Part shown: in pieces, positions 1 to 64,000 of the stretch
How positions within the stretch are numbered: the stretch's first letter is position 1
How the letters are laid out: each line of letters begins with the position of its first letter
Assembly (NCBI GenBank): GCA_019240525.1
Contig: JAFAYE010000001.1
Location: 469,300 to 533,299 of the forward strand
Length of the DNA stretch: 64,000 nt
Direction: 5' to 3'
DNA from: Candidatus Eremiobacterota bacterium
Lineage (GTDB): Bacteria > Vulcanimicrobiota > Vulcanimicrobiia > Vulcanimicrobiales > Vulcanimicrobiaceae
Program-made: the position numbers and the translations under genes
The notes under the pieces: model-generated
Database searches by the model: none
Told to the model about the DNA's origin: nothing
The model's input: the letters and a program-made list of their open reading frames with translations, nothing else

Positions 1-58
1 TGGCGGGCCGTCTTTGGGAGGCACCAACGGAATCCTTGCCTATCGTCAACTTTTTCGC

Positions 59-87
59 TTGCTCCCAAGGCGCGGCCGTGATACTAT
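59..87 (+). promoter_or_regulatory. Predicted sigma-70-type promoter of rpmB, probably leaderless
   Basis: A -35-like TTGCTC at 59-64 and a -10-like TACTAT at 82-87 are separated by 17 bases. A start site about seven bases after the -10 box would fall at about 94, only a few bases before the rpmB ATG at 97. No Shine-Dalgarno sequence lies in front of that ATG, which fits a leaderless or nearly leaderless transcript. The boxes are seen in the sequence; the start site is inferred. Confidence 0.5.
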
Positions 88-96
88 CGGCCGGCT

Positions 97-288
97 ATGG
101 CAAAGCGGTGTGAAATTTGCGGAAAAGGCCCAAAAGCCGGCAACAACGTCAGTCACGCTATGAATAAGACGAAGCGTCGCTGGCTGCCAAATCTACAATC
201 GGTCCGCGTCGACGATCGCGGCGTTCACCGCACCGCGCGCGTCTGCACCGGCTGCCTTCGCTCGAATCGAGTCACGCGCCGCGCCTAG
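97..288 (+). CDS. rpmB: 50S ribosomal protein L28
   Basis: This 63-residue protein is a structural component of the large ribosomal subunit. It has the usual L28 opening ([10 protein letters not shown]), the basic KTKRRW-PNLQ stretch and a C-terminal RSNRVTRR tail. Cys5 and Cys8 pair with Cys50 and Cys53, so this is the zinc-binding (C+) form of L28. It is monocistronic: thiL converges on it, and only one base separates the two stop codons, leaving no room for a terminator hairpin between them. Confidence 0.95.
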
Positions 289-289
289 T

Positions 290-1270
290 CTAGGTGGCAG
301 CCTGTTGCGCGAAGTGATCCCAGCCCGAAGGTTCCAAAGTCTTTCCACGATAAGTGACACCGCGCTCGGTGCTTAGCGCGCCAACCCTGCATAACTCGCG
401 TCCAAAACGTTTCTCGTAACACCTCGCTAGGTGGCCGAATGCGCGCGGCCGGATTGCGACGAGCAGTTCGAAATCGTCGCCGCCCTTTAGAGCGAAATCA
501 TCGGCGTCTTCTCCGTGCAACTGCGCTACCGCGCGGGCCGATACGGCGACCGGGACGCCTTCGAGCGTTGCGCCGCATCCGCTTGCGGCTGCCAGCCGAT
601 GAACGTCGGTCGATAAGCCGTCTGAAAGATCGGTCATCGCGGTGACGTTGCGGCTGGCCCCGAGAAACTTTCCTTCCGCAACTCGCGGCTGAGGCCGGCG
701 AAATGCTTCGATCGCTTCTTCGCGTCCTTCGACGTTCGTCGCCGCGGGATCGCGTGTCAGCTCGAGGCCGGCTCGCGCAGCGCCCAGCGGACCGGTAACG
801 GCAAGCACCTGGCCGGGCCTTCCGCCGTCGCGCAACTTTACATTCGAGGTACGGACTTCGCCGACGACCGTCACGGCAATCGTCAGCCCGCGCGCGCGGG
901 AAAGATCCCCTCCAACGATCGCGAGCTTAAACCGCGCCGCGCAAGCCGCGATACCGCTATAGAGTTCGAGGATCTCCTCGCAACTCGACCCGAGAGAAAA
1001 ACCCAGAGCAACGGTTCCCAACACGGGCCGCGCACCCATCGCAGCAAGATCGCTCAAATTTGCCGCCATAGCGCGCCATCCGGCGTCTCGGAGCGACATC
1101 GCATCCCGGGTAAAGTCGACGTCTTCTACCAACATGTCGCTCGAGATGGCGCTGCGGTGCGAGCGTGAGGGCTGCCACAGCGCCGCGTCGTCGCCGATGC
1201 CAAGCTTGACGCCATTCCCTGTCACGCGACAGAGCTCGGCTATCTTCGCAATGACCTCGTCTTCGGTCAC
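290..1270 (-). CDS. thiL: Thiamine-monophosphate kinase
   Basis: ThiL phosphorylates thiamine monophosphate to thiamine diphosphate with ATP, the last step of cofactor synthesis, in the cytoplasm. The 326-residue protein has the normal family length and shows the typical motifs: GIGDDAA near residue 25, SSDMLVEDVDF, a central VGGDLSRA, and TDLSDGLSTD near residue 210. The GTG start overlaps the rpe stop codon by four bases (GTGA), so translation is probably coupled to rpe. It is the last gene of the cmk-to-thiL operon. Confidence 0.93.
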   Translation of the reverse strand: MTEDEVIAKIAELCRVTGNGVKLGIGDDAALWQPSRSHRSAISSDMLVEDVDFTRDAMSLRDAGWRAMAANLSDLAAMGARPVLGTVALGFSLGSSCEEILELYSGIAACAARFKLAIVGGDLSRARGLTIAVTVVGEVRTSNVKLRDGGRPGQVLAVTGPLGAARAGLELTRDPAATNVEGREEAIEAFRRPQPRVAEGKFLGASRNVTAMTDLSDGLSTDVHRLAAASGCGATLEGVPVAVSARAVAQLHGEDADDFALKGGDDFELLVAIRPRAFGHLARCYEKRFGRELCRVGALSTERGVTYRGKTLEPSGWDHFAQQAAT

Positions 1271-1920
1271 GCCAAGCGTGCGCGAATCCGGCGCAGCGCC
1301 TCACCCGGATCCGCTTGGCCGAAAATCGCCGAGCCCATGACCAGCACGTCGGCGCCGGCCTCGACGAGAGCCTGAGCGTTCTCGGCGTCGACTCCGCCGT
1401 CCACCTCGATCAAACACGCCGTATTTCGGCGATCGAGCAGCGCGCGTGCCTCACGGACCTTCTCCAATGCCCGCGGGATGAAGCGTTGCCCGCCAAAGCC
1501 GGGATTGACGCTCATCACGAGTACGGTCTCGCAATCCTCGATGATGTCTTGCAGCATTGCAACCGGCGTTTGCGGACAGATGGCGACGCCCGGCTTCGCG
1601 CCGGAGTCGCGAATATGCGTCAGCAGCCGTTGAGCGTGAGACGTTGCTTCCAAATGGAACGTTATGCGATCGCATCCGGCGCGGCGGAATTCGTCCACGT
1701 ATCGCTCGGGTTCGGCGATCATCAAATGCGCATCGAATACGAGCGGCGAAAGATTCCGCAAGTCGCTGATGATCTTCGGACCCCAGGTGATGTTCGGCAC
1801 GAAGTGGCCGTCCATAACGTCGAGATGCAGATACTGCGCGCCGGCATTCTCCACGCTCGCTACCTGTTCGGCAATTCGCGCAAAATCGGCAGACAACAAC
1901 GACGGCGCGAGGATCGGCAC
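1267..1920 (-). CDS. rpe: Ribulose-phosphate 3-epimerase
   Basis: Rpe interconverts ribulose 5-phosphate and xylulose 5-phosphate in the pentose phosphate pathway. The protein has the classic TIM-barrel epimerase motifs: APSLLSADF at the N terminus, the LDVMDGHFVPN metal/substrate segment, VMSVNPGFGGQ, and EVDGGV with GADVLVMGSAIFG at the C-terminal phosphate site. I place the start at a GTG at 1920 (217 residues), which puts the PILAPSLLSADF motif at the N terminus as in homologues. An in-frame TTG at 1968 would add 16 polar residues. The other pentose-phosphate genes are at 18.7-27.8 kb, so rpe is separate from that operon. Confidence 0.92.
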   Translation of the reverse strand: MPILAPSLLSADFARIAEQVASVENAGAQYLHLDVMDGHFVPNITWGPKIISDLRNLSPLVFDAHLMIAEPERYVDEFRRAGCDRITFHLEATSHAQRLLTHIRDSGAKPGVAICPQTPVAMLQDIIEDCETVLVMSVNPGFGGQRFIPRALEKVREARALLDRRNTACLIEVDGGVDAENAQALVEAGADVLVMGSAIFGQADPGEALRRIRARLA

Positions 1921-1970
1921 CTGTCGGCGGTTCGCCCGCTCGTTGCTCGACTCCGCTCGTGACCACAATG

Positions 1971-2966
1971 CTAGAACGGCGATGGTGTCGGTGATGGACC
2001 GGGGCTGCCGTAAACCTTCGGTGGTTCCGTGCCCAGGCGCTCTTCTCCAACCAGCGTGTTGTTAACGTACATGTCGAGCAGCGACGTCCCGACGGCCGCC
2101 ACCGTAAAATCGAGTTTCTGTCCCGGCTCGGCAAATGCATGGTAAAAATCGTATCGTCCGGTTTCGTCGGTCAACGAGAGCCGCACGTCCAGTTGCTGAC
2201 CGTTAACAACGTTGTCGGGCTCGGGAACCGAAACGAGGACGTGAACCTGGCGAACGATGTATCCCGATTCATTTGGGCCGGCGCTAACTTGCAGAGCTAC
2301 GGGATCGTAGGACGCAATCTTTGCGCGCGGGGGCGGCACCTGTCGCGCAACGATGCCGTGCGGTGGACCATTCCGCCCCAACGGGGTCCAGACGACCTGA
2401 CCGAGCTTGATGCCCGCGTCGGCGGCCAGCGTCCGAGCCTGGTCGATCGTCAAACCGACGAAATCGGGCACGAGCACGTTCGCGCGTCCGCCACGGCTTA
2501 CGACGAGCGAAACCGTATCGCCCTCGTGAACGCTCTGCAGCGGAGCCGGATCTTGCGAAATCACGTGCTCCTCTGGAATAACGTCGCTTCGACCGTACGT
2601 GATCCGCCCTAGCTGCAGATGGGCATGCGATAGATCGAGCTCGACCTCACGCATCGATTGATAGCGCAAATCGGGCATGAGGCGCGCCACGATCCCATCG
2701 CTGATGACGAACGAGACTTGGCGCCCCTGACGGACTTGTTCGCCGGCATCGGGGCGCTGCATAACGACGACGTCTTTGGGATAGCGATCGCTAATCTGAT
2801 GATCCACGACCGCCGAGCTGAGTTTTAGTCGCTGGACTTCAGCGTTGGCATCGGTCAGCGTCTGACCGATGAAGGACGGGACGGTCACCGTCGCCGACGA
2901 CGGAAGGAGAAAGTCGTAAATCTGACGTCCGAACCAGACCACGACGGCAACGAAAATCACGAGCAC
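1971..2966 (-). CDS. Membrane-anchored protein with three PASTA domains, no kinase domain
   Basis: The protein has one N-terminal transmembrane helix (about residues 1-20) followed by three consecutive PASTA repeats, which in other proteins bind peptidoglycan or muropeptides. The repeats are about residues 27-95, 97-165 and 168-230. A C-terminal domain of about 90 residues without clear identity ends in a Pro/Ser tail. PASTA repeats normally sit on Ser/Thr kinases of the PrkC/PknB type or on class A PBPs; neither catalytic domain is present. The GTG start at 2966 is conservative. The frame stays open upstream to the end of yebC and codes for a plausible juxtamembrane stretch (AYLPRDWVFTV), so a longer protein is likely. 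Outward-facing topology is inferred. The next gene, rpe, follows closely. Confidence 0.8.
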   Translation of the reverse strand: MLVIFVAVVVWFGRQIYDFLLPSSATVTVPSFIGQTLTDANAEVQRLKLSSAVVDHQISDRYPKDVVVMQRPDAGEQVRQGRQVSFVISDGIVARLMPDLRYQSMREVELDLSHAHLQLGRITYGRSDVIPEEHVISQDPAPLQSVHEGDTVSLVVSRGGRANVLVPDFVGLTIDQARTLAADAGIKLGQVVWTPLGRNGPPHGIVARQVPPPRAKIASYDPVALQVSAGPNESGYIVRQVHVLVSVPEPDNVVNGQQLDVRLSLTDETGRYDFYHAFAEPGQKLDFTVAAVGTSLLDMYVNNTLVGEERLGTEPPKVYGSPGPSPTPSPF

Positions 2967-3013
2967 GACGGTGAAAACCCAATCGCGCGGTAGATACGCT
3001 TGGATCGACGACC

Positions 3014-3760
3014 TCAGGCCAACGCCTCCTCAGGGACGCTGCTGAAGTCGAGGTTGCTGAAGAGTTGCACGACGTCTTCGTGCTCTTCGAGCGCTTCCAA
3101 AAAGGCCAGCGCCGCCGAGAGTTCGGCGCCCTGCAACGCCACTCGCGTTTTCGCACGCATCCCGAGATAGACGTCGGAGACCTTCAGGCCGCGGGCCCGA
3201 AAATCGTCGCGCACCTCCGCCAAACGCGCCGGTTGCGTGTAGATGAGCGCAACTTCGTCATCGTACTCGATGTCATCGACGCCGTCGACGAGCGCCTCTT
3301 CCATGAGCGCTTCTTCCGATTTTCCCGCGGGATCGGCTTCGATGACTCCAACCGGATCGAACATCCAAGCAACGCTGCCGGTCTCTCCTAGGTTTCCTTC
3401 GTGCCGGCTGAAGAGAAATCGCAACTCGCTCGCGCTCCGGTTTCGATTGTCGGTGGCCGCATCGAGGACCACGGCGATTCCGTGGGGACCGTACCCCTCG
3501 TAACGTATCTCTTCGATCTCGCGTTCGCCGCCCTGTCCGCTGCTGCGCGCGATGGCGCGCTTGATGTTTTCATGCGGCATGTTGAACTCGCGAGCTTTTT
3601 CCACCGCCATCTTCAGGCGATAGTTGGCCTCGGGATCGGGCGAACCGTTCTTAGCGGCCAGAATGATCTCTTTGCTCAGCTTCGTAAAGAGCGCGCCGCG
3701 CTGAGCGTCGACCTTGCCCTTCTTGAGCTTGATGTTATGCCACTTGGAATGTCCTGACAT
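3014..3760 (-). CDS. yebC: YebC/TACO1-family protein
   Basis: This 248-residue cytoplasmic protein matches the YebC/PmpR family over its full length. It starts with the signature MSGHSKWHNIKLKKGK and contains the NMPHENIKRAI segment, the RYEGYGPHGIAVV motif, and the acidic SVAWMFDPVGVIE region. Family members have been described as DNA-binding regulators and, more recently, as factors that relieve ribosome stalling at proline-rich stretches. Which role applies here cannot be told from sequence. It sits 25 bases after the mannosyltransferase-like gene in the same operon. Confidence 0.93.
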   Translation of the reverse strand: MSGHSKWHNIKLKKGKVDAQRGALFTKLSKEIILAAKNGSPDPEANYRLKMAVEKAREFNMPHENIKRAIARSSGQGGEREIEEIRYEGYGPHGIAVVLDAATDNRNRSASELRFLFSRHEGNLGETGSVAWMFDPVGVIEADPAGKSEEALMEEALVDGVDDIEYDDEVALIYTQPARLAEVRDDFRARGLKVSDVYLGMRAKTRVALQGAELSAALAFLEALEEHEDVVQLFSNLDFSSVPEEALA

Positions 3761-3785
3761 CGTGCAAACCTCAAAACGCTCTTCG

Positions 3786-6700
3786 CTAGCCCGGACCGAT
3801 AACCCAGGTTGGGAACCACATGCGCGCGTGCCAAGCGCTCCACGAGATCGGATGCGCCGCCAAGATCGGATAGAAAAAGACGAAGCTCAATGCGGCTGCG
3901 GCAACGTAGAGCCCCACGCCGGCACTTCCCAGCCAGCGCGCACCGTCCCGCCGCTGAGCCCATTGCCAGAGCCGCTGAAGGATGATGACGTTGCACAGGC
4001 AGATCAGCGGAATGTCGACATAAAAGTGATACGCAAAAGTGATGCGCGGAGAGCGTATCCATGGCAACCATTGCAGCAGATAGGTGATCACGATCAAGGC
4101 GTACGCCTTGTTCCGCTCGCGCCACGCCAACAGCGCCACCCAGGGCACGCACACCAATCCGAACCATAAGATCACCGGATTCGGCAGCGAGGTGATCTCA
4201 TAGACGCAACAGCCGCTGGGATTGGTCGGGTCTTTACGATGGTCCTGATAAAAATAGGCCACGGGCACGTAATCCAGCGGCCACTCCCACCACTTTGAAG
4301 AGTACGGGTGCGTCGCCTTGAGGGTGTCGTGATACTCGAACATCGAGTACTGTCGATAGACCAAGTCGTTCGCGTTGTGAATCTCGCCGGGATCGGGTGA
4401 GTGACGTAACAGATCGGGCACCCAAACGAGTGCATAGACCGTCGCGCTGACCAGAAGAATCGTCGCCAGCGCGGCATCGAGCCGAAAGCCGCGCGGGTTG
4501 CCCCAGAGCGCCGGGCGAGATTCGAAGAAGTACCGTTGCATCCAAATCCACGCCAGCACCACGAAGCTCACGCCGAAACCCATGACCCCGTACCATTTGG
4601 TGCTGACGAGCAATCCGAGCGCGACGGTAAAGAAAATCAGCCAGAGCTTCGAGGAACGGCCACGCTCGACGGCGGTTCCGGTACGGATCTCGTCGCCGGC
4701 ATAAACGGCGGTGCCCGCGGGCGTCGCGTAGGTAACGCGTGCGTCGCGGCGATACTCGATCGTCAAGGGTTCGTCCCGATAGACGAGCGCTCCACTCTTG
4801 GGTTGCGAAACTGCGCCGCGCGCAATCTTTCCGCGCGCGTCGATGGTTCCGCCGTCGGCCGCGAAGAGTTCGGTGCCGTCGCCGCTGCGCAACGCGTACG
4901 ACCCTTCGGCGAACGTCAGCTGCCGGCGTTCGTCGCCGAAGTAGCGCGGAAAGCCGATGTAGCGGACAAAGAGGTAGCACAAACACGCGATGTAGAGCGT
5001 CAGGACGGTCGTTGCCGCGCCATCAAAACCCAAGCGCAGGCGGCAGAACTGTCCGATCGCGGCGCCGACAATCAATGCGGCCGCGGCGCCTGCCACTAGT
5101 CCCGGCCACGGCAGGGTCACGTTAACTCGGTCGCCGACTTGGGAGCTTATCCAGAAGCGATAGAACGCGTAGACTGCGAAGGTCGCGAAGAAGACAACGA
5201 AGCCTTCTGGCGTGGCGGTCCGCGATTGCACGAAGTGCATGCCGTCGAAGGTCAACAGCAGCGCCGTGATGGTCGCGAAAAACGTCGAGCCCGTGACGCG
5301 CTTTGCGAAACAATAGAGTAGCATCACGACGAGAGCGCCGAAGACGAGGTCAAGAAAGCGCCAACCGTAAGGATTGTCGCCATTGCTCATGTGACCGATG
5401 ATGCCGTTGAGGAACGTCCACCCCCCGACGCCATGGCCCTTCGGCATGCCGCCGAAGAGCATCATCGAAAAGGTGATCAACAGCTTGCTGAGCGGAGGAT
5501 GAGTATTTTCGTAGATCCGCAGATTCTGCAAATACTCTTCACCGGCACGAGCGAAGTACGTCTCGTCGAAGATGCCGCACCGCTGCAGACCCATTTCAGC
5601 CCAACAGGATGAACCGTTCGGCCACCAATATCCGATGAACGAAAGAATGAAGTTGCCGATGCCGAGCGCAGCGACAATCGCATAGTCGAGCGGCCGGCGC
5701 ATCGCCGCTAGGCCTTCGCCGGGATCGAACCAATTTCGGGTGCTGCCCGCGTGCGAAACGGGGGCATCGGCCTCATCGCGTTCGCGAGCTGCTGAGCTTC
5801 GGGCGTTGGCTTCGGAGGCTCCGAGATACTGATATCCCAGCACGAAGAACGTGCCGACCGCCAAGAGCGAAAATGCCGTCGTCCACCAGCCCCACAGATT
5901 TTGGGCGTTGACGCCGGGCGTGTTACTGGTAACGACGTGCAGGTAGTCCAGGCTATAGACGAGATTGGCGAAGAGCACGACCGAGAGTGCGACCGCGCCC
6001 CAGAGATAACGGCGCGCGAACGGTATGCACGCGATCGTGAAGAGCAGGCCGTTGAAAAGATACCGCTCGTGCATGCGCGTGGCGAGCACGAAAAAAGCGA
6101 GCGAGGCGATCGCACATCCTTCGAGCAGAGCTTGCGAACTGCGGTCTTGCAGATAGCGCCAAACGATGAGCGCCAGCGCGGCAAGCACGAGCAGCACGCC
6201 CCAGAGGTATTGCGGCAGTAACAAGATGTTTTGATTGTCGGGAAGCCATAGTGCGCCCCGGAGGGCCCACAGGTTGAACGCGTTCACGCTGTTATAGGGA
6301 TAGACGTTGGAGCCGTACGCATAGCGTTCCAGCAGCCAGCCCAATGCAGCGACTGGATTGCCCGGATGGAAGGGCTCCGTAAGAAGCAATGCCAGGGCGA
6401 TCGCCGCGGCAATGCCGATGGCGGTTGCGACCAAGCGCGCGCGACGTCGCAGCGGATCGACGAAAGCGAAGGCCATCATCAGCGGCAGCAAGACCGCGGC
6501 CTGCGGCTTGATCAGCAGCGAATAGGCGAAGGCCACCCACGCTCCGACGATCCAGGCGGTATGCGCCCTGCTTGCAGATGCTTCGTCCCCGCTTCGCAGC
6601 AAGGCAAACAGCGCGAGTAACGCGAGGCCGCCAGAAATCGAGTCGACCTGACCCCACAGCGCCGACACATAGATTGTCGCGGGGTTGAGTAGATAGAGCG

Positions 6701-7109
6701 CGGCGGCACCGAGCGCGACGCCGGTGGTGGCAAACCGGCGAACGATTGCGTACAGCAGCACGCCGACGCCCAGATCGGCGAGAATGGCCGGCAGCTTCAC
6801 GAGAGCGCGCAAAATGTTTTGGCTTTGATCGTGCGCCGCAAAGAAGAGGTGCCAAACATCTCCGACGACGGCCAGAATATAGAAATAGCCCGGCGGATAA
6901 TCGGCGAAACCGATCGTGGAATAGAACGATGCGAAGCCGTGCTGGCTCAGTCCAAGAGCCCAGGCGACGTAGGTCGTAACGTCGGTCTTGAAACCCTCGT
7001 TGCCGATGACGAGCAGCCGCGCGGCGAAGCCGAGGAATAGGAGTCCGCAAAGAGCCCAGACGAGCCCGCTTTGCCGTGCCGGAGCACGGAGCGTACCGTT
7101 GACGTTCAC
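3786..7109 (-). CDS. Fusion of a GT-C membrane glycosyltransferase and a protein O-mannosyltransferase
   Basis: The 1107-residue protein joins two polytopic modules. Residues about 1-440 are a GT-C-type multi-helix domain with an early acidic motif (KTDVTTYVAW) and a DYPPGYFY motif, like polyprenyl-phosphate-sugar-dependent mannosyltransferases. A short polar linker follows. Residues about 470-1107 resemble the GT39/PMT family: the first lumenal loop has IFDETYFARAGEEY with the Asp-Glu pair and then THPPLSKLL, and a C-terminal WWEWPL segment is present. Between two helices of this half lies a soluble, probably beta-rich insert of about 95 residues (encoded about 4660-4940) that is not an obvious MIR domain. 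It starts with GTG and lies 16 bases after a polyprenyl diphosphate synthase gene, which suggests that a polyprenyl-phosphate sugar is the donor. The acceptor (protein or glycolipid) is unknown. Confidence 0.75.
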   Translation of the reverse strand: MNVNGTLRAPARQSGLVWALCGLLFLGFAARLLVIGNEGFKTDVTTYVAWALGLSQHGFASFYSTIGFADYPPGYFYILAVVGDVWHLFFAAHDQSQNILRALVKLPAILADLGVGVLLYAIVRRFATTGVALGAAALYLLNPATIYVSALWGQVDSISGGLALLALFALLRSGDEASASRAHTAWIVGAWVAFAYSLLIKPQAAVLLPLMMAFAFVDPLRRRARLVATAIGIAAAIALALLLTEPFHPGNPVAALGWLLERYAYGSNVYPYNSVNAFNLWALRGALWLPDNQNILLLPQYLWGVLLVLAALALIVWRYLQDRSSQALLEGCAIASLAFFVLATRMHERYLFNGLLFTIACIPFARRYLWGAVALSVVLFANLVYSLDYLHVVTSNTPGVNAQNLWGWWTTAFSLLAVGTFFVLGYQYLGASEANARSSAARERDEADAPVSHAGSTRNWFDPGEGLAAMRRPLDYAIVAALGIGNFILSFIGYWWPNGSSCWAEMGLQRCGIFDETYFARAGEEYLQNLRIYENTHPPLSKLLITFSMMLFGGMPKGHGVGGWTFLNGIIGHMSNGDNPYGWRFLDLVFGALVVMLLYCFAKRVTGSTFFATITALLLTFDGMHFVQSRTATPEGFVVFFATFAVYAFYRFWISSQVGDRVNVTLPWPGLVAGAAAALIVGAAIGQFCRLRLGFDGAATTVLTLYIACLCYLFVRYIGFPRYFGDERRQLTFAEGSYALRSGDGTELFAADGGTIDARGKIARGAVSQPKSGALVYRDEPLTIEYRRDARVTYATPAGTAVYAGDEIRTGTAVERGRSSKLWLIFFTVALGLLVSTKWYGVMGFGVSFVVLAWIWMQRYFFESRPALWGNPRGFRLDAALATILLVSATVYALVWVPDLLRHSPDPGEIHNANDLVYRQYSMFEYHDTLKATHPYSSKWWEWPLDYVPVAYFYQDHRKDPTNPSGCCVYEITSLPNPVILWFGLVCVPWVALLAWRERNKAYALIVITYLLQWLPWIRSPRITFAYHFYVDIPLICLCNVIILQRLWQWAQRRDGARWLGSAGVGLYVAAAALSFVFFYPILAAHPISWSAWHARMWFPTWVIGPG

Positions 7110-7125
7110 GCTTCGTTCCTTGCCT

Positions 7126-8106
7126 TCAGCGAGCGGGGGTGAGCCCGAGCGACGTGGTGAGATACTCGCGCAGTTCGGCGTTCGGATGCGCCTCGACGAC
7201 CGCTAGATGTTCGGCGGCCGCTCGTGTGGCGGCTTCGCGGGCGCCAAGGACGTCGAGCGCTTCGACAATTCGCTCGACCGCCGGCGTGTCCAGCGCGTCG
7301 CCGCGCGCATAAGCTTGCGCGACGGCGGCGCGGGGCGCTGAAGCTTGCTGCGCGATTGCCCAGACGACGGGAAACGTCCACTTGCGCCGTGCGATATCGC
7401 TCGCCACGGTTTTGCCGGTCTCGTCGACCGACGACCAGATCCCCGCGACGTCATCGCGAATTTGAAAAGCCATCCCGTACGCGCGTCCGACTGCGCCATA
7501 CGCAGCGATCGCCGCCTCATCGCATTGAGCGGCGTGCGCTCCCAACCGGCAGGAAGCGTCGAAGAGCTGCGCGGTCTTGCATTCAATCATTCGATAGTAA
7601 TCGCGCAATCCTACTGAGGGTTCCGATTCGAAGGACAGGTCGAGCGACTGCCCTTCGCACATTACGGCATGCGCTTCGTGCAACAACGCGAGCATTTGTA
7701 GCACGCGCGCGGCATCGAGATGCGCGCCGGCGTGCTCGAGGCTCAAGAAGCTCAGAGCGCACATTGCGTCGCCCGCATCGATCGCTCGCGCGACGCCATA
7801 GGCGCTCCAGAGCGTCGGACGTCCGTGACGCAGCTCGTCGCGGTCTTCAATGTCGTCGTGTACGAGCGAATAGTTGTGAAAGATTTCAACGGCAACGGCG
7901 GCGTCGAGCGCGCTTTCGATCGGCGCGCCCTCGCTAACCGCAACGCGCATCACCATCTGCGGGCGCAGCCGCTTGCCGCGTCGAGCCGGCCCGTAGGGCG
8001 CGTAACCAAAGTGGCGCAAAAGACTATCGGAGATCTCTTGAGATCCCCGATATCCGGTAATGCGTCCCTCGAGGGCGCTTTCAAAGCGCTCGGCGAGCGT
8101 GGCCAC
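7126..8106 (-). CDS. Polyprenyl (trans-isoprenyl) diphosphate synthase
   Basis: This 326-residue enzyme adds IPP units to an allylic diphosphate. The first Asp-rich motif is DDIED (residues 84-88, in LVHDDIEDRDELRHGRPT), with GKRLRP upstream. The second Asp-rich motif is the divergent RDDVAGIW near residue 225. I chose the GTG at 8106, directly after the ispH stop at 8108. An open frame continues 213 bases further up but only retraces ispH coding sequence. Product chain length cannot be read from sequence. The position between ispH and a glycosyltransferase that needs a lipid carrier suggests a role in carrier or quinone side-chain synthesis. Confidence 0.88.
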   Translation of the reverse strand: MATLAERFESALEGRITGYRGSQEISDSLLRHFGYAPYGPARRGKRLRPQMVMRVAVSEGAPIESALDAAVAVEIFHNYSLVHDDIEDRDELRHGRPTLWSAYGVARAIDAGDAMCALSFLSLEHAGAHLDAARVLQMLALLHEAHAVMCEGQSLDLSFESEPSVGLRDYYRMIECKTAQLFDASCRLGAHAAQCDEAAIAAYGAVGRAYGMAFQIRDDVAGIWSSVDETGKTVASDIARRKWTFPVVWAIAQQASAPRAAVAQAYARGDALDTPAVERIVEALDVLGAREAATRAAAEHLAVVEAHPNAELREYLTTSLGLTPAR

Positions 8107-8107
8107 A

Positions 8108-8947
8108 CTAAGCAGAGGCCGCCAACTCCTCCATCCGTGACTCAACCTTGTCGACAAGCCAGCCCGGCGTCGACGCACCCGACATGAGTCCGGCAACTCC
8201 AACGCCTTTGAACCATTGCGGCTGAAGCTCCTCGGGACCCTCGATGTGATACGCGCGGGCACCGTGCGATTCGGAGAGATCGGCGAGATGCTTGGTGTTT
8301 GCCGACGTCTTGCCGCCAACGACGACCATCACGTCGACGTCTTTGGCGAGCCGCAATGCCTCGTTTTGGCGGTTGTGCGTATCGGTGCAAATCGTATTGA
8401 CCGCGCGCACTTCGTAATACTTCGCCGAGAGCGCGCGCACGATTTCGGTAAAACCTTCGCCCGACCAGGTCGATTGAACGACGACGCCGACGCGACTCGA
8501 GCGCGGAAGGCGCTCGACGTCCTCGGGCGTCTGGATACACCACGCGCCAGGAACGTGGCTAAGCGTGCCCTTCACTTCGGGGTGATTGGGATCGCCGATC
8601 ACGATAATTTTGTAACCGTCGGCCTTGAGCTTCTCGGCCTGAACGTGGATCTTCGTGACCATTGGACAGGTGGCGTCGATGATTTCGAGATGCCTGTCTT
8701 TGGCCTTTTCGAAAACCTCGATCGGTAAGCCGTGAGCTCGGACGAAGAGCGCACCGGCATCCACCTCGTCCACGCTCTGGGCGTTCTTCAGGCCGCGCGC
8801 CGCCAGCGATTCGACCATCTGCGGATTGTGGACCACGTGGCCGAGCGTGGTAACGTCGCCTCGCGAAGCGATGGCCTCTTCGGCCTTCTTCACGGTGATC
8901 GCTACCCCAAAGCAGAAGCCCTGGACGGACGCCTTACGTATTTCCAC
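8108..8947 (-). CDS. ispH: 4-hydroxy-3-methylbut-2-enyl diphosphate reductase
   Basis: IspH is the last enzyme of the MEP pathway and makes IPP and DMAPP with a [4Fe-4S] cluster. The three cluster cysteines are present: Cys12 (FCFGV), Cys94 (DATCPMV) and Cys187 (NTICTDT). The histidines of GHVVHNPQ and the SxSTPxW-like end of the family (SGASTPGWLVD) are also present. The 279-residue length is normal. The GTG start overlaps the end of plsC by 14 bases. IspH followed directly by a prenyl synthase makes a short isoprenoid unit within the operon. Confidence 0.95.
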   Translation of the reverse strand: MEIRKASVQGFCFGVAITVKKAEEAIASRGDVTTLGHVVHNPQMVESLAARGLKNAQSVDEVDAGALFVRAHGLPIEVFEKAKDRHLEIIDATCPMVTKIHVQAEKLKADGYKIIVIGDPNHPEVKGTLSHVPGAWCIQTPEDVERLPRSSRVGVVVQSTWSGEGFTEIVRALSAKYYEVRAVNTICTDTHNRQNEALRLAKDVDVMVVVGGKTSANTKHLADLSESHGARAYHIEGPEELQPQWFKGVGVAGLMSGASTPGWLVDKVESRMEELAASA

Positions 8948-9536
8948 CGCTACTCCCAGCCAGCATTTCGATCGATTTCATGATCTCCGCAGTCAAGTTC
9001 GCCAAGTCATCGCGCGTTGCTTTCCTACCCACCGGCGGCGCGATTGGCTCGCCGAATGCCACGACGATCTGGCCCAGTCGAAGCGCCCGCTCGGTGCCGG
9101 TAATGCAGGCTGGCACGACGGGGGCGTGCGCCAACGTTGCCAATAAGGCAACTCCCGTCTGCGGCGTCGACGGTCCTTTCCGGCTACGCCGCCCTTGGGG
9201 AAAGATCCCGACGGCGCCACCCGCCTTCAAAACCTGAAGCGACCGCTTAATCGCGCCCGCGGCGCTACCCTGGCGGTCGACTGCATATGCGCCGAGGCCG
9301 CGAATGACCGGTCCAAGCAGCGGTATCGCGAAGAGTTCTTTCTTTGCCATGTAACTGACGCGACGCGGGCAGAGGCAGCCCAGCACCGGCGGGTCCAAAT
9401 ACGAAGCGTGATTGCAGGCAATGATCAGCGCACCCGAGGCGGGGACGTTCTGCGACCCGTAGACGCGGGCGCGCCACATCACACGCGCCATCGTGCGCAC
9501 GGCGACCTTTGAAAAATCGTAAAACCAAGGGATCAT
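8934..9536 (-). CDS. plsC: 1-acyl-sn-glycerol-3-phosphate acyltransferase (PlsC-like)
   Basis: A 200-residue LPLAT-family acyltransferase that transfers acyl groups to lysophosphatidate at the inner membrane. The catalytic HX4D motif is NHASYLD (His43, Asp48). The second block reads IFPQGRRSRKG, where most PlsC proteins have a Glu (FPEG). The third block VPACITGTE is also recognisable. The ATG at 9536 overlaps the cmk stop codon (ATGA). Upstream in-frame sequence is only cmk read in another frame. A cmk-plsC pairing is common in Gram-positive and deep-branching bacteria. Confidence 0.88.
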   Translation of the reverse strand: MIPWFYDFSKVAVRTMARVMWRARVYGSQNVPASGALIIACNHASYLDPPVLGCLCPRRVSYMAKKELFAIPLLGPVIRGLGAYAVDRQGSAAGAIKRSLQVLKAGGAVGIFPQGRRSRKGPSTPQTGVALLATLAHAPVVPACITGTERALRLGQIVVAFGEPIAPPVGRKATRDDLANLTAEIMKSIEMLAGSSGGNT

Positions 9537-10240
9537 CCTTCGGCTTCGCTCGGGAAGCTGCGCGCAACGATGGCACAAATCTGATCGACGACTCGCTGCG
9601 CATCGATCTCGCTCGAATCGATAATGTGCGCGTCGGGAGCCGGTGCGAGCGGCGAGATCGCGCGCGTTTGGTCGAGGCGGTCGCGCTCTTCGATCTCCTC
9701 GGATAACCGGTGGACATCGACGTCGACACCTGCCCTTTCGAGCTGAATTCGCCGGCGCTCGATTCGCGCCGCCACCGACGCGGTTAGATAAATCTTCACC
9801 GGCGCCTGGGGCAGCACCACCGTTCCAATATCGCGACCGGCCATTACAACCGAACCGCTCTGGGCAATGCGGCGCTGCGCGCGAACCATTTCCGCACGGA
9901 CTTCGGATTGCGCGGCAACCACCGAAACGATCGCCGTCACGTCGGTGCCGAGCAGCTCGGCTTCGTTGAATTCGCGCCCCCCCGCACTGATTTGAAAGCC
10001 CAGGGCGGCCGACTCGTCGAGCTGAATTTCGATCGGCGAGATGAGCATTAGTCGTGCCAAAGCCGCACCATTGTCCACTTCGGTGCCCGTGCGAAGCGCG
10101 AGCGACGCTAACGCGCGATACATTGCGCCGGTGTCGAGGTAGAGAACGTTCAAGCGCTTTGCCGTCGCTCGGGCAACGGTGGTCTTTCCCGCGGCCGCCG
10201 GTCCGTCGATCGCAATTTGCAAATGCGCGGATACGCTCAC
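9533..10240 (-). CDS. cmk: Cytidylate kinase
   Basis: Cmk phosphorylates CMP and dCMP with ATP. The 235-residue protein starts with the P-loop (IDGPAAAGKTTVAR, residues about 11-24). It has the CMP-binding LDTGAMYRALA, the GRDIGTVVLP motif and the RxxD-type lid region (ERDRLDQTRAISPL). It is the first gene of the minus-strand operon that runs to thiL and is divergent from radA, with a 72-base gap that must hold promoters in both directions. Confidence 0.93.
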   Translation of the reverse strand: MSVSAHLQIAIDGPAAAGKTTVARATAKRLNVLYLDTGAMYRALASLALRTGTEVDNGAALARLMLISPIEIQLDESAALGFQISAGGREFNEAELLGTDVTAIVSVVAAQSEVRAEMVRAQRRIAQSGSVVMAGRDIGTVVLPQAPVKIYLTASVAARIERRRIQLERAGVDVDVHRLSEEIEERDRLDQTRAISPLAPAPDAHIIDSSEIDAQRVVDQICAIVARSFPSEAEG

Positions 10241-10301
10241 GCGCGCCCACTTTCGCCCAGGCGAAGCAGCGGCCCCGCAGAACTTTGGGCCCCCACCGGG
10301 T

Positions 10302-10307
10302 TATGCT
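10302..10307 (+). promoter_or_regulatory. Candidate -10 box of a leaderless radA promoter
   Basis: TATGCT lies at 10302-10307, five bases before the GTG start of radA at 10313. No Shine-Dalgarno sequence is visible, so transcription may begin at or next to the start codon, as proposed for rpmB. No convincing -35 box is seen at the expected spacing, so this call is weak. Confidence 0.3.
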
Positions 10308-10312
10308 AGCTG

Positions 10313-11659
10313 GTGGCTAAAACGCGCGCGATCTTCTTTTGCTCAGCCTGCGGTTTCGAATCACCGCGGTGGCTCGGGCGTTGTCCGCAATGTGAAGCTT
10401 GGAACTCGTTCGACGAGCGCCCATTCAATGTGGCCGCGAAGCCAATGCGAACTACGCGACCTTCCGCATCGCAAACCGTTACGCCGGTTGGACTGCACGA
10501 AGTCGGTTCGGACGCTATGCATCGCATCCGAGTCGGCATGCCCGAGTTCGACGGAGTTCTCGGCGGCGGCGTCGTTCCGGGAAGCCTCACGCTCGTCGGC
10601 GGTCCTCCGGGGGCCGGAAAATCAACCTTGCTGCTGCAGATTGCCGCGCGTTTGGCGACGCAAGGCGAGGTTATGTATATTTGTGGCGAGGAGTCGGCAG
10701 CGCAAGTCAAGTTACGCGCGGAGCGTGTGTTTGGCAGCCGGCCGTTTCTTCGAGAAGCACAGGACGAGTTCAGGATGACCGTGTATCCGGAGACGAATCT
10801 GCGTGCCGCGCTCGATACGCTCGAACGGCACGCACCGCTCGCCGTGGTCGTGGACTCCATTCAAACGATTTGGCTCCCGGAATCGGAGGCGTTTGCCGGC
10901 AGCGTTTCCCAAGTTCGAGACTGCACGCAGGCACTCGTCGAGTACGCGAAGCGAACCGGCTGCGCGTGCTTCATCGTCGGGCACGTCACGAAAGACGGCT
11001 CGATCGCCGGCCCGCGCCTCCTCGAGCATCTCGTCGACACGGTACTCTACTTTGAAGGCGAAAGCAGCGAATACCGAATTCTTCGCGCGTATAAGAATCG
11101 CTACGGATCCATCGACGAGATTTGCGTCTTTACGATGGGAGACGAGGGACTGCGCGAGGTCCCTAACCCTTCCCAACTCTTCATCGGCGCACGTACGCAA
11201 CGGCCCAGCGGTTCGTGCGTCGTGGCGTCCATCGTCGGCTCACGGCCCGTCTTGGTGGAGGTTCAGGCGTTGGTCGGTGAGGCTGCGTTCGGAACGCCGC
11301 GCCGCCTGGCCAACAATCTCGATCAACAACGGCTCGCGATGATCATTGCCGTGCTGGAGCGGCGCGCCGGCTTTTCACTCGGCGCGCACGATGTTTATGC
11401 TTCCGTAGCCGGCGGCCTGCGAATCATCGAACCGGCCGCCGATTTGGGAATCGCGCTGGCGATTGCATCGTCGTTTCGCAACGTACCGATCGCGTCATCG
11501 GTCGCCGTCTTTGGTGAGCTCGGGCTCTCCGGCGAAGTCCGCACGGTCAGCGCCGCGGACCGGCGCGAGGCTGAAGCTCGCAAGCTCGGATACACGCACC
11601 TCGCTTCGCCGGCCAGTGCGCGGGATATTTCCGACGCAATACGAGACGTGCTCGGGTAA
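10313..11659 (+). CDS. radA: DNA repair protein RadA (Sms)
   Basis: RadA is a RecA-like, DnaB-type hexameric ATPase that promotes branch migration in recombinational repair. The 448-residue protein has the N-terminal C4 zinc finger (Cys10, Cys13, Cys24, Cys27), a Walker A motif GGPPGAGKST (96-105), the RadA-specific KNRYGS motif near residue 260, and a C-terminal Lon-protease-like domain (VYASVAGGLRI). The gene starts with GTG. Only 20 bases separate it from the following formiminotransferase gene. Confidence 0.95.
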   Translation: MAKTRAIFFCSACGFESPRWLGRCPQCEAWNSFDERPFNVAAKPMRTTRPSASQTVTPVGLHEVGSDAMHRIRVGMPEFDGVLGGGVVPGSLTLVGGPPGAGKSTLLLQIAARLATQGEVMYICGEESAAQVKLRAERVFGSRPFLREAQDEFRMTVYPETNLRAALDTLERHAPLAVVVDSIQTIWLPESEAFAGSVSQVRDCTQALVEYAKRTGCACFIVGHVTKDGSIAGPRLLEHLVDTVLYFEGESSEYRILRAYKNRYGSIDEICVFTMGDEGLREVPNPSQLFIGARTQRPSGSCVVASIVGSRPVLVEVQALVGEAAFGTPRRLANNLDQQRLAMIIAVLERRAGFSLGAHDVYASVAGGLRIIEPAADLGIALAIASSFRNVPIASSVAVFGELGLSGEVRTVSAADRREAEARKLGYTHLASPASARDISDAIRDVLG

Positions 11660-11679
11660 TTTTCGAAACGAAATCTTGA

Positions 11680-12501
11680 ATGAAGAAGCTGTTTGAAATC
11701 GTGCCGAATCTTTCGGAGGGGCGTAAGGCCGCGACGATTGAGGCCGCGTGCGCGGCCGTCGAGGGCACCGGCGCACGGTTGATCGACTGGAGCAGCGACC
11801 ACGTTCATCACCGCAGCGTCTTGACGGTCGTCGGCGATGAGGCGCAGGTGCTCGAGGCAGCCATACGCCTTGCCGGCGTCGCGCTGGAACACATCGACCT
11901 TCGCGGCCATCGCGGTGTCCATCCTCGGATCGGCGCGCTCGACGTGCTGCCATTCGTTCCGCTCGCCGATGCGACACTCGAGGAAGCTGCCGCTCTGGCG
12001 CATCGCGCCGGCAGCGAGATCTGGCAGCGCTATCGTGTTCCTTCCTATTATTATGGCGCGGCTGCTCGTCAGCCGGAGCGGCTGCTCCTCCCCGAGCTGC
12101 GGCGAAATGCCGATTGGCTGCCCGACGAAGGAGATGTGCGGCGCCACTTGAGCGCGGGCGCAATCGCGATCGGTGCTCGCGGGGTCTTGATTGCGTTCAA
12201 CGTCGAACTCGCGAGCGGCGACGTCGCCGCCGCGCGTGCCATCGCGCGCGCGATTCGCGAACGCGACGGCGGCTTGCGCTCGCTTCGCGCGCTTGCACTG
12301 CCGCGCGGAGACGGTCGCGTGCAGGTTTCGCTCAACGTGACGGACTATGTTGCAACGCCACTCTATCGCGTCGTCGAGCTGATCAAACGGCTTGCGGCGG
12401 AACGCGGCATCGAAATCTCCGGCTGCGAGCTCGTCGGCTGCGTTCCCTTCGCGGCGGTCGAATCGGCGGCCGCATATTACTTAGGAGTTACCACACTGTG
12501 A
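11680..12501 (+). CDS. ftcD: Glutamate formimidoyltransferase (formiminotransferase domain)
   Basis: This 273-residue protein matches the formiminotransferase half of FTCD, which moves the formimino group of N-formimidoyl-L-glutamate to tetrahydrofolate. Typical elements are the opening IVPNLSEGRK, the D-HHRSVLT region with its histidines, DLRGHRGVHPRIGALDVLPF, and VSLNVTDY near the C terminus. The cyclodeaminase domain is absent. It is a histidine-degradation enzyme but lies 30 kb from the hut genes. Its TGA overlaps the GTG of the next gene by four bases. A weak alternative is a folate-dependent enzyme with another formimino donor. Confidence 0.85.
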   Translation: MKKLFEIVPNLSEGRKAATIEAACAAVEGTGARLIDWSSDHVHHRSVLTVVGDEAQVLEAAIRLAGVALEHIDLRGHRGVHPRIGALDVLPFVPLADATLEEAAALAHRAGSEIWQRYRVPSYYYGAAARQPERLLLPELRRNADWLPDEGDVRRHLSAGAIAIGARGVLIAFNVELASGDVAAARAIARAIRERDGGLRSLRALALPRGDGRVQVSLNVTDYVATPLYRVVELIKRLAAERGIEISGCELVGCVPFAAVESAAAYYLGVTTL

Positions 12502-15212
12502 GCCCTTCGACGGCGGCACTTCGTGCCGCGCTCAGCACTTCGACCCTGGTAGCGTTGCTCTGGCTTCTTTGCGCACCGCTGGTGGCGGTGGCGGAAGGCG
12601 GACCTGGTGACGCCGGTATCTTCACCACGACGTTGCGCAACGGGCTGCGCGTCGTCGTCGTCGAGGACCGCGCCGCCCCGGTCGTGCAAACCTCGGTTTG
12701 GTACGGGTTTGGCTCGCTCCAAGAAACTTCCGGTAAGACGGGTCTTGCGCACGCCCTCGAGCACATGATGTTCCGCGGAACGCCCGAGATCTCGTCCGGC
12801 GGTCTCGACGATATGACCGCGCGTCTAGGCGCGCAGATGAACGGCGAAACGAGTTACGACTACACGCAGTTCTATTTTGAAATGCCGGCCGACAAACTCG
12901 ACGTGGCGCTCTTCGCCGATGCCGACCGCATGCAGCACGCCGCGCTGCGGGCAGCCGACTGGGCAATCGAGCGAAACGCGGTACTCAACGAAATCGAAGG
13001 CGATGAGAGCTCGCCCTTCTTCAATCTTCTCGCGCGGGTTCGCGCGGCGGCTTTCCCCAGTCAACCCGCCGGCAGGACGCCGCTGGGTAGTCGCGAGGAC
13101 GTAGCCCGCGCGACCGTCGCCGACATCGCACGCTACTACCGCGAATGGTACGCGCCAAACAACGCAACGCTCGTCGTGTCGGGGGATGTGAACCACGCAA
13201 CCGTCTTTGCTAAGGCGGCTCGCTATTTCGGCTCAATCCCCGCGAAAACGCTGCCGCACAAATCTGACGCGGCGCCGGTCGCCGCAACCGGACAGACGGT
13301 GGAAGCGCAGTTTCCCTTCCCCTTTGAAATCCTGGACTTAGCCTACTCCATTCCAGGCGATACGCAACGCGGTGAGCCGGCCATCAGCACCTTAGCGACC
13401 CTGCTCGAGAATCAGCGTTCGCCATTTTACCGGGCGCTCGTTGAAAGCAACATTGCCCTGGGCATCGAGGCGAACGCCGACACGCAACTGCGCGGCGGCC
13501 TTCTGCACGTCTTCATCATTCTCAATCCAGGTCGGAGCGCGAGTGAGGCACAATCCGTTTTTCAGTCGACTCTCGCTACGGCGCTTCAGAACGGTTTCGA
13601 TCCAGATCTGGTCCTCGCGGCGAAACGTTTGACGATCGCCGATCGGATCTACTCCGCGGACTCGATTGACGGGATCGGTAGCCTCGCGGGCTATACCTAC
13701 GGCATCGTCGGCGAGCGCCTCTCCGACGAGGACTCGCGGCTTGCTTCGCTGCGCGACAGCGACGTGCTCGCCGCGGCGCGCAAATATCTCAACCGGCCGA
13801 CCGTGGTGGGGCATTTGACGCCCAACGAAAGCCCGCCGCGCGGAAACTCGCAAAAGACGAGCGCCGACGCAACCGACGACTTTTCGCGCCGCGTGCCAAA
13901 CGGACCGATTATCGAACCGACCTGGATAGCGAAGGCCGTGCGAACTCCCACGACCGCGCGCAGCCCACTCGCCCCGGTGGAGTTCAGACTCGCGAACGGT
14001 CTGCGGGTAATCGTTCAAACGAAAAGCGATCGTCCGACGTTCGTCCTGCGCGGAAGGATTGCGTCGTCTCCGGCATTCGAGCCCGCGGGACAAGAGGGCA
14101 TCGCTCGCCTTGCATCCTCGGTAGCCGACTATGGAAGCGCGTCATATCCCTTCGCCCAGCGCCGCAAACAGACTGACGAAATGGGTGCGTTCGTCAGCAC
14201 TGGCGGGCAATTTATGGCGCAAGGCCTTGCCGGAGACTTTGAGCGGATCGTTCACATCGTGGCCGATGGCGAAGCGCATCCGACCTTCGCCGACCCCTGG
14301 CTCGAGCTCGAGCGTTCGCAGCTGGCCAACAGCTTACAATCCGAATCGCACATCTCGGGTGTGATGATCGATCGCGCGTACGATCGGCTTCTGCTTTCGA
14401 CCGACGATCCGACGTTACGCCAGCCGTCGCCTCAAGAGATCGCCGCGGTGACGCAAGCCGACCTGCTTGCCTACGCGCAACGCTATTGGCGGCCCGATCT
14501 CACGACGATCGCGGTCGTCGGCGACCTTTCGCCGCAGCGCGTTCGCACCGCACTTGAATCGGCATTTGGCACGTGGCGGACCGACGGTCCGAAGCCGGAT
14601 CCCCGTCTCATGCCTATGCCGCCTGCGGCCAGTGGCCACGACTACATTGGAACCGCAGCAAATCAAGTCTATATTCGCCTCGGCCAGCCTGCGCTGTCGC
14701 GGTCAAATCCGGATTACAATACGTTCCTCGTGCTCAACCAAATTCTCGGGGGCGCCGGCGCATTTGAGTCGCGGTTGTGGCAGGAGCTTCGCCAAAAGCG
14801 AGGCCTGGTTTACAACGTGAGCAGCTCGCTCGATGCCGACGCCGATCGCGGTGATTTTCGGGTTGAGCTCAACGCATCGCCGCAACGCGTCGTCGAGGCG
14901 GTCGACTTGGTGCGGAGCGAACTGGAGCGTCTTCGCGATCAGCCGGTTTCGGCGACGGAGTTGCAAGAGGCGAAAGTGCGACTGGTCAGCAACGCCTTGC
15001 TCGACGAAGCTTCGTCGGGTGGACAAGTCAAACAGCTGATGGACATTGCGAGCAACGAGCTACCTCTCGACTATTACGGTACGCTCAACGAGCGTTTTGC
15101 ACGAATTACGGCCGCCGACGTGCAGCGCGTTGCACGCCAGTATTTGCATCCGAATCGTCTGGTTCAAGTCTATGCCGGGCCGTCGGGGCCGTGGTCGCAA
15201 GCGTCGATATGA
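12498..15212 (+). CDS. Secreted M16-family zinc metalloprotease, two-module form
   Basis: The 904-residue protein begins with a signal peptide (hydrophobic core about residues 17-32) and contains two M16 modules. The first carries the inverted zinc motif HALEH (85-89) with the downstream Glu in VLNEIEG near residue 165, and is predicted active. The second (from about residue 490) has the fold-typical RLANGLRVIV start but no HxxEH, so it is the inactive partner, as in many bacterial M16 proteins. The GTG start at 12498 overlaps the ftcD stop (GTGA) and has an AGGAG Shine-Dalgarno at 12483-12487. It probably acts in the periplasm on peptides; the substrate is unknown. Confidence 0.9.
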   Translation: MSPSTAALRAALSTSTLVALLWLLCAPLVAVAEGGPGDAGIFTTTLRNGLRVVVVEDRAAPVVQTSVWYGFGSLQETSGKTGLAHALEHMMFRGTPEISSGGLDDMTARLGAQMNGETSYDYTQFYFEMPADKLDVALFADADRMQHAALRAADWAIERNAVLNEIEGDESSPFFNLLARVRAAAFPSQPAGRTPLGSREDVARATVADIARYYREWYAPNNATLVVSGDVNHATVFAKAARYFGSIPAKTLPHKSDAAPVAATGQTVEAQFPFPFEILDLAYSIPGDTQRGEPAISTLATLLENQRSPFYRALVESNIALGIEANADTQLRGGLLHVFIILNPGRSASEAQSVFQSTLATALQNGFDPDLVLAAKRLTIADRIYSADSIDGIGSLAGYTYGIVGERLSDEDSRLASLRDSDVLAAARKYLNRPTVVGHLTPNESPPRGNSQKTSADATDDFSRRVPNGPIIEPTWIAKAVRTPTTARSPLAPVEFRLANGLRVIVQTKSDRPTFVLRGRIASSPAFEPAGQEGIARLASSVADYGSASYPFAQRRKQTDEMGAFVSTGGQFMAQGLAGDFERIVHIVADGEAHPTFADPWLELERSQLANSLQSESHISGVMIDRAYDRLLLSTDDPTLRQPSPQEIAAVTQADLLAYAQRYWRPDLTTIAVVGDLSPQRVRTALESAFGTWRTDGPKPDPRLMPMPPAASGHDYIGTAANQVYIRLGQPALSRSNPDYNTFLVLNQILGGAGAFESRLWQELRQKRGLVYNVSSSLDADADRGDFRVELNASPQRVVEAVDLVRSELERLRDQPVSATELQEAKVRLVSNALLDEASSGGQVKQLMDIASNELPLDYYGTLNERFARITAADVQRVARQYLHPNRLVQVYAGPSGPWSQASI

Positions 15213-16585
15213 TCGAAACGATCGATCCGGCCACGGCTAAGGTTCTCGAGCGTTTTCCGCTGATGGATGCGTCGGCGATCGATGCTAAGCTCGAAGCCGC
15301 AGTGCGCGGCGCGAAGGCATTGGCATCGGAGCCGTTCGAAGAGCGCGCCAACCTCTTGCGACGCACCGCCGCACGGATGCGCGCCGAACGCGACGACCTG
15401 GCGGCGACGGCCGTACGCGAGATGGGCAAGCCAATCGCCCAGGCGCGTTCCGAAGTCGAGAAATGCGCGTGGGCATTTGAGTACTTTGCCGAGCATGGCG
15501 CCGCGATGCTGGCGCCACAAACGACGGATTCCTCGGCATCGCGCAGTTACGTGGCCTTTCGGCCGCTCGGCGTGCTCCTCGCAATCATGCCGTGGAACTT
15601 TCCCTATTGGCAAGTCGTCCGTGCGGCCGCCCCGGCACTCATGGCCGGCAACGCGATACTTCTCAAACACGCGGCCAATACGACTCGATGCGCGCTGGAA
15701 CTCGAACGCATCTTCGGAGAGGCCGGCGCGGCAGAGGGCATTTTCGGCGCGCTGATCGCTCGCGGTGAAGGGATCGACAAGCTCGTCGGCGACCCGCGCA
15801 TCGCCGCGGTGACGCTCACCGGCAGCGAACGCGCGGGCGTGGCCGTCGCGCGCGCCGCCGGCGCCGCATTGAAGAAATGCGTTCTCGAGCTAGGAGGATC
15901 GGATCCGTTTCTTGTTTTCGCCGACGCCGACATTGAAGCGGCGGCGAAGACAGCAGTAACGGCGCGCTTTCAAAACAACGGCGAAAGCTGCATCGCCGCC
16001 AAGCGCTTCATCGTCGAGTCCGGCGCTTACGACGAATTCCTCGATCGCTTTGTCGCAGCGGCCAATGCTCAGACGATCGGCGATCCCATGGAGGAAGGAA
16101 CTCAGATCGGGCCATGCGCGCGCGAGGATTTGCGTGCGACCGTTCACGAGCAGGTCAGCGAAACCGTCGGTAACGGCGCACGGCTCGTGCTGGGTGGCCG
16201 TTCTCTCGAACGGCCCGGGTTCTTTTACGCGCCGACGATCGTTGCGGACGTGATGCCCGGCATGCGCATGTTCGAAGAGGAAGTCTTCGGACCCGCCGCG
16301 GCGGTCGTGCGAGCAAACGATCGCGAACATGCGGTCGCACTCGGCAATGCGTCCTCGTTCGGTTTGGGATCGAGTCTGTGGACGCGCGACGTTTCCGCAG
16401 CCGAACGATTTGCCGGGCGGGTTGAGGCCGGGAGCGTCTTCATCAACGGCATGGTCGCAAGCGATCCGCGTCTACCATTCGGCGGCATAAAAAAGAGCGG
16501 GTACGGCCGCGAGCTCTCGACTTTCGGAATCCACGAGTTCGTCAACATCCAAACCGTCTGGATTGGTCCACCCCAATCGTCGTGA
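15209..16585 (+). CDS. Aldehyde dehydrogenase, succinate-semialdehyde dehydrogenase-like
   Basis: An NAD(P)-dependent aldehyde dehydrogenase of 458 residues, close to the shorter Sad/YneI-type succinate-semialdehyde dehydrogenases. It shows the Rossmann/ALDH signature MPWNFPYWQ, the catalytic Glu in LELGGSDPF, and the catalytic Cys in NNGESCIAAKRF. The C-terminal PFGGIKKSGYGRELS is typical of the family. The ATG at 15209 overlaps the stop of the protease gene (ATGA). A GTG at 15191 is an alternative start. Substrate specificity is inferred and not proven. Confidence 0.85.
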   Translation: MIETIDPATAKVLERFPLMDASAIDAKLEAAVRGAKALASEPFEERANLLRRTAARMRAERDDLAATAVREMGKPIAQARSEVEKCAWAFEYFAEHGAAMLAPQTTDSSASRSYVAFRPLGVLLAIMPWNFPYWQVVRAAAPALMAGNAILLKHAANTTRCALELERIFGEAGAAEGIFGALIARGEGIDKLVGDPRIAAVTLTGSERAGVAVARAAGAALKKCVLELGGSDPFLVFADADIEAAAKTAVTARFQNNGESCIAAKRFIVESGAYDEFLDRFVAAANAQTIGDPMEEGTQIGPCAREDLRATVHEQVSETVGNGARLVLGGRSLERPGFFYAPTIVADVMPGMRMFEEEVFGPAAAVVRANDREHAVALGNASSFGLGSSLWTRDVSAAERFAGRVEAGSVFINGMVASDPRLPFGGIKKSGYGRELSTFGIHEFVNIQTVWIGPPQSS

Positions 16586-16590
16586 CCATT

Positions 16591-16744
16591 GTCATGCTGA
16601 GCTTGTCGAAGCATTGACGCGCCCTCAATAGGCGCACCCTTCGACAGGCTCAGGGTGACAAAGACAAGCACCCTTCGACAGGCTCAGGGTGACAAAGACA
16701 AGCGCCCTTCGACAGGCTCATGCTTCGACAAGCTCAGGGTGACA
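16591..16744 (+). repeat. Cluster of dispersed REP-like repeats between convergent genes
   Basis: One copy in the GTCATGCTGAGCTTGTCGAA orientation (from 16591) is followed by three or four copies in the opposite orientation (CTTCGACAGGCTCAGG core) at about 16637-16660, 16671-16694, 16705-16720 (truncated) and 16721-16744. Opposite copies can pair as hairpins, so the cluster may serve as a two-way terminator for the aldehyde dehydrogenase and aminotransferase genes. The same repeat recurs at 52027-52371, and a variant at 38585-38619. Confidence 0.85.
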
Positions 16745-17876
16745 CTGCCGAGGTCACGGTGGAGCAGTATTCGGCGATTCGTTCGAGACCCGCCGCAATG
16801 TTGTTCGGCGGGGAGACCCAACTCAAGCGTAGCCAGCCTTCCATCGAATCTCCGAAAGCAATCCCCGGTATTGCAACGACGTCGTAGCGCTCCAAAAGCG
16901 CATTGGCGGCCTCGAGCGACGAAACCCCGTGCGGCAGGCGCACGCAAACGTAGAACGTACCTTCGGGCGCGATGAAGCGCAGCCCGCTCGCGCGTAACGC
17001 CGCAAGTACGCCGCCGCGCTGCTCCCGGTACCAGGCAGCGTGCTCGCGCAGCGCGTCGCATTCGAAAATATGCAGAGCAATACGCTGAGCGAACGTATCG
17101 GCGCAGGAGGTCGCCCAGGCGTGAACTTTGATCGCGGCGCTAACGACGTCGCTCGGCCCCAGAATCCAGCCCAAACGCAGCCCGGTCAGCGCGTTGCTCT
17201 TGCTCAGCGAGTTGGTCACGATCGTGTGCGGATAGATGCGTGCAAGCTCGGCGGCATCGTCGACAAAAACCTGTTCTCGATAGATCTCGTCGTGGAGCAG
17301 CCAGAGCGGCGTGCCGCGACGCTCGAGAAGCGGCCCGACGAGCGATTCAGCGTCGGCTCGTGAAATTACGCGTGCAGTAGGGTTGCACGGCGAGCAAATC
17401 ACGATCGCGCGCGTTCGTTCCTCGATCGCATGAACGATCCGCTCGCCGTCGATGGCAAAATCGTCCTCCTCGCGCATCGCAACCTTGCGGACCGCAATGC
17501 CTTCGAGCATCGCCATTTTTTCGTAGGACGGAAAACAGGGTTCGACGATCAAGAGCTCGTCGCGAGCCGGATCCAGCAGCGTCTTCAGGGCGACGTACAT
17601 TGCCTCTTGCGAGCCGACGGTGACACAGACGTTCTCCGGACGCGCCATTCCGGGATAGTCATAATGGCGCGCGATCGCTTCGCGCAACGCGAGGTCGCCG
17701 GCATTCGGTGTGTACCGAACGCCGCGCTGCGCGACGTACTGCATCGCCGCGTGGAAGTGTTCGAGGTTCGGTAAGAGCGAGGGTTCGCCCAGCCCGAGAT
17801 CGATGGAAGTAGGCTTCTTCCTGCTCGAGATTTCGCGAATCATCGACGGCGCGATCGACCGAACGCGCGGATTCAT
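16734..17876 (-). CDS. Class I/II PLP-dependent aminotransferase, candidate succinyl-DAP aminotransferase
   Basis: A fold-type I aminotransferase of 380 residues. It has the substrate/cofactor segment VGSQEAMYVAL, CSPCNPTA with the conserved Asn, LHDEIYR with the Asp that contacts the PLP ring nitrogen, and the Schiff-base lysine in NSLSKSNALTGLRLGW. The ATG at 17876 overlaps the dapD stop (ATGA). This coupling suggests it is the N-succinyl-diaminopimelate aminotransferase (DapC role) that acts directly after DapD, but class I aminotransferases are easily misassigned. The last few codons and the stop lie inside a dispersed repeat. Confidence 0.8.
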   Translation of the reverse strand: MNPRVRSIAPSMIREISSRKKPTSIDLGLGEPSLLPNLEHFHAAMQYVAQRGVRYTPNAGDLALREAIARHYDYPGMARPENVCVTVGSQEAMYVALKTLLDPARDELLIVEPCFPSYEKMAMLEGIAVRKVAMREEDDFAIDGERIVHAIEERTRAIVICSPCNPTARVISRADAESLVGPLLERRGTPLWLLHDEIYREQVFVDDAAELARIYPHTIVTNSLSKSNALTGLRLGWILGPSDVVSAAIKVHAWATSCADTFAQRIALHIFECDALREHAAWYREQRGGVLAALRASGLRFIAPEGTFYVCVRLPHGVSSLEAANALLERYDVVAIPGIAFGDSMEGWLRLSWVSPPNNIAAGLERIAEYCSTVTSAVSP

Positions 17877-18655
17877 ATTGCCACGTCGTGCTCCCGCAAC
17901 GCCGCGTTCAGCGAAGTTTTCAAGTCGGTCGACTCCGTGCGCGTTCCGACGATGAGCGCGCACGGCGTCGCAAACTCACCGGCCGGAAAACGTTTGTTTT
18001 GCGTGCCCGGTATCACGACCGAGCGGGCGGGAACGACGCCCTTGATCGTCACGGCCTGCGGACCGCGCACGTCGAGAATCGGCGTGCTCGCCGTTACCAC
18101 GACACCCGCGCCGAGGACGGCTTCACGCTCCACGCGGACTCCTTCGACCACGATGCAGCGCGAACCGATAAAGGCTCCGTCCTCGACGATAACCGGGGAA
18201 GCTTGCGGCGGCTCGAGCACGCCGCCGATGCCGACTCCTCCCGAAAGATGAACGGCCTTTCCGATCTGCGCGCACGAACCCACGGTCGCCCACGTGTCGA
18301 TCATCGTACCTTCACCAACGTAGGCGCCGATGTTGACGAATCCGGGCATCAGCACGACACCACGCGCCAAGAAACTACCGTAGCGCGCAACGCCGGGTTT
18401 GACGCAACGAACGCCAAGCTCGCGATACGCTTTCTTCATCGGAATCTTCCGGTCGTGGCGAGCGAAGTAAAGCAGAATCGCCTCCTTCACCCACGCGTTG
18501 GTTACCCATTCTCCGTCGCGCTGCTCGGCAACGCGGAGCTCGCCCGCATCGAGCATCGCTAGTACCCGGTCGATCGCCCGACCCGCGCGTCCGCGCACGT
18601 CGCCTTCTCCTCGCATGAGCGCGGCGATCCGCGGTTGCAGTTCCTCCACCGTCAC
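17873..18655 (-). CDS. dapD: Tetrahydrodipicolinate N-succinyltransferase
   Basis: DapD adds a succinyl group to tetrahydrodipicolinate in the lysine/diaminopimelate pathway. The 260-residue protein has the N-terminal helical domain with [19 protein letters not shown], then a left-handed beta-helix of hexapeptide repeats with the highly conserved [14 protein letters not shown] and [13 protein letters not shown] segments. The start is a GTG. It is divergent from tkt and is the first gene of a two-gene operon with an aminotransferase. Use of succinylated intermediates is typical of diderm bacteria. Confidence 0.95.
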
Positions 18656-18709
18656 ATGCGGAAGCTACTCCGCCAGGTGAGCCCGCCCCCGCGTATGAAA
18701 GGAGGCTTC

Positions 18710-20713
18710 GTGTCCAACTCTCCCGCCGACGAGCAACGAATCAACGCGATCCGTTTTCTAGCAGTGGACGCGGTTCAAAAGGCCAACTCCGGCCATCCGG
18801 GGATGCCGATGGGAGCTGCGGCGATGGCCTACACGCTATGGACCCGCCATTTGCGCTTCAATCCTAAGGATCCGCATTGGCTCAATCGCGACCGATTTGT
18901 ACTGTCGGCCGGTCACGGCTCGATGCTTCTGTACGCGCTGCTCTATCTGACGGGCTACGACCTAACGCTCGACGACCTCAAGCACTTCCGGCAGCTCGGA
19001 AGTAAGACGCCCGGGCATCCCGAGGCCGAACGAACGCCGGGAGTCGAGGCAACGACCGGGCCGCTGGGGCAGGGAATCGGCAACTCCGTCGGCATGGCGA
19101 TCGCCGAGGCGCACTTGGGTGCGGTATATAATCGCGACGACCAGCCCATCGTCGACCACTTCACCTATTGTATCTGCGGCGACGGCGACCTCATGGAAGG
19201 CATTAGTCAGGAAGCTATCTCGCTTGCGGGGCACCTCAAGCTGGGAAAGCTCATCGTTTTTTACGACGACAATCGCGTTACGCTCGCGGGACCGGCCGAC
19301 GTGGCCCTATCCGACGACGCCGTGGCGCGCTTTGATGCCAGCGGATGGCATACGCAGACCGTCAACGTCGATCGCGGCAACGACGTCGCCACGATCGACC
19401 AAGCAATTCAAGTCGCGAAAAATGTCACCGATCGACCCTCGTTCATCGCGGTGCGCACGCACATCGGCTACGGGTCGCCGCGCCAAGACAACTTTTTGGC
19501 GCATGGCGAAGCGTTAGGCCCGGATAACGTAAAGAAAGCGAAAGAAGAACTCGGCTGGCCGCTCGAGCCAGATTTTTACGTTCCCGACGACGTGCTTGCG
19601 TTCTATCGCGAGGTCGGCGACAAGGGCGCCGAACTCGAGGATCGTTGGTTACAAATCTACGACGCGTGGAAGCGCGGGAACACGGAACTCGGCGCCCAAC
19701 TCGAACGCGCGTTGCGCCGCGAGGTTCCGGCGACTCTTCCGTGGCCGTCCTTCACCCAAGAGAATGGCAGCGTCGCAACGCGCGATGCCGGTGGAACGGT
19801 CATGAACGCCATCGCGATCGCACTGCCCGAGCTCGTCGGCGGATCGGCCGATTTGGATCCCTCGACGAAGACCTACCTCAAGAATTGCGGAGACTTCGAG
19901 CCCAACAGCTACGGCGGCCGGAATATTCACTATGGCGTACGCGAACACGGCATGGCCGCGTGCACCAACGGAATCGCACTGCACGGCGGCCTGCTGCCGT
20001 TTGCCGCAACGTTCTTTAACTTTCTCGACTACTGCAAGCCGTCGTTACGCCTTGGCTGCTTGAGCGGCATTCATTCGATCTACGTCTTCACTCACGACTC
20101 GATCTTTCTGGGAGAGGATGGGCCGACGCACGAGCCGGTGGAGCAACTCGCGACCTTGCGCGCGACGCCGAACTGCTACGTCATCCGCCCGGCCGATTCG
20201 CTCGAAACCCTCGAAGCGTGGAAGATCGCCGTCGCCGCGAAGGATGCACCGTACGTTCTCGTGCTGACCAGGCAGAAGGTGCCATTCCTCGGCGCGCGCG
20301 ACGCCGCGGTTGCAAAAGGCGCCTATGTGCTATCTGACGCCGACGGCGGTACGCCCGATCTCATCCTCATCGCCACCGGCTCGGAAGTCTCGCTGGCAGT
20401 GGATGCGAAGAAGATCCTCGACGCGAAGAGTTTACGCACGCGCGTCGTCTCAATGCCCTGTTGGGAACTCTTCGACGCGCAGCCGCAGGCCTACCGCGAC
20501 GAGATTTTACCGCCGTCGGTGAGCGCCCGTATGTCGATCGAAGCCGCGGCTACGCTCGGTTGGTCCAAGTACGTTGGCGATCGCGGCTTTGCGTTCGGAG
20601 TCGACAAGTTCGGCACGTCCGCGCCTCTCGCCGCCGTCGCCGAAGCGTACGGCTTCACGCCCGAAAACATTGCCGACGTCGCCATGCAGAAGTTCGCCTT
20701 CGCCACCCGTTAG
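18710..20713 (+). CDS. tkt: Transketolase
   Basis: Transketolase moves two-carbon units between sugar phosphates with thiamine diphosphate. The 667-residue protein has [14 protein letters not shown], the THDP motif [13 protein letters not shown] to DDN, the catalytic-centre histidines ([27 protein letters not shown]) and [17 protein letters not shown] chose the GTG at 18710 because AAAGGAGG (18698-18705) precedes it. An ATG at 18695 is a less likely start since it lies upstream of this Shine-Dalgarno. It is the first gene of the pentose-phosphate operon. Confidence 0.95.
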
Positions 20714-20722
20714 GAGAGCACC

Positions 20723-23563
20723 ATGAGAAATCCCGTCCAGCAACTGCTCGATGCCGGGCAGAGCGTGTGGCTCGATAACGTTCGCCGCAGCATGTTCGCA
20801 TCCGGCGAGCTTACGCGCTTGATCGACAGCGGTTTGCGCGGCATGACGAGCAACCCGACGATCTTCGAAAAGGCCATCGGAGCTGGAAACGACTACGACG
20901 AACAGCTCGCAACCCTCATCCGCTCGGAAAAGAGCGCCGATGCGCTTTTTTGGGACCTCGCGATAGTCGACATTCAAAGCGCCTGCGACGCGTTCGCAGC
21001 GCTGTACGCCTCGTCGGGCGGAAACGATGGCTTCGTCAGTCTCGAGGTCTCGCCGCTGCTCGCTCAGGATACGGCCGGCACGATTGCGATGGTGAAGGAA
21101 TTGTGGTCGCGGGTCGACCGTCCCAACGTGATGATCAAGATTCCCGGCACGAAAGAGGGCCTGCCGGCGATCGAAGAATCGATCTATCGCGGTTATAACG
21201 TCAACGTCACGCTCATATTCTCGACCGAGATGTACGAGAAAGCTGCGCTTGCCTACGTCAAGGGCTTGCAGCGCCGGCTCGACGAGGGCAAGCCAATCGA
21301 CAAGATCCGTTCGGTGAACTCCGTCTTCGTCAGCCGCATCGATACGGCGATCGACAAGCTTCTGCAAGAGCGCATCGCCAAAGGCGAGAAACTCGAACAT
21401 CTTCTTGGTAAAGCCGGCGTTGCCGGATTAAAGCTCACCTATCAAAAATTCAAGGAGATCTTTTGCGGCGACGAGTTTGCGCCGATTAAAGCGAAGGGGG
21501 GCGCCGTCCAGCGTCCGCTCTGGGCTTCGACTTCGACCAAGAATCCGCATTATCCCGATTTGATGTACGTCGAAACCGTCGTCGGCCCCGACACGGTCAA
21601 CACGATGCCGCCCGCGACGCTCGACGCATTACTCGATCACGGGAAGATCGTTCCAGACACCGTTGAGGACGATCTGCGCGGCGTTGGCGACATCATGCGC
21701 GGTCTGCAAGAGGCCAAGATTTCGCTTTTCGACGTCACGGCCCAACTTCAGGTGGAGGCCGTCCAGCTCTTCTCCGACTCATTTGCAGCCCTGCTGGGAG
21801 CAATTGTTTACAAGCAAAAGCTGCTGGCATCGGGCGGCGCGGAACGCGTGCATCTTGCGCTCGGGGCTTCTGGCCCCCACTACGAGGAGGCCTTGAATCG
21901 CCTCGCCGGCGCAGATTTCCTCAAACGGCTGTGGACCCACGATCCTACCCTCTGGTCGAACGAGCCTGACGCGGCTGCGATCATCAAGACAGCCCTAGGA
22001 TGGCTCGATATTCAACAACATATGCTCGAGGAGGTCGCCGCTCTTCGCTCGTTCGCGCGCGAGGCTAAAGATAACTTCGAAGCCGCCGTCGTTTGCGGAA
22101 TGGGTGGAAGCTCGCTGGCGCCCGATATCATCGCCGACACGTTCGGACCCGAGGGCGGATTCCCACGACTCTACGTGCTCGATTCGACGTCACCCCAACA
22201 AATCAAGGAGCTCGAAGCACGCATCGACATTGCGACAACGCTCTTCATCATCTCGAGCAAGAGTGGAACGACGACCGAACCCAACGCGTTCTATGCGTAC
22301 TTCCACGAGAAAGTTTCCAAAGCACTCGGCGCTGCGGTTGCGGGCCGGAACTTCGTCGCGATCACCGATCCTGGAACGAAGCTCGATAAAGAAGCCCAGG
22401 AGGAAGCCTTCCGCGCAGACTTCCAGAACGATCCGAACATCGGTGGACGCTACTCAGCGCTTTCATTTGTTGGAATCGCACCGTCGGCCATCGCCGGCTA
22501 CGATGTCAACCTCATGCTGGATCGAGCGCTCGGCGCGATGCACGCCAACGATCGCACCGTAGATCCGCGGACCGCTCCGGGCGTATGCTTTGGCGCCGCG
22601 ATCGGCGGCCTCGCCGTCAACGGGCGCGACAAACTGACGATCATCACCCACAGCGCCGTCAAAGCCTTCGGAGCGTGGGCGGAGCAGCTCATCGCCGAAT
22701 CGACCGGGAAACTCGGGAAAGGCATCGTTCCGATCGAAGGCGAGAGGCTCGGTGCACCCGAGGATTATTCGGACGACCGGACGTTCGTCTACGTCGGTGC
22801 AAATCTTCCAGATGCCGACGGCGACGTGGAACAGAAACTCACCGCACTCGAGGCAGCCGGACATCCCGTGATTCGGCTCGACATGAACGATCGGTACGAT
22901 CTGGGCGAACAGTTCTATCTTTGGGAGATTGCAGTCGCGGCGGCGGGAGTGATTCTCGGCATCAACGCGTTCGATCAACCGAACGTTCAGGAATCGAAAG
23001 ACAACACCGTCGCCTTACTCGCGCAGTACGCGCGAAACGGCGCCTTTGACGAACCAACGGCGAACGTCGACGGGCCGTCATTCAACGTTACGTATCTTTC
23101 CGGCAGTAGCGACATCGCGGCGCAGAATCCGGCACAAGCTCTCGCCGGACTCTTCGCCCAGTTGCGGCCGCACGATTACAATGCGATTACCGCGTACATC
23201 GCACGCAATCCGGCACACGCGGATCTATTGGATGAGATTCGGCTCAAGATACGCAACGCGCACCGGGTAGCGACGACCGTCGGTTTTGGCCCGAGATTCC
23301 TTCACTCCACGGGGCAGCTTCACAAGGGCGGCCCGGACACGTGTGTGGTTCTGCAGATCACGGCCGACGATCCCGACGACCCGATGATTCCTGGAATGAA
23401 CGTCGGCTTTCGCACCTTGCTGGCAGCCCAAGCGCTGGGCGATTGGATGTCGCTCGACAAACGCCATCGGCGCGGGGTGCGAGTGCATCTCAAAGGCGCG
23501 GTCGAACCGGCGCTACACGCATTGCTCGCAGCGGTCGACGAAGCGCTCGCGGTGCGAGCCTAG
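20723..23563 (+). CDS. Bifunctional transaldolase / glucose-6-phosphate isomerase
   Basis: The 946-residue protein is a fusion. Residues about 1-365 form a transaldolase with GMTSNPTIFEKAI, the Schiff-base lysine in MIKIPGTKEGLPA, and NVNVTLIFS. Residues about 390-946 form a phosphoglucose isomerase with GMGGSSLAPD, the SKSGTTTEP sugar-phosphate motif, and a C-terminal FGPRFLHSTGQLHKGGP region containing the active-site Lys and His. Both active sites look complete. The fusion is known from other bacteria and links the non-oxidative branch to the glucose 6-phosphate pool used by Zwf, encoded two genes downstream. Nine bases separate it from tkt. Confidence 0.95.
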   Translation: MRNPVQQLLDAGQSVWLDNVRRSMFASGELTRLIDSGLRGMTSNPTIFEKAIGAGNDYDEQLATLIRSEKSADALFWDLAIVDIQSACDAFAALYASSGGNDGFVSLEVSPLLAQDTAGTIAMVKELWSRVDRPNVMIKIPGTKEGLPAIEESIYRGYNVNVTLIFSTEMYEKAALAYVKGLQRRLDEGKPIDKIRSVNSVFVSRIDTAIDKLLQERIAKGEKLEHLLGKAGVAGLKLTYQKFKEIFCGDEFAPIKAKGGAVQRPLWASTSTKNPHYPDLMYVETVVGPDTVNTMPPATLDALLDHGKIVPDTVEDDLRGVGDIMRGLQEAKISLFDVTAQLQVEAVQLFSDSFAALLGAIVYKQKLLASGGAERVHLALGASGPHYEEALNRLAGADFLKRLWTHDPTLWSNEPDAAAIIKTALGWLDIQQHMLEEVAALRSFAREAKDNFEAAVVCGMGGSSLAPDIIADTFGPEGGFPRLYVLDSTSPQQIKELEARIDIATTLFIISSKSGTTTEPNAFYAYFHEKVSKALGAAVAGRNFVAITDPGTKLDKEAQEEAFRADFQNDPNIGGRYSALSFVGIAPSAIAGYDVNLMLDRALGAMHANDRTVDPRTAPGVCFGAAIGGLAVNGRDKLTIITHSAVKAFGAWAEQLIAESTGKLGKGIVPIEGERLGAPEDYSDDRTFVYVGANLPDADGDVEQKLTALEAAGHPVIRLDMNDRYDLGEQFYLWEIAVAAAGVILGINAFDQPNVQESKDNTVALLAQYARNGAFDEPTANVDGPSFNVTYLSGSSDIAAQNPAQALAGLFAQLRPHDYNAITAYIARNPAHADLLDEIRLKIRNAHRVATTVGFGPRFLHSTGQLHKGGPDTCVVLQITADDPDDPMIPGMNVGFRTLLAAQALGDWMSLDKRHRRGVRVHLKGAVEPALHALLAAVDEALAVRA

Positions 23564-23598
23564 ACTTAAAACGCTATTTGAACGGAGTGGTGTAAGCG

Positions 23599-24507
23599 AT
23601 GCAACTCGGAATGGTCGGACTTGGCAAAATGGGCAACTACATGACGCAACGCTTGATCGGCGGCGGCCATCAAGTCGTCGCCTACGATCGCGATCCAAAA
23701 GCCGTGCACGACGTTGCCGCGATGGGCGCAGACGGTGCGTCGACTCTCCAAGACATGGTGGCGAAACTTACTGCCTCCCCGAAAGTGGCGTGGGTAATGG
23801 TCCCCCCGGGCGCGCCGACCGATGACACGATCCATCAGCTCGCCGACCTCTTAGGCAAGGGCGGCATCATCATTGACGGCGGCAATACCAACTACAAAGA
23901 CGGTCTGCGACTCTACGCCGATTGCAAAGCGAAGGGCGTCTCGTTGATCGACGCCGGAACGAGCGGCGGTGTTTGGGGGTTGAAAGAGGGATACTGTCTG
24001 ATGGTCGGCGGCGACGACGAGCAGGTTCGACATTGCGAACCGATTTTCGTGACGCTTGCGCCACCAAATGGCTACGCTCACGTCGGTCCGGCCGGTGCCG
24101 GCCATTTCTCCAAGATGGTGCACAACGGCATCGAGTACGGACTTCTGCAAGCCTACGGCGAGGGTTTCGAGATTCTCGAGCGCTCGCAGTACGATTACGA
24201 CCTTGGGCAACTCGCCGAGCTTTGGACACACGCCTCCGTCGTTCGCTCGTGGCTGCTCGACCTGCTCGTGCTCGCGTTTCGCGCGGATCCCGGTCTAAAG
24301 GCGATCCGCGGTTACGTCGACGACACCGGTGAAGGTCGCTGGACGGTCGAGGCGGCGATCGACGAGAACGTCCCGGCGCCGGTGATCACGCTTTCCCTGC
24401 TGGCGCGAATGGCGTCGCGACAAGACGAGTCATTCAGCGCGAAGGTCGTCGCGGCGTTGCGCAATCAGTTCGGAGGTCACGCCGTCAAGAGCGAGACGCA
24501 TGCCTGA
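23599..24507 (+). CDS. gnd: 6-phosphogluconate dehydrogenase (decarboxylating), short form
   Basis: The enzyme oxidises and decarboxylates 6-phosphogluconate to ribulose 5-phosphate. The 302-residue protein is the short GntZ/YqeC-type Gnd. It has the N-terminal dinucleotide motif GMVGLGKMG, the DGGNTNYKD segment, GTSGGVWGLKEGYCLMVGG, the catalytic Lys region AGHFSKMVHNGIEYG, and a shortened helical C-terminal domain. Short forms are often NAD-linked, but cofactor use is not settled by sequence alone. It overlaps zwf by eight bases. Confidence 0.93.
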   Translation: MQLGMVGLGKMGNYMTQRLIGGGHQVVAYDRDPKAVHDVAAMGADGASTLQDMVAKLTASPKVAWVMVPPGAPTDDTIHQLADLLGKGGIIIDGGNTNYKDGLRLYADCKAKGVSLIDAGTSGGVWGLKEGYCLMVGGDDEQVRHCEPIFVTLAPPNGYAHVGPAGAGHFSKMVHNGIEYGLLQAYGEGFEILERSQYDYDLGQLAELWTHASVVRSWLLDLLVLAFRADPGLKAIRGYVDDTGEGRWTVEAAIDENVPAPVITLSLLARMASRQDESFSAKVVAALRNQFGGHAVKSETHA

Positions 24508-26065
24508 CGAAACAGTCGCCGCGAGGGCGGCGACGACCGGCGACGGCGCGGCGGCGAATCCATTGCGAGAGGGCCTTTCCGAAGACCGAATTACGAATCC
24601 ATGCAGCGCAGTTTTTTTTGGCGCCAGCGGCGATCTTTTCAAACGAATGCTGCTGCCGGCTTTGTACCGGATGCGTCTGCGCGGTACCCTGCCGACCGAT
24701 TTTGCGCTCGTCGGTTTCTCGCGAACGGCTTTTGATGACGACGGCTTTCGCGAATACTGCCGCCAACAGCTCGAGCTTTTCATGCCCTCCGGCGCCAAGC
24801 CGCAAGGGACGCTGTGGGAAGATTTCGCGCGACGCACGAGCTACGTCACCGCGGATTTCAATGATACGAGCCACTTCGCGGCCTTAAAGGATCGCCTGGC
24901 GCAGAACGACCGCGACTTCGGAACGGCAGGAAATCATCTCTTCTACCTCTCGACACCGCCGCCGGTCTTCCCCGAAATCATCACGCAGCTCAAGAAGGCC
25001 GGTCTCGACAAGAGCCAAAACGGCGGTTGGACGCGGATCGTCGTTGAAAAACCGTTCGGTACCGACCTTGCCTCGGCACGCACGTTACAAGCGGCAATCG
25101 AAGCGGTCTTCCCCGAAAACGAGATCTATCGGATCGATCACTACCTCGGTAAAGAACCCGTCCAAGACATCATCGCGCTGCGCTTCGCGAACACGATCTT
25201 CGAGCCGATTTGGAACCGCAACTACATTTCAAACGTGCAGATCACGTCGGCAGAGTCGCTCGGCGTCGAAGAGCGCGGCGGCTACTACGATCATGCGGGC
25301 GCTCTGCGCGACATGATTCAAAACCACGTCATCAACTTGCTCGCGCTCGTCGCCATGGAAGCGCCGATCAGCTCGGATGCCGATGACATACGTAGCGAAA
25401 AATATAAGGTTCTCTCGGCGATCGAGCCGCCGGCGCACAACGATGTATGGTCCGTAAGTGCTCGAGGGCAGTACGGCCCCGGCACGATCGACGGCAGCGC
25501 CGTCAAGGGCTACCGGCAAGAGCAGGATGTCGCACCCGAGTCGAACACCGAGACATTCGCGGCAGTCAAACTGTACATCGAAAACTGGCGTTGGGCGGGC
25601 GTTCCGTTCTATTTGCGCTCCGGCAAGCGGCTGCCGCGCAAACTCTCTGAGATTGCGGTGACGTTCAAACCGATTCCGCACCGCTTCTACGGCGAATCGA
25701 CCGATCGCATCGAATCGAATGTTTTGGTCATCAAGATTGAGCCGGATGAAGGTATCTCGATGCGCTTCGAGGCGAAAGTGCCCGGACCCAAAGACCACAT
25801 CCGCAGCGTCTTTATGGACTTTAACTATGGAACCGGCTTCGGCGTGCAATCGCCCCCGGCGTACGAGCGGCTCATTGGTGATGCCATGCTCGGCGATCAG
25901 ACGCTGTTCACTCGCTGGGACGCCGTCGAGCGTGCTTGGGAGATCGTAACGCCAATGCTCGAAGTCTGGCAAAACACCAAGGATTTTTCATTCCCCAACT
26001 ACGCGGCCGGAAGCCAAGGGCCGGAGAGCGCGAAGAAACTATTCTCCGATTGGCGTCACCTGTGA
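24500..26065 (+). CDS. zwf: Glucose-6-phosphate 1-dehydrogenase
   Basis: Zwf oxidises glucose 6-phosphate to 6-phosphogluconolactone. The 521-residue protein has the dinucleotide motif GASGDLFKRMLLPALY, the catalytic RIDHYLGKEPVQD, the conserved EKPFGTD, and a C-terminal beta+alpha domain with GVPFYLRSGKRLPRK. The first 30 residues are a low-complexity polar extension without homology that I recognise. The ATG at 24500 lies inside the end of gnd. OpcA, encoded next, is its usual partner. Confidence 0.95.
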   Translation: MPDETVAARAATTGDGAAANPLREGLSEDRITNPCSAVFFGASGDLFKRMLLPALYRMRLRGTLPTDFALVGFSRTAFDDDGFREYCRQQLELFMPSGAKPQGTLWEDFARRTSYVTADFNDTSHFAALKDRLAQNDRDFGTAGNHLFYLSTPPPVFPEIITQLKKAGLDKSQNGGWTRIVVEKPFGTDLASARTLQAAIEAVFPENEIYRIDHYLGKEPVQDIIALRFANTIFEPIWNRNYISNVQITSAESLGVEERGGYYDHAGALRDMIQNHVINLLALVAMEAPISSDADDIRSEKYKVLSAIEPPAHNDVWSVSARGQYGPGTIDGSAVKGYRQEQDVAPESNTETFAAVKLYIENWRWAGVPFYLRSGKRLPRKLSEIAVTFKPIPHRFYGESTDRIESNVLVIKIEPDEGISMRFEAKVPGPKDHIRSVFMDFNYGTGFGVQSPPAYERLIGDAMLGDQTLFTRWDAVERAWEIVTPMLEVWQNTKDFSFPNYAAGSQGPESAKKLFSDWRHL

Positions 26066-27021
26066 ACCTGGCACCCGTCCTCGACGAAATGGAGGAGTCG
26101 TTTCGCGAGCGCGGCTGCGACGCCAACGTGGCGACGATGACGATCGTCGTGTTCTTCGAGGATCCGGCGATTGGCGAGCTTGCCAGGGAGCGAATCCGGC
26201 GCCTTGCTTCGAAGCATCCGTCGCGCGTGGTGCTCCTGGACGGAACCCAAGGCGATGCCATGCATCGCGTCGAGGATTGCACGTGGATCGAGCTGGGTGT
26301 CAAAGAGAGCGCCCCGGAGATGATGCGCGCGGCCGTCGCGACGCTTCGCGCCGCCGACGCGCCGGTCGTTCTGCTTTGGATTGCGCGCGGGATCGGCAGC
26401 GACCCGCGTTTTTCCGCGCTCTCCGCCGACGCGCAGACCGTTGTCTACAACAGCTCGCTGCTCGACACCGGGCACGACGCCCTCTGCGAGCTGGCCGCCT
26501 ACGTCGAGCGGAATCCTGATGTCGTGATCGCCGACATCGCCTATCTTCGGCTGGCGCCGTGGCAAGAGTCCGTCGCCATTTTCTTTGATGGGAAAGCTTC
26601 GCTGGAACTGCAAGATCTAGAGCGCGTCGAGATCGCCTGCGGCTCGGAGCCAGAGGCATTCTATCTGCTTGGATGGCTCGCCAGCCGGCTCCAATGGACG
26701 AGCGAATCGGCCGACGCGCTCACGAACCGCGCGGGCAAACACATTACGTTCGAGATCGATCGCCAGGGAGAACCGCGGCGCATCGCGCGCATTGCGTTGA
26801 GCTCCTCGCAATCGCGGTTCGTCGCCGAGATCGATAAGAGCCAAGAAACAATCTCACTCCAGGTTACCGGCTCGAACGAGCATGGCTCGCGTTATCGTGC
26901 AATCGAAAACCCCGGCATTGCCGCGTTGGTTGAACGCGCAATTCTTTGGGGACAGAACGACCGGATTTTTCGGGCCGCACTTGCGGCGGCTGGCGAAATT
27001 CTCGCGCATACAAAGGGATAA
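26062..27021 (+). CDS. opcA: Glucose-6-phosphate dehydrogenase assembly protein OpcA
   Basis: OpcA is required for assembly or activation of glucose-6-phosphate dehydrogenase in cyanobacteria and actinobacteria. This 319-residue protein follows zwf with a 4-bp GTGA overlap and shows the usual layout: an N-terminal segment with TMTIVVF, a central domain with LPVLLWIARG-like and VVYNSSLLD sequence, and DIAYLRLAPWQE. The C-terminal domain is weaker. Upstream in-frame sequence back to 25936 is only zwf in another frame, so the start is set at the GTG at 26062. Confidence 0.88.
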   Translation: MNLAPVLDEMEESFRERGCDANVATMTIVVFFEDPAIGELARERIRRLASKHPSRVVLLDGTQGDAMHRVEDCTWIELGVKESAPEMMRAAVATLRAADAPVVLLWIARGIGSDPRFSALSADAQTVVYNSSLLDTGHDALCELAAYVERNPDVVIADIAYLRLAPWQESVAIFFDGKASLELQDLERVEIACGSEPEAFYLLGWLASRLQWTSESADALTNRAGKHITFEIDRQGEPRRIARIALSSSQSRFVAEIDKSQETISLQVTGSNEHGSRYRAIENPGIAALVERAILWGQNDRIFRAALAAAGEILAHTKG

Positions 27022-27023
27022 CG

Positions 27024-27767
27024 ATGGCGAGCCGAAGCGAGCTGCACGTTTACCGCGATTCGAGGGCGCTGGCGCGAGCCGTTGCAGAGCTCTTCGTCGC
27101 CACTGGGCGCATGGCAGCGGCCGAGCGCGGAGCTTATCACGTCGCGCTTTCAGGCGGCAGCACGCCGCGTGCCGCGTACGAGCTTCTAGGGCAAGAACCT
27201 TGGCGCGACGAGCTCTCCTGGAGCGACGTCTTTATCTATTTTGGCGACGAGCGGTGCGTGCCGCCCGACGACGAGCAGTCGAATTATCGAATGGCGGAGC
27301 GATCATTCCTCGATTCGGTCGGTATTCCGCGGGCAAACGTACACCGAATTCGCGGTGAGATCGAGCCAGGCCACGCGGCGAACGAATACGCTTCACTTCT
27401 TCGCGCAGATTTGGGCTCGACGCCGCATTTCGATCTGATGCTTCTTGGACTTGGCCCCGACGGCCATACCGCCTCGCTTTTTCCGGGGACACCGCCCGAC
27501 ACGGGCGACGACGGGCTGGTTCGCGCGGTCTACGCGCAATCGCAAATGATGTGGCGCATTACGCTGACGCCCAAGGTCATCAATGCCGCGCGAACGGTGG
27601 CTTTCGCCGTGGAAGGCGCCGAGAAGGCGCAGATTCTCGCCGCCGTTTACGAGGGTCCAGTCGATCCGGTCAAATACCCGGCGCAGATCGTTGCGCCAAC
27701 CTCCGGCCGTTTGATGTGGCTGGTCGACGAAGTCGCCGCGGGAATGCTCAAAACGAGGGCTCGCTGA
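27024..27767 (+). CDS. pgl: 6-phosphogluconolactonase
   Basis: Pgl hydrolyses 6-phosphogluconolactone, the product of Zwf. The 247-residue DevB-type protein has ALSGGSTPRAAYELL, the signature GDERCVPPDDEQSNYRMAE, and LGLGPDGHTASLFPGTP with the catalytic histidine. The ATG at 27024 follows the opcA stop by two bases. With tkt, tal-pgi, gnd, zwf and opcA it completes the oxidative pentose phosphate pathway in one operon. Confidence 0.94.
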   Translation: MASRSELHVYRDSRALARAVAELFVATGRMAAAERGAYHVALSGGSTPRAAYELLGQEPWRDELSWSDVFIYFGDERCVPPDDEQSNYRMAERSFLDSVGIPRANVHRIRGEIEPGHAANEYASLLRADLGSTPHFDLMLLGLGPDGHTASLFPGTPPDTGDDGLVRAVYAQSQMMWRITLTPKVINAARTVAFAVEGAEKAQILAAVYEGPVDPVKYPAQIVAPTSGRLMWLVDEVAAGMLKTRAR

Positions 27768-27786
27768 GGAAGCTATTCCTGACTAG

Positions 27787-28623
27787 GTGAAGCGGCTTAT
27801 CCTCACCGCCGACGATTTTGGCGCCGCGCCGGAAATCAATGAGGCGGTCGAACGCGCGCATCGCGACGGAGTGCTACGCGCAGCGAGCCTGATGATCGGC
27901 GCCTCCGCCGCGCAGGATGCGATTGAACGAGCGCGACGGATGCCGGATCTCGCGGTTGGATTGCACGTCGTCTTGGTGCATGGCCGCCCGGTCTTGCCAC
28001 CCGATCGCATCCCCGACCTGGTTGACCGCCGCGGCAACTTTCTCGTCGATTTGGTCCCGGCCGGATTTCGCTTCTTCTTCCGCCCAGGCGTGCGGGCGCA
28101 GCTAGCTGCGGAAATTCGCGCCCAGTTCGAGCGATTCGCGGCGACCGGCCTCGCACTCGATCACGTCGACGCACAGTCGCACATGCACGTTCACCCGACG
28201 GTTTTCCGCCTTTTGCTCCAGGTTGGAGGCGAGTTCGGAATGCGAGCGGTGCGCATACCACGCGAGCCGTTCGGCGGTACGCGCACGATCGAACTATGGC
28301 TGGCGCTCATGCGTTACCGGGCGCGTCGCGCCGGGCTTCTCTGTAACGACTACGCCTTCGGCGTTAACGATGCCGGAACGCTCACCGAAGCACGGGTCAT
28401 ACAGATCCTCGAGCGTTTGCCCGACGGCGTTACCGAAATCTTCTTCCATCCCGCGACTTCGGAGTTCGCCGGTGCGGACCGAGGAACGCAGGGTTTTCGC
28501 TGGGCCGCGGAACTGGCCGCATTAACGAGTCCGCGCGTGCGCAACGCGATCGCGCACGCCGACATTGCGAGCGTAACGTATACCGACCTGGTCGCAGCCC
28601 AACGGGCTCAAGCTTGCCGCTAA
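27787..28623 (+). CDS. hpnK: ChbG/HpnK-family carbohydrate deacetylase
   Basis: A 278-residue YdjC-fold deacetylase with the metal-binding motif TADDFGAAPEINEAV at the N terminus, VGLHVVL, and the second metal site DHVDAQSHMHVHPTVF near residue 125. In hopanoid producers HpnK removes the acetyl group from the N-acetylglucosamine placed on bacteriohopanetetrol by HpnI. An HpnI-type gene is 2.6 kb downstream, which supports this role over the diacetylchitobiose deacetylase ChbG. It starts with GTG, 19 bases after pgl. Confidence 0.8.
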   Translation: MKRLILTADDFGAAPEINEAVERAHRDGVLRAASLMIGASAAQDAIERARRMPDLAVGLHVVLVHGRPVLPPDRIPDLVDRRGNFLVDLVPAGFRFFFRPGVRAQLAAEIRAQFERFAATGLALDHVDAQSHMHVHPTVFRLLLQVGGEFGMRAVRIPREPFGGTRTIELWLALMRYRARRAGLLCNDYAFGVNDAGTLTEARVIQILERLPDGVTEIFFHPATSEFAGADRGTQGFRWAAELAALTSPRVRNAIAHADIASVTYTDLVAAQRAQACR

Positions 28624-28632
28624 GGGCGTGGA

Positions 28633-30009
28633 CTAATCATTATCGACGGGCATATTCGAGGGCGGCTGGCGTTCGAAGAACTTCTTGGAATATTTCGCTC
28701 GAATCGGCGTGAAGGTTTTCGGGGGTTGTTGAAAATCGAAGATGTCGTCGATGGTGCCGGCGCGTACGTCGGTCGTCCCCAGCCTTCCGAGGTCCCAGAC
28801 GTCTTCGACGAACTTGACGATGCTCCCGAACTCATATTGGGTATGCGAAATGTAGCCGCTCTTCGCGTATGGAGACACGACAATCATCGGAACGCGAAAA
28901 CCAAGGCCGGCGTAGTCGAGCTGCGGAGGAGGAACGTGATCGTACATGCCTCCCCAATCATCCCAAACGATGATGATCGCCGTCGAACTCCAGTAGCGGC
29001 TGGTACCGACAGCGTTGACGACTTGGGCGACCCACGATGGCCCCGTGTCGGTCGTTCCAAAATTAGGGCCGCCGTGGTCGGAGTTGACGGCGTCGGGTAT
29101 GACCCACGAAACGTTTGGGAACGCGCCGCTCCGAATGTCGCGAAAAATGTTCTTCTCGGGCGAGGAGACGTTCGTCTTCCATTCCGGACCGTAACGCACC
29201 GGTCGAATGACATCGTACGCGTTCCAAATCAAGCCTACGGAATCGGTGCCGCTTTCCGCGGGGACGTAGTATTTCCACGAAATCGATTTGGCATCGAGGA
29301 GGTCGCGCAGGGTCCTGTAGGCAGACGGGAATTTGTTCGTGCAGGGAGCCGGACCGTTTCGAATTCGATCTTTCCAAGTAAGCACCGCCGTCGTCGTCCC
29401 GGCAGGAGCGTCGCAGCCCCAGGGTGTGTTCGAGGGAAAGTCGATCAGACTTTCGCGCTCGGTGAGCGCGCTGTCGCCGCGGATCAAATCTTGATGCGCA
29501 GAAAAACTGCCACTGGTCTCGGATGGAAACATGTGATCGGCAAGAGCGTAACGGCGGGCCATCGTCCAATACGGCTCAATTTGCTTTGGGTCGACGTACT
29601 GGTACGCGCATCGCGGAGCGTAGGGGGGAAACTGCGCGACGCAATCCAAATTCCAGCCGTCCATTTTGCCGCCATCGTAATCTAAGACGAAATCGTGGTG
29701 CTTATGTCCTAAAAAGTTAGGGTTATACAGCTCATGCTCTTTTAGCTTGACCACCGCGCCGGTGCTCATTTTTCCGCTAACCGCACCGTCAGCACCGGGA
29801 AACGTGGCAAAAAGATTATCGAACGTGCGGTTCTCCTGCACGACGATCACAACGTGCTTTATATAACTACCGAGTGAGTTCGTTTGGGGCGGCGAAGCCG
29901 CAGGCGGCAGCGCAGAGCCGCCGCCGCACGAAGTTAGTGCGGCGGAAAGGGCAAGTCCGCCAAGAAGGAACTTGCTGTCAAGACCCGTTGCTGAAGTAGC
30001 CACGACCAC
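28633..30009 (-). CDS. Secreted phosphoesterase (phospholipase C / acid phosphatase family), lipoprotein
   Basis: A 458-residue phosphoesterase of the phospholipase C/AcpA superfamily. The N terminus has a hydrophobic segment ending in a lipobox-like LTSC at about residue 28, so an envelope lipoprotein is likely. Metal-site motifs are visible: VVIVVQENRTFDNLF, MFPSETSGSFSAHQDL, VIPDAVNSDHGGP and IIIVWDDWGGMYDHVPPP. A GTG at 30009 and another at 30003 can start translation; AGGGAG at 30011-30016 is spaced better for 30003. The leader holds three stem-loops. It hydrolyses a phosphoester outside the cytoplasm; lipid or monoester specificity is unknown. Confidence 0.85.
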   Translation of the reverse strand: MVVATSATGLDSKFLLGGLALSAALTSCGGGSALPPAASPPQTNSLGSYIKHVVIVVQENRTFDNLFATFPGADGAVSGKMSTGAVVKLKEHELYNPNFLGHKHHDFVLDYDGGKMDGWNLDCVAQFPPYAPRCAYQYVDPKQIEPYWTMARRYALADHMFPSETSGSFSAHQDLIRGDSALTERESLIDFPSNTPWGCDAPAGTTTAVLTWKDRIRNGPAPCTNKFPSAYRTLRDLLDAKSISWKYYVPAESGTDSVGLIWNAYDVIRPVRYGPEWKTNVSSPEKNIFRDIRSGAFPNVSWVIPDAVNSDHGGPNFGTTDTGPSWVAQVVNAVGTSRYWSSTAIIIVWDDWGGMYDHVPPPQLDYAGLGFRVPMIVVSPYAKSGYISHTQYEFGSIVKFVEDVWDLGRLGTTDVRAGTIDDIFDFQQPPKTFTPIRAKYSKKFFERQPPSNMPVDND

Positions 30010-30121
30010 GCTCCCTGTCGGCTTTTTCCGTGTGGAAGGGGCCGACCGGTACCTTGATACTGCTTACGGGATTCAGGCACCTTCGATCCGGTAGCGGATC
30101 CGCCGGCGTTACGTGCCCGGG
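30010..30121 (-). other. Structured leader upstream of the phosphoesterase gene
   Basis: The 112 bases between the metallothionein-like gene and the phosphoesterase contain nested complementary segments when read on the minus strand. GGCAC/GTGCC arms (30113-30117 with 30076-30080) enclose a six-pair hairpin GATCCG-CTAC-CGGATC (30085-30100). A GTCGGC/GCCGAC stem (30041-30046 with 30017-30022) encloses TTCC-ACAC-GGAA (30026-30037) and ends directly at the AGGGAG ribosome-binding site. This layout could gate translation. I could not match it to a known riboswitch class. Confidence 0.45.
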
Positions 30122-30325
30122 TTACGAAGCTTTTTCATCGCCACGCGTTGCTTCACGCGCCGCGTTCTTGGTTTCGCCCGATGGCCCGTCGCACTCGGCA
30201 TGCCCGCATTGACAGTGGCTGTTGTCGTTTGACGCCCGGCATTTCTCGTCGCAGTAGGCGCCTTCAGGGCCGCTCTGACACTTGCATCCGTCGCCGCGGC
30301 AATTATTTTGTGAACCTTCCATCAT
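30122..30325 (-). CDS. Small cysteine-rich metallothionein-like protein
   Basis: This 67-residue protein has eight cysteines, at 9, 14, 16, 25, 29, 38, 40 and 45, with His37 and His42. The order (CxC, then AYCxxxC, then CxCGHxxC) resembles bacterial metallothioneins of the SmtA/BmtA type, which have a CxC cluster, a central YC(C/S)xxC and a terminal CGHxxC. The last 20 residues are polar and Cys-free. Such proteins bind Zn, Cd or Cu in the cytoplasm. Two ATGs are adjacent (30325, 30322) and the ribosome-binding site is weak. Its small size makes chance possible, but the Cys spacing argues for a real gene. Confidence 0.65.
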   Translation of the reverse strand: MMEGSQNNCRGDGCKCQSGPEGAYCDEKCRASNDNSHCQCGHAECDGPSGETKNAAREATRGDEKAS

Positions 30326-30385
30326 CCGCGTTTACCCAGATCGCTACGGCGTCTGTCAGCCTGAGGCTGTCAAAGGGTCATCGCC

Positions 30386-30413
30386 TTGTGACGCCCTAAC
30401 TCGGCCATAGCAT
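30386..30413 (+). promoter_or_regulatory. Candidate promoter of hpnI
   Basis: TTGTGA at 30386-30391 and TAGCAT at 30408-30413 are separated by 16 bases and match the -35 and -10 consensus at four of six positions each. The start site would be near 30420, only a few bases before the hpnI ATG at 30426. A hairpin CAGCC-TGA-GGCTG lies just upstream at 30357-30369. Confidence 0.3.
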
Positions 30414-30425
30414 GGATACCCCAGG

Positions 30426-31538
30426 ATGACGTTACTATTCGATAATGCGCTCCTCGGCATCGCGATCGCCGGCGTGTTCTACCTTGCGCTCGCGTGTGCG
30501 CGCCTGGCGGCCTTCACGCGCCGGCCGCGGGAACTTGCCTCGGAGTTTCTTCCGAGCTTCTCCATTCTAAAACCGCTCGCGGGCCTCGAGCCGCAGCTAG
30601 ACGAAAATTTGCGTTCGTGCTGCGATCAGGAGTACGCGGGCACGTTTGAAGTAATCTTCTGCCTTCATTCCCGAGCAGACCCGGCATTTGTAGTCGCCGA
30701 GCGGATCGCGGCCGAGTTTCCGGCATGCACGCGCATTGCCGTGGGCGAGAACCCGCGAATCGTCAATCCAAAAATCGCCAATCTTGCGAAAGCCGGCGCC
30801 GAACCACGCAACGAGATCGTCGTGATTGCCGACAGCGATATCAGGGTCACGCGCCATTATCTCCGCGCGCTCGCGTCGTCGTTTACCAGTGAAAAGGTCG
30901 GAGCTGCGACCTGTCTGTATGCCGGCCTTCCCAATGCAAGCCTGGCCTCACGGCTGGGAGCGCTGCAAATTGAGGACGTCTTTATCCCATCGGTTTTGGT
31001 CGCGCTCGCGCTTGGACCGCTGCGCTTTTGTTTGGGAGCGACGATGGCGGTGCGGCGCAGCCTGTTGCCGACAATCGGTGGGCTCGAAGCCCTGGGGGAA
31101 ACGATCGCCGACGATCACACTCTTGGCCGGCTCGTGGCGGACCGGCAGAAAATCGTGGAGCTTTCGCGATACGTCGTGCGAACCACGGTTCCGGAGAGGA
31201 CGCTACGCGAACTTTGGGCTCACGAGCTACGCTGGGCGCGCACGAATTTCGCGCTAGCGCCGGCCGGTTACGCCTTCTCCTTTCTCATGTACGCGCTGCC
31301 CCTCGTCCTGATATACCTGCTTGTCTCGCGAAACCTCGCCTGGGGATTGCCGCTGGCGCTCATTGCGGCTCTCATGCGCCTCGCACTGCATTCACTGGCG
31401 CGCCGCGCGCTCGGCGTGAACCGCGGAGTCGACGTATTGTTGGTACCGATTCGCGATTTCCTGAGCCTTGCGGTGTGGTTCGTCAGCTTATTCGGACGGC
31501 GCGTCCGGTGGCGCGGCAGAACGTACGCGGCCAAATAG
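30426..31538 (+). CDS. hpnI: HpnI-like hopanoid glycosyltransferase (ceramide glucosyltransferase family)
   Basis: A GT21-type membrane glycosyltransferase of 370 residues. It has an N-terminal transmembrane helix, the opening SILKPLAGLEPQLDENLRS, the metal-binding VIADSDIRV, and GETIADDHTLG with the QxxRW-like region LRWARTNF. Two or three C-terminal helices follow. In hopanoid producers HpnI adds N-acetylglucosamine to bacteriohopanetetrol and HpnK then deacetylates it. An HpnK gene lies on the other side of the phosphoesterase/metallothionein insert. A sphingolipid glucosyltransferase role is an alternative. Only two bases separate its stop from the convergent efflux operon. Confidence 0.8.
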   Translation: MTLLFDNALLGIAIAGVFYLALACARLAAFTRRPRELASEFLPSFSILKPLAGLEPQLDENLRSCCDQEYAGTFEVIFCLHSRADPAFVVAERIAAEFPACTRIAVGENPRIVNPKIANLAKAGAEPRNEIVVIADSDIRVTRHYLRALASSFTSEKVGAATCLYAGLPNASLASRLGALQIEDVFIPSVLVALALGPLRFCLGATMAVRRSLLPTIGGLEALGETIADDHTLGRLVADRQKIVELSRYVVRTTVPERTLRELWAHELRWARTNFALAPAGYAFSFLMYALPLVLIYLLVSRNLAWGLPLALIAALMRLALHSLARRALGVNRGVDVLLVPIRDFLSLAVWFVSLFGRRVRWRGRTYAAK

Positions 31539-31540
31539 AT

Positions 31541-33385
31541 TTACGGCACTGCGGTGGCGAGCGCTCGCGAGCCCAGAGTTTGAAGGTTCACGCCATTGTC
31601 GGTAAGGATCGTTCCTTCGACTCGCTGCAACTCAACGACGGCTTTGTTCAGGTCGGTTTGCGCTTGGAGTTCTTGACCCCGTGCCTGCGCTAGCTCGACC
31701 TGACGTTGCAAGACGAGAAACGTCGTCGAAGCACCATTGTGAAAGCGACGAAGCTCGCTGGCATAGACCGCCTCCGCAGAAGCCCGGGCCTGACTTCCAG
31801 AGGAGAGCCGTGAAAGCGCCGATTGGTAACTCTGCAAGGCGTTGCGCGCTTCGGTTTCGATCCGCTGGTCCAGCGCTTGCTTCTGAATATCTGCCTGATC
31901 CTTTTCTTGGTTGGCGATCTGCTTGAGACTGCGCGCGAAGTTGTTCTCCAGCGGGATGTTGACGACCAAGGCGATGTTGAACTCAGGATACGCGCTCGTC
32001 CACATGTTGTGGAACGCCTTCGTTTCGTTGCCCTGCGATTGCGGCGGCGGCGTCGGGCATCCACTCGGCAAATTGCCACAAGCATCGGCTTCGAAGTTTG
32101 GAATGGGCTGCAAGATACCAGCAAAGCCGTTGCTGAGATACTGGACGACGAGGTCGGCCTGCGGGCGCGCTTGATTTCGCGCATACACTGCATCCAGCTC
32201 GGCGACTCGGTGCTGATCGCTTACCTGGCGGACTTCCGGCCGTTTCTGTTCGGCCAGCGCGATGACGGCGGCCAGATCGCTTGCGCTCGGCAGTTGTTGC
32301 ACCGGTGACGAGGGAACTAAGTTTGCGTTCCACATGGGATCCCCGGCGTCGGACAAGATGAGAGCCTTGAGTTGCGTCTGCAGCTCCGACACGGTCTGGA
32401 ACGCCGAGAAAACCTGCGCCTGGTAATTGGCGGCCTGAGTCTCCGACTCGACGGCCGTCGCCGCCGGAATCGCACCGCGAGCCGCGAGCCGCACGGCGCT
32501 GCGCTGCTGTTCGACGGCTTCTTTAAGGGCGTCTTCCTGAATCGCGACGTTTCGCCAACCGGCGACGAGGTCCCAATAGGCATCTTCGACTTGCGCGATC
32601 GTGCTCGACGCGTCAACGAGCGTTTGCGCCTCGTTCGAATCGGCGTCGATTAGCGCCAGCTTTAACTGGCGCTTGACCGCGTTCATGCCGGCGTTCTTGA
32701 GCAAGGGCTGGTCGACCGAGAGATTCAGGATCGCCTGATAGTATGGATTGAACGTATTGATGATGACGTTATTGTAGGTCCGCGATTGGAGAATGCTCGC
32801 GCCATATTGTAAGCCGTTGACGGTCTGCCCGGCGACGCCGGACTGGAACGAATACTGATGCTGGACGATATAGCCGGGCCCGGTCGTCGAACATGGCGAC
32901 GGGGTTCCGAAAAGCGGCTGGCACAAGTAACCGTGTCCGCCGATGCCCGGGCCTGCGAAGAAGAGATTCTCGGGCGGCGTGACCGAGAAGTTCGACGCCG
33001 GCTCGACGTGAAGCTGCACGTCGAAATTGGCCTTCGCCTGCACGACTCGATATCGCGCAATCCGCACGTTCGAGGCCGAAACGGCGAGATTCGTATTCCG
33101 CAGCAGCGCCATCCCTACGGCGTCTTGTAGCGAGATTCCAACAAAAGGGTTCTGGGTCACGCCGACGATTCCGGGACTGCTGGGCTCGACGTCGGGGGCA
33201 CGATATCCCGGGGCGACGCTGGGCACGGTCGCCATTCTCGGCGATGGAATCTCCGTAGGTAAAACTGCCCGGTGCGGCAACGCCTCGTCGATCTGCGCCG
33301 ACGTGCGCTGCACCGGAAGCGCCGCGAGCAACAGCGCAGCCGCCGCGACCATCGCCGGAACGATTCGTCCATTTCGCTTTGACAT
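31541..33385 (-). CDS. TolC-family outer-membrane efflux protein (third of three paralogues)
   Basis: A 614-residue secreted outer-membrane factor with a signal peptide (about residues 1-30) and the two-repeat TolC/OEP layout of long coiled-coil helices. It shares a distinctive N-terminal extension with its two neighbours: LPTEIPSP, PSVAPGYRAP, then FVGISLQDAVGMAL and NLAVSASN. Other shared blocks are QSRTYNN and QPLLKNAGMNAVKRQLKLA. It has an additional Cys-containing insert (CQPLFGTPSPC). It is the last gene of the efflux operon, four bases after the second paralogue. It is predicted to form a trimeric exit duct with the EmrA-type adaptor. Confidence 0.9.
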   Translation of the reverse strand: MSKRNGRIVPAMVAAAALLLAALPVQRTSAQIDEALPHRAVLPTEIPSPRMATVPSVAPGYRAPDVEPSSPGIVGVTQNPFVGISLQDAVGMALLRNTNLAVSASNVRIARYRVVQAKANFDVQLHVEPASNFSVTPPENLFFAGPGIGGHGYLCQPLFGTPSPCSTTGPGYIVQHQYSFQSGVAGQTVNGLQYGASILQSRTYNNVIINTFNPYYQAILNLSVDQPLLKNAGMNAVKRQLKLALIDADSNEAQTLVDASSTIAQVEDAYWDLVAGWRNVAIQEDALKEAVEQQRSAVRLAARGAIPAATAVESETQAANYQAQVFSAFQTVSELQTQLKALILSDAGDPMWNANLVPSSPVQQLPSASDLAAVIALAEQKRPEVRQVSDQHRVAELDAVYARNQARPQADLVVQYLSNGFAGILQPIPNFEADACGNLPSGCPTPPPQSQGNETKAFHNMWTSAYPEFNIALVVNIPLENNFARSLKQIANQEKDQADIQKQALDQRIETEARNALQSYQSALSRLSSGSQARASAEAVYASELRRFHNGASTTFLVLQRQVELAQARGQELQAQTDLNKAVVELQRVEGTILTDNGVNLQTLGSRALATAVP

Positions 33386-33389
33386 TTAC

Positions 33390-35231
33390 TTAGTGCGCCA
33401 GCGTTCGGCTTCCGAGCGTTTGCAGATTCACGCCGTTGTTGCTCAGAATCGTGCCATCGACTCGCTGCAGCTCGACGAGCGACTGGTTGAGCTGCGTCTG
33501 GGCGCGCAACTCTAATCCGCGCGCCTGTGCGAGCTGCAGTTGATGCTGCAGGACGAGATACGTCGTCGATCCGCCTGCATGGAATCGTCGCAACTCGCTT
33601 GCGTATACCGTTTCGGCGGCCTCGCGGGACTTGCGCGCGGCACGGAGCTTGGAGAGTCCCGACTCGTAGCTTTGCAGCGCGTTGCGCGCTTCGGCCGCTA
33701 TGCGCTGTACGACGTTCTGCATCATCAACTTCGCTTGTTTCGTCTCCTCACCGGCAACACCGCGCATCCCGCGCGCAAGGTTCCCTTGAATCGGATAGCT
33801 GACGACGAGCGCGACGTTGAAGGTGGGAAAATATCCGGCCCACAGATTGTGATAGGCCCACGGCATCGAGCCTTGCGTGTTGGGCGGTGGAGTCGGGCAC
33901 GACAGGAGTCGACTGGCTTGGAAGCATTCACCGAGCAAAAATGCCGGAACCGGGGTGAGGATTCCGGCAAAACCATTGCTCAAATACTGAACCTGGACGT
34001 CGGCCTGCGGAAGCGATTGGTTCGCCGCAAACATTCGGTCAATGTCGGCCGAGAGACGCTTGTCGTCGGCTTGGCGAATCTCCGGACGATTCTGCCGCGC
34101 TTCCGAAACGATCGTCGCCAGATCTCCCGCAGTTGGAAGCTCTTGCACGGAGGTCGAGGGAACGAGATTGGCCGTCCAAATCGGATCGGCCGGATCGGCG
34201 ACGACGAGGCTTTTGAGTTGAACCTGAACCTGCGAGACGGTCTGCAGCGCGGAGTAAACGTTGTCTTCGAAATTCGAGGCTTGCGTTTGCGACTCGACGG
34301 CATCGATGGACGCCGCCTCACCGCGGCGCGCCGCGCGAACGTTGCTCTGCTGCTGCGCAATGGCCTCTTTCACGCCCTCTTCCTGGATCGCGACGTTACG
34401 CCAGGCGGCGACGAGATTCCAATACGCATTTTCGACTTGCGCGATGGTGTTCGATGCGTCCACGAGCGCCTGCGCGGCGCTCGCATCCGCGTTCGCAAAT
34501 GCCAGCTTCAACTGCCGCTTGGTCGCGTTCATGCCGGCATTTCTCAGCAGCGGCTGGGTGACGGCGAGATTGAGCGTCGCGATGTAGTAGGGATTGTACG
34601 CGTCGAAAACGGTGTTGTTATAGGTGCGGCTCTGCTGGATGCCGGCCTGGTATGTCATGCCGTTCTCGGTCTGCCCGCCGACTCCGTACTGAAAGGCAGA
34701 TTCGTGCTGAATGATGTTACCGGGGCCTTGAGTATAGACGACCGACGGCGTCTCCCCGGGACCGGGTGATGGCGTATATCGCCCCACCTGACCGGGCCCG
34801 GATTCGAAAGCGTTCTGTGGCGCCTGCACCGAAAAGCTCGAAGACGGTTTGAGCTGGAGCTGCACGTCGTAGGCGCCCTTCAGCGCGACAATGTTGTAGC
34901 GTGCGATCCGAAAATTTGATGCGGAGACCGCAAGGTTGGGGTTTTTGAGCAGCGCCATTGCGATAGCGTCCTGCAAGGAGATTGCCACGAAGGGCTCTTG
35001 CGTGACTCCAACGATCTGCGCCGAACTCGGCACCACTAGCGGGGCGCGGTACCCGGGCGCGACACTGGGCACAATCGGCAGTAGCGGTGAGGGCATCTCC
35101 GTCGGAAGCGTGGCGCGCTTGGGAAGCGCGTCTGCCATCTGCGCCGAGGTCGGCTCGATTGGCAATGTCGCCAATGCGATCGAGCAGAGCGCGACGGCGG
35201 CGGGAAGCGCCCGAAGTTTGTGTCGTGGCAT
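33390..35231 (-). CDS. TolC-family outer-membrane efflux protein (second of three paralogues)
   Basis: A 613-residue paralogue of the flanking genes with a signal peptide, the shared PSVAPGYRAP extension, FVAISLQDAIAMALLKNPNLAVSASNFRIARYN, and the QPLLRNAGMNATKRQLKLA block. The ATG at 35231 (MPRHKLRAL) gives a clean signal peptide. An upstream in-frame start would only overlap the first paralogue. Four bases separate it from each neighbour. It is closer to the first paralogue than to the third in the stretch CPTPPPNTQGSMPWAYHN. Confidence 0.9.
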   Translation of the reverse strand: MPRHKLRALPAAVALCSIALATLPIEPTSAQMADALPKRATLPTEMPSPLLPIVPSVAPGYRAPLVVPSSAQIVGVTQEPFVAISLQDAIAMALLKNPNLAVSASNFRIARYNIVALKGAYDVQLQLKPSSSFSVQAPQNAFESGPGQVGRYTPSPGPGETPSVVYTQGPGNIIQHESAFQYGVGGQTENGMTYQAGIQQSRTYNNTVFDAYNPYYIATLNLAVTQPLLRNAGMNATKRQLKLAFANADASAAQALVDASNTIAQVENAYWNLVAAWRNVAIQEEGVKEAIAQQQSNVRAARRGEAASIDAVESQTQASNFEDNVYSALQTVSQVQVQLKSLVVADPADPIWTANLVPSTSVQELPTAGDLATIVSEARQNRPEIRQADDKRLSADIDRMFAANQSLPQADVQVQYLSNGFAGILTPVPAFLLGECFQASRLLSCPTPPPNTQGSMPWAYHNLWAGYFPTFNVALVVSYPIQGNLARGMRGVAGEETKQAKLMMQNVVQRIAAEARNALQSYESGLSKLRAARKSREAAETVYASELRRFHAGGSTTYLVLQHQLQLAQARGLELRAQTQLNQSLVELQRVDGTILSNNGVNLQTLGSRTLAH

Positions 35232-35235
35232 AGCC

Positions 35236-37044
35236 TTAATGCGCGAGCGCCTGCGTTCCAACGGTCTGCAGATTGACGCCATTGGCCGTAAGAATGGTGC
35301 CTTCGACGCGCTGGAGCTCGACGAGAGCCTGATTGAGCTGCGTTTGTGCCTGCAACTCGCTGCCGCGCGCTTGTTCGAGTTGTACTTGGCGCTGCAAGAC
35401 TAAGAACGTCGTCGATTCGCCTTGATGGAATTTGCGCAGTTCGCTGGCATAGACCGCCTCGGCGGATTCGCGCGCTTGGCGAGTCGCGCTCAACTTCGAG
35501 AGCGCAGATTGATAGCTTTGCAGTGCATTGCGAGCCTCGGCGCCGATTCGTTCTTGCACGCCCTGCATCAAGATTCTCGCTTGCGAGGTTTCCTCGGCCG
35601 CGAGGCCTCGCAGTCCGCGCGCGACGTGCCCTTGCAGCGGATATCCGACGATCAACGCGAGATTGAACGTTGGGAAGTAGCCGGCCCACATATTGTGATA
35701 GGCCCAGGGCATGCTCCCCTGAGTATTGGGCGGCGGAGTGGGACACCGTGGTATGCCGACGCCTTGCTGGCAATAGCTCAGTAAAAAGAGCGGCACCGGT
35801 ACGGGTATTCCGGCAAAACCGTTGCTTTGGTATTGCGCCTGAACGTCGGCCTGCGGAAGCGCTTGATTCTTCGCATAGGCGACGTCGATCTCGGACGCTC
35901 GCCGTCGAGCTTCCGCTTGCGCGACCTCGGGACGACTCCGTTGCGCTTCAGCCACGATCGTTGCCAGATCGGCCGTCTGCGGAAGCTGTTGCACCGAGGT
36001 CGACGGCACTAAATTCGCCGCCCAGATCGGGTCACGAGCGTTCGAAGCGACCAACGTCTTGAGTTGATTCTGCAGCCGCGCGACCTCTTCGAGCGCCGAG
36101 AATACGCTGGTTTGGAAGTTTGCGACCTGACTCTCGGACTGTACCGCGTCGATGGGAGCCGCGGCCCCGCGCGCGGCCAGGCGAACGTTGCTCTGCTGTT
36201 GCCGAATCGCTTCCCTCAATGCTTCTTCTTGTATCGCGACGTTGCGCCAGGCGGTGACGAGGTCCCAATACGTGTTTTCCACCTGCGCGATGACGTTGGA
36301 AGTGTCGACGAGCGTCTGTGCCATACCGGCATCCGCATTGACGATGGCCAACTTCAATTGCCGCTTGGTCGCGTTCATTCCGAAGTTTTTGAGAAGCGGC
36401 TGGTTGACGGCCAGGTTTAAGGTTGCCAGATAGTACGGATTGAACGCGTCGAAGAGCGTGTTGTTGTACGTGCGGCTCTGCTCGATGCCGGCTTGAAAGG
36501 TGGTTCCGTTTTCGGTCTCACCGTTGAGGCCGTAGCCGAAGGCGGATTGGTGTTGAATGATGTTGCCCGGCCCCGTCGTGAAGACTGGACCAGGATAGAC
36601 CCCCACCTGGCCCGGACCGGCATCGATGAAATTGAGCGGTGGATTGACGGAGTAGTTCGACTGCGGCTGCAAGTGAAGCGCGACGTCGTAGGCGCCCTTC
36701 ACCTGCTCGATGTTATAATGCGCGATTCTGAAATTCGAAGCCGAGACGGCGAGGTTCGGATTCTTGATCAACGACATCGCAATGGCGTCTTGGAGCGAGA
36801 TCGCAACGAATCGCTCGGCGGTGACGCCGATGATTTGCGCGGGACTCGGCGCGGCTTGTGGCGCGCGATAGCCCGGAGCAACGCTCGGCACGGGCGCGAG
36901 CAAGAGCGTCGGAATCATCGTCGGCAAAGCAGCTCTGCTGGGCAGACGATCGTCGAGTTGCGCCGATGTCGGTTGCAGCGGGACGATGACCATTGCCAGC
37001 GCCGTTGCCGCGACGGCGGCCGAAAGCGCTCGATTTTGACCCAT
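35236..37044 (-). CDS. TolC-family outer-membrane efflux protein (first of three paralogues)
   Basis: A 602-residue outer-membrane factor with a signal peptide, the conserved PSVAPGYRAP extension and two OEP repeats. The SRTYNN, QPLLKNFGMNATKRQLKLA and AYWDLV-like TYWDLVTAWRNVAIQE blocks match the other two copies. It lies one base after the EmrB-type transporter gene, so it is the paralogue most directly linked to the pump. Several coupled outer-membrane factors in one operon suggest different exit ducts, altered specificity, or a mixed trimer. Confidence 0.9.
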   Translation of the reverse strand: MGQNRALSAAVAATALAMVIVPLQPTSAQLDDRLPSRAALPTMIPTLLLAPVPSVAPGYRAPQAAPSPAQIIGVTAERFVAISLQDAIAMSLIKNPNLAVSASNFRIAHYNIEQVKGAYDVALHLQPQSNYSVNPPLNFIDAGPGQVGVYPGPVFTTGPGNIIQHQSAFGYGLNGETENGTTFQAGIEQSRTYNNTLFDAFNPYYLATLNLAVNQPLLKNFGMNATKRQLKLAIVNADAGMAQTLVDTSNVIAQVENTYWDLVTAWRNVAIQEEALREAIRQQQSNVRLAARGAAAPIDAVQSESQVANFQTSVFSALEEVARLQNQLKTLVASNARDPIWAANLVPSTSVQQLPQTADLATIVAEAQRSRPEVAQAEARRRASEIDVAYAKNQALPQADVQAQYQSNGFAGIPVPVPLFLLSYCQQGVGIPRCPTPPPNTQGSMPWAYHNMWAGYFPTFNLALIVGYPLQGHVARGLRGLAAEETSQARILMQGVQERIGAEARNALQSYQSALSKLSATRQARESAEAVYASELRKFHQGESTTFLVLQRQVQLEQARGSELQAQTQLNQALVELQRVEGTILTANGVNLQTVGTQALAH

Positions 37045-37045
37045 C

Positions 37046-38584
37046 TTACTCCGCCAACGCCATGCCGATGCGCGGTTTGCGCAGCAGCAGCACCAGTGGC
37101 GCTAAACCGAGCGTGATGACCGCGACCCAGCGCGACGTGTCGGCGTAGGATTCAACCGCCGATTGCGACTCGACCAATGTGGCCAGACGTTGCATCGCCC
37201 CCGCGTTCTGCGTGCCGCCTTGCGCCAGGACGTACTGTTGCGTGGGCCCGTGTCCTAGCGTTTGACTGCTTGCGAGTTCGGTCTGATGAACGGTAAAGCC
37301 GCGCACCAAGAGCGTGATCAAGATCGCCGCCGCGACGCTGCCGCCAATCTGTCGCGAAAGATTAAAGAAGGCCGCCGTGGCCGGAACCTCTTTATCGGGC
37401 ACGCTCCCAATAACCGCCACCGAGAGCGGGACGAAGATTTGCGCAAGCCCGATTCCACTGAGAATCAAGGGAAAGATCAAGCTGTGGAAATCGGAGAGCG
37501 GCGTCGTAATGCTTCCGAGGACCCAGTTTGAAATCGCGAGCAACACGAAGCCGATCGCCGCTTGAAGCCGCGCATCGACCACGCCTCGCTGTACCAAGAT
37601 CGCGGTGAGCGGCGTGAAGAGCGCCACGGCGCCCGCACGAATCATCACGGTCGCGCCGGAGAGCGTTGCCGTAAAGCCGAGCGAATTAATGAGATATTGC
37701 GGAAGGATGATAATCGAGCCGTAAAGGCTGACGCCAAGCACCGCGCCCAAAACGCTACCGGCCGCGACCTGCCGCAGCTTCAAAACGCGCAAATCGACGA
37801 CCGGACTCGTCGAACGAAGCGTCCACCAGACGAACGACGCCAGACCCGCGATCGAAAAGAACGTGAACCAGCGAATCCGCAGGTCGTCGTACCAGTCGTA
37901 TTGCTGACCGTTCTCGAGCACGAACTGCATGGATCCCAAGCCGATGCACATCAAAATCAAGCCGATCCAATCGAGCCGGCGATACTGCGGCTTGGCAGGG
38001 TTGCGCAGAAAGTTCCAGATCAAAGTCGCAGCGATGATTCCAATGGGGATATTAATGAAGAAAATCCAGTGCCAGTTCCAGTGGTCGGTGATCCAGCCCC
38101 CGATCACCGGTCCCAGCGCCGGCCCCACGATCACACCCATCGCGAAGACGCCCTGGGCTTTGCCTTGCTCCTTGATCCCGTACGTGTCGCGCAGGATCGC
38201 CTGCGAGGTCGCGATGAGACCGCCACCCCCCAAGCCTTGAACGAGCCGCCAAAAGACCAACTGACCCAGACTATTGGAAAGCCCGCACATCAGCGACGCC
38301 GCCGTGAAGATCACGATTGACGTGAAGAAATATTGCCGGCGTCCGAACCGCGCAGCGAACCATGGATTGAGCGGAATGACGACAACGTTGGCGATGAGAT
38401 AGGCCGTGACGACCCAGGCTCCCAGATCGACGCCGACCCCGAAGTTACCTTGAATGTTTGGCAGCGAGACGTTCACGATCGTGACGTCGATGATCTCAAG
38501 CAGTGTCGCGGTGATCACCGCGACGCTCACAATCACCCGGCGCCAGCCGTGCTCGACGACTGTGCTTTCGTACCTGCCGAACAT
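37046..38584 (-). CDS. emrB: DHA2-family (EmrB/QacA) drug efflux MFS transporter
   Basis: A 512-residue inner-membrane transporter with about 14 predicted helices. It has the DHA2 hallmarks TIVNVSLPNIQGNFG in helix 1, the motif A region ARFGRRQYF, GGLIATSQAILRDTY, and the motif C segment VGPALGPVIGGWITDHWNWHWIFFIN. It uses the proton gradient to export hydrophobic compounds and works with the EmrA-type adaptor encoded upstream. The gap to the adaptor gene (36 bases) contains a dispersed repeat. Confidence 0.93.
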   Translation of the reverse strand: MFGRYESTVVEHGWRRVIVSVAVITATLLEIIDVTIVNVSLPNIQGNFGVGVDLGAWVVTAYLIANVVVIPLNPWFAARFGRRQYFFTSIVIFTAASLMCGLSNSLGQLVFWRLVQGLGGGGLIATSQAILRDTYGIKEQGKAQGVFAMGVIVGPALGPVIGGWITDHWNWHWIFFINIPIGIIAATLIWNFLRNPAKPQYRRLDWIGLILMCIGLGSMQFVLENGQQYDWYDDLRIRWFTFFSIAGLASFVWWTLRSTSPVVDLRVLKLRQVAAGSVLGAVLGVSLYGSIIILPQYLINSLGFTATLSGATVMIRAGAVALFTPLTAILVQRGVVDARLQAAIGFVLLAISNWVLGSITTPLSDFHSLIFPLILSGIGLAQIFVPLSVAVIGSVPDKEVPATAAFFNLSRQIGGSVAAAILITLLVRGFTVHQTELASSQTLGHGPTQQYVLAQGGTQNAGAMQRLATLVESQSAVESYADTSRWVAVITLGLAPLVLLLRKPRIGMALAE

Positions 38585-38619
38585 CCTTCGACTCGCTAAC
38601 GCTCGCTCAGGACAGGCTG
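38585..38619 (-). repeat. Variant of the dispersed REP-like repeat inside the efflux operon
   Basis: The 36-base gap between emrA and emrB is almost entirely a variant of the repeat found at 16.6 kb and 52 kb: CCTTCGAC, then an inserted CTCGCTAACGCTCG-type segment, then CTCAGGACA. It contains no promoter-like boxes. In an operon such an element may stabilise the upstream mRNA or attenuate downstream expression. Confidence 0.6.
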
Positions 38620-38620
38620 C

Positions 38621-39889
38621 CTACTTCACGTTAACGTAGGTTTCGACGCTCATTCCGGGCCTCAACGGCAGGTCGCTGCGCTGATCGTCGACTTCGATTC
38701 GCACGGGTATGCGCTGAGTCACCTTCACGAAGTTGCCGCTTGCGTTTTGAGCCGGAACCAAAGCGTAGGTGTTCTCCGATGCGGGATTGATCGAAGCGAC
38801 GTGCCCGTGAAACGTCACGCCCTTATACGCATCCACGCGGATTTCGACGGATTGACCGACCCGCATCTTCCCCATCTGCGTCTCTTTATAGTTTGCGGTA
38901 ATGTAGACGTGGCGTGGAACGATCGTGAGCAACGTCATGCCTGCGCCGACGGTTTGTCCAACCTCGGCCGACTTTTGGCCGACGTAACCGTCGGTCGACG
39001 CGTAGATGTGCGTATAGTTGAGGCTCTGTTTCGCGAGATAGTATTGCGCCGCCGCGGCCTCGACTTGGCTGGGATCGTCGGCTTGCGCCAACTTGCCCTG
39101 TGCGGTCGTCAACGCTCCCGAGGCTTCCGAGACACCGGCTTGGGCGGCCGAAACGCGGGTCTGCGCCGCCGCGACGTTCGCCTGTGCAACCGTCACCTGG
39201 TCTTGCGCGCCCCGCAACTGAGCCGCGGCGCCCGCGGATTGCGCGCGCGCTGCGTCGAGCGATTGGGAGGCGACGTCGCCCGTGCTCACGAGCGAGCTCG
39301 CGCGATTGAGGTCGGCTTGGGCTTTATCGTAGGCTTGCTGGGCCGCCGGCACCTGCGCTTGCGCGGCGCGCAACTGCGCGTTGGCCTGTGCTACTTGATC
39401 TTGCGCTGCCGGCACTTGCGCCTGCACGTTGGCGATCGCGCCGCTCGCTTGAGCGATGCCGCCCTGACCCTGCTCGGTGTTGGCGCGCTGGTTGGCGGCC
39501 GCGAGATCGTACTGCGCTTGCGCCTGACGGAGCCTCGCGAGCTCGTCCTTGTTATCGAGAACAACCAAAAGCTGCCCGCGACGAACGGGCTGATTCGTGT
39601 CAACTAAGATCGCGTTGATACGCTCGGGAATCTTGCTGGTGACTGCCACTTCGTCGGCGGCGACGTGCGCGTCGTCGGTGCCTTCGTGTGAGAACATGAA
39701 GTTGAGCCACGGCAGACCCCAGATCACCGCGGCGGCGATAACGATCAGCACGCCGACGGCGAAGAAAATCGGACGCCGGCTCGATCGCGGTTCGGCGTCG
39801 TCGGGGCTCAGATCGGCGGCCGCGGCACTCCCCGCGCCGTTTCCTTGCGGAACCGCCGTTTTTTGCTGATCGATTTCTCGCGTATCCAT
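38621..39889 (-). CDS. emrA: EmrA/HlyD-type periplasmic adaptor protein
   Basis: A 422-residue membrane-fusion protein. Residues 1-35 are cytoplasmic and polar, a single transmembrane helix covers about 37-60, and the sequence then runs through TDDAHVAADEVAV (start of the beta-barrel/lipoyl region). A very Ala/Gln-rich coiled-coil hairpin covers about residues 110-255, followed by the second lipoyl half and the C-terminal beta-barrel (RVGQSVEIRVDAYKG, LRPGMSVETYVNVK). It connects EmrB to a TolC-type duct. Its ATG is directly next to the tetR stop codon. Confidence 0.93.
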   Translation of the reverse strand: MDTREIDQQKTAVPQGNGAGSAAAADLSPDDAEPRSSRRPIFFAVGVLIVIAAAVIWGLPWLNFMFSHEGTDDAHVAADEVAVTSKIPERINAILVDTNQPVRRGQLLVVLDNKDELARLRQAQAQYDLAAANQRANTEQGQGGIAQASGAIANVQAQVPAAQDQVAQANAQLRAAQAQVPAAQQAYDKAQADLNRASSLVSTGDVASQSLDAARAQSAGAAAQLRGAQDQVTVAQANVAAAQTRVSAAQAGVSEASGALTTAQGKLAQADDPSQVEAAAAQYYLAKQSLNYTHIYASTDGYVGQKSAEVGQTVGAGMTLLTIVPRHVYITANYKETQMGKMRVGQSVEIRVDAYKGVTFHGHVASINPASENTYALVPAQNASGNFVKVTQRIPVRIEVDDQRSDLPLRPGMSVETYVNVK

Positions 39890-40513
39890 TTAGCCTTTCC
39901 TTACCCCATTGAGAAAAACGTCGACGTAGAAGCGCAGCGCGACTTCGGAATCGCCACGGTGCAGCGGCGAATCCGGAAACTTTTTGCTTCCGAGCGCGTG
40001 CATAAAGATCAAACCCAAGAAGACCATGGCCAGCTTCGGCGCCTCGCCGCGAAGTTCGTCCGCGTCGATGCGACGCTGCATGAAGACCGTCATGATCGCG
40101 ACGATCGCCAGCTGCGGCCGCCAGGCGGTTTGAGCGAAGATGTCATTTTCGTACTCTTGCTCGACCAGCGACCATCGAATCATATCCTGCAGCGACTCGA
40201 AACGGGCGAGCATTAGGCGCGCGACCGTCAAAAGGTCGCCGGCGAGATCGCCCGTGAGCTGCCCGGCCACATCGGCGAGTTCCAGATAGCCGCAGAAATG
40301 TTGAGCGCACGCCACGAGCAGCGCTTCTTTTGTGCCGAAATGGCGGAAGAGCGTCGCTTCGTTCACGCCGGCGACCTCGGCGATCTCGCGCGTCGTCGCG
40401 CCGCGCTTGCCCTTTCGGCCGATGACGTCGCGCGTCGCCGTGAGGATCCGCTCGCGCGTCTCCTCAGGCGACGCGGATCGGCCGCTCTCGATCGGACGGC
40501 GCGTTTCGATCAC
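39890..40513 (-). CDS. TetR-family transcriptional regulator
   Basis: A 207-residue regulator with an N-terminal TetR helix-turn-helix (about residues 15-62: RERILTATRDVIGRKGKRGAT, then REIAEVAGVNEATLFRHFGTKEALL). The remaining all-helical domain binds an unknown ligand and dimerises. The GTG start overlaps the stop of the LolA-like gene (GTGA). As the second gene of the efflux operon it probably represses its own operon. Two palindromes around the predicted operon promoter at 41181-41244 are candidate binding sites. Ligand identity is unknown. Confidence 0.92.
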   Translation of the reverse strand: MIETRRPIESGRSASPEETRERILTATRDVIGRKGKRGATTREIAEVAGVNEATLFRHFGTKEALLVACAQHFCGYLELADVAGQLTGDLAGDLLTVARLMLARFESLQDMIRWSLVEQEYENDIFAQTAWRPQLAIVAIMTVFMQRRIDADELRGEAPKLAMVFLGLIFMHALGSKKFPDSPLHRGDSEVALRFYVDVFLNGVRKG

Positions 40514-41172
40514 GGCAGACTGTTCCCGGCACCGATTGCGACATTTGCTTCGTAGGTTCCGTAGGTCGCGTCGGCGACGGCGCGGACGTGTGGAATGTCA
40601 ATCGTCGCATGCTGCTGCGAGACGACCGAATAGTCGCCCTGCACGCGATACTGCTGCGACATCACGATCTTGCCGCCGCTCGTGTAGTACCATTCCATCT
40701 GCAGCAGCGCGTAGTCGGTGGGGTCGACATAAACCAGGGTATGGTCGAGGATGTCGCTGTGAATTTTCTTCGTCATCCGCAAGACGATGACGGCACGGCT
40801 CCCGAGCGCTGCCATTCCGCTGACCGAGATATTCTCGTCCTTTTCCCACGCGCGCGGATTGCCGACATCGTTGAAAAGCCGTCCGAAACCGCGCGCATAA
40901 CTGGGCATACGGTCGAAGGCGACGACATAAAAATCGGGCCGCTTGTAGTACGACGTGCCGTCGAGTTTCGGCGCGAAAAACGGGAAGCTGTACATGTGGA
41001 CGTCGACGTGAACGCGCGCGCGGAACGAACGCAAGCTCGGATTGCGATCGGCCATTCGGATGATGACCGTATGCGCGTCGAGGGGAGCCTCGGCGGCGGC
41101 ACCGGGTACCAGTCCGGATGCTGCGCTCAATACGGTTGCGGCGAGCAAATACGCAAAAAATTTTAATGGCAT
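40510..41172 (-). CDS. Secreted LolA/LppX-like envelope protein, first gene of the efflux operon
   Basis: A 220-residue protein with a signal peptide (about residues 1-28, ending AAAEA). The mature part resembles LolA-like outer-membrane lipoprotein-sorting or DUF-type proteins: MADRNPSLRSFRARVHVDVH, SYYKRPDFYVVAFDRMP, TLVYVDPTDYALLQMEWYYTSGG. These form a half-barrel that binds lipid in known members. The assignment is by pattern and is moderate. Its ATG at 41172 lies just after the palindromic operator region, and its stop overlaps tetR. This suggests that the pump may handle a lipid or membrane-active substrate. Confidence 0.6.
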   Translation of the reverse strand: MPLKFFAYLLAATVLSAASGLVPGAAAEAPLDAHTVIIRMADRNPSLRSFRARVHVDVHMYSFPFFAPKLDGTSYYKRPDFYVVAFDRMPSYARGFGRLFNDVGNPRAWEKDENISVSGMAALGSRAVIVLRMTKKIHSDILDHTLVYVDPTDYALLQMEWYYTSGGKIVMSQQYRVQGDYSVVSQQHATIDIPHVRAVADATYGTYEANVAIGAGNSLP

Positions 41173-41180
41173 CGTACTTT

Positions 41181-41200
41181 GTGCAAGTGGGTACTTGCAC
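41181..41200. promoter_or_regulatory. Palindromic operator candidate 1 (over the predicted transcription start)
   Basis: GTGCAAGTGGGTACTTGCAC has perfect 8-base arms around a 4-base centre. It lies 9 bases upstream of the first operon gene and covers the predicted start site near 41199. Its half-site matches that of operator candidate 2, 46 bases away centre to centre. Palindromes of this size are typical TetR-family targets, and a TetR gene is second in the operon. Confidence 0.65.
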
Positions 41201-41205
41201 GCACT

Positions 41206-41234
41206 AGTCTATCACCTGAATTTGGGCCGTGCAA
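41206..41234 (-). promoter_or_regulatory. Predicted promoter of the LolA-like/tetR/efflux operon
   Basis: On the minus strand TTGCAC (41234-41229) and TAGACT (41211-41206) are separated by exactly 17 bases. The -10 box matches consensus at four of six positions, the -35 box at three. The -35 box is one arm of operator candidate 2, and the start site predicted at about 41199 falls in operator candidate 1. The 5' leader would be about 27 bases and has no clear Shine-Dalgarno. Confidence 0.5.
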
Positions 41235-41244
41235 GTGCTTGCAC
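41229..41244. promoter_or_regulatory. Palindromic operator candidate 2 (over the predicted -35 box)
   Basis: GTGCAAGTGCTTGCAC has perfect 7-base arms around TG. It repeats the half-site of operator candidate 1, and both copies are followed by GCAC on the plus strand. The centre is shorter than in candidate 1 (2 versus 4 bases), so one of the two may be the stronger site. Confidence 0.6.
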
Positions 41245-41273
41245 GCACCTACTTGCTCGCCCCGGCGCGGGCG

Positions 41274-41600
41274 TCAGCTCGAAGAATGCCGGTGGTGATG
41301 ATGCCGGAAGGGGTGGCGCGCACCATGGTACCCCTCCGCCTGCGCTTGCGAGAGGCACATATACTGGCCGCGCTTCGTCTTCCCGTACAGCCGGTCACCC
41401 GGCAAGAGGTAGACCTTGGCACCTTCGATCGCCCAAACCGGGGATTCGCCGTTGCAGCTCGGCGGCGAAGCGGCCACCGGCGCGCCGCTCAGCGCGGCGG
41501 CGGTCTGCAGTGGCGCGGAGTTGCTCGGCTTGACGTTACTTCGGCACGAAGTGAGCGCGGCTAAAGCGACTGCGGCCAGGACGATCGTCGTCTTGCTCAT
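41274..41600 (-). CDS. Small lipoprotein with a sunset-type domain and His-rich tail
   Basis: A 108-residue protein with a lipoprotein signal peptide (lipobox LTSC, Cys19). After a low-complexity linker it has a short domain with VYLLPGDRLYGKTKRGQYM and AQAEGYH. This resembles the small repeat (often called sunset domain) with a VYHxPG-xxYGxTKxGxYM pattern found in many bacterial secreted proteins. The C terminus is histidine-rich (FRHHHHRHSSS), which could bind metal. Two Cys in the domain may form a disulfide. It lies upstream of the efflux operator region on the same strand; function is unknown. Confidence 0.65.
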   Translation of the reverse strand: MSKTTIVLAAVALAALTSCRSNVKPSNSAPLQTAAALSGAPVAASPPSCNGESPVWAIEGAKVYLLPGDRLYGKTKRGQYMCLSQAQAEGYHGARHPFRHHHHRHSSS

Positions 41601-41612
41601 AGGCGACCGCTT

Positions 41613-42914
41613 TCACGGGGGCTGCGCGGAAACCCGCTTCGCGATTCGGGCGGTCGCATCGCGAGCCCGGCGCGCAAGCGGCGAGGCTTCGCCGACGTAC
41701 ACCCGGCGCCCACCCACGAACGTGGCCTGTACCCACGCATCGCTGCCGCGATAGACGACTGAGTTGATCGCCGGAGACCACGGGTCGATCGCCGACGCAT
41801 CGAGCACGGCGTAATCTGCCGGCATTTTGGCCACGAGGTCTCCGGTTCCAATACGCAACGCGCGCGCGCCTTGCGCCGTTGCGAGCGAGAACGCCGTGGG
41901 CGCGCCCAAGGCCGCTGCGTCCAGGTACAAGATCTTCTGCAGGAGCGCTGCAGCGCGCATCTCCTCGATCAGCGACGGACGAACGTCGGCGTCGGTGCCC
42001 AGACCCATCGTGACTCCCAGCGATTGCAGCTTGGTCACGTTGCAAATGCCGTCACCCAAATAAAGGTTCGTCATTGGATTATGAATGACGCGGGCGCGGC
42101 GGTCGGCCAGCATCGTCGCGTCGTCGTCGCTGATGTAAATGGCGTGAATTGCGACCGTCCGTTCGTCGAGCGCGCCGAGCCGGTCGAGCAACGCGATTGG
42201 AGTGGCGCCAAATCGCTCCAGCGTCTCCTCGCCTTCGTAGCGAGCCTCGGCGACGTGCACGTGCAGCATGCAATCGTGCTCTCGCGCGAAGGCCGCGGAC
42301 GCACGAATCATCTCCGGCGATGCGGCGTGCAACGAGTGCGGCGCGACGCAGACGTTCGCTTCGGGATAGCGTTTCATCAACTCGCGCGTTCGAGCAGCGG
42401 CGGTTTCGGCGTCCTCGCGGAACTCGGGCGGGGCATATGCGGCGTCCATCCATGTGCGCGCGAGAATGAGCCGGATGCCTGCGTCGCGCGCGGCGTTGAT
42501 TGCCGCCTCGGCAGACTCGTTTCCCGCACCGTTGAGGTAAAAAAACTCGGCAACCGTCGTGATCCCGGCGGCGAGCATCTCCGAGAACGCGGCCGCGAAC
42601 GTCCAGTAGACGTCGTCGGGCGTCAGCGCGGGCACAACGCGATAGAGTGCGTCGCGGCGCCATCGTTCAAACGGCCAGTCGTCGGCCCAGCCGCGCAGCA
42701 GAATCTGGTACGCATGGCTATGTCCGTTGATAAATCCGGGCACGATGAGACGATCGGCGGGAAACGAGCGCGCCTCGAGGTTGCGCCCGCTCGCGCGAAG
42801 TTCGAGAAAATCGCCGGCTTCCGCGATGATGCCGTCGCTCACGATGAACGCATAATCCTCGCGTAGCTGCCCCGAAACGATCGCTCGCGCGCAGCGGACG
42901 AGCTCGTTTACCAC
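41613..42914 (-). CDS. Amidohydrolase, candidate formimidoylglutamate deiminase (HutF-like)
   Basis: A 433-residue amidohydrolase-superfamily enzyme with a mononuclear metal site: His65 and His67 (GHSHAYQ), His220 in LHVHVAE with Glu223, His257 (AIHAIY) and Asp308 (GLGTDAD). The WRRDALYRVVPALTP and EMLAAGITTVAEFFY segments and CVAPHSLHAASPE recall HutF, which converts formimidoylglutamate to formylglutamate and ammonia. GTG overlaps the hutI stop by seven bases, so it is the third gene of a hutU-hutI operon, which supports the HutF role. Other deaminases of the ATZ/TRZ or MTA/SAH type remain possible. Confidence 0.6.
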   Translation of the reverse strand: MVNELVRCARAIVSGQLREDYAFIVSDGIIAEAGDFLELRASGRNLEARSFPADRLIVPGFINGHSHAYQILLRGWADDWPFERWRRDALYRVVPALTPDDVYWTFAAAFSEMLAAGITTVAEFFYLNGAGNESAEAAINAARDAGIRLILARTWMDAAYAPPEFREDAETAAARTRELMKRYPEANVCVAPHSLHAASPEMIRASAAFAREHDCMLHVHVAEARYEGEETLERFGATPIALLDRLGALDERTVAIHAIYISDDDATMLADRRARVIHNPMTNLYLGDGICNVTKLQSLGVTMGLGTDADVRPSLIEEMRAAALLQKILYLDAAALGAPTAFSLATAQGARALRIGTGDLVAKMPADYAVLDASAIDPWSPAINSVVYRGSDAWVQATFVGGRRVYVGEASPLARRARDATARIAKRVSAQPP

Positions 42915-44122
42915 GCCGCCTGCACGCCATTCTTTACGACGAGCCGTGCCAAGTTGCCGCCGAACTGCCAGCCAAATTCGTCGGGCGACTCGATCTGCAG
43001 CGCCACGAAATCCGCGGGAGCACCAGCTCGAATTCGGCCGGCATCAACGCGCAGCGAGTGAGCCGCGGCCCGCGTGACGCCATAGAGTGCCTCGGCGGCC
43101 GAGAGTCCGAAGAGCTTGCGCCCAAAGAACGCCACGGTTTGCAGATTGAAGCACGGCGAAGTCCCCGGATTGTAATCGCTTCCCAACGCCACCATTCCGC
43201 CAGCCTCGAGCAGCGCACGCACCGGCGCGCGCTGCTCCAAATCGAGATAGGCAATCGTGGCCGGGCACGCAACGGTAACGATGCCATGTTCGGCGATGGC
43301 CGCAACGTCGTATTTTCGGATGCAATTGCAGTGGTCGACCGCGTCGACGCCGAGTTGCACGGCCATCTCGGCCGCACCGCCGTACGACATCTCGTCGCAG
43401 TGGACGCGCAGGCGCATGCCCCATAGCCGTGCTGCATCGAGATAGCGGCGCGTTTGCTCGGGCGAAAAGTACCCCGGCTCGCAAAACGCGTCGGCATAAA
43501 CGGCACCGTGTGAAACGGCCGCGGGAATCACCTGATCGATGAGATAGTCGACGAAAGCTTCTTCGTGCACGAACTCGGGCGGCAAAGCATGGGCACCCAG
43601 AAAGGTCGCGACCAGATTGGGCACGTCGGGGTCGCTTTTGTGCTCCGCAATCAGGTCGAGCAATGCGGATTCTCCGGGCTTGTGCAGCGCATAGCCGGTT
43701 TTTGTTTCTAATGTCGTTGTGCCGTGGGCGAGAATGGTTCGCAGCCGCGCGCGAATCGTTCGGTCATAGAAGGCCGCCGGGTCGAGAAGCGCCTCGCGCG
43801 TTCGCTCGACCGTGTACGACATGCCCAGGCGCGGGGGTTCGCCGCGCTGCCTGGCGACAAAATCCGGTTCGCGATCGCCGGCAAAGAGCGGATGCGCGTG
43901 CGCGTCGACAAAGCCGGGGAAGATTACGCAATCGCCCAGGTCGAGGTCTGCTTTTTGCAATGCGGTTCCAACCGGCTGCGCGTAACAGGAGATAAATTTT
44001 CCTGCTTCGATTTCAAGAACCGCATCGTCGATGCGCCCGAGCTTCTCGAAGTCAATCCCGCATTGCGGTAAATCGGTATCGCAGGTAACGATCGTCTTTG
44101 CGCGGACGATCAGAGGCGCCAA
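42908..44122 (-). CDS. hutI: Imidazolonepropionase
   Basis: HutI hydrolyses imidazolone-5-propionate to formimidoylglutamate, the third step of histidine degradation. The 404-residue amidohydrolase has [57 protein letters not shown] and [12 protein letters not shown], all typical of HutI. I place the start at TTG 44122, inside the end of hutU: AAAGGG (44134-44129) stands six bases upstream of it and no ATG or GTG fits. Longer in-frame sequence upstream is hutU read in another frame. Confidence 0.92.
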
Positions 44123-45768
44123 TCGATACCCTTTGCGTCGGCGGTTTCGATTGCAATTTCGTAGCCCGCGTCGGCGTGACGCACGACGCCGAGGCCCGGG
44201 TCGGTGGTCAGCACGCAAGCGAGCCGTTCGCGCGCGTCGTCGCTGCCGTCGGCGACGACCACCATTCCGGCATGCAAGCTATAGCCGATCCCTACGCCAC
44301 CCCCATGATGGAAACTCACCCAATGCGCCCCGGCCGCAGTGTTCAGCAGCGCGTTCAGGATTGGCCAATCGGCGATCGCGTCGCTTCCGTCGCGCATCGC
44401 CTCGGTTTCGCGATAGGGCGATGCGACGCTCCCGGTATCGAGATGATCGCGACCGATGACGACCGGCGCGCTGACGGCCCCGCTTCGCACGAGATCGTTG
44501 AAAGCGAGGCCCGCTTTTGCGCGGTCGCCGTAGCCGAGCCAACAGATGCGCGCGGGCAACCCCTGAAACGCGATACGCTCGCGCGCGAGACGAATCCAAC
44601 GCGCGAGGGATTCATTGTCGGGGAAGAGCTCGAGCAACTTCTCGTCGCAGCGAGCGATGTCGTTCGGATCGCCCGAGAGGGCGGCGAAGCGGAACGGGCC
44701 CGAGCCGCGACAGAAAAGCGGGCGAATGAAAGCCGGGACGAATCCGGGAAAGTCGAAGGCGCGGGCGAAGCCGGCGCGTTGCGCTTGCGCCCGGATGTTG
44801 TTGCCGTAGTCGAAAACGACCGATCCAGCGTCGAGGAATCGAACCATCGCCTCGACGTGCGCGCCGCAACTCGCCAATGCGCGTCGCTCGTACTCCTTCG
44901 CGTCCTGCGCGCGCAGCTCGGCTGCTTCGGTCAGCGAAAGACCGGCGGGCACGTAACCGTTGAGCAAGTCGTGCGCCGAGGTTTGATCGGTGACGGCGTC
45001 CGGACGAAAGCCATCCGCGTGCAGCTCGATAAACTCGGTTGCCGCATTTGCTTCGTAGCCGATGGAGAGGGCTCGCCCCTCGCGCCGCGCGCGCTCGGCC
45101 TCGTGCAGCGCTTCGTTTCGCGAATTAACGACGACGTCCAGATACCCTAGCTCGCGCCGCCGATCCAAACGAGCGCGATCGACGTCGACAATCACGCAAA
45201 TGCCGCCGTTCATCGTCACCGCCAGGGGCTGTGCGCCACCCATCCCGCCAACTCCGGCAGTCAAGGTAACCCGGCCGGCGAGCGTTCCGCCGAAATGTTT
45301 GCGCGCGAGCTCGGCAAAGGTCTCGTAAGTTCCCTGAACGATCCCCTGGGTTCCGATGTAGATCCACGACCCTGCGGTCATTTGTCCGTACATCGTGAGT
45401 CCTTGCGCCTCGAGCTCGCGGAAGGTGCTCCAGTCGGCCCACTTCGGCACCAGATTCGCGTTGGCGATGAGCACCCGCGGGGCGCGGACGTGCGTGCGGA
45501 AGACCCCGACGGGTTTGCCGCTCTGCACGAGCAGCGTTTCGTCGCTCTTCAAGCGCCGCAGGGTAGAGACGATCGCATCGAACGCTTCCCAGGATCGCGC
45601 TGCTCGCCCGTTACCGCCGTAGACGACCAACTCGTCGGGACGTTCGGCAACCTCGGGATCGAGGTTGTTCATCAACATTCGCAGCGCCGCTTCTTGTGGC
45701 CACCCCAGGCACGACATCGCGGCACCGCGCGGTGCTCGCACGCGGCGCGCGCCCGCCGTTATGCTCAT
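44110..45768 (-). CDS. hutU: Urocanate hydratase
   Basis: HutU adds water to urocanate to form imidazolone propionate with tightly bound NAD. The 552-residue protein, started at ATG 45768, begins with the family pattern [32 protein letters not shown]. It has the NAD site [24 protein letters not shown], the active-site Cys in [18 protein letters not shown] near residue 400, and [11 protein letters not shown]. It is the first gene of hutU-hutI-hutF-like and is divergent from the TonB-receptor-like gene, with only 57 bases for both promoters. Confidence 0.95.
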
Positions 45769-45825
45769 GCTAAGCGAATTCTCAAACGACGAGGACAAGC
45801 CCTTCGCTCTCGATAACGCTCGTGG

Positions 45826-48800
45826 ATGCTGCACTCGTTGGGACGATCGTTCTTATTTTTTGCGCTCGTATTTGCGGCGGGTTCGCTCTGCGCCCGCGCG
45901 GGCACGACCGGCACCATTACGGGTGTCGTCGTCAGCACGACACAGGCACCGGTTGCCGGAGCGCGGGTCGTTGCGACGAGTCCGTCACAAACCTCGATCG
46001 TCACAACCGACGCTTCCGGGCGTTTCGCGCTGCTCAGTCTTGCACCTGACACGTATACCATCTCCGCATCCAAAGCTGGTTTTGACACGGCAGCGCTGAC
46101 GGGCGTTTCCGTTTTTGCCGACCAAGTTCAAACCATTCGGGTTTCGCTCGCACCGTCGCTGCGCACCATCGCGCGAGTGACGGCGCGTTCGACGATGGAC
46201 CTCGTCAAGCCCGGCACGACCAGCGACGTCTACTCCGTCAACTCAACCGTCACTCAAGCGGCCGCGGGCCTTGGCGGCGGGGGCAACCTCAACAACGCTT
46301 ACTCGGCGATCGCCTCGGTGCCGGGAGCCTTCGTCCCGCCGAATCAGCAAGGCTGGGATCAGGTCGTTTATATTCGGGGCGGGGCGCCCGATCAGATCGG
46401 ATACGAATTCGACGGCGTTCCCGTCAATCGTTCGTTCGATAATTATCCCGGCGGTACGGCGGCAACCCTCGGTCAGCAAGAGCTGCAAGTTTATACCGGA
46501 GGTGGAACGGCGGGGGAAAGCGCGACCGGTCTGGCCGGTTTCATCAACCAGGTCATCAAGACGGGCACGTATCCCGGATACGCAACCGCCAGCGGCGGCA
46601 TCGGCACTCCGACGTACTACCACAACCTGCAGGTCGAAGTCGGAGGCGCAACGCCGGATCGTCTCTTCTCCTACTATGTCGGTATCGGCGGCTACAATCA
46701 AGGCTACCGCTATCTCGATCAATTCAACGGCGCAAGCTTGGGCGACGTTTGGGGCTATCCCAACATCGCCTACAATACGACAAACCTGCTCTTCGGCGGC
46801 GTCTATCCAACATGCGGTTACACGCCAAGATCGAACTCCGGCTTCTATTCGGGTCCGAATTCATCGCCGGTCTACGACCCGTTCACCCTGCGGCCAGGTC
46901 AGCCGGGATATCTGCCGCTTCCCGTCGGCGTGGCGAACGATCCTGGTTGCTACCAAACGATCTCTCCGGCATATGACAGCTATTCGGATATTGCGGATCG
47001 CGAGAACGTGCTGAACATGCACGTGGGCATTCCGCACCGGCACGACGCTGGTCGCGACGATATTCAGATGCTGTATAACGTCACCTCGATTCACAGCGCG
47101 TTCTACAGCTCGGCCAACGATATCGGTCCTAATCTCGTGCAGCAACTCAACGCGCTCAACGTCTACCGCAGTTGCCGATTTCCTAACTCATCGGCCTGCG
47201 CGGCACACGTGGCCGATGCTCCACCCGAAATCTGGGGCGACTTCGTCACGTGGCCGAGCGGAACGCAGTTCGGTGAGAATGCTGCGGACGTTTCGGCGGT
47301 TCCCTACTTCGCTCCGAGCTCGCCCGGGAACCGATGCGCGAACGTCAACCCAACCGTACTGGCAGGGCCCGCGGTCATTCCCGGTGCTTGCCCGGGTGGG
47401 GTCTTCGCCGACGTCCCCGCCGATGCTCGCGACGCCTTTTGGAATAACGCCTCGATCGTCAAGCTGCAATACCAGCACAACATCGGCTCAAACGCCTACT
47501 TCCGGCTCTACGGATACACCTTCTACTCCGATTGGCTACAGACCAGCCCGCTCAGCGAGGCGTCGGGCCTTTATGGGTTCGGCGTAACGAGTTACGATTA
47601 CGAGCTCGAATCGCATACGCGCGGCCTCGCATTCACGTACGCAAACCAGCTCAATTCCCAGCACTTGCTTACGTTCGACGCAAACTATACTACCGCGTCG
47701 ACGAACCGCTACAACAATACAAACTACAACAACACGCTGGGCACCGATGCCACGAACCTTACGAACGGAACGCAGTGCTTTGCCTATACATCGGGCAGCT
47801 TCGAACACGAAAGCTATCAGGCCGGGCAGCCCGCACCGTGTAACAGTCCGTTGACGAGCGGCACGTTCCAGTATCCGATACCGCCCGGTTCGGTAAGCGT
47901 TCCGGGCGCGACTTGGCAAGTGACGAACACGGGAAACTCGGGCTTTCTCAACAACGTCGAGCCGAACTTTACGTCGGTAGCGCTCGAAGATCTTTGGGAT
48001 CCGACCGATAAGCTCAACGTCGATCTGGGGCTACGCGAAGAGCTCTACGAATACAACCTCGCCAATACGTCGAGCAACGGTCAAAATTTTTGGTTTCTCG
48101 CCGGCCAGCGCGAGTTCTGCTATAACCCAATCACCTTGGCGCCGTACTTCATCCCGGTCCCGCCGGCCAGCGGCAAGCCGGCCCAGCCCTTTATCGGCTT
48201 TAACTGTCCAATTGACAACTCGATTCCGGCGCATCCCGTGCAGACCGTGCACCCCGACGGACTGGACGGTCATCTGTTGCTTAGCAACAACTACCCGTCA
48301 ACGGTCAGCGACTACGCGTTTACGCCGCGGCTCGGCCTCACCTATACCCTCAATCCCGACACGGTGCTGCGCTTTTCGGCCGGGCGGTACGCCCAAGAAC
48401 CGGAGACCTATCAAGTACAGTACAACGCTAAAGATAGCAATCTCGCATACGACCTCTTTCAGGCGTTTTGGCAGTACGGGTACACGACGCCGCTCCACAA
48501 TCCGCTCGTGCAATACTCCGATAACTATGATGCTTCGTTCGAGCGGAGATTCAAAGGCACCGACATGTCGATCAAGATCACTCCGTACTATCGCTACGCG
48601 ACCAATCAAGTCTACAGCATCTCACTTCCGTTCGGACTCTCCGGGGGCTTGAACTCCGGCGTGGAGCGCGTTGACGGTTTCGAAACGGAGTTCACGAAGG
48701 GCGACTTCAACAAGAACGGCCTGTCGTTCTTATTGTCGTACACGTATACGAACGCGGCGGAGCGTTGGGCCAACTTTCCTGGGACGACGATCAATCCGAT

Positions 48801-49674
48801 CGATCCGTATAACCAAGATATCGCCAACTTCAACGGCCTGACGCGGGCCGGCGATGGCTCGAGGTGCTACGAGAGCAGCCACCAAGGCGTCGTTTATCCC
48901 GATCCGAGCTGTAAGCAGCTCAAACCGCAGTACAATCCACCGATCTTGAACCCGTATTACACGATGTCGCCGCAGCCGCTGCTCGATCGCAACGGTTGGT
49001 TTCCGGTCGGCTTGGACTTTGCTTATCTGTCGCCCAGCGTGTTGAGCGCGATCGTCAACTACAAGCACAACCGGTTTACGATCACTCCCGCGTTGACGTT
49101 CAATCAAGGGCAGCCGTACGGCAACCCCGCCGACGTTATCGGGCTCGATCCACGCACGTGCAGCGGCAACTCCGAGCATATTCCGACGGCAAAGAGCCCG
49201 CTCCAGGCGGATTATACTACTTGCGGTTTAGCGGCGACGCAAAGCGGAACGTTCCCGGGCGTCCTCTATATCCCCAATCCGCAGACCGGCGTCTTCGATA
49301 ACTTCGGCGCGTTTCACCAGCCCAATCAGCTGAACCTCACCATGCAGATCGGTTATCAGCTCACCCCGCGGGTCAAGGTCAACCTGCTGCTGGCTAACCT
49401 CATGAACGCCTGTTTCGGTGGCTCGTCCGAGCCGTGGACGAAGCAATATCCGCCGAACAGTTATACCTGCGGATACGTCAGCGGCGGCCCGTTCGGCAGC
49501 TCGTACTACGTCTCGAACTTCTACAACGGCAGCTCGCCGAACGATCGCGCGGCCAACGGCGTGCCGCTCAATCCGGCCTTCGCTCAGTCATATACGCCGG
49601 CGTACGCCGATACCAACTCGCTGGTATTGCCGAACCCGTTCAACGCCTACCTACAGTTCAACATCACGCTGTAA
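45826..49674 (+). CDS. TonB-dependent receptor-like outer-membrane protein with N-terminal carboxypeptidase-regulatory domain
   Basis: A 1282-residue outer-membrane protein. Residues 1-24 are a signal peptide. Residues about 27-108 form a CarboxypepD_reg-like Ig domain ([40 protein letters not shown]). A plug-like domain follows ([38 protein letters not shown]), and then a long beta-barrel rich in Tyr, Asn and aromatic pairs. The last residues LQFNITL end in an aliphatic/aromatic beta-signal. No TonB box was clearly found. It sits between hutU and hutH and overlaps the hutH 3' end by 11 bases; an import role for histidine-containing peptides is only inferred. Confidence 0.85.
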
Positions 49675-51196
49675 GGCGCCGGCCGATCGCGGCTTCGGCA
49701 GCGCGGACGAGCCGGGCTGACCCGATGAGCTCGCGCGCAGCGGCGATATCGGGCGCCGGGGCGCGATCCTCCAACCACGGCGCAATCGCCTCGCGCGCGA
49801 CGTCGTAGGCAGCCTGCGTCCCGCGCCCGGATGCGAGTGGGCGGCGAAAATCGGTGGCGGCCAACGCCGCAAGCAGCTCGCACGCCAGCGCGCCTTCGAC
49901 GTTCTCCAGGACCCGCGGCAGATTGTTCGCCGACGTCATTCCCATGCTGACGTGATCTTCTTGGCCGGCTGAGGTCGGTATCGAATCGACGCTCGATGGC
50001 CAGCAGAGACCCTTATTGTCGTTGACGAGCGCCGCGGCGGTGTATTGCACGATCATCAGTCCCGATTCTAGGCCGAGGCGGCGCGCAAGAAAGAGCGGCA
50101 GACCGCGGTCCTCGGCATTGAGCAGCAGATAAAGCCGCCGCTCCGCGATGGATGCTAGTTCCGAAACCGCCAGTTTCAAGAAGTCGGTCGCAAGCGCGAT
50201 CGGCTCACCGTGGAAGTTTCCGCCTGAAAGAAACTCGCCATCTTCGGGAAAGACGAGCGGATTGTCGGTCACCGAATTCGCCTCGATTTCGGTGACCCGC
50301 CGAACGTGTGTCAGCGAATCGCCCACCGCGCCGTGAACGACCGGAATGCAGCGGAACGAATATGGGTCCTGCACGCGCCCGCATTCGGCGTGCGACTGAA
50401 CGATTTGAGAACCGGCGAGCAACGCCCGCAGGTTAGCGGCGACGCGCTCTTGCCCCGGATGCGGGCGCAGATCGTTGAGCCGGCGGTCAAAGACCCGCTC
50501 AGTCCCCAGGTAGGCCTCGAGCGACATGGCGCCGATCACATCGGCGGCGGCGGCGAGCCGTTGCGCGCGCAGCAGACCGAGTGTGGCGACACCGGTCATC
50601 ACCTGCGTGCCGTTGACCAATGCCAAACCTTCCTTGGCGCCCAATGCAATTGGCGCAAGGCCCGCGCGTTGGAGCGCGATGGCGCTTGGAAGCCGCTCTC
50701 CTTCGTAAAAGGCTTCTCCCTCACCGATTAAGGCGAGCGTCATGTGGGCGAGCGGTGCTAAGTCACCGCTCGCGCCGACCGACCCTTGGCATGGGACGAC
50801 GGGAGTGACCCCGCGATCGAGCATCGCCACGATGAGATCAACGGTCTCCAGTTTCACGCCGGAGTGTCCCGCGCAGAGCGAGTTCGCACGCAGCACGCCG
50901 GCCGCGCGGACGGTTGGTGCCTCGAGTGGCTCACCGGTCCCCGCGGCATGGCTGCGAACGAGATTCACCTGCAACGCGACCGCATCGGCCGGATCGACTG
51001 AAATGGTAGCGAGGCGTCCGAACCCGGTCGTCACGCCATAGATGGCCTCGCCACTTGCAAAGCGACGGTCGACGAAGGCGCGCGCTCGTGCGACGCGCTC
51101 ACGAGCCGCGGCCGCAATCCGAACCGAGTCTCCCCAGGCAACCCGCTCGATCGCCTCGAGCGTTAAGTGACGGCCGTCGATTTCGACAAAGCTCAA
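49664..51196 (-). CDS. hutH: Histidine ammonia-lyase
   Basis: HutH removes ammonia from histidine to give urocanate. The 510-residue protein has the ASG triad (142-144, in GSVGASGDLAPLAH) that cyclises to the MIO cofactor, the catalytic Tyr in AIYGVTTGFG, and QDPYSFRCIP. The TTG start at 51196 overlaps the stop of the preceding gene (TTGA). An in-frame start further up has no family homology. With this start the ASG numbering equals that of Pseudomonas HutH. It lies on the same strand as hutU-hutI but is separated from them by the convergent receptor gene. Confidence 0.93.
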   Translation of the reverse strand: MSFVEIDGRHLTLEAIERVAWGDSVRIAAAARERVARARAFVDRRFASGEAIYGVTTGFGRLATISVDPADAVALQVNLVRSHAAGTGEPLEAPTVRAAGVLRANSLCAGHSGVKLETVDLIVAMLDRGVTPVVPCQGSVGASGDLAPLAHMTLALIGEGEAFYEGERLPSAIALQRAGLAPIALGAKEGLALVNGTQVMTGVATLGLLRAQRLAAAADVIGAMSLEAYLGTERVFDRRLNDLRPHPGQERVAANLRALLAGSQIVQSHAECGRVQDPYSFRCIPVVHGAVGDSLTHVRRVTEIEANSVTDNPLVFPEDGEFLSGGNFHGEPIALATDFLKLAVSELASIAERRLYLLLNAEDRGLPLFLARRLGLESGLMIVQYTAAALVNDNKGLCWPSSVDSIPTSAGQEDHVSMGMTSANNLPRVLENVEGALACELLAALAATDFRRPLASGRGTQAAYDVAREAIAPWLEDRAPAPDIAAARELIGSARLVRAAEAAIGRRLTA

Positions 51197-51663
51197 AGCT
51201 TCGACCAGTCGGGATGTGCCGGTTTTGCGAACGGGGGCGCGTTCTGAATGACGATCGTCTCGTGGTCGCGCAGCACGATGGCGCGAGGATCGCCGTGCCA
51301 TTCATTGCCGTTGACCCAAACCACAAGGCGATGTCCGTGCGGCGCGGCCAGGGTCGCCGCGTGAGTCCAGCTCAGGTCGGGCCCCCAAACGTCAAAAAAC
51401 TCACCCAACACGAACGTGCGCTTCACGGGCGATTCGATGTGAATAAAACCGTCGGCGCTGTGCGTGTGCAACCAGTACAAACAATCGGATCCCTGGGGGA
51501 TGCCGACTCCGGCAGGCACGGGAACGGAGCGACCGCGGTCGTAGAGCTGCAAGTTGATGTGAATGTGCTCGACTGCGCCCTCTTCTCGGTCACAACGGAT
51601 GCCGTCGATCGGAAGCGTTCCGAAGAAGCTCTGCGCCACAAGAAAACCGGTCAAGAATGCCAT
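51193..51663 (-). CDS. Secreted or membrane-anchored protein of unknown function, HIHI/LHTHSADG motif family
   Basis: A 156-residue protein with a short hydrophobic N terminus (MAFLTGFLVAQSFFG) that may be a signal anchor. The rest has a distinctive pattern: EHIHINLQLYDRGRSVPVPAGVGI, DCLYWLHTHSADGFIHIESP and FVLGEFFDVWG. I recall similar conserved uncharacterised proteins in other bacteria. Four clustered His suggest metal binding. Its stop overlaps the hutH TTG start by four bases, so the two are co-translated, which hints at a link to histidine use or only to shared transcription. Confidence 0.7.
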   Translation of the reverse strand: MAFLTGFLVAQSFFGTLPIDGIRCDREEGAVEHIHINLQLYDRGRSVPVPAGVGIPQGSDCLYWLHTHSADGFIHIESPVKRTFVLGEFFDVWGPDLSWTHAATLAAPHGHRLVVWVNGNEWHGDPRAIVLRDHETIVIQNAPPFAKPAHPDWSKL

Positions 51664-52026
51664 CGCCGCGCACTTCGCTGCGTGTCAATGGGCTACCCGC
51701 GCGGCGTTGTGGATGCGCCTACGTGTGCATAAGGAAAAATAATTGTGGACAGCTTGTGCATTTCGCAAGCGACTGCTTGTCGATGCGTCGTGCAACGTGA
51801 TACGATGCACGAGCTTCGAGTTTTCGAAGTGCGACGTACGTATCGTTCGCGACCAATGCAACCGGAATCGTTGCGATGAGTGATGATCCGAGGCAACGGT
51901 CAAACCGCCGAGCCGGCGTCAGTGGGGCATCTCGAAAGGGACGCCAAACAGGCGAGGCAGGTGAGTGAATACGTCGGAGCCCGTCGAGCAATCGACGGGT
52001 TTCGTAATTTTTTCTCATCAAAGGAC
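51664..52026. other. Intergenic region without a supported gene, rich in small inverted repeats
   Basis: No open frame here has convincing protein features. The region must hold the promoter of the 51663 gene (minus strand); an A/T-rich stretch at 51730-51750 is a candidate site. Small palindromes are frequent: CAAGC-GACT-GCTTG (51766-51779), TCGTGCA with TGCACGA (51788-51794 and 51806-51812), and CTTCGA-GTTT-TCGAAG (51814-51829). A repeat cluster begins directly to the right. Confidence 0.5.
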
Positions 52027-52371
52027 ATGTCATCCTGAGCTTGTCGAAGGACGCTTTGTCATCCTGAGCTTGTCGAAGGATGCTTTGTCATCCTGAGCTT
52101 GTCGAAGGACGCTGCCGGTCATGCTTCGACGGGCTCATGCTTCGACAGGCTCAGCATGACACAAAACGAGCTGCGCCCATGGCCTGTCATCCTGAGCTTA
52201 TCGAAGGATGCCGCCGGTCATGCTTCGACAGGCTCATGCTTCGACGGGCTCAGCATGACACAATTCGACGGGCTCAGCATGACACAATTCGACAGGCTCA
52301 GCATGACACAATTCGACAGGCTCAGCATCACACTTCGACGGGCTCAGCACAATCGACAGGCTCAGCGCGAC
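52027..52371. repeat. Large cluster of dispersed REP-like repeats
   Basis: About 345 bases consist almost only of copies of one element. Three copies of GTCATCCTGAGCTTGTCGAA run forward from about 52029, and a fourth lies near 52186 with TTATCG in place of TTGTCG. Interleaved copies in the opposite orientation (TTCGACAGGCTCAGCATGAC, some with GGGCTC) run to about 52371. The inverted copies can form long hairpins. The cluster separates the WYL-regulator operon (ending at 52380) from the hutH region. The irregular spacing and mixed orientation exclude a CRISPR array. Confidence 0.85.
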
Positions 52372-52379
52372 AAGATTTG

Positions 52380-53363
52380 CTAGGAGTACTTGGCGGAGAT
52401 TTCGCGGGCGAGCTCGGATATGCGGGTCCGGGCGGAGGCGGGCGCGATGACTTCAGCTTGCGAGCCCCAACCCAGGACCCAGCGGACGAGCTCGTCGACA
52501 TCGGCGACGCGATAGAGAATTTCGGCGGAGCCGTCGTCGCGGGTTTCGATCTCTCGCTCGGCGACGACGTGCGCCGCGATCGCAGCCTTAGCGACGCGAG
52601 GAGCGAACCGAACCCGCACGTCGCTCGTCTGGTCTGCGTGGAGCAGGCCGCTGATTGACGCTGCTGCGTACGCTTCCACATTAAACCCGTTGGGCCGAAC
52701 GAAGGTGCGAGCGAGCACGTCGGGGTCACCGATGCTGTCGACAGCAAACGTTCGCATGTCGCGACGCGTCTGATCGTAGGCGACGCAGTAGACGCGCCCC
52801 GCATTGACGATGAAGCCGTAGGGATCAACGGTGCGGGTGCTATTGCGTCCTTCCTTGTCGAGATACGTGAACTGCACGCTTCGCGAATTGCGCTCTGCCG
52901 AGGAGAGCAAGGTGAAGGCGCGTTCGCCCCGTTCGTCCAGCCTCACTTCGGAGAGTCGAAAGGCGACCGGCGAGCTGGCCTCGACTCGAGCCCGAGTGCC
53001 GCGGCCCGTGCTATCGACCAGCTTCTCGGCCACATCGTCGATTGACGAGCCGATCGTGCCACCGATGCTGGCGGCGAGGGCGCGCAGCGCGACCAGGCCG
53101 AAGAGCTCGCCGCTGTCGAGATCGAGCCGCTTGAGACTGTATCCCTCGGCAAAGCGATAGACGTTGGCGGCGCGATCGAAATATAAGGGAAAGCCGGCAT
53201 TGGTCAACACCGCGAGATACCGGCGAAGACTGCGCGTACTCGGGCGTTTCCCGCCCTCCGCAACGTGGTCTTTGAGGTCTTCGAACGAATAGTGGCCTCG
53301 ATCGATCGCATTGAGCAAACGGACCAGAAGGACGACCTTCGCTTCTCCTTCCGGTGCGGTCAT
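52380..53363 (-). CDS. WYL-domain transcriptional regulator
   Basis: A 327-residue regulator. Residues about 1-75 form a winged helix-turn-helix (VLLVRLLNAIDRGHYSF, RPSTRSLRRYLAVLTNAGFPLYFDRA). Residues about 140-230 form the WYL domain (SVQFTYLDKEGRNSTRTVDPYGFIVNAGRVYCVAYDQTRRDMRTFAVDSI), and a WCX-like C-terminal segment with VLGWGSQAEVIAP follows. WYL proteins of the PafC/DriD type respond to nucleic acids or other ligands. It overlaps the 3' end of the secreted-protein gene by four bases and ends eight bases before the repeat cluster. Confidence 0.88.
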   Translation of the reverse strand: MTAPEGEAKVVLLVRLLNAIDRGHYSFEDLKDHVAEGGKRPSTRSLRRYLAVLTNAGFPLYFDRAANVYRFAEGYSLKRLDLDSGELFGLVALRALAASIGGTIGSSIDDVAEKLVDSTGRGTRARVEASSPVAFRLSEVRLDERGERAFTLLSSAERNSRSVQFTYLDKEGRNSTRTVDPYGFIVNAGRVYCVAYDQTRRDMRTFAVDSIGDPDVLARTFVRPNGFNVEAYAAASISGLLHADQTSDVRVRFAPRVAKAAIAAHVVAEREIETRDDGSAEILYRVADVDELVRWVLGWGSQAEVIAPASARTRISELAREISAKYS

Positions 53364-54901
53364 AGTGGAGGCGGTGAGGAGTCAGGCTTCGGGAAACAGC
53401 CATCGGGGGCGTTAATCGGTGGAGCACTCGGTTGCGGGGGCGTCGCGCTGAGCCCGATCTCCGCCGGGTAGAATGACCCGCCGTCGGTCATCGTCTGAAC
53501 GACGGTGTGATACCGTTCGCCGGCTTTCAGCTCGAACGACGTAATCTGATACGGATTTGCGACTCGCACGCAGCCCACGTCGAAGAAGTTTCCGTCGATC
53601 AGGAAGCTTCCCCGGGCCGGTCCGGCGAGTGGCTTGAAAAAAAGATAGGCCGTCGTCGGGGTGCTTGTCGGATTGTTTATCGTCAGGTCGATGGTGTGCA
53701 GGATCCCGTAGTCACCGTAGTCGCGGCCGGTTGCGCTCGGATCGACGCTGGGCGGTGTGGGTTCCGTGTCGCCGACGACCACCGTCGCGTCGGCGCCGCC
53801 GGCGGTATAGTCGAGCGCATCGGTTCCGAAACCCGCGATCCGAAAGACGCCGGTGCGATGATGACCGTCGCCTGGAAGAACGGCACCGTCGAGCAGGCTG
53901 CGTGGATCCGTTCCGCCGGAGACGGCAAGGACGGTGACGATAACCGGGCCGCCGGAGAGGACGCGCACGTCGGCGGCTCCGCTGACGAGCTGGCGCGCGG
54001 CCATCGGCACGTTGGCGAAGAGAAATGGCTCATCCGCAGGCAGATTGACGACGATGCTTTCGCTGCGCGCCTTGGTCAGCAAGAAGTTCTTCGTCAGCGT
54101 TTGCCCAACGTGCATCACGTCCATGTTGGGTCCCGCCGAGGCTTCGACGAGCTGAACGGACGTTGGATCCTGCGATGCGCTCGAGAGGGCAACGACAAGC
54201 GTGTGCGGATCGTCGGCGGCGTCATGGTAATAAAAAATTCGCGTCGGCTGCGCCGCCGTCACGCTCCCGCGAAAGAGTACGCCGTCTTGCGTGACGTGCT
54301 CCGGATCGTCGTCGTAGAAGAGTAGTGCCGGCGCAAAGGGCGGCAGAACAACGTTATCGACCGTGACCGTCGTCGTCCCGGTCTGATCGAAGTAGCGCCC
54401 GTTCCCCGAGATCTGCACCGGCACGACGAACTGGGCACTCTGCCCCGGTCCCGGTGCTTCCACCGGCGCGGTGGGTGTTCCAATCGTTGGATCGGCGCCC
54501 GGCAGTGACTTGGTAATGCTCGCGACCCAGGCGACTACCTTCGAACTCAGCCAGCTGGAGTCGAGCGGATCGCCCGTGACCGTCAAGGTTGTCTGCGCCA
54601 CGATCGTGCCGGCATTGAAGGCGACGCGGATCGGTAGATCGGCGCTCACCCCTCGCGCATCGATGAGGTGCAGGACGTCGCTTCCCGTTTCCTGAGTCGC
54701 GGTCAACGTTACGCTGCCGCCGTCGGCGCTCACGTTCACGTTGACGAGCTTGCGATCGAGCGTCGCCGCAAGCGGCGGCGTTGCGCCGGTCACGACGACG
54801 GTTTGCTGTTGCGCCGGGTTGAGCGAAACGCTGCTCGCCGAAAGCATCAGCGTCGCCGACGTTGCCTGCGCCAACGAGACTCCCAGCAGCAGCGCGTACA
54901 C
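53360..54901 (-). CDS. Secreted protein with an N-terminal Ig-like domain, function unknown
   Basis: A 513-residue protein that starts (GTG) with a short signal-like segment (MYALLLGVSLAQATSATLML). Residues about 20-110 look like a bacterial Ig-like domain (LSASSVSLNPAQQQTVVVTGATPPLAATLD, then GSVTLTATQETGSDVLHL). The remainder is beta-rich with LLFYDDDPEHVTQDGVLFRG, FYYHDAADDPHTLVVALS and YLFFKPLAGPARGSFLIDG, and ends in a Pro/Ser tail. I do not recognise a catalytic site. It is 24 bases downstream of clpC and overlaps the WYL regulator gene, so all three are probably one operon. Confidence 0.75.
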   Translation of the reverse strand: MYALLLGVSLAQATSATLMLSASSVSLNPAQQQTVVVTGATPPLAATLDRKLVNVNVSADGGSVTLTATQETGSDVLHLIDARGVSADLPIRVAFNAGTIVAQTTLTVTGDPLDSSWLSSKVVAWVASITKSLPGADPTIGTPTAPVEAPGPGQSAQFVVPVQISGNGRYFDQTGTTTVTVDNVVLPPFAPALLFYDDDPEHVTQDGVLFRGSVTAAQPTRIFYYHDAADDPHTLVVALSSASQDPTSVQLVEASAGPNMDVMHVGQTLTKNFLLTKARSESIVVNLPADEPFLFANVPMAARQLVSGAADVRVLSGGPVIVTVLAVSGGTDPRSLLDGAVLPGDGHHRTGVFRIAGFGTDALDYTAGGADATVVVGDTEPTPPSVDPSATGRDYGDYGILHTIDLTINNPTSTPTTAYLFFKPLAGPARGSFLIDGNFFDVGCVRVANPYQITSFELKAGERYHTVVQTMTDGGSFYPAEIGLSATPPQPSAPPINAPDGCFPKPDSSPPPL

Positions 54902-54925
54902 GCGGTCCTAGACGCGCAGATCGAG

Positions 54926-57424
54926 TTAGGTTACGGCGGGCTCGGGCGGCGGCGCGGCGGGGGGCTCGATCGACGGGATCTTGGAGTATTTGAGCTTCTC
55001 CGGATCGTCGGGATCGACGTCGGCCAGAATGTGATCGCCCGCATTAAAGCTGCCTTTGAGCATCTCTTCGGCGATCTCATCTTCGACCATGCGCTGTATT
55101 GCCCGGCGCAGCGGTCGCGCTCCGAACTGCGGATCCCAACCCTTCTTGGCGAGCACCGACTTCGCGGCGTCGGTCGTCTTGAGTTCCATCTCTTGCGCGC
55201 GCACCTCCCGCGCAACCTTTTCGAGCTCGAGGCTGACGATCTGCTCAATCTGTTCGCGAGTGAGCTGATGAAAGACGATTACCTCATCGACACGATTGAG
55301 AAACTCCGGACGGAACGTCTGCTTCACTTCCTCCATGACGCGATTGCGCATGCGCTCGTACGCCTTGACTTCGTCTTCGGCCGAAAGCTTCTGTGGCCGA
55401 AACCCGATGTCGGTCGTGGTCGTCATCCCCGTTGCGCCGACGTTGCTCGTCATGATGATCACCGAATTCTTGAAGTCGACTTGGCGCCCCTGAGAATCGG
55501 TCAGACGACCGTCCTCGAGCACTTGGAGCAACAAGTTGAAGACGTCGGGATGTGCCTTTTCGATCTCATCGAGCAAGACCACGGAATACGGCCGGCGGCG
55601 CACGGCTTCGGTAAGCTGTCCTCCTTCTTCATAACCGACGTATCCCGGGGGAGCTCCGACCAGACGGCTCACGGAGTATTTCTCCATGTACTCCGACATG
55701 TCGATACGGATCATCGACTCTTCGTCGTCGAAGAGAAATGCCGCGACGCTGCGCGCAACTTCGGTCTTCCCGACCCCGGTTGGTCCAAGGAAGATAAACG
55801 AGCCGATGGGGCGGCTCGGATTCTTCAAGCCCGCGCGCGAGCGGCGTATCGCCCGGGTGATCACCTGTACCGCCTCTTCTTGGCCGACGATACGCTTGTG
55901 CAGAAGTTCGCCCATCTTGAGCAGCTTCTCGGTTTCGGCCTGCGCTAAGCGGCTTACCGGAATCTTCGTCCAGGACGAAACGATCTCGGCGATGTTTTCG
56001 GCGGTGACGCGCAAGATTCGGTCGGACGCCGCCTTTCGCTCGCGCCACTCTTGCTCGAGGTTCGCCTTTTCTAAGCGCAGCTTCTCCTCGCGATCGCGAA
56101 TCGAGGCCGCCTTATCGAACTCTTGATTTTTGACGACCGATTCTTTCTCGGCGATCAGTTTACGCAGCTGCGCGTCCGCCTCGCGAATTGCAGGCGGTGG
56201 GAGCGTGGCTTGGAGACGTACGCGCGAGCTGGCTTCGTCGATGAGATCGACCGCCTTGTCGGGCAAGAAACGATCGGTGATGTACCGGTCGCTGAGCTTG
56301 GCGGCCGCTGCGAGCGCCTCGTCGGTGATTTGAACCTTGTGATGCGCCTCGTAACGATCGCGCAATCCTTTGAGAATTTCAATCGTCTCTTCGACGGTCG
56401 GCTCGCCGACCATGACCGGCTGAAAGCGCCGCTCTAATGCGGAGTCTTTCTCGATATGCTTTCGGAACTCGTTGAGGGTCGTGGCGCCGATGCATTGGAG
56501 CTCGCCTCGCGCGAGCGCCGGCTTGATGATATTGCTGGCGTCGATTGCGCCTTCGGCCGCGCCGGCACCGACGAGGGTGTGCAGTTCGTCGATGAAGAGA
56601 ATGATCTCGCCCGCAGCGCCGCGGATCTCGTCCATCACACGCTTCATGCGCTCTTCAAACTCGCCGCGGTATTTCGTGCCCGCGACGAGTCCCGCGAGAT
56701 CGAGTGTGATAACGCGCCGATCGCGCAACGGTTCGGGGATATCGCCCTTGATAACGCGCTGCGCCAGGCCTTCCGCGATCGCGGTTTTGCCAACGCCGGG
56801 CTCGCCGATGAGTGCCGGATTGTTCTTCGTGCGACGCGAGAGAATTTGGATCACGCGTTCGATCTCGCTGTTGCGGCCGATGACGGGATCGAGCTTGTTG
56901 TCGCGCGCAAGCTGGGTGAGGTCGCGCCCGTATGCGTCGAGGGTCGGCGTCTTGCTCTTGCCTTTGGGCGTGCTAGGCTGACCTTCGGCGCCGAGCAACG
57001 AGGTCGTCTGGACGCGAACCTTCGCGGGATCGACGCCTAAATTGGTGAGCACGCGAGCGGCAACACCCTCGCCTTCCCGAATGAGTCCAAGAAGCAAGTG
57101 CTCGGTTCCAATGTAATTGTGATTGAGCTGCCGCGCCTCTTCAAAAGCGAGCTCGATAACGCGTTTAGCACGGGGCGTGAAGACCATCTCCTGTTGGACG
57201 GTTTGTCCACCACGTCCGACAATCGCTTCTACCTCTTGGCGAACTTTGGCCAGGTTAACGCCGAGCGATTCAAGCACTTTGGCCGCCAAGCTCTCGCCCT
57301 CGGAAATAATACCGAGCAGGATATGCTCGGTTCCAATGTAGTTGTTTCCGAGGCGCTGGGCTTCTTCTTGAGCGAGCACAATACTACGCCGCGCTCGCTC
57401 GGTGAAGGGCTCCCACATCGACAT
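54926..57424 (-). CDS. clpC: ATP-dependent Clp protease ATP-binding subunit ClpC
   Basis: ClpC is a Hsp100 unfoldase that feeds proteins to ClpP. The 832-residue protein has two Clp-N repeats ([20 protein letters not shown] and [20 protein letters not shown]). The first AAA+ module has Walker [14 protein letters not shown] near residue 210, followed by a UVR-type linker ([18 protein letters not shown]). The second AAA+ module has [12 protein letters not shown] and [17 protein letters not shown]. The tail after the D2 small domain ends with a Pro-rich [12 protein letters not shown]. No McsA/McsB genes are nearby. AAAGGAAGAG in the leader serves as ribosome-binding site. Confidence 0.95.
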
Positions 57425-57538
57425 CGCTCTGGCTCTTCCTTTCCTGTGATCCTTATAACTCTACCCGCCCCAGAGCAGTTTCCTTGGCCGGGCCAATCGA
57501 GCGAAGGTTTGCCGTGCGGCGCGAGTAACTCCTACTCA

Positions 57539-57850
57539 ATGCCGACCGTCGACCAAATTCGCACAGCGCTCGTCGAAGTGAAAGATCCCGAGCTGAATCT
57601 CGGAATTCTCGAGCTCGGTCTCGTCTACGATATCGCGGCCGACGGCGAAAACGGCGAGAACGTTACGGTGATGATGACCTTGACGTCACCGATGTGTCCC
57701 GTCGGTCCTATGTTCATGCAGTCCGTGAAGGATCGCGTGCTCGCCGTCGAGGGCGTGAAGAACGCCAACGTGGAGATCACCTTTAATCCACCGTGGGATC
57801 CCACGACCATGGCGTCCGACGACGTGAAAGCCATGCTGGGGATTTGGTAG
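57539..57850 (+). CDS. MIP18/DUF59-family iron-sulfur cluster assembly protein
   Basis: A 103-residue protein of the MIP18 (PaaD/SufT-type) family. It has the core KDPELNLGILELGLVYDI at the N terminus, VTVMMTLTSPMCPVGPMF with the conserved Cys, and VEITFNPPWDP-TMASDD near the C terminus. Such proteins help to mature or deliver Fe-S clusters; in other contexts they are subunits of phenylacetyl-CoA epoxidase. No Suf or paa genes are seen in the window. The ATG at 57539 lacks a clear Shine-Dalgarno. It is divergent from clpC and convergent with the prolyl oligopeptidase. Confidence 0.88.
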   Translation: MPTVDQIRTALVEVKDPELNLGILELGLVYDIAADGENGENVTVMMTLTSPMCPVGPMFMQSVKDRVLAVEGVKNANVEITFNPPWDPTTMASDDVKAMLGIW

Positions 57851-57874
57851 AACGCGGCTCGCGCACGCCTCGCT

Positions 57875-60121
57875 CTACGGTGCGAACGTTACGGCTTGCC
57901 GCGGAAAGACGCGGGTCGGGATACCGGCGAAGGCGGGATCGCCGCACTGCCATAGCAAGAACGAGTACTCGTCCGTAAGGAGCTCTTCGCTCTGCTTGCG
58001 GGATGCGGCCAAGAACCCGTGGCCGGCGTCGTAATCGACGCGTAGCAGAATAGGACGGCCGCTCGTCGTCGCCGTTTGCAAACGCGCGGTAAATTTTGCG
58101 AGCTCCCACGACGCGACGCGGGGATCGTTATAGCCGGTGATAAGCATTACCCCTGGATATGCCGTTCCTGGAACGACGTGCTCGTAGGCGTCCATGGCAT
58201 AAAGCGCATGGAATCCGAGGCGGTCCTTGACCGTGCCGAACTCGGGTATATTGGGTGGCCCATTCGGAGTAAATTCGGAGCGAAGCGCATTGCTCACACC
58301 GACGACGTCGAGCGCAGCGGCAAAGAGGTGCGGCTGTGAAGTGATGGCCCGCCCAATGGTGATTCCTCCGGCGCTCGTCCCTTCGCCGGCCAGGTGCGCC
58401 GAAGCGGTGTACTTGTGCGCGATCAACCACTCTCCGCAGCCAACGAAGTCCTCCCAGGTGTGCGGTTTGGTTGCGAGCATACCCGCGCGATGCCACGCTT
58501 CGCCATACCAACCGCCTCCGCGCACGTGGCAGACGGCGAAGACTCCGCCGCGTTCGAGCCATGCCACGCGCGTCGCGCTAAACGATGGATTGAGCTCGAT
58601 TCCATACGCGCCATAGCCTTCGAGGTATGCCGGGTGCGTACCATCGAGCCGAAGACCCCGGCGATAGACGATCGAGAGCGGGACCATGGTACCGTCGGCG
58701 CTGCGTGCCTGCACCTCCGACGACGTATAGGCCGACATATCGACGTTGGCCAGCTCTTTGAGATGCGTGTCCGTCACCGTACCGTTGGCATCAACGGCAT
58801 AGACGAGCAGCGAGTGCGTCCAGCCGGTGAGCCCGAACGTCGCTCCGGGCTCGCGCGGATCCGTGACCAGCGTATTGATCGAGCCTCGGAACGGAAGCGT
58901 AATGTTGGTGGCGGCACCGGCGGTGCCGTCGGCCGACAACGCGACGCGCGTGATCTGCCCGAACCCGCCGTTGCGCGATAGAACGTAGAGCCCGTCGGCG
59001 GCCACGCCGAGTTGCTCGACGATCGGGATTCCCGGCGAAATCACCGTTCGCGCCGAGTCGAGGTTCGGCGCTTGCAACGAAGCGGCGATAACTTTGAACG
59101 TCGGCGCGTTCTTGTGCGTGAGCAGGTAGACGGTCGAGCCTTTTAGATCGTAGGCCGTAACGCCATCGGCCGGCGACGCAATCGGCTTCCACGGCGCGCT
59201 TGCATCGCTCACGGAACCGGAGGTTGCATAAATCGAAAGTTCGTTTTGCACGCCATGCCCGATGACGCCAAGCGTATACGGCGAGACGGGCGAGTAGAGG
59301 ACGATCGGGAAATCGGTGGCGCCGAATGGCACGTTCGGATTGACGCCGTAACCGAAGACGGGCACGTCACGATCGGGATCGCGCCCGAGCACGTGCAGAT
59401 AGTTTACCGCCCGCGTCTCCTTGTCGACCTCCGGTTCGCCGGGCTGCAGTTTGGGAAAGCGAACGTAATAAAATGAATTCCCGTCGGGCAGCCAGCTCGT
59501 CGCGCCAACGTAGTAGGCTCGATCGATCGTATCGGGTAGAACGCGCGCCGTCGCCGTTTCAACGACGTGAATGACCGCCGCTTCGGAACCGCCTTCGGAG
59601 ATGCCGTATGCAACGAAGCGCCCATCGAGCGACGGCAGAAAATAGTTGATGGTGTAGTGCTTGCCGGCAGTCGCCAGCATTTGCGGGTCGACCAAGACCC
59701 GTTCGTCGGTTCCGTCGACCTTACGCGCATAGAGCTTCGGCGTGTTGTCTCCCGGATTGAGTTTGATATAGAAGTAGTAAGGACCGTCGCGCGTGACGTC
59801 GCTGACCGACGATCCTGCGTTGTCGAGCTGGGCTATCCGATCGAAAAGCTGCTGCCGCGCGGTTCCTAAGCGGCTCAACACTCCACGTGCGTAGTCGTTC
59901 TCTTGCCGAAAGAACGCAACGACGGCGGGGTCATTCATGTTCTCGAAATAGCGATACGGATCGGTAACCGATGCCCCGAACATCGAGGTTCCAACCGGAC
60001 GCGTCGGCGGGACCGGCGGCGGCGTTGGGAAGCTCTGCGCCGGCGGCGTCGCGGCGCGCACCGCCGGAACCGCGATGCACGCGAAGATACAAATCGTGGC
60101 AGCAACAACAGCTCGCAACAT
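57875..60121 (-). CDS. Secreted prolyl oligopeptidase-family serine peptidase (S9A)
   Basis: A 748-residue peptidase with a signal peptide (residues about 1-23, ending AVRA). It has the seven-bladed propeller beginning DPYRYFENMNDPAVVAFFRQEN and the C-terminal alpha/beta-hydrolase domain. The catalytic Ser is in GEGTSAGGITIG, Asp in GYNDPRV and His in DAGHGF, all in the right order. The family cleaves short proline-containing peptides; here probably periplasmic. It is divergent from the carboxylase gene (88-base gap). Confidence 0.9.
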   Translation of the reverse strand: MLRAVVAATICIFACIAVPAVRAATPPAQSFPTPPPVPPTRPVGTSMFGASVTDPYRYFENMNDPAVVAFFRQENDYARGVLSRLGTARQQLFDRIAQLDNAGSSVSDVTRDGPYYFYIKLNPGDNTPKLYARKVDGTDERVLVDPQMLATAGKHYTINYFLPSLDGRFVAYGISEGGSEAAVIHVVETATARVLPDTIDRAYYVGATSWLPDGNSFYYVRFPKLQPGEPEVDKETRAVNYLHVLGRDPDRDVPVFGYGVNPNVPFGATDFPIVLYSPVSPYTLGVIGHGVQNELSIYATSGSVSDASAPWKPIASPADGVTAYDLKGSTVYLLTHKNAPTFKVIAASLQAPNLDSARTVISPGIPIVEQLGVAADGLYVLSRNGGFGQITRVALSADGTAGAATNITLPFRGSINTLVTDPREPGATFGLTGWTHSLLVYAVDANGTVTDTHLKELANVDMSAYTSSEVQARSADGTMVPLSIVYRRGLRLDGTHPAYLEGYGAYGIELNPSFSATRVAWLERGGVFAVCHVRGGGWYGEAWHRAGMLATKPHTWEDFVGCGEWLIAHKYTASAHLAGEGTSAGGITIGRAITSQPHLFAAALDVVGVSNALRSEFTPNGPPNIPEFGTVKDRLGFHALYAMDAYEHVVPGTAYPGVMLITGYNDPRVASWELAKFTARLQTATTSGRPILLRVDYDAGHGFLAASRKQSEELLTDEYSFLLWQCGDPAFAGIPTRVFPRQAVTFAP

Positions 60122-60209
60122 GCTCCGCTCTTCTCGCCTTGGCTTTACGGGTCATCCTGCGCTCTACGGCATCGAGGACCCGGCGAGAACGGCGTGCAAG
60201 GAGGCCGCA

Positions 60210-61763
60210 GTGAAGAGCCGCGCGGAAAAGTATGCAGAGCTTCGGCATAAGCGCGAGCAGGCGGCGATGCCGGCCGGCGGCGATGCCGTTGAACGGCAAC
60301 ACCAACGGGGCAAGCAATCTGCGCGCGAGCGTGTCAAGGCGCTGGTCGACGAAGGCTCGTTCGTCGAATTCGATCGATACGTGGTGCACCGCACGAGCGC
60401 GTTCGGCTTGGACGAACGGGAGTTTCTCGGCGACGGCGTCATCACCGGTCGAGCGACAATTGACGGTCGACAAATCTTTCTCTTTTCGCAAGATTTTTCG
60501 GTACTCGGCGGATCGCTGGGCGAAGCCTTTGCCGAAAAAATTTGCAAGGTGATGGATCTTGCCGTGCGCACGGGCTCCCCAATGATCGGCATCAACGATT
60601 CGGGAGGCGCGCGAATTCAAGAAGGGGTCGTATCGCTCGGCGGCTATGCGGAAATATTTTGGCGTAACGTTCAAGCGAGCGGCGTCGTTCCGCAAATAAG
60701 CCTGATCGCAGGACCGTGCGCCGGGGGTGCGGTCTACTCCCCGGCGATCACCGACTTTATTTTGATGACCGAAAAAATCTCGCAAATGTTCATCACCGGA
60801 CCGGAAATCATCAAGACGGTGACCGGCGAAGAGGTCTCGTTCGAAGAGCTCGGCGGCGCACACACACACGCAACCCGCAGCGGCGTCGCGCATCTCATCG
60901 CGACGGACGAAGCGAATCTGTTCGAACTCACGCGCGCGCTCTTCTCCTTCATCCCGCAGAATAATCGCGACCTTCCGCCGCAGTATGACTGCGACGACGA
61001 CCCACACCGGTTCGTGGATGCGCTCGACGAGCTGATACCCGATTCGGCGAACAAACCCTACGATATGCACGATGTGATCGAGGGCGTCGTCGATTATGGC
61101 GATTTTTTGGAGATTCAGCCGCTCTATGCCGCGAACATCATCTGCGGATTCGGCCGGATCAACGGCCAAAGCATCGGTCTGGTCGGTAACCAACCCAACG
61201 TGTTGGCGGGAGTGCTCGATACGCGGTCCTCAATCAAGGCCGCGCGTTTCGTGCGTTTCTGCGACGCGTTCAACATTCCGCTGGTCACGTTCGTGGACGT
61301 GCCGGGCTTTTTGCCGGGGACCGACCAAGAGTACGGCGGCATCATTCTGCACGGCGCAAAACTTCTCTACGCCTTCGCGGAAGCGACGGTTCCGAAGATA
61401 ACGATCATCACGCGCAAGGCCTACGGGGGCGCCTACGACGTCATGGCCAGCAAGCACATCCGTGCCGACGTGAATCTGGCGTGGCCCAGCGCCGAGATTG
61501 CGGTGATGGGCGCGGAGGGAGCGGTCAAGACCATTTTCCGACGCGAAATCGCCGGGGCCGCCGACGCGGAAGCGAAGACGCGCGAACTCGTTGACGAATA
61601 CACCGAGCGTTTCGCCAATCCGTACATCGCCGCTCAACGCGGCTATGTCGACGATATCATCGAGGCGAGGGAGACTCGCCGTGCGATCGCCGGTGCCTTA
61701 GCGATGCTGCGCGAGAAACGCGCGCCCGTTCCGGCGCGCAAGCACGGCAACATACCACTCTAG
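60210..61763 (+). CDS. pccB: Acyl-CoA carboxylase beta subunit (propionyl-CoA carboxylase-type carboxyltransferase)
   Basis: A 517-residue carboxyltransferase with both crotonase-like halves. It has GINDSGGARIQEGVVSLGGYAEIF, IAGPCAGGAVYSPAITDFI, and EYGGIILHGAKLLYAFAEATVPKITIITRKAYGGAYDVMASKH in the second half. It transfers CO2 from carboxybiotin to acetyl-CoA or propionyl-CoA; the Asp of GGAYDVM would favour propionyl-CoA if I align it correctly. The GTG at 60210 is preceded by a perfect AAGGAGG (60198-60204). FabI and a biotin carboxylase follow in the same operon, so acetyl-CoA carboxylation for fatty-acid synthesis is also plausible. Confidence 0.9.
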   Translation: MKSRAEKYAELRHKREQAAMPAGGDAVERQHQRGKQSARERVKALVDEGSFVEFDRYVVHRTSAFGLDEREFLGDGVITGRATIDGRQIFLFSQDFSVLGGSLGEAFAEKICKVMDLAVRTGSPMIGINDSGGARIQEGVVSLGGYAEIFWRNVQASGVVPQISLIAGPCAGGAVYSPAITDFILMTEKISQMFITGPEIIKTVTGEEVSFEELGGAHTHATRSGVAHLIATDEANLFELTRALFSFIPQNNRDLPPQYDCDDDPHRFVDALDELIPDSANKPYDMHDVIEGVVDYGDFLEIQPLYAANIICGFGRINGQSIGLVGNQPNVLAGVLDTRSSIKAARFVRFCDAFNIPLVTFVDVPGFLPGTDQEYGGIILHGAKLLYAFAEATVPKITIITRKAYGGAYDVMASKHIRADVNLAWPSAEIAVMGAEGAVKTIFRREIAGAADAEAKTRELVDEYTERFANPYIAAQRGYVDDIIEARETRRAIAGALAMLREKRAPVPARKHGNIPL

Positions 61764-61788
61764 CGAAGATTAAGAGGAAACGCTCGAC

Positions 61789-62568
61789 GTGAAACTATTG
61801 GAAGGCAAGCGCGCGCTGGTCACGGGAGTTGCAAATCGATGGTCGATTGCTACCGGCATCGCCCGCAAGCTCCACGAGCATGGCGCTGAGTTGGTTCTGA
61901 CCTATCAGGGCGAGCGCGTGCGAGAAGAGGTCGAAAAACTTGCAGCAGAGCTCGGGGGCGCGCTAACGCTTGAATGCGACGTTTCCAACGATACGTCGTT
62001 GCGAACGATGCAAGAGCGGCTTTCGTCGGACGTCGGACAGATCGACGCTCTGGTTCACTCGATTGCCTTTGCAAATAAGGAAGACTTGGCCGGAAAAGTT
62101 TTCGAAACGTCCCGGCCCGGCTTCTCCCTAGCCCTCGACGTGTCGGCGTACTCCCTCATCGCATTGGTGGGAGCCTTGCGCGAATCGTTCAACAATGGCG
62201 CCTCGATCATGGCGCTAACGTATCTGGGCGCAACGCAGATCGTACCGAATTACAACTTGATGGGTATCGCCAAGGCCGCGCTCGAGGCAACCATCCGATA
62301 CCTCGCGTTCGATCTGGGAGATCGCAAGATTCGAGTCAACGCAATATCGGCGGGCCCGATCAAAACCGCGAGCTCGCGTCAGGTCGGTGGATTTTCGCGG
62401 ATTCTCGACGTCGTGCCCAAGGTCGCGCCGCTGCGGCGGAACGTGACGTCAGACGACGTCGGCAGCATGGCCGTGTTTCTGGCATCCGATCTTGCGAGCG
62501 CGATTACGGCAGACGTGCATTTCGTCGATGCCGGCTATCACGCGATGGGACTCTTCGCCTCCGAGTGA
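61789..62568 (+). CDS. fabI: Enoyl-[acyl-carrier-protein] reductase [NADH] FabI
   Basis: FabI completes each fatty-acid elongation cycle by reducing enoyl-ACP. The 259-residue SDR enzyme has the atypical FabI nucleotide motif GVANRWSIATGIA and HSIAFA. The Y-x6-Y-x6-K triad appears as LTYLGATQIVPNYNLMGIAKAALEA, and the C-terminal NAISAGPIKT is present. It starts with GTG after AGAGGAA. Its TGA overlaps the GTG of the next gene by four bases. The triclosan-sensitive class is inferred from this motif. Confidence 0.95.
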   Translation: MKLLEGKRALVTGVANRWSIATGIARKLHEHGAELVLTYQGERVREEVEKLAAELGGALTLECDVSNDTSLRTMQERLSSDVGQIDALVHSIAFANKEDLAGKVFETSRPGFSLALDVSAYSLIALVGALRESFNNGASIMALTYLGATQIVPNYNLMGIAKAALEATIRYLAFDLGDRKIRVNAISAGPIKTASSRQVGGFSRILDVVPKVAPLRRNVTSDDVGSMAVFLASDLASAITADVHFVDAGYHAMGLFASE

Positions 62569-64000
62569 CGATTCGGAAGATACTCATTGCGAATCGTGGG
62601 GAGATTGCGGTGCGCATCATCCGCACTGCCCGCGAGATGGGCATTGCCAGTGTCGCGGTCTACTCGGATAGCGATCGAGAAGCGCTGCACGTTGCGCTCG
62701 CTGACCAAGCGTTTCGGGTCGGGCCGCCTCCGCCGGCGCAGAGCTATCTCGACGTCGAAAGCCTGATCGAGTGCGCGCGGCGTGCGGGCGCCGACGCGGT
62801 CCATCCCGGATACGGCTTTCTTGCCGAGAACGGCGACTTCGCCCGCCGCGTGGTCGCTGAAGGCTTGATTTGGATCGGCCCCCATGCCGCCGCGATCGAT
62901 GCGATGGGAGACAAGCTGCATGCGCGGCGCGCCATGCAAGAAGCCGATGTTCCCGTCGTGCCGGGCGGAAGCGAAGCGCTCGCCGACGTCGCGGCCGCGC
63001 GCGAAGCGGTGCGCAGGTTTGGTTTGCCGCTGGCCTTCAAGGCGGCCGCCGGCGGCGGCGGAAAGGGATTGAAAGTCGCGCATTCGGCCGATGAGGTCGC
63101 GTCGGCCTTCGAAACGGCGCGCCGTGAGGCAACTGCCTACTTCAAGGACGGTACGATCTACGCCGAACGCTATCTCGACAACCCGAAGCACGTCGAGCTG
63201 CAACTGCTCGCCGATAAACATGGCAACGTCGTCCACATCGGGGAACGCGATTGCTCGCTGCAGCGACGGCATCAGAAGCTCTGGGAGGAGGCTCCGCCTG
63301 CAATATCCCAGCGAGTGCGCGCTGCGATGCGCGAGGCCGGCCTACGGGCGGCCAAAGCGATCGGTTACGATTCGGCCGGCACGATCGAGTGCCTCGTGGC
63401 CGGCGACGATTTCTACTTTCTTGAAATGAATACGCGCATTCAAGTGGAGCACACCGTTACCGAAATGATTGCCGGGCTCGACCTCGTGCGCGAGCAGATT
63501 CGCGTGGCGGCGGGCGAGCCGCTCGCGTTCAGTCAGTCCGAAGTAACCTTTCGCGGTTTTTCAATCGAAGTGCGGGTCAATGCCGAGGATCCTGCGCAAG
63601 AGTTTCGCCCGTCACCCGGCACGATTACCACCTATCGCGAGCCGGGCGGCCCGGGGGTTCGCGTCGATTCAGCGGCCTACGCGAACTGGACGATCCCGCC
63701 GCAATACGATTCGCTCGTCGCCAAGCTGATCGTCTGGGCTCCGACTCGTAGCGAGGCAATCGCGCGCCTGCGGCGCGCGCTCGACGAATACGTTATCGAG
63801 GGCATTCCCACGACCTTGGGCTTGCTGCGCGCGCTATGCGACGATCCGCGGGTGCTCGCGGGAAGCTACGGCACCTCGACCTTGGAAGAGTTCACGCGTT
63901 CGTTTCGGCCGGCTCCCGCAGCACGCGTTACCGTCGCGCGCCGCACCGCGCCGCGCCTCGGATCCCTGCGACGAGGCGGCACCAATGCCGGCGGAAATAC
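62565..64000 (+). CDS. accC: Acyl-CoA carboxylase biotin carboxylase subunit, 3' end outside the window
   Basis: The frame opens with GTG at 62565 and stays open to the window end (478 codons). The protein has the biotin carboxylase order: IRKILIANRGEIAVRIIRTAREMG, PGYGFLAEN, the ATP-grasp glycine loop FKAAAGGGGKGLKV, HIGERDCSLQRRHQKLWEEAP and FLEMNTRIQVEHTVTE. EVRVNAEDP and the lid-domain region follow. After about residue 445 the sequence turns basic and low in complexity, and may lead into a linker or a biotin-carrier domain beyond the edge. Together with the beta subunit it forms an acetyl/propionyl-CoA carboxylase. Confidence 0.92.
   Translation, partial: MTIRKILIANRGEIAVRIIRTAREMGIASVAVYSDSDREALHVALADQAFRVGPPPPAQSYLDVESLIECARRAGADAVHPGYGFLAENGDFARRVVAEGLIWIGPHAAAIDAMGDKLHARRAMQEADVPVVPGGSEALADVAAAREAVRRFGLPLAFKAAAGGGGKGLKVAHSADEVASAFETARREATAYFKDGTIYAERYLDNPKHVELQLLADKHGNVVHIGERDCSLQRRHQKLWEEAPPAISQRVRAAMREAGLRAAKAIGYDSAGTIECLVAGDDFYFLEMNTRIQVEHTVTEMIAGLDLVREQIRVAAGEPLAFSQSEVTFRGFSIEVRVNAEDPAQEFRPSPGTITTYREPGGPGVRVDSAAYANWTIPPQYDSLVAKLIVWAPTRSEAIARLRRALDEYVIEGIPTTLGLLRALCDDPRVLAGSYGTSTLEEFTRSFRPAPAARVTVARRTAPRLGSLRRGGTNAGGN

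Follow-up and report, generated by a model that had tools for sequence, protein, structure and literature searches.

Twin predicted operators around the promoter of a TetR-regulated efflux operon conserved in a family of Eremiobacterota

Results

Two sites at the promoter of a minus-strand efflux operon very probably serve as twin operators, through which the TetR-family regulator encoded within the operon would repress pump and repressor genes together. This dual-operator autorepression is predicted from sequence comparison of the window, the whole 64,000-nucleotide stretch of DNA that was analysed, with related genomes. A sequence-only reading of the same DNA had described a first palindrome, GTGCAAGTGGGTACTTGCAC at 41181–41200, and a second, GTGCAAGTGCTTGCAC at 41229–41244, and both are present in the window sequence as described. 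The pair is located between the ATG of a LolA-like gene (41172, minus strand) and a small upstream gene at 41274–41600. Alignment of 76 related loci reveals that the second palindrome is a distal site at 41230–41247 taken out of register. In the conserved register, the predicted proximal operator O1 (41182–41199, minus strand) reads TGCAAGT-ACCC-ACTTGCA and spans approximately +1 to +18 from a predicted start at ~41199, an assignment based on conservation in the family. The predicted distal operator O2 (41230–41247, minus strand) reads TGCGTGC-AAGC-ACTTGCA and spans approximately −48 to −31, such that most of the −35 box falls within its right half.

This register alters two features of the original description. 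The separation of 46 bp given for two copies of the same half-site holds for the centres of the apparent palindromes, but becomes 48 bp between the centres of the conserved sites. The proposed difference in centre length (4 versus 2) is refuted by the 76-locus alignment, since the 7+4+7 geometry is common to the two sites, and an affinity difference arising from centre length is therefore without basis. An affinity difference between the sites is possible because their left half-sites differ, TGCGTGC in the distal and TGCAAGT in the proximal site. The compact palindrome GTGCAAGCACTTGCAC arises because the distal site of the window has CAAGC at its centre; it is common to several close relatives but not to others with a nearly identical distal left half, which read TGCGTGTAAGTACTTGCA. 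Across the 76 loci the distal site takes the form TGC(AA or GT)GY-NNNN-RCTTGCA, with a near-invariant right half ACTTGCA and a left half of either TGCAAGY or TGCGTGY. The latter is a genuine alternative half-site, since its inverted copy (ACACGCA) occurs in the proximal right half in genus g37. The inner flanks at 41200–41203 and 41226–41229 are also conserved in the family, reading TGCG/TGCA before the proximal site and being partly mirrored after the distal one, and the outer flanks are not conserved. These inner flanks may represent extra TetR contacts or a promoter discriminator.

How readily would such a pair appear by chance? In the window, perfect inverted repeats whose arms measure 7 or more are about as common as expected by chance (70 versus 65 under a first-order Markov model). 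A non-overlapping pair of palindromes that have a common half-site and lie at most 100 bp apart is found in the window only here, and such a pair arose in 2 of 300 first-order Markov simulations. Moreover, the degenerate site pattern is matched without mismatch at these two places only in the 2.8-Mb genome, and a genome search for further copies of the half-site, which had been suggested from the sequence alone, returned no other copy of either site in those 2.8 Mb. A wider regulon within this genome was rejected for this reason. Chance is ruled out as an explanation because the sites are conserved across genomes.

A TetR search of the 99 genomes of the window's taxonomic family gave a match in 95, and the DNA upstream of tetR was inspected at 94 loci, whose TetRs are 34–100% identical to the window protein. 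At least one site TGCAAGTNNNNACTTGCA with at most two mismatches lies upstream of tetR at 91 of the 94 loci, where ~0.006 per locus would be expected by chance; of the three exceptions, G002 lies at the edge of a contig, and the sites of G077 and G078 have diverged slightly further. With relaxed scoring both sites are recovered at 76 of the 94 loci, and their centres are spaced by 47 bp in 42 and by 48 bp in 21 (63 of the 76). Most columns within the sites carry 1–2 bits, a conservation that is partly by construction since the sites were picked by motif score, but that selection does not account for the place before the operon, the peak in spacing or the −10 element. DNA upstream of the pair and most of the spacer carry only ~0.0–0.3 bit (0.0–0.2 in the upstream flank of the distal site), the informative exceptions in the spacer being a TGnTAnnnT block and a few bases adjoining each site.

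The pair is not obligatory, since only one clear site remains in genus g32 and in parts of g35. One alternative hypothesis is that the proximal site over +1 is the sole working TetR operator and that the distal site is mainly a −35 region whose left half is weakly used. The greater constraint on the distal right half ACTTGCA than on the left, as for a −35 box, agrees with this hypothesis, as does the single clear palindrome in genus g32, in genome G003 and in a sister family (f2). However, several genera carry a full 18-bp copy at the distal position (for example TGCAAGTGGGTACTTGCA in g6, g31 and G048), the distal left half is restricted to TGCAAGY or TGCGTGY even though it lies outside the promoter, and in g35 it is the distal site that survives and the proximal site that has decayed. 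We therefore regard a single working operator as improbable and favor two.

The promoter proposed from the sequence alone, TTGCAC-N17-TAGACT on the minus strand whose −35 box falls within the distal site and whose start falls within the proximal one, gains support from the window sequence and from conserved −35/−10 spacing. The −35 element TTGCAC (41229–41234, minus strand) overlaps the distal operator and is separated from the −10 hexamer by 17 bp at 61 of the 76 loci and by 18 bp at the other 15; correspondingly, a TAnnnT begins 18 (61 loci) or 19 (15 loci) bases after the distal site at all 76. An extended −10 element, TGA-TAGACT (41206–41214, minus strand; hexamer 41211–41206), is conserved at these loci, with 1.1–1.3 bits at the T, A and last T of TAnnnT and 0.7 at the G of TGn, compared with 0.02–0.3 bit for most neighbours. 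The position of TGA-TAGACT places the predicted start at ~41199, where the proximal site begins. G003 and the sister family lack the distal site and carry a plain TTGACC or TTGACA as the −35 element. On this evidence the predicted −35 element, TTGCAY, is located where the distal site ends, and together with a 17- or 18-bp spacer and an extended −10 it makes up a normal promoter of the sigma-70 type. Because TTGCAC and TAGACT match the consensus weakly, a simple scan for promoters missed this one.

The layout of promoter and sites also bears on whether the repeats act as an RNA-level element, such as a terminator or attenuator hairpin, or are a mobile repeat. Perfect inverted repeats could fold as hairpins, but the predicted start is downstream of the distal site, a spacing conserved at 47/48 bp is in keeping with proteins binding around a promoter, the sites have no T-run, and they occupy one locus only in the genome. 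A terminator or attenuator was rejected, none being called at the sites, and an RNA element or mobile repeat is hardly credible here.

The candidate binder of both operators is a 207-aa TetR-family regulator (39890–40513, minus strand) with an N-terminal helix-turn-helix (PF00440, E = 1.6e-14; 53.8 bits against a cut-off of 24). Its AlphaFold model (pLDDT 84.6) has the normal all-helical two-domain TetR fold, and the best PDB matches are TetR-family proteins. The conserved pair at the promoter constitutes a palindromic operator candidate near the regulator's own gene. The recognition helix GVNEATLFRHFG is conserved in the 94 orthologues: all 94 TetRs have V50, N51, E52, T54, F56, R57 and F59 in the recognition region despite the wide range of overall identity, and these residues are likewise invariant in an alignment of 55 TetRs that includes the sister family. 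At the orthologous tetR-efflux locus of the sister family, a consensus TTGACA is closely followed by one palindrome with half-sites TGTAAG. In this family (L243–L246, upstream of tetR) the half-site changes from TGCAAG to TGTAAG together with a change of residue 53 from A to V, which may mark a switch in specificity as judged from the aligned sequences. In genus g11 residue 53 is T, and the right half of the proximal site begins with G. Covariation between half-site and recognition helix was suggestive and was set aside as evidence, since each case involves a single clade.

Is this TetR the protein that the sites serve? Exact sites occur in 47 of the 149 genomes of the phylum, all 47 being among the 99 genomes of the window's family; the 50 genomes of other families in the phylum contain no exact site, and a reversed pattern used as a control gave one match in the 149 genomes. 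Every exact site in the 47 genomes is on the tetR contig and within ~1.2 kb of the tetR match, the places having been compared by eye. The sites are also kept while the genes between them and tetR vary, this interval holding a STAS-domain gene and a LolA-like gene, a STAS–LolA fusion, a LolA-like gene alone, or none (G004 and G045). Because the sites are tied to TetR by linkage only, one could propose that a different, unlinked regulator binds them and that TetR acts elsewhere. This is very unlikely given that the exact sites of all 47 genomes lie at the tetR locus, that the TetR recognition helix is nearly invariant in the same genomes, and that a second tetR copy in one genome (G040, contig C118) carries its own site pair. 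Negative autoregulation by the operon's TetR, as first suggested from the sequence alone, is thus supported by the exclusive location of exact sites at the tetR locus, by the almost invariant recognition helix and by the persistence of the sites through changes in the intervening genes.

The minus-strand genes of the operon are closely packed, in the order LolA-like, tetR (the second gene), emrA-like, emrB-like and tolC-like. The first encodes a secreted LolA-fold protein of 220 aa (40510–41172) with a signal peptide-like N-terminus; sequence profiles gave no Pfam or NCBIfam match for it, and its AlphaFold model matches DUF1329, LolA, LprG and RseB folds (Foldseek E = 1.8e-08 to LolA3 and DUF1329). 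Downstream of tetR lie an EmrA/HlyD-type periplasmic adaptor (38621–39889; HlyD_D23, E = 3.5e-17), an EmrB-type DHA2 MFS permease (37046–38584; TIGR00711, 383 bits against a cut-off of 230) and a TolC-type outer membrane efflux protein (35236–37044; PF02321, E = 1.9e-30). The operon thus has the EmrB permease and outer-membrane channel of an EmrAB-type tripartite system, and its adaptor matches TIGR00998 with E = 3.5e-66 and 223 bits, below the curated cut-off of 391. The profile scores indicate that this adaptor is a relative of EmrA, not EmrA proper. Immediately upstream, on the strand of the operon, the window carries genes resembling hutF and hutI of histidine degradation (41613–44218), and many relatives retain them close to the operon; for hutF this extends to the sister family.

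The operators are followed in most family members by a gene for a STAS-domain protein of ~95–130 aa (PF01740/PF13466) as the first gene, examples being at L224 (5786–6154, minus strand), L225 (2327–2722, plus strand) and L231 (5804–6166, minus strand). The window has no STAS gene between the operators and 41172. Most of its genus likewise lacks this gene, and for this reason the operator abuts the LolA-like gene. At five loci (L192, L204, L187, L198 and L211) the first ORF after the operators, ~320–350 aa in length, joins STAS and LolA-like parts through a hydrophobic segment, so that the putative carrier may be tied to a STAS domain by a transmembrane segment. These fusion ORFs suggest a membrane protein with a cytoplasmic STAS domain and a periplasmic LolA-fold domain associated with the EmrAB-type pump.

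Discussion

A fundamental question is how two operators would act on one promoter. One TetR dimer on the distal site (41230–41247) would cover the −35 box and a second on the proximal site (41182–41199) would cover +1 to +18, such that a dimer on either site would block RNA polymerase and occupation of both would give tight autorepression. The single promoter TTGCAC-N17-TAGACT would drive the LolA-like gene, tetR, emrA, emrB and the outer-membrane channel gene. A ligand, probably a pump substrate, would then bind TetR and cause it to leave the DNA, and pump and repressor would be made together. We infer TetR binding to both sites, repression by that binding and its relief by ligand, with release by the pump substrate proposed by analogy with other efflux TetRs such as MtrR. 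Centres 47–48 bp apart correspond to ~4.5 turns at 10.5 bp per turn, and the dimers would therefore sit roughly on opposite faces of the helix without needing to contact each other. Occlusion is a simpler account than looping. The mechanism of the switch is of the ordinary, textbook kind. The STAS gene that precedes the pump in relatives, sometimes fused to the LolA-like gene, is more unusual than the operator switch.

What the pump carries is a more speculative matter. LprG is described as acting with the MFS exporter Rv1410 in mycobacterial triacylglyceride transport (PMC10576003), and the LolA-type fold modelled for the first gene, together with its match to LprG, suggests an amphiphile or lipid substrate. 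By this analogy, a LolA-fold carrier and an EmrAB-channel pump might operate like LprG–Rv1410, with the site pair controlling export of envelope lipids or amphiphiles rather than a drug pump and with TetR sensing a lipid, a proposal that we consider tentative and rather doubtful. If it is true, the twin operators would govern an as yet undescribed system for lipid export in Eremiobacterota.

The host is an uncultured soil bacterium of Eremiobacterota, and a literature search on TetR in this phylum found no operator study among the papers that it listed. The present analysis provides a precise operator candidate, TGCAAGT-N4-ACTTGCA, with twin sites spaced by ~47 bp around a conservation-defined promoter, in an almost uncultured phylum. 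It also shows by conservation a −35/−10 pattern that is used in Eremiobacterota, and the TetR/operator pair could serve as a reporter.

Several known systems share parts of this arrangement. In Tn10, tetO1 and tetO2 cover one promoter region, and TetR represses the divergent genes for pump and repressor. The present pair similarly places two operators over one promoter region, but transcription runs in one direction only. The motif of the mycobacterial regulator KstR2 has a CAAG-nn-CTTG core, which resembles the compact reading of the second palindrome; this resemblance is a lead only and is probably accidental, because the register of the family is 7+4+7. MtrR of Neisseria gonorrhoeae, a TetR-family protein, represses mtrCDE efflux through an 18-bp operator, MCRTRCRN4YGYAYGK (PMC8053128). 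The likeness to MtrR consists of a TetR-family efflux repressor and an operator of two 7-bp half-sites around a non-conserved 4-bp centre (PMC8053128), whereas the half-site letters here are TGCAAGT, the regulator gene is inside the efflux operon and two operators lie 48 bp apart. The MtrR consensus was rejected as a description of these sites, since TGCAAGTACCCACTTGCA fails at its first and further positions and the 7+4+7 geometry alone agrees. In Vibrio cholerae, vceR lies upstream of the pump genes, in contrast to tetR as second gene here, and in a comparison that leaves operator letters aside VceR of vceCAB resembles the present TetR as an autoregulator beside an EmrAB-like MFS pump operon with an outer-membrane channel (PMC4344678).
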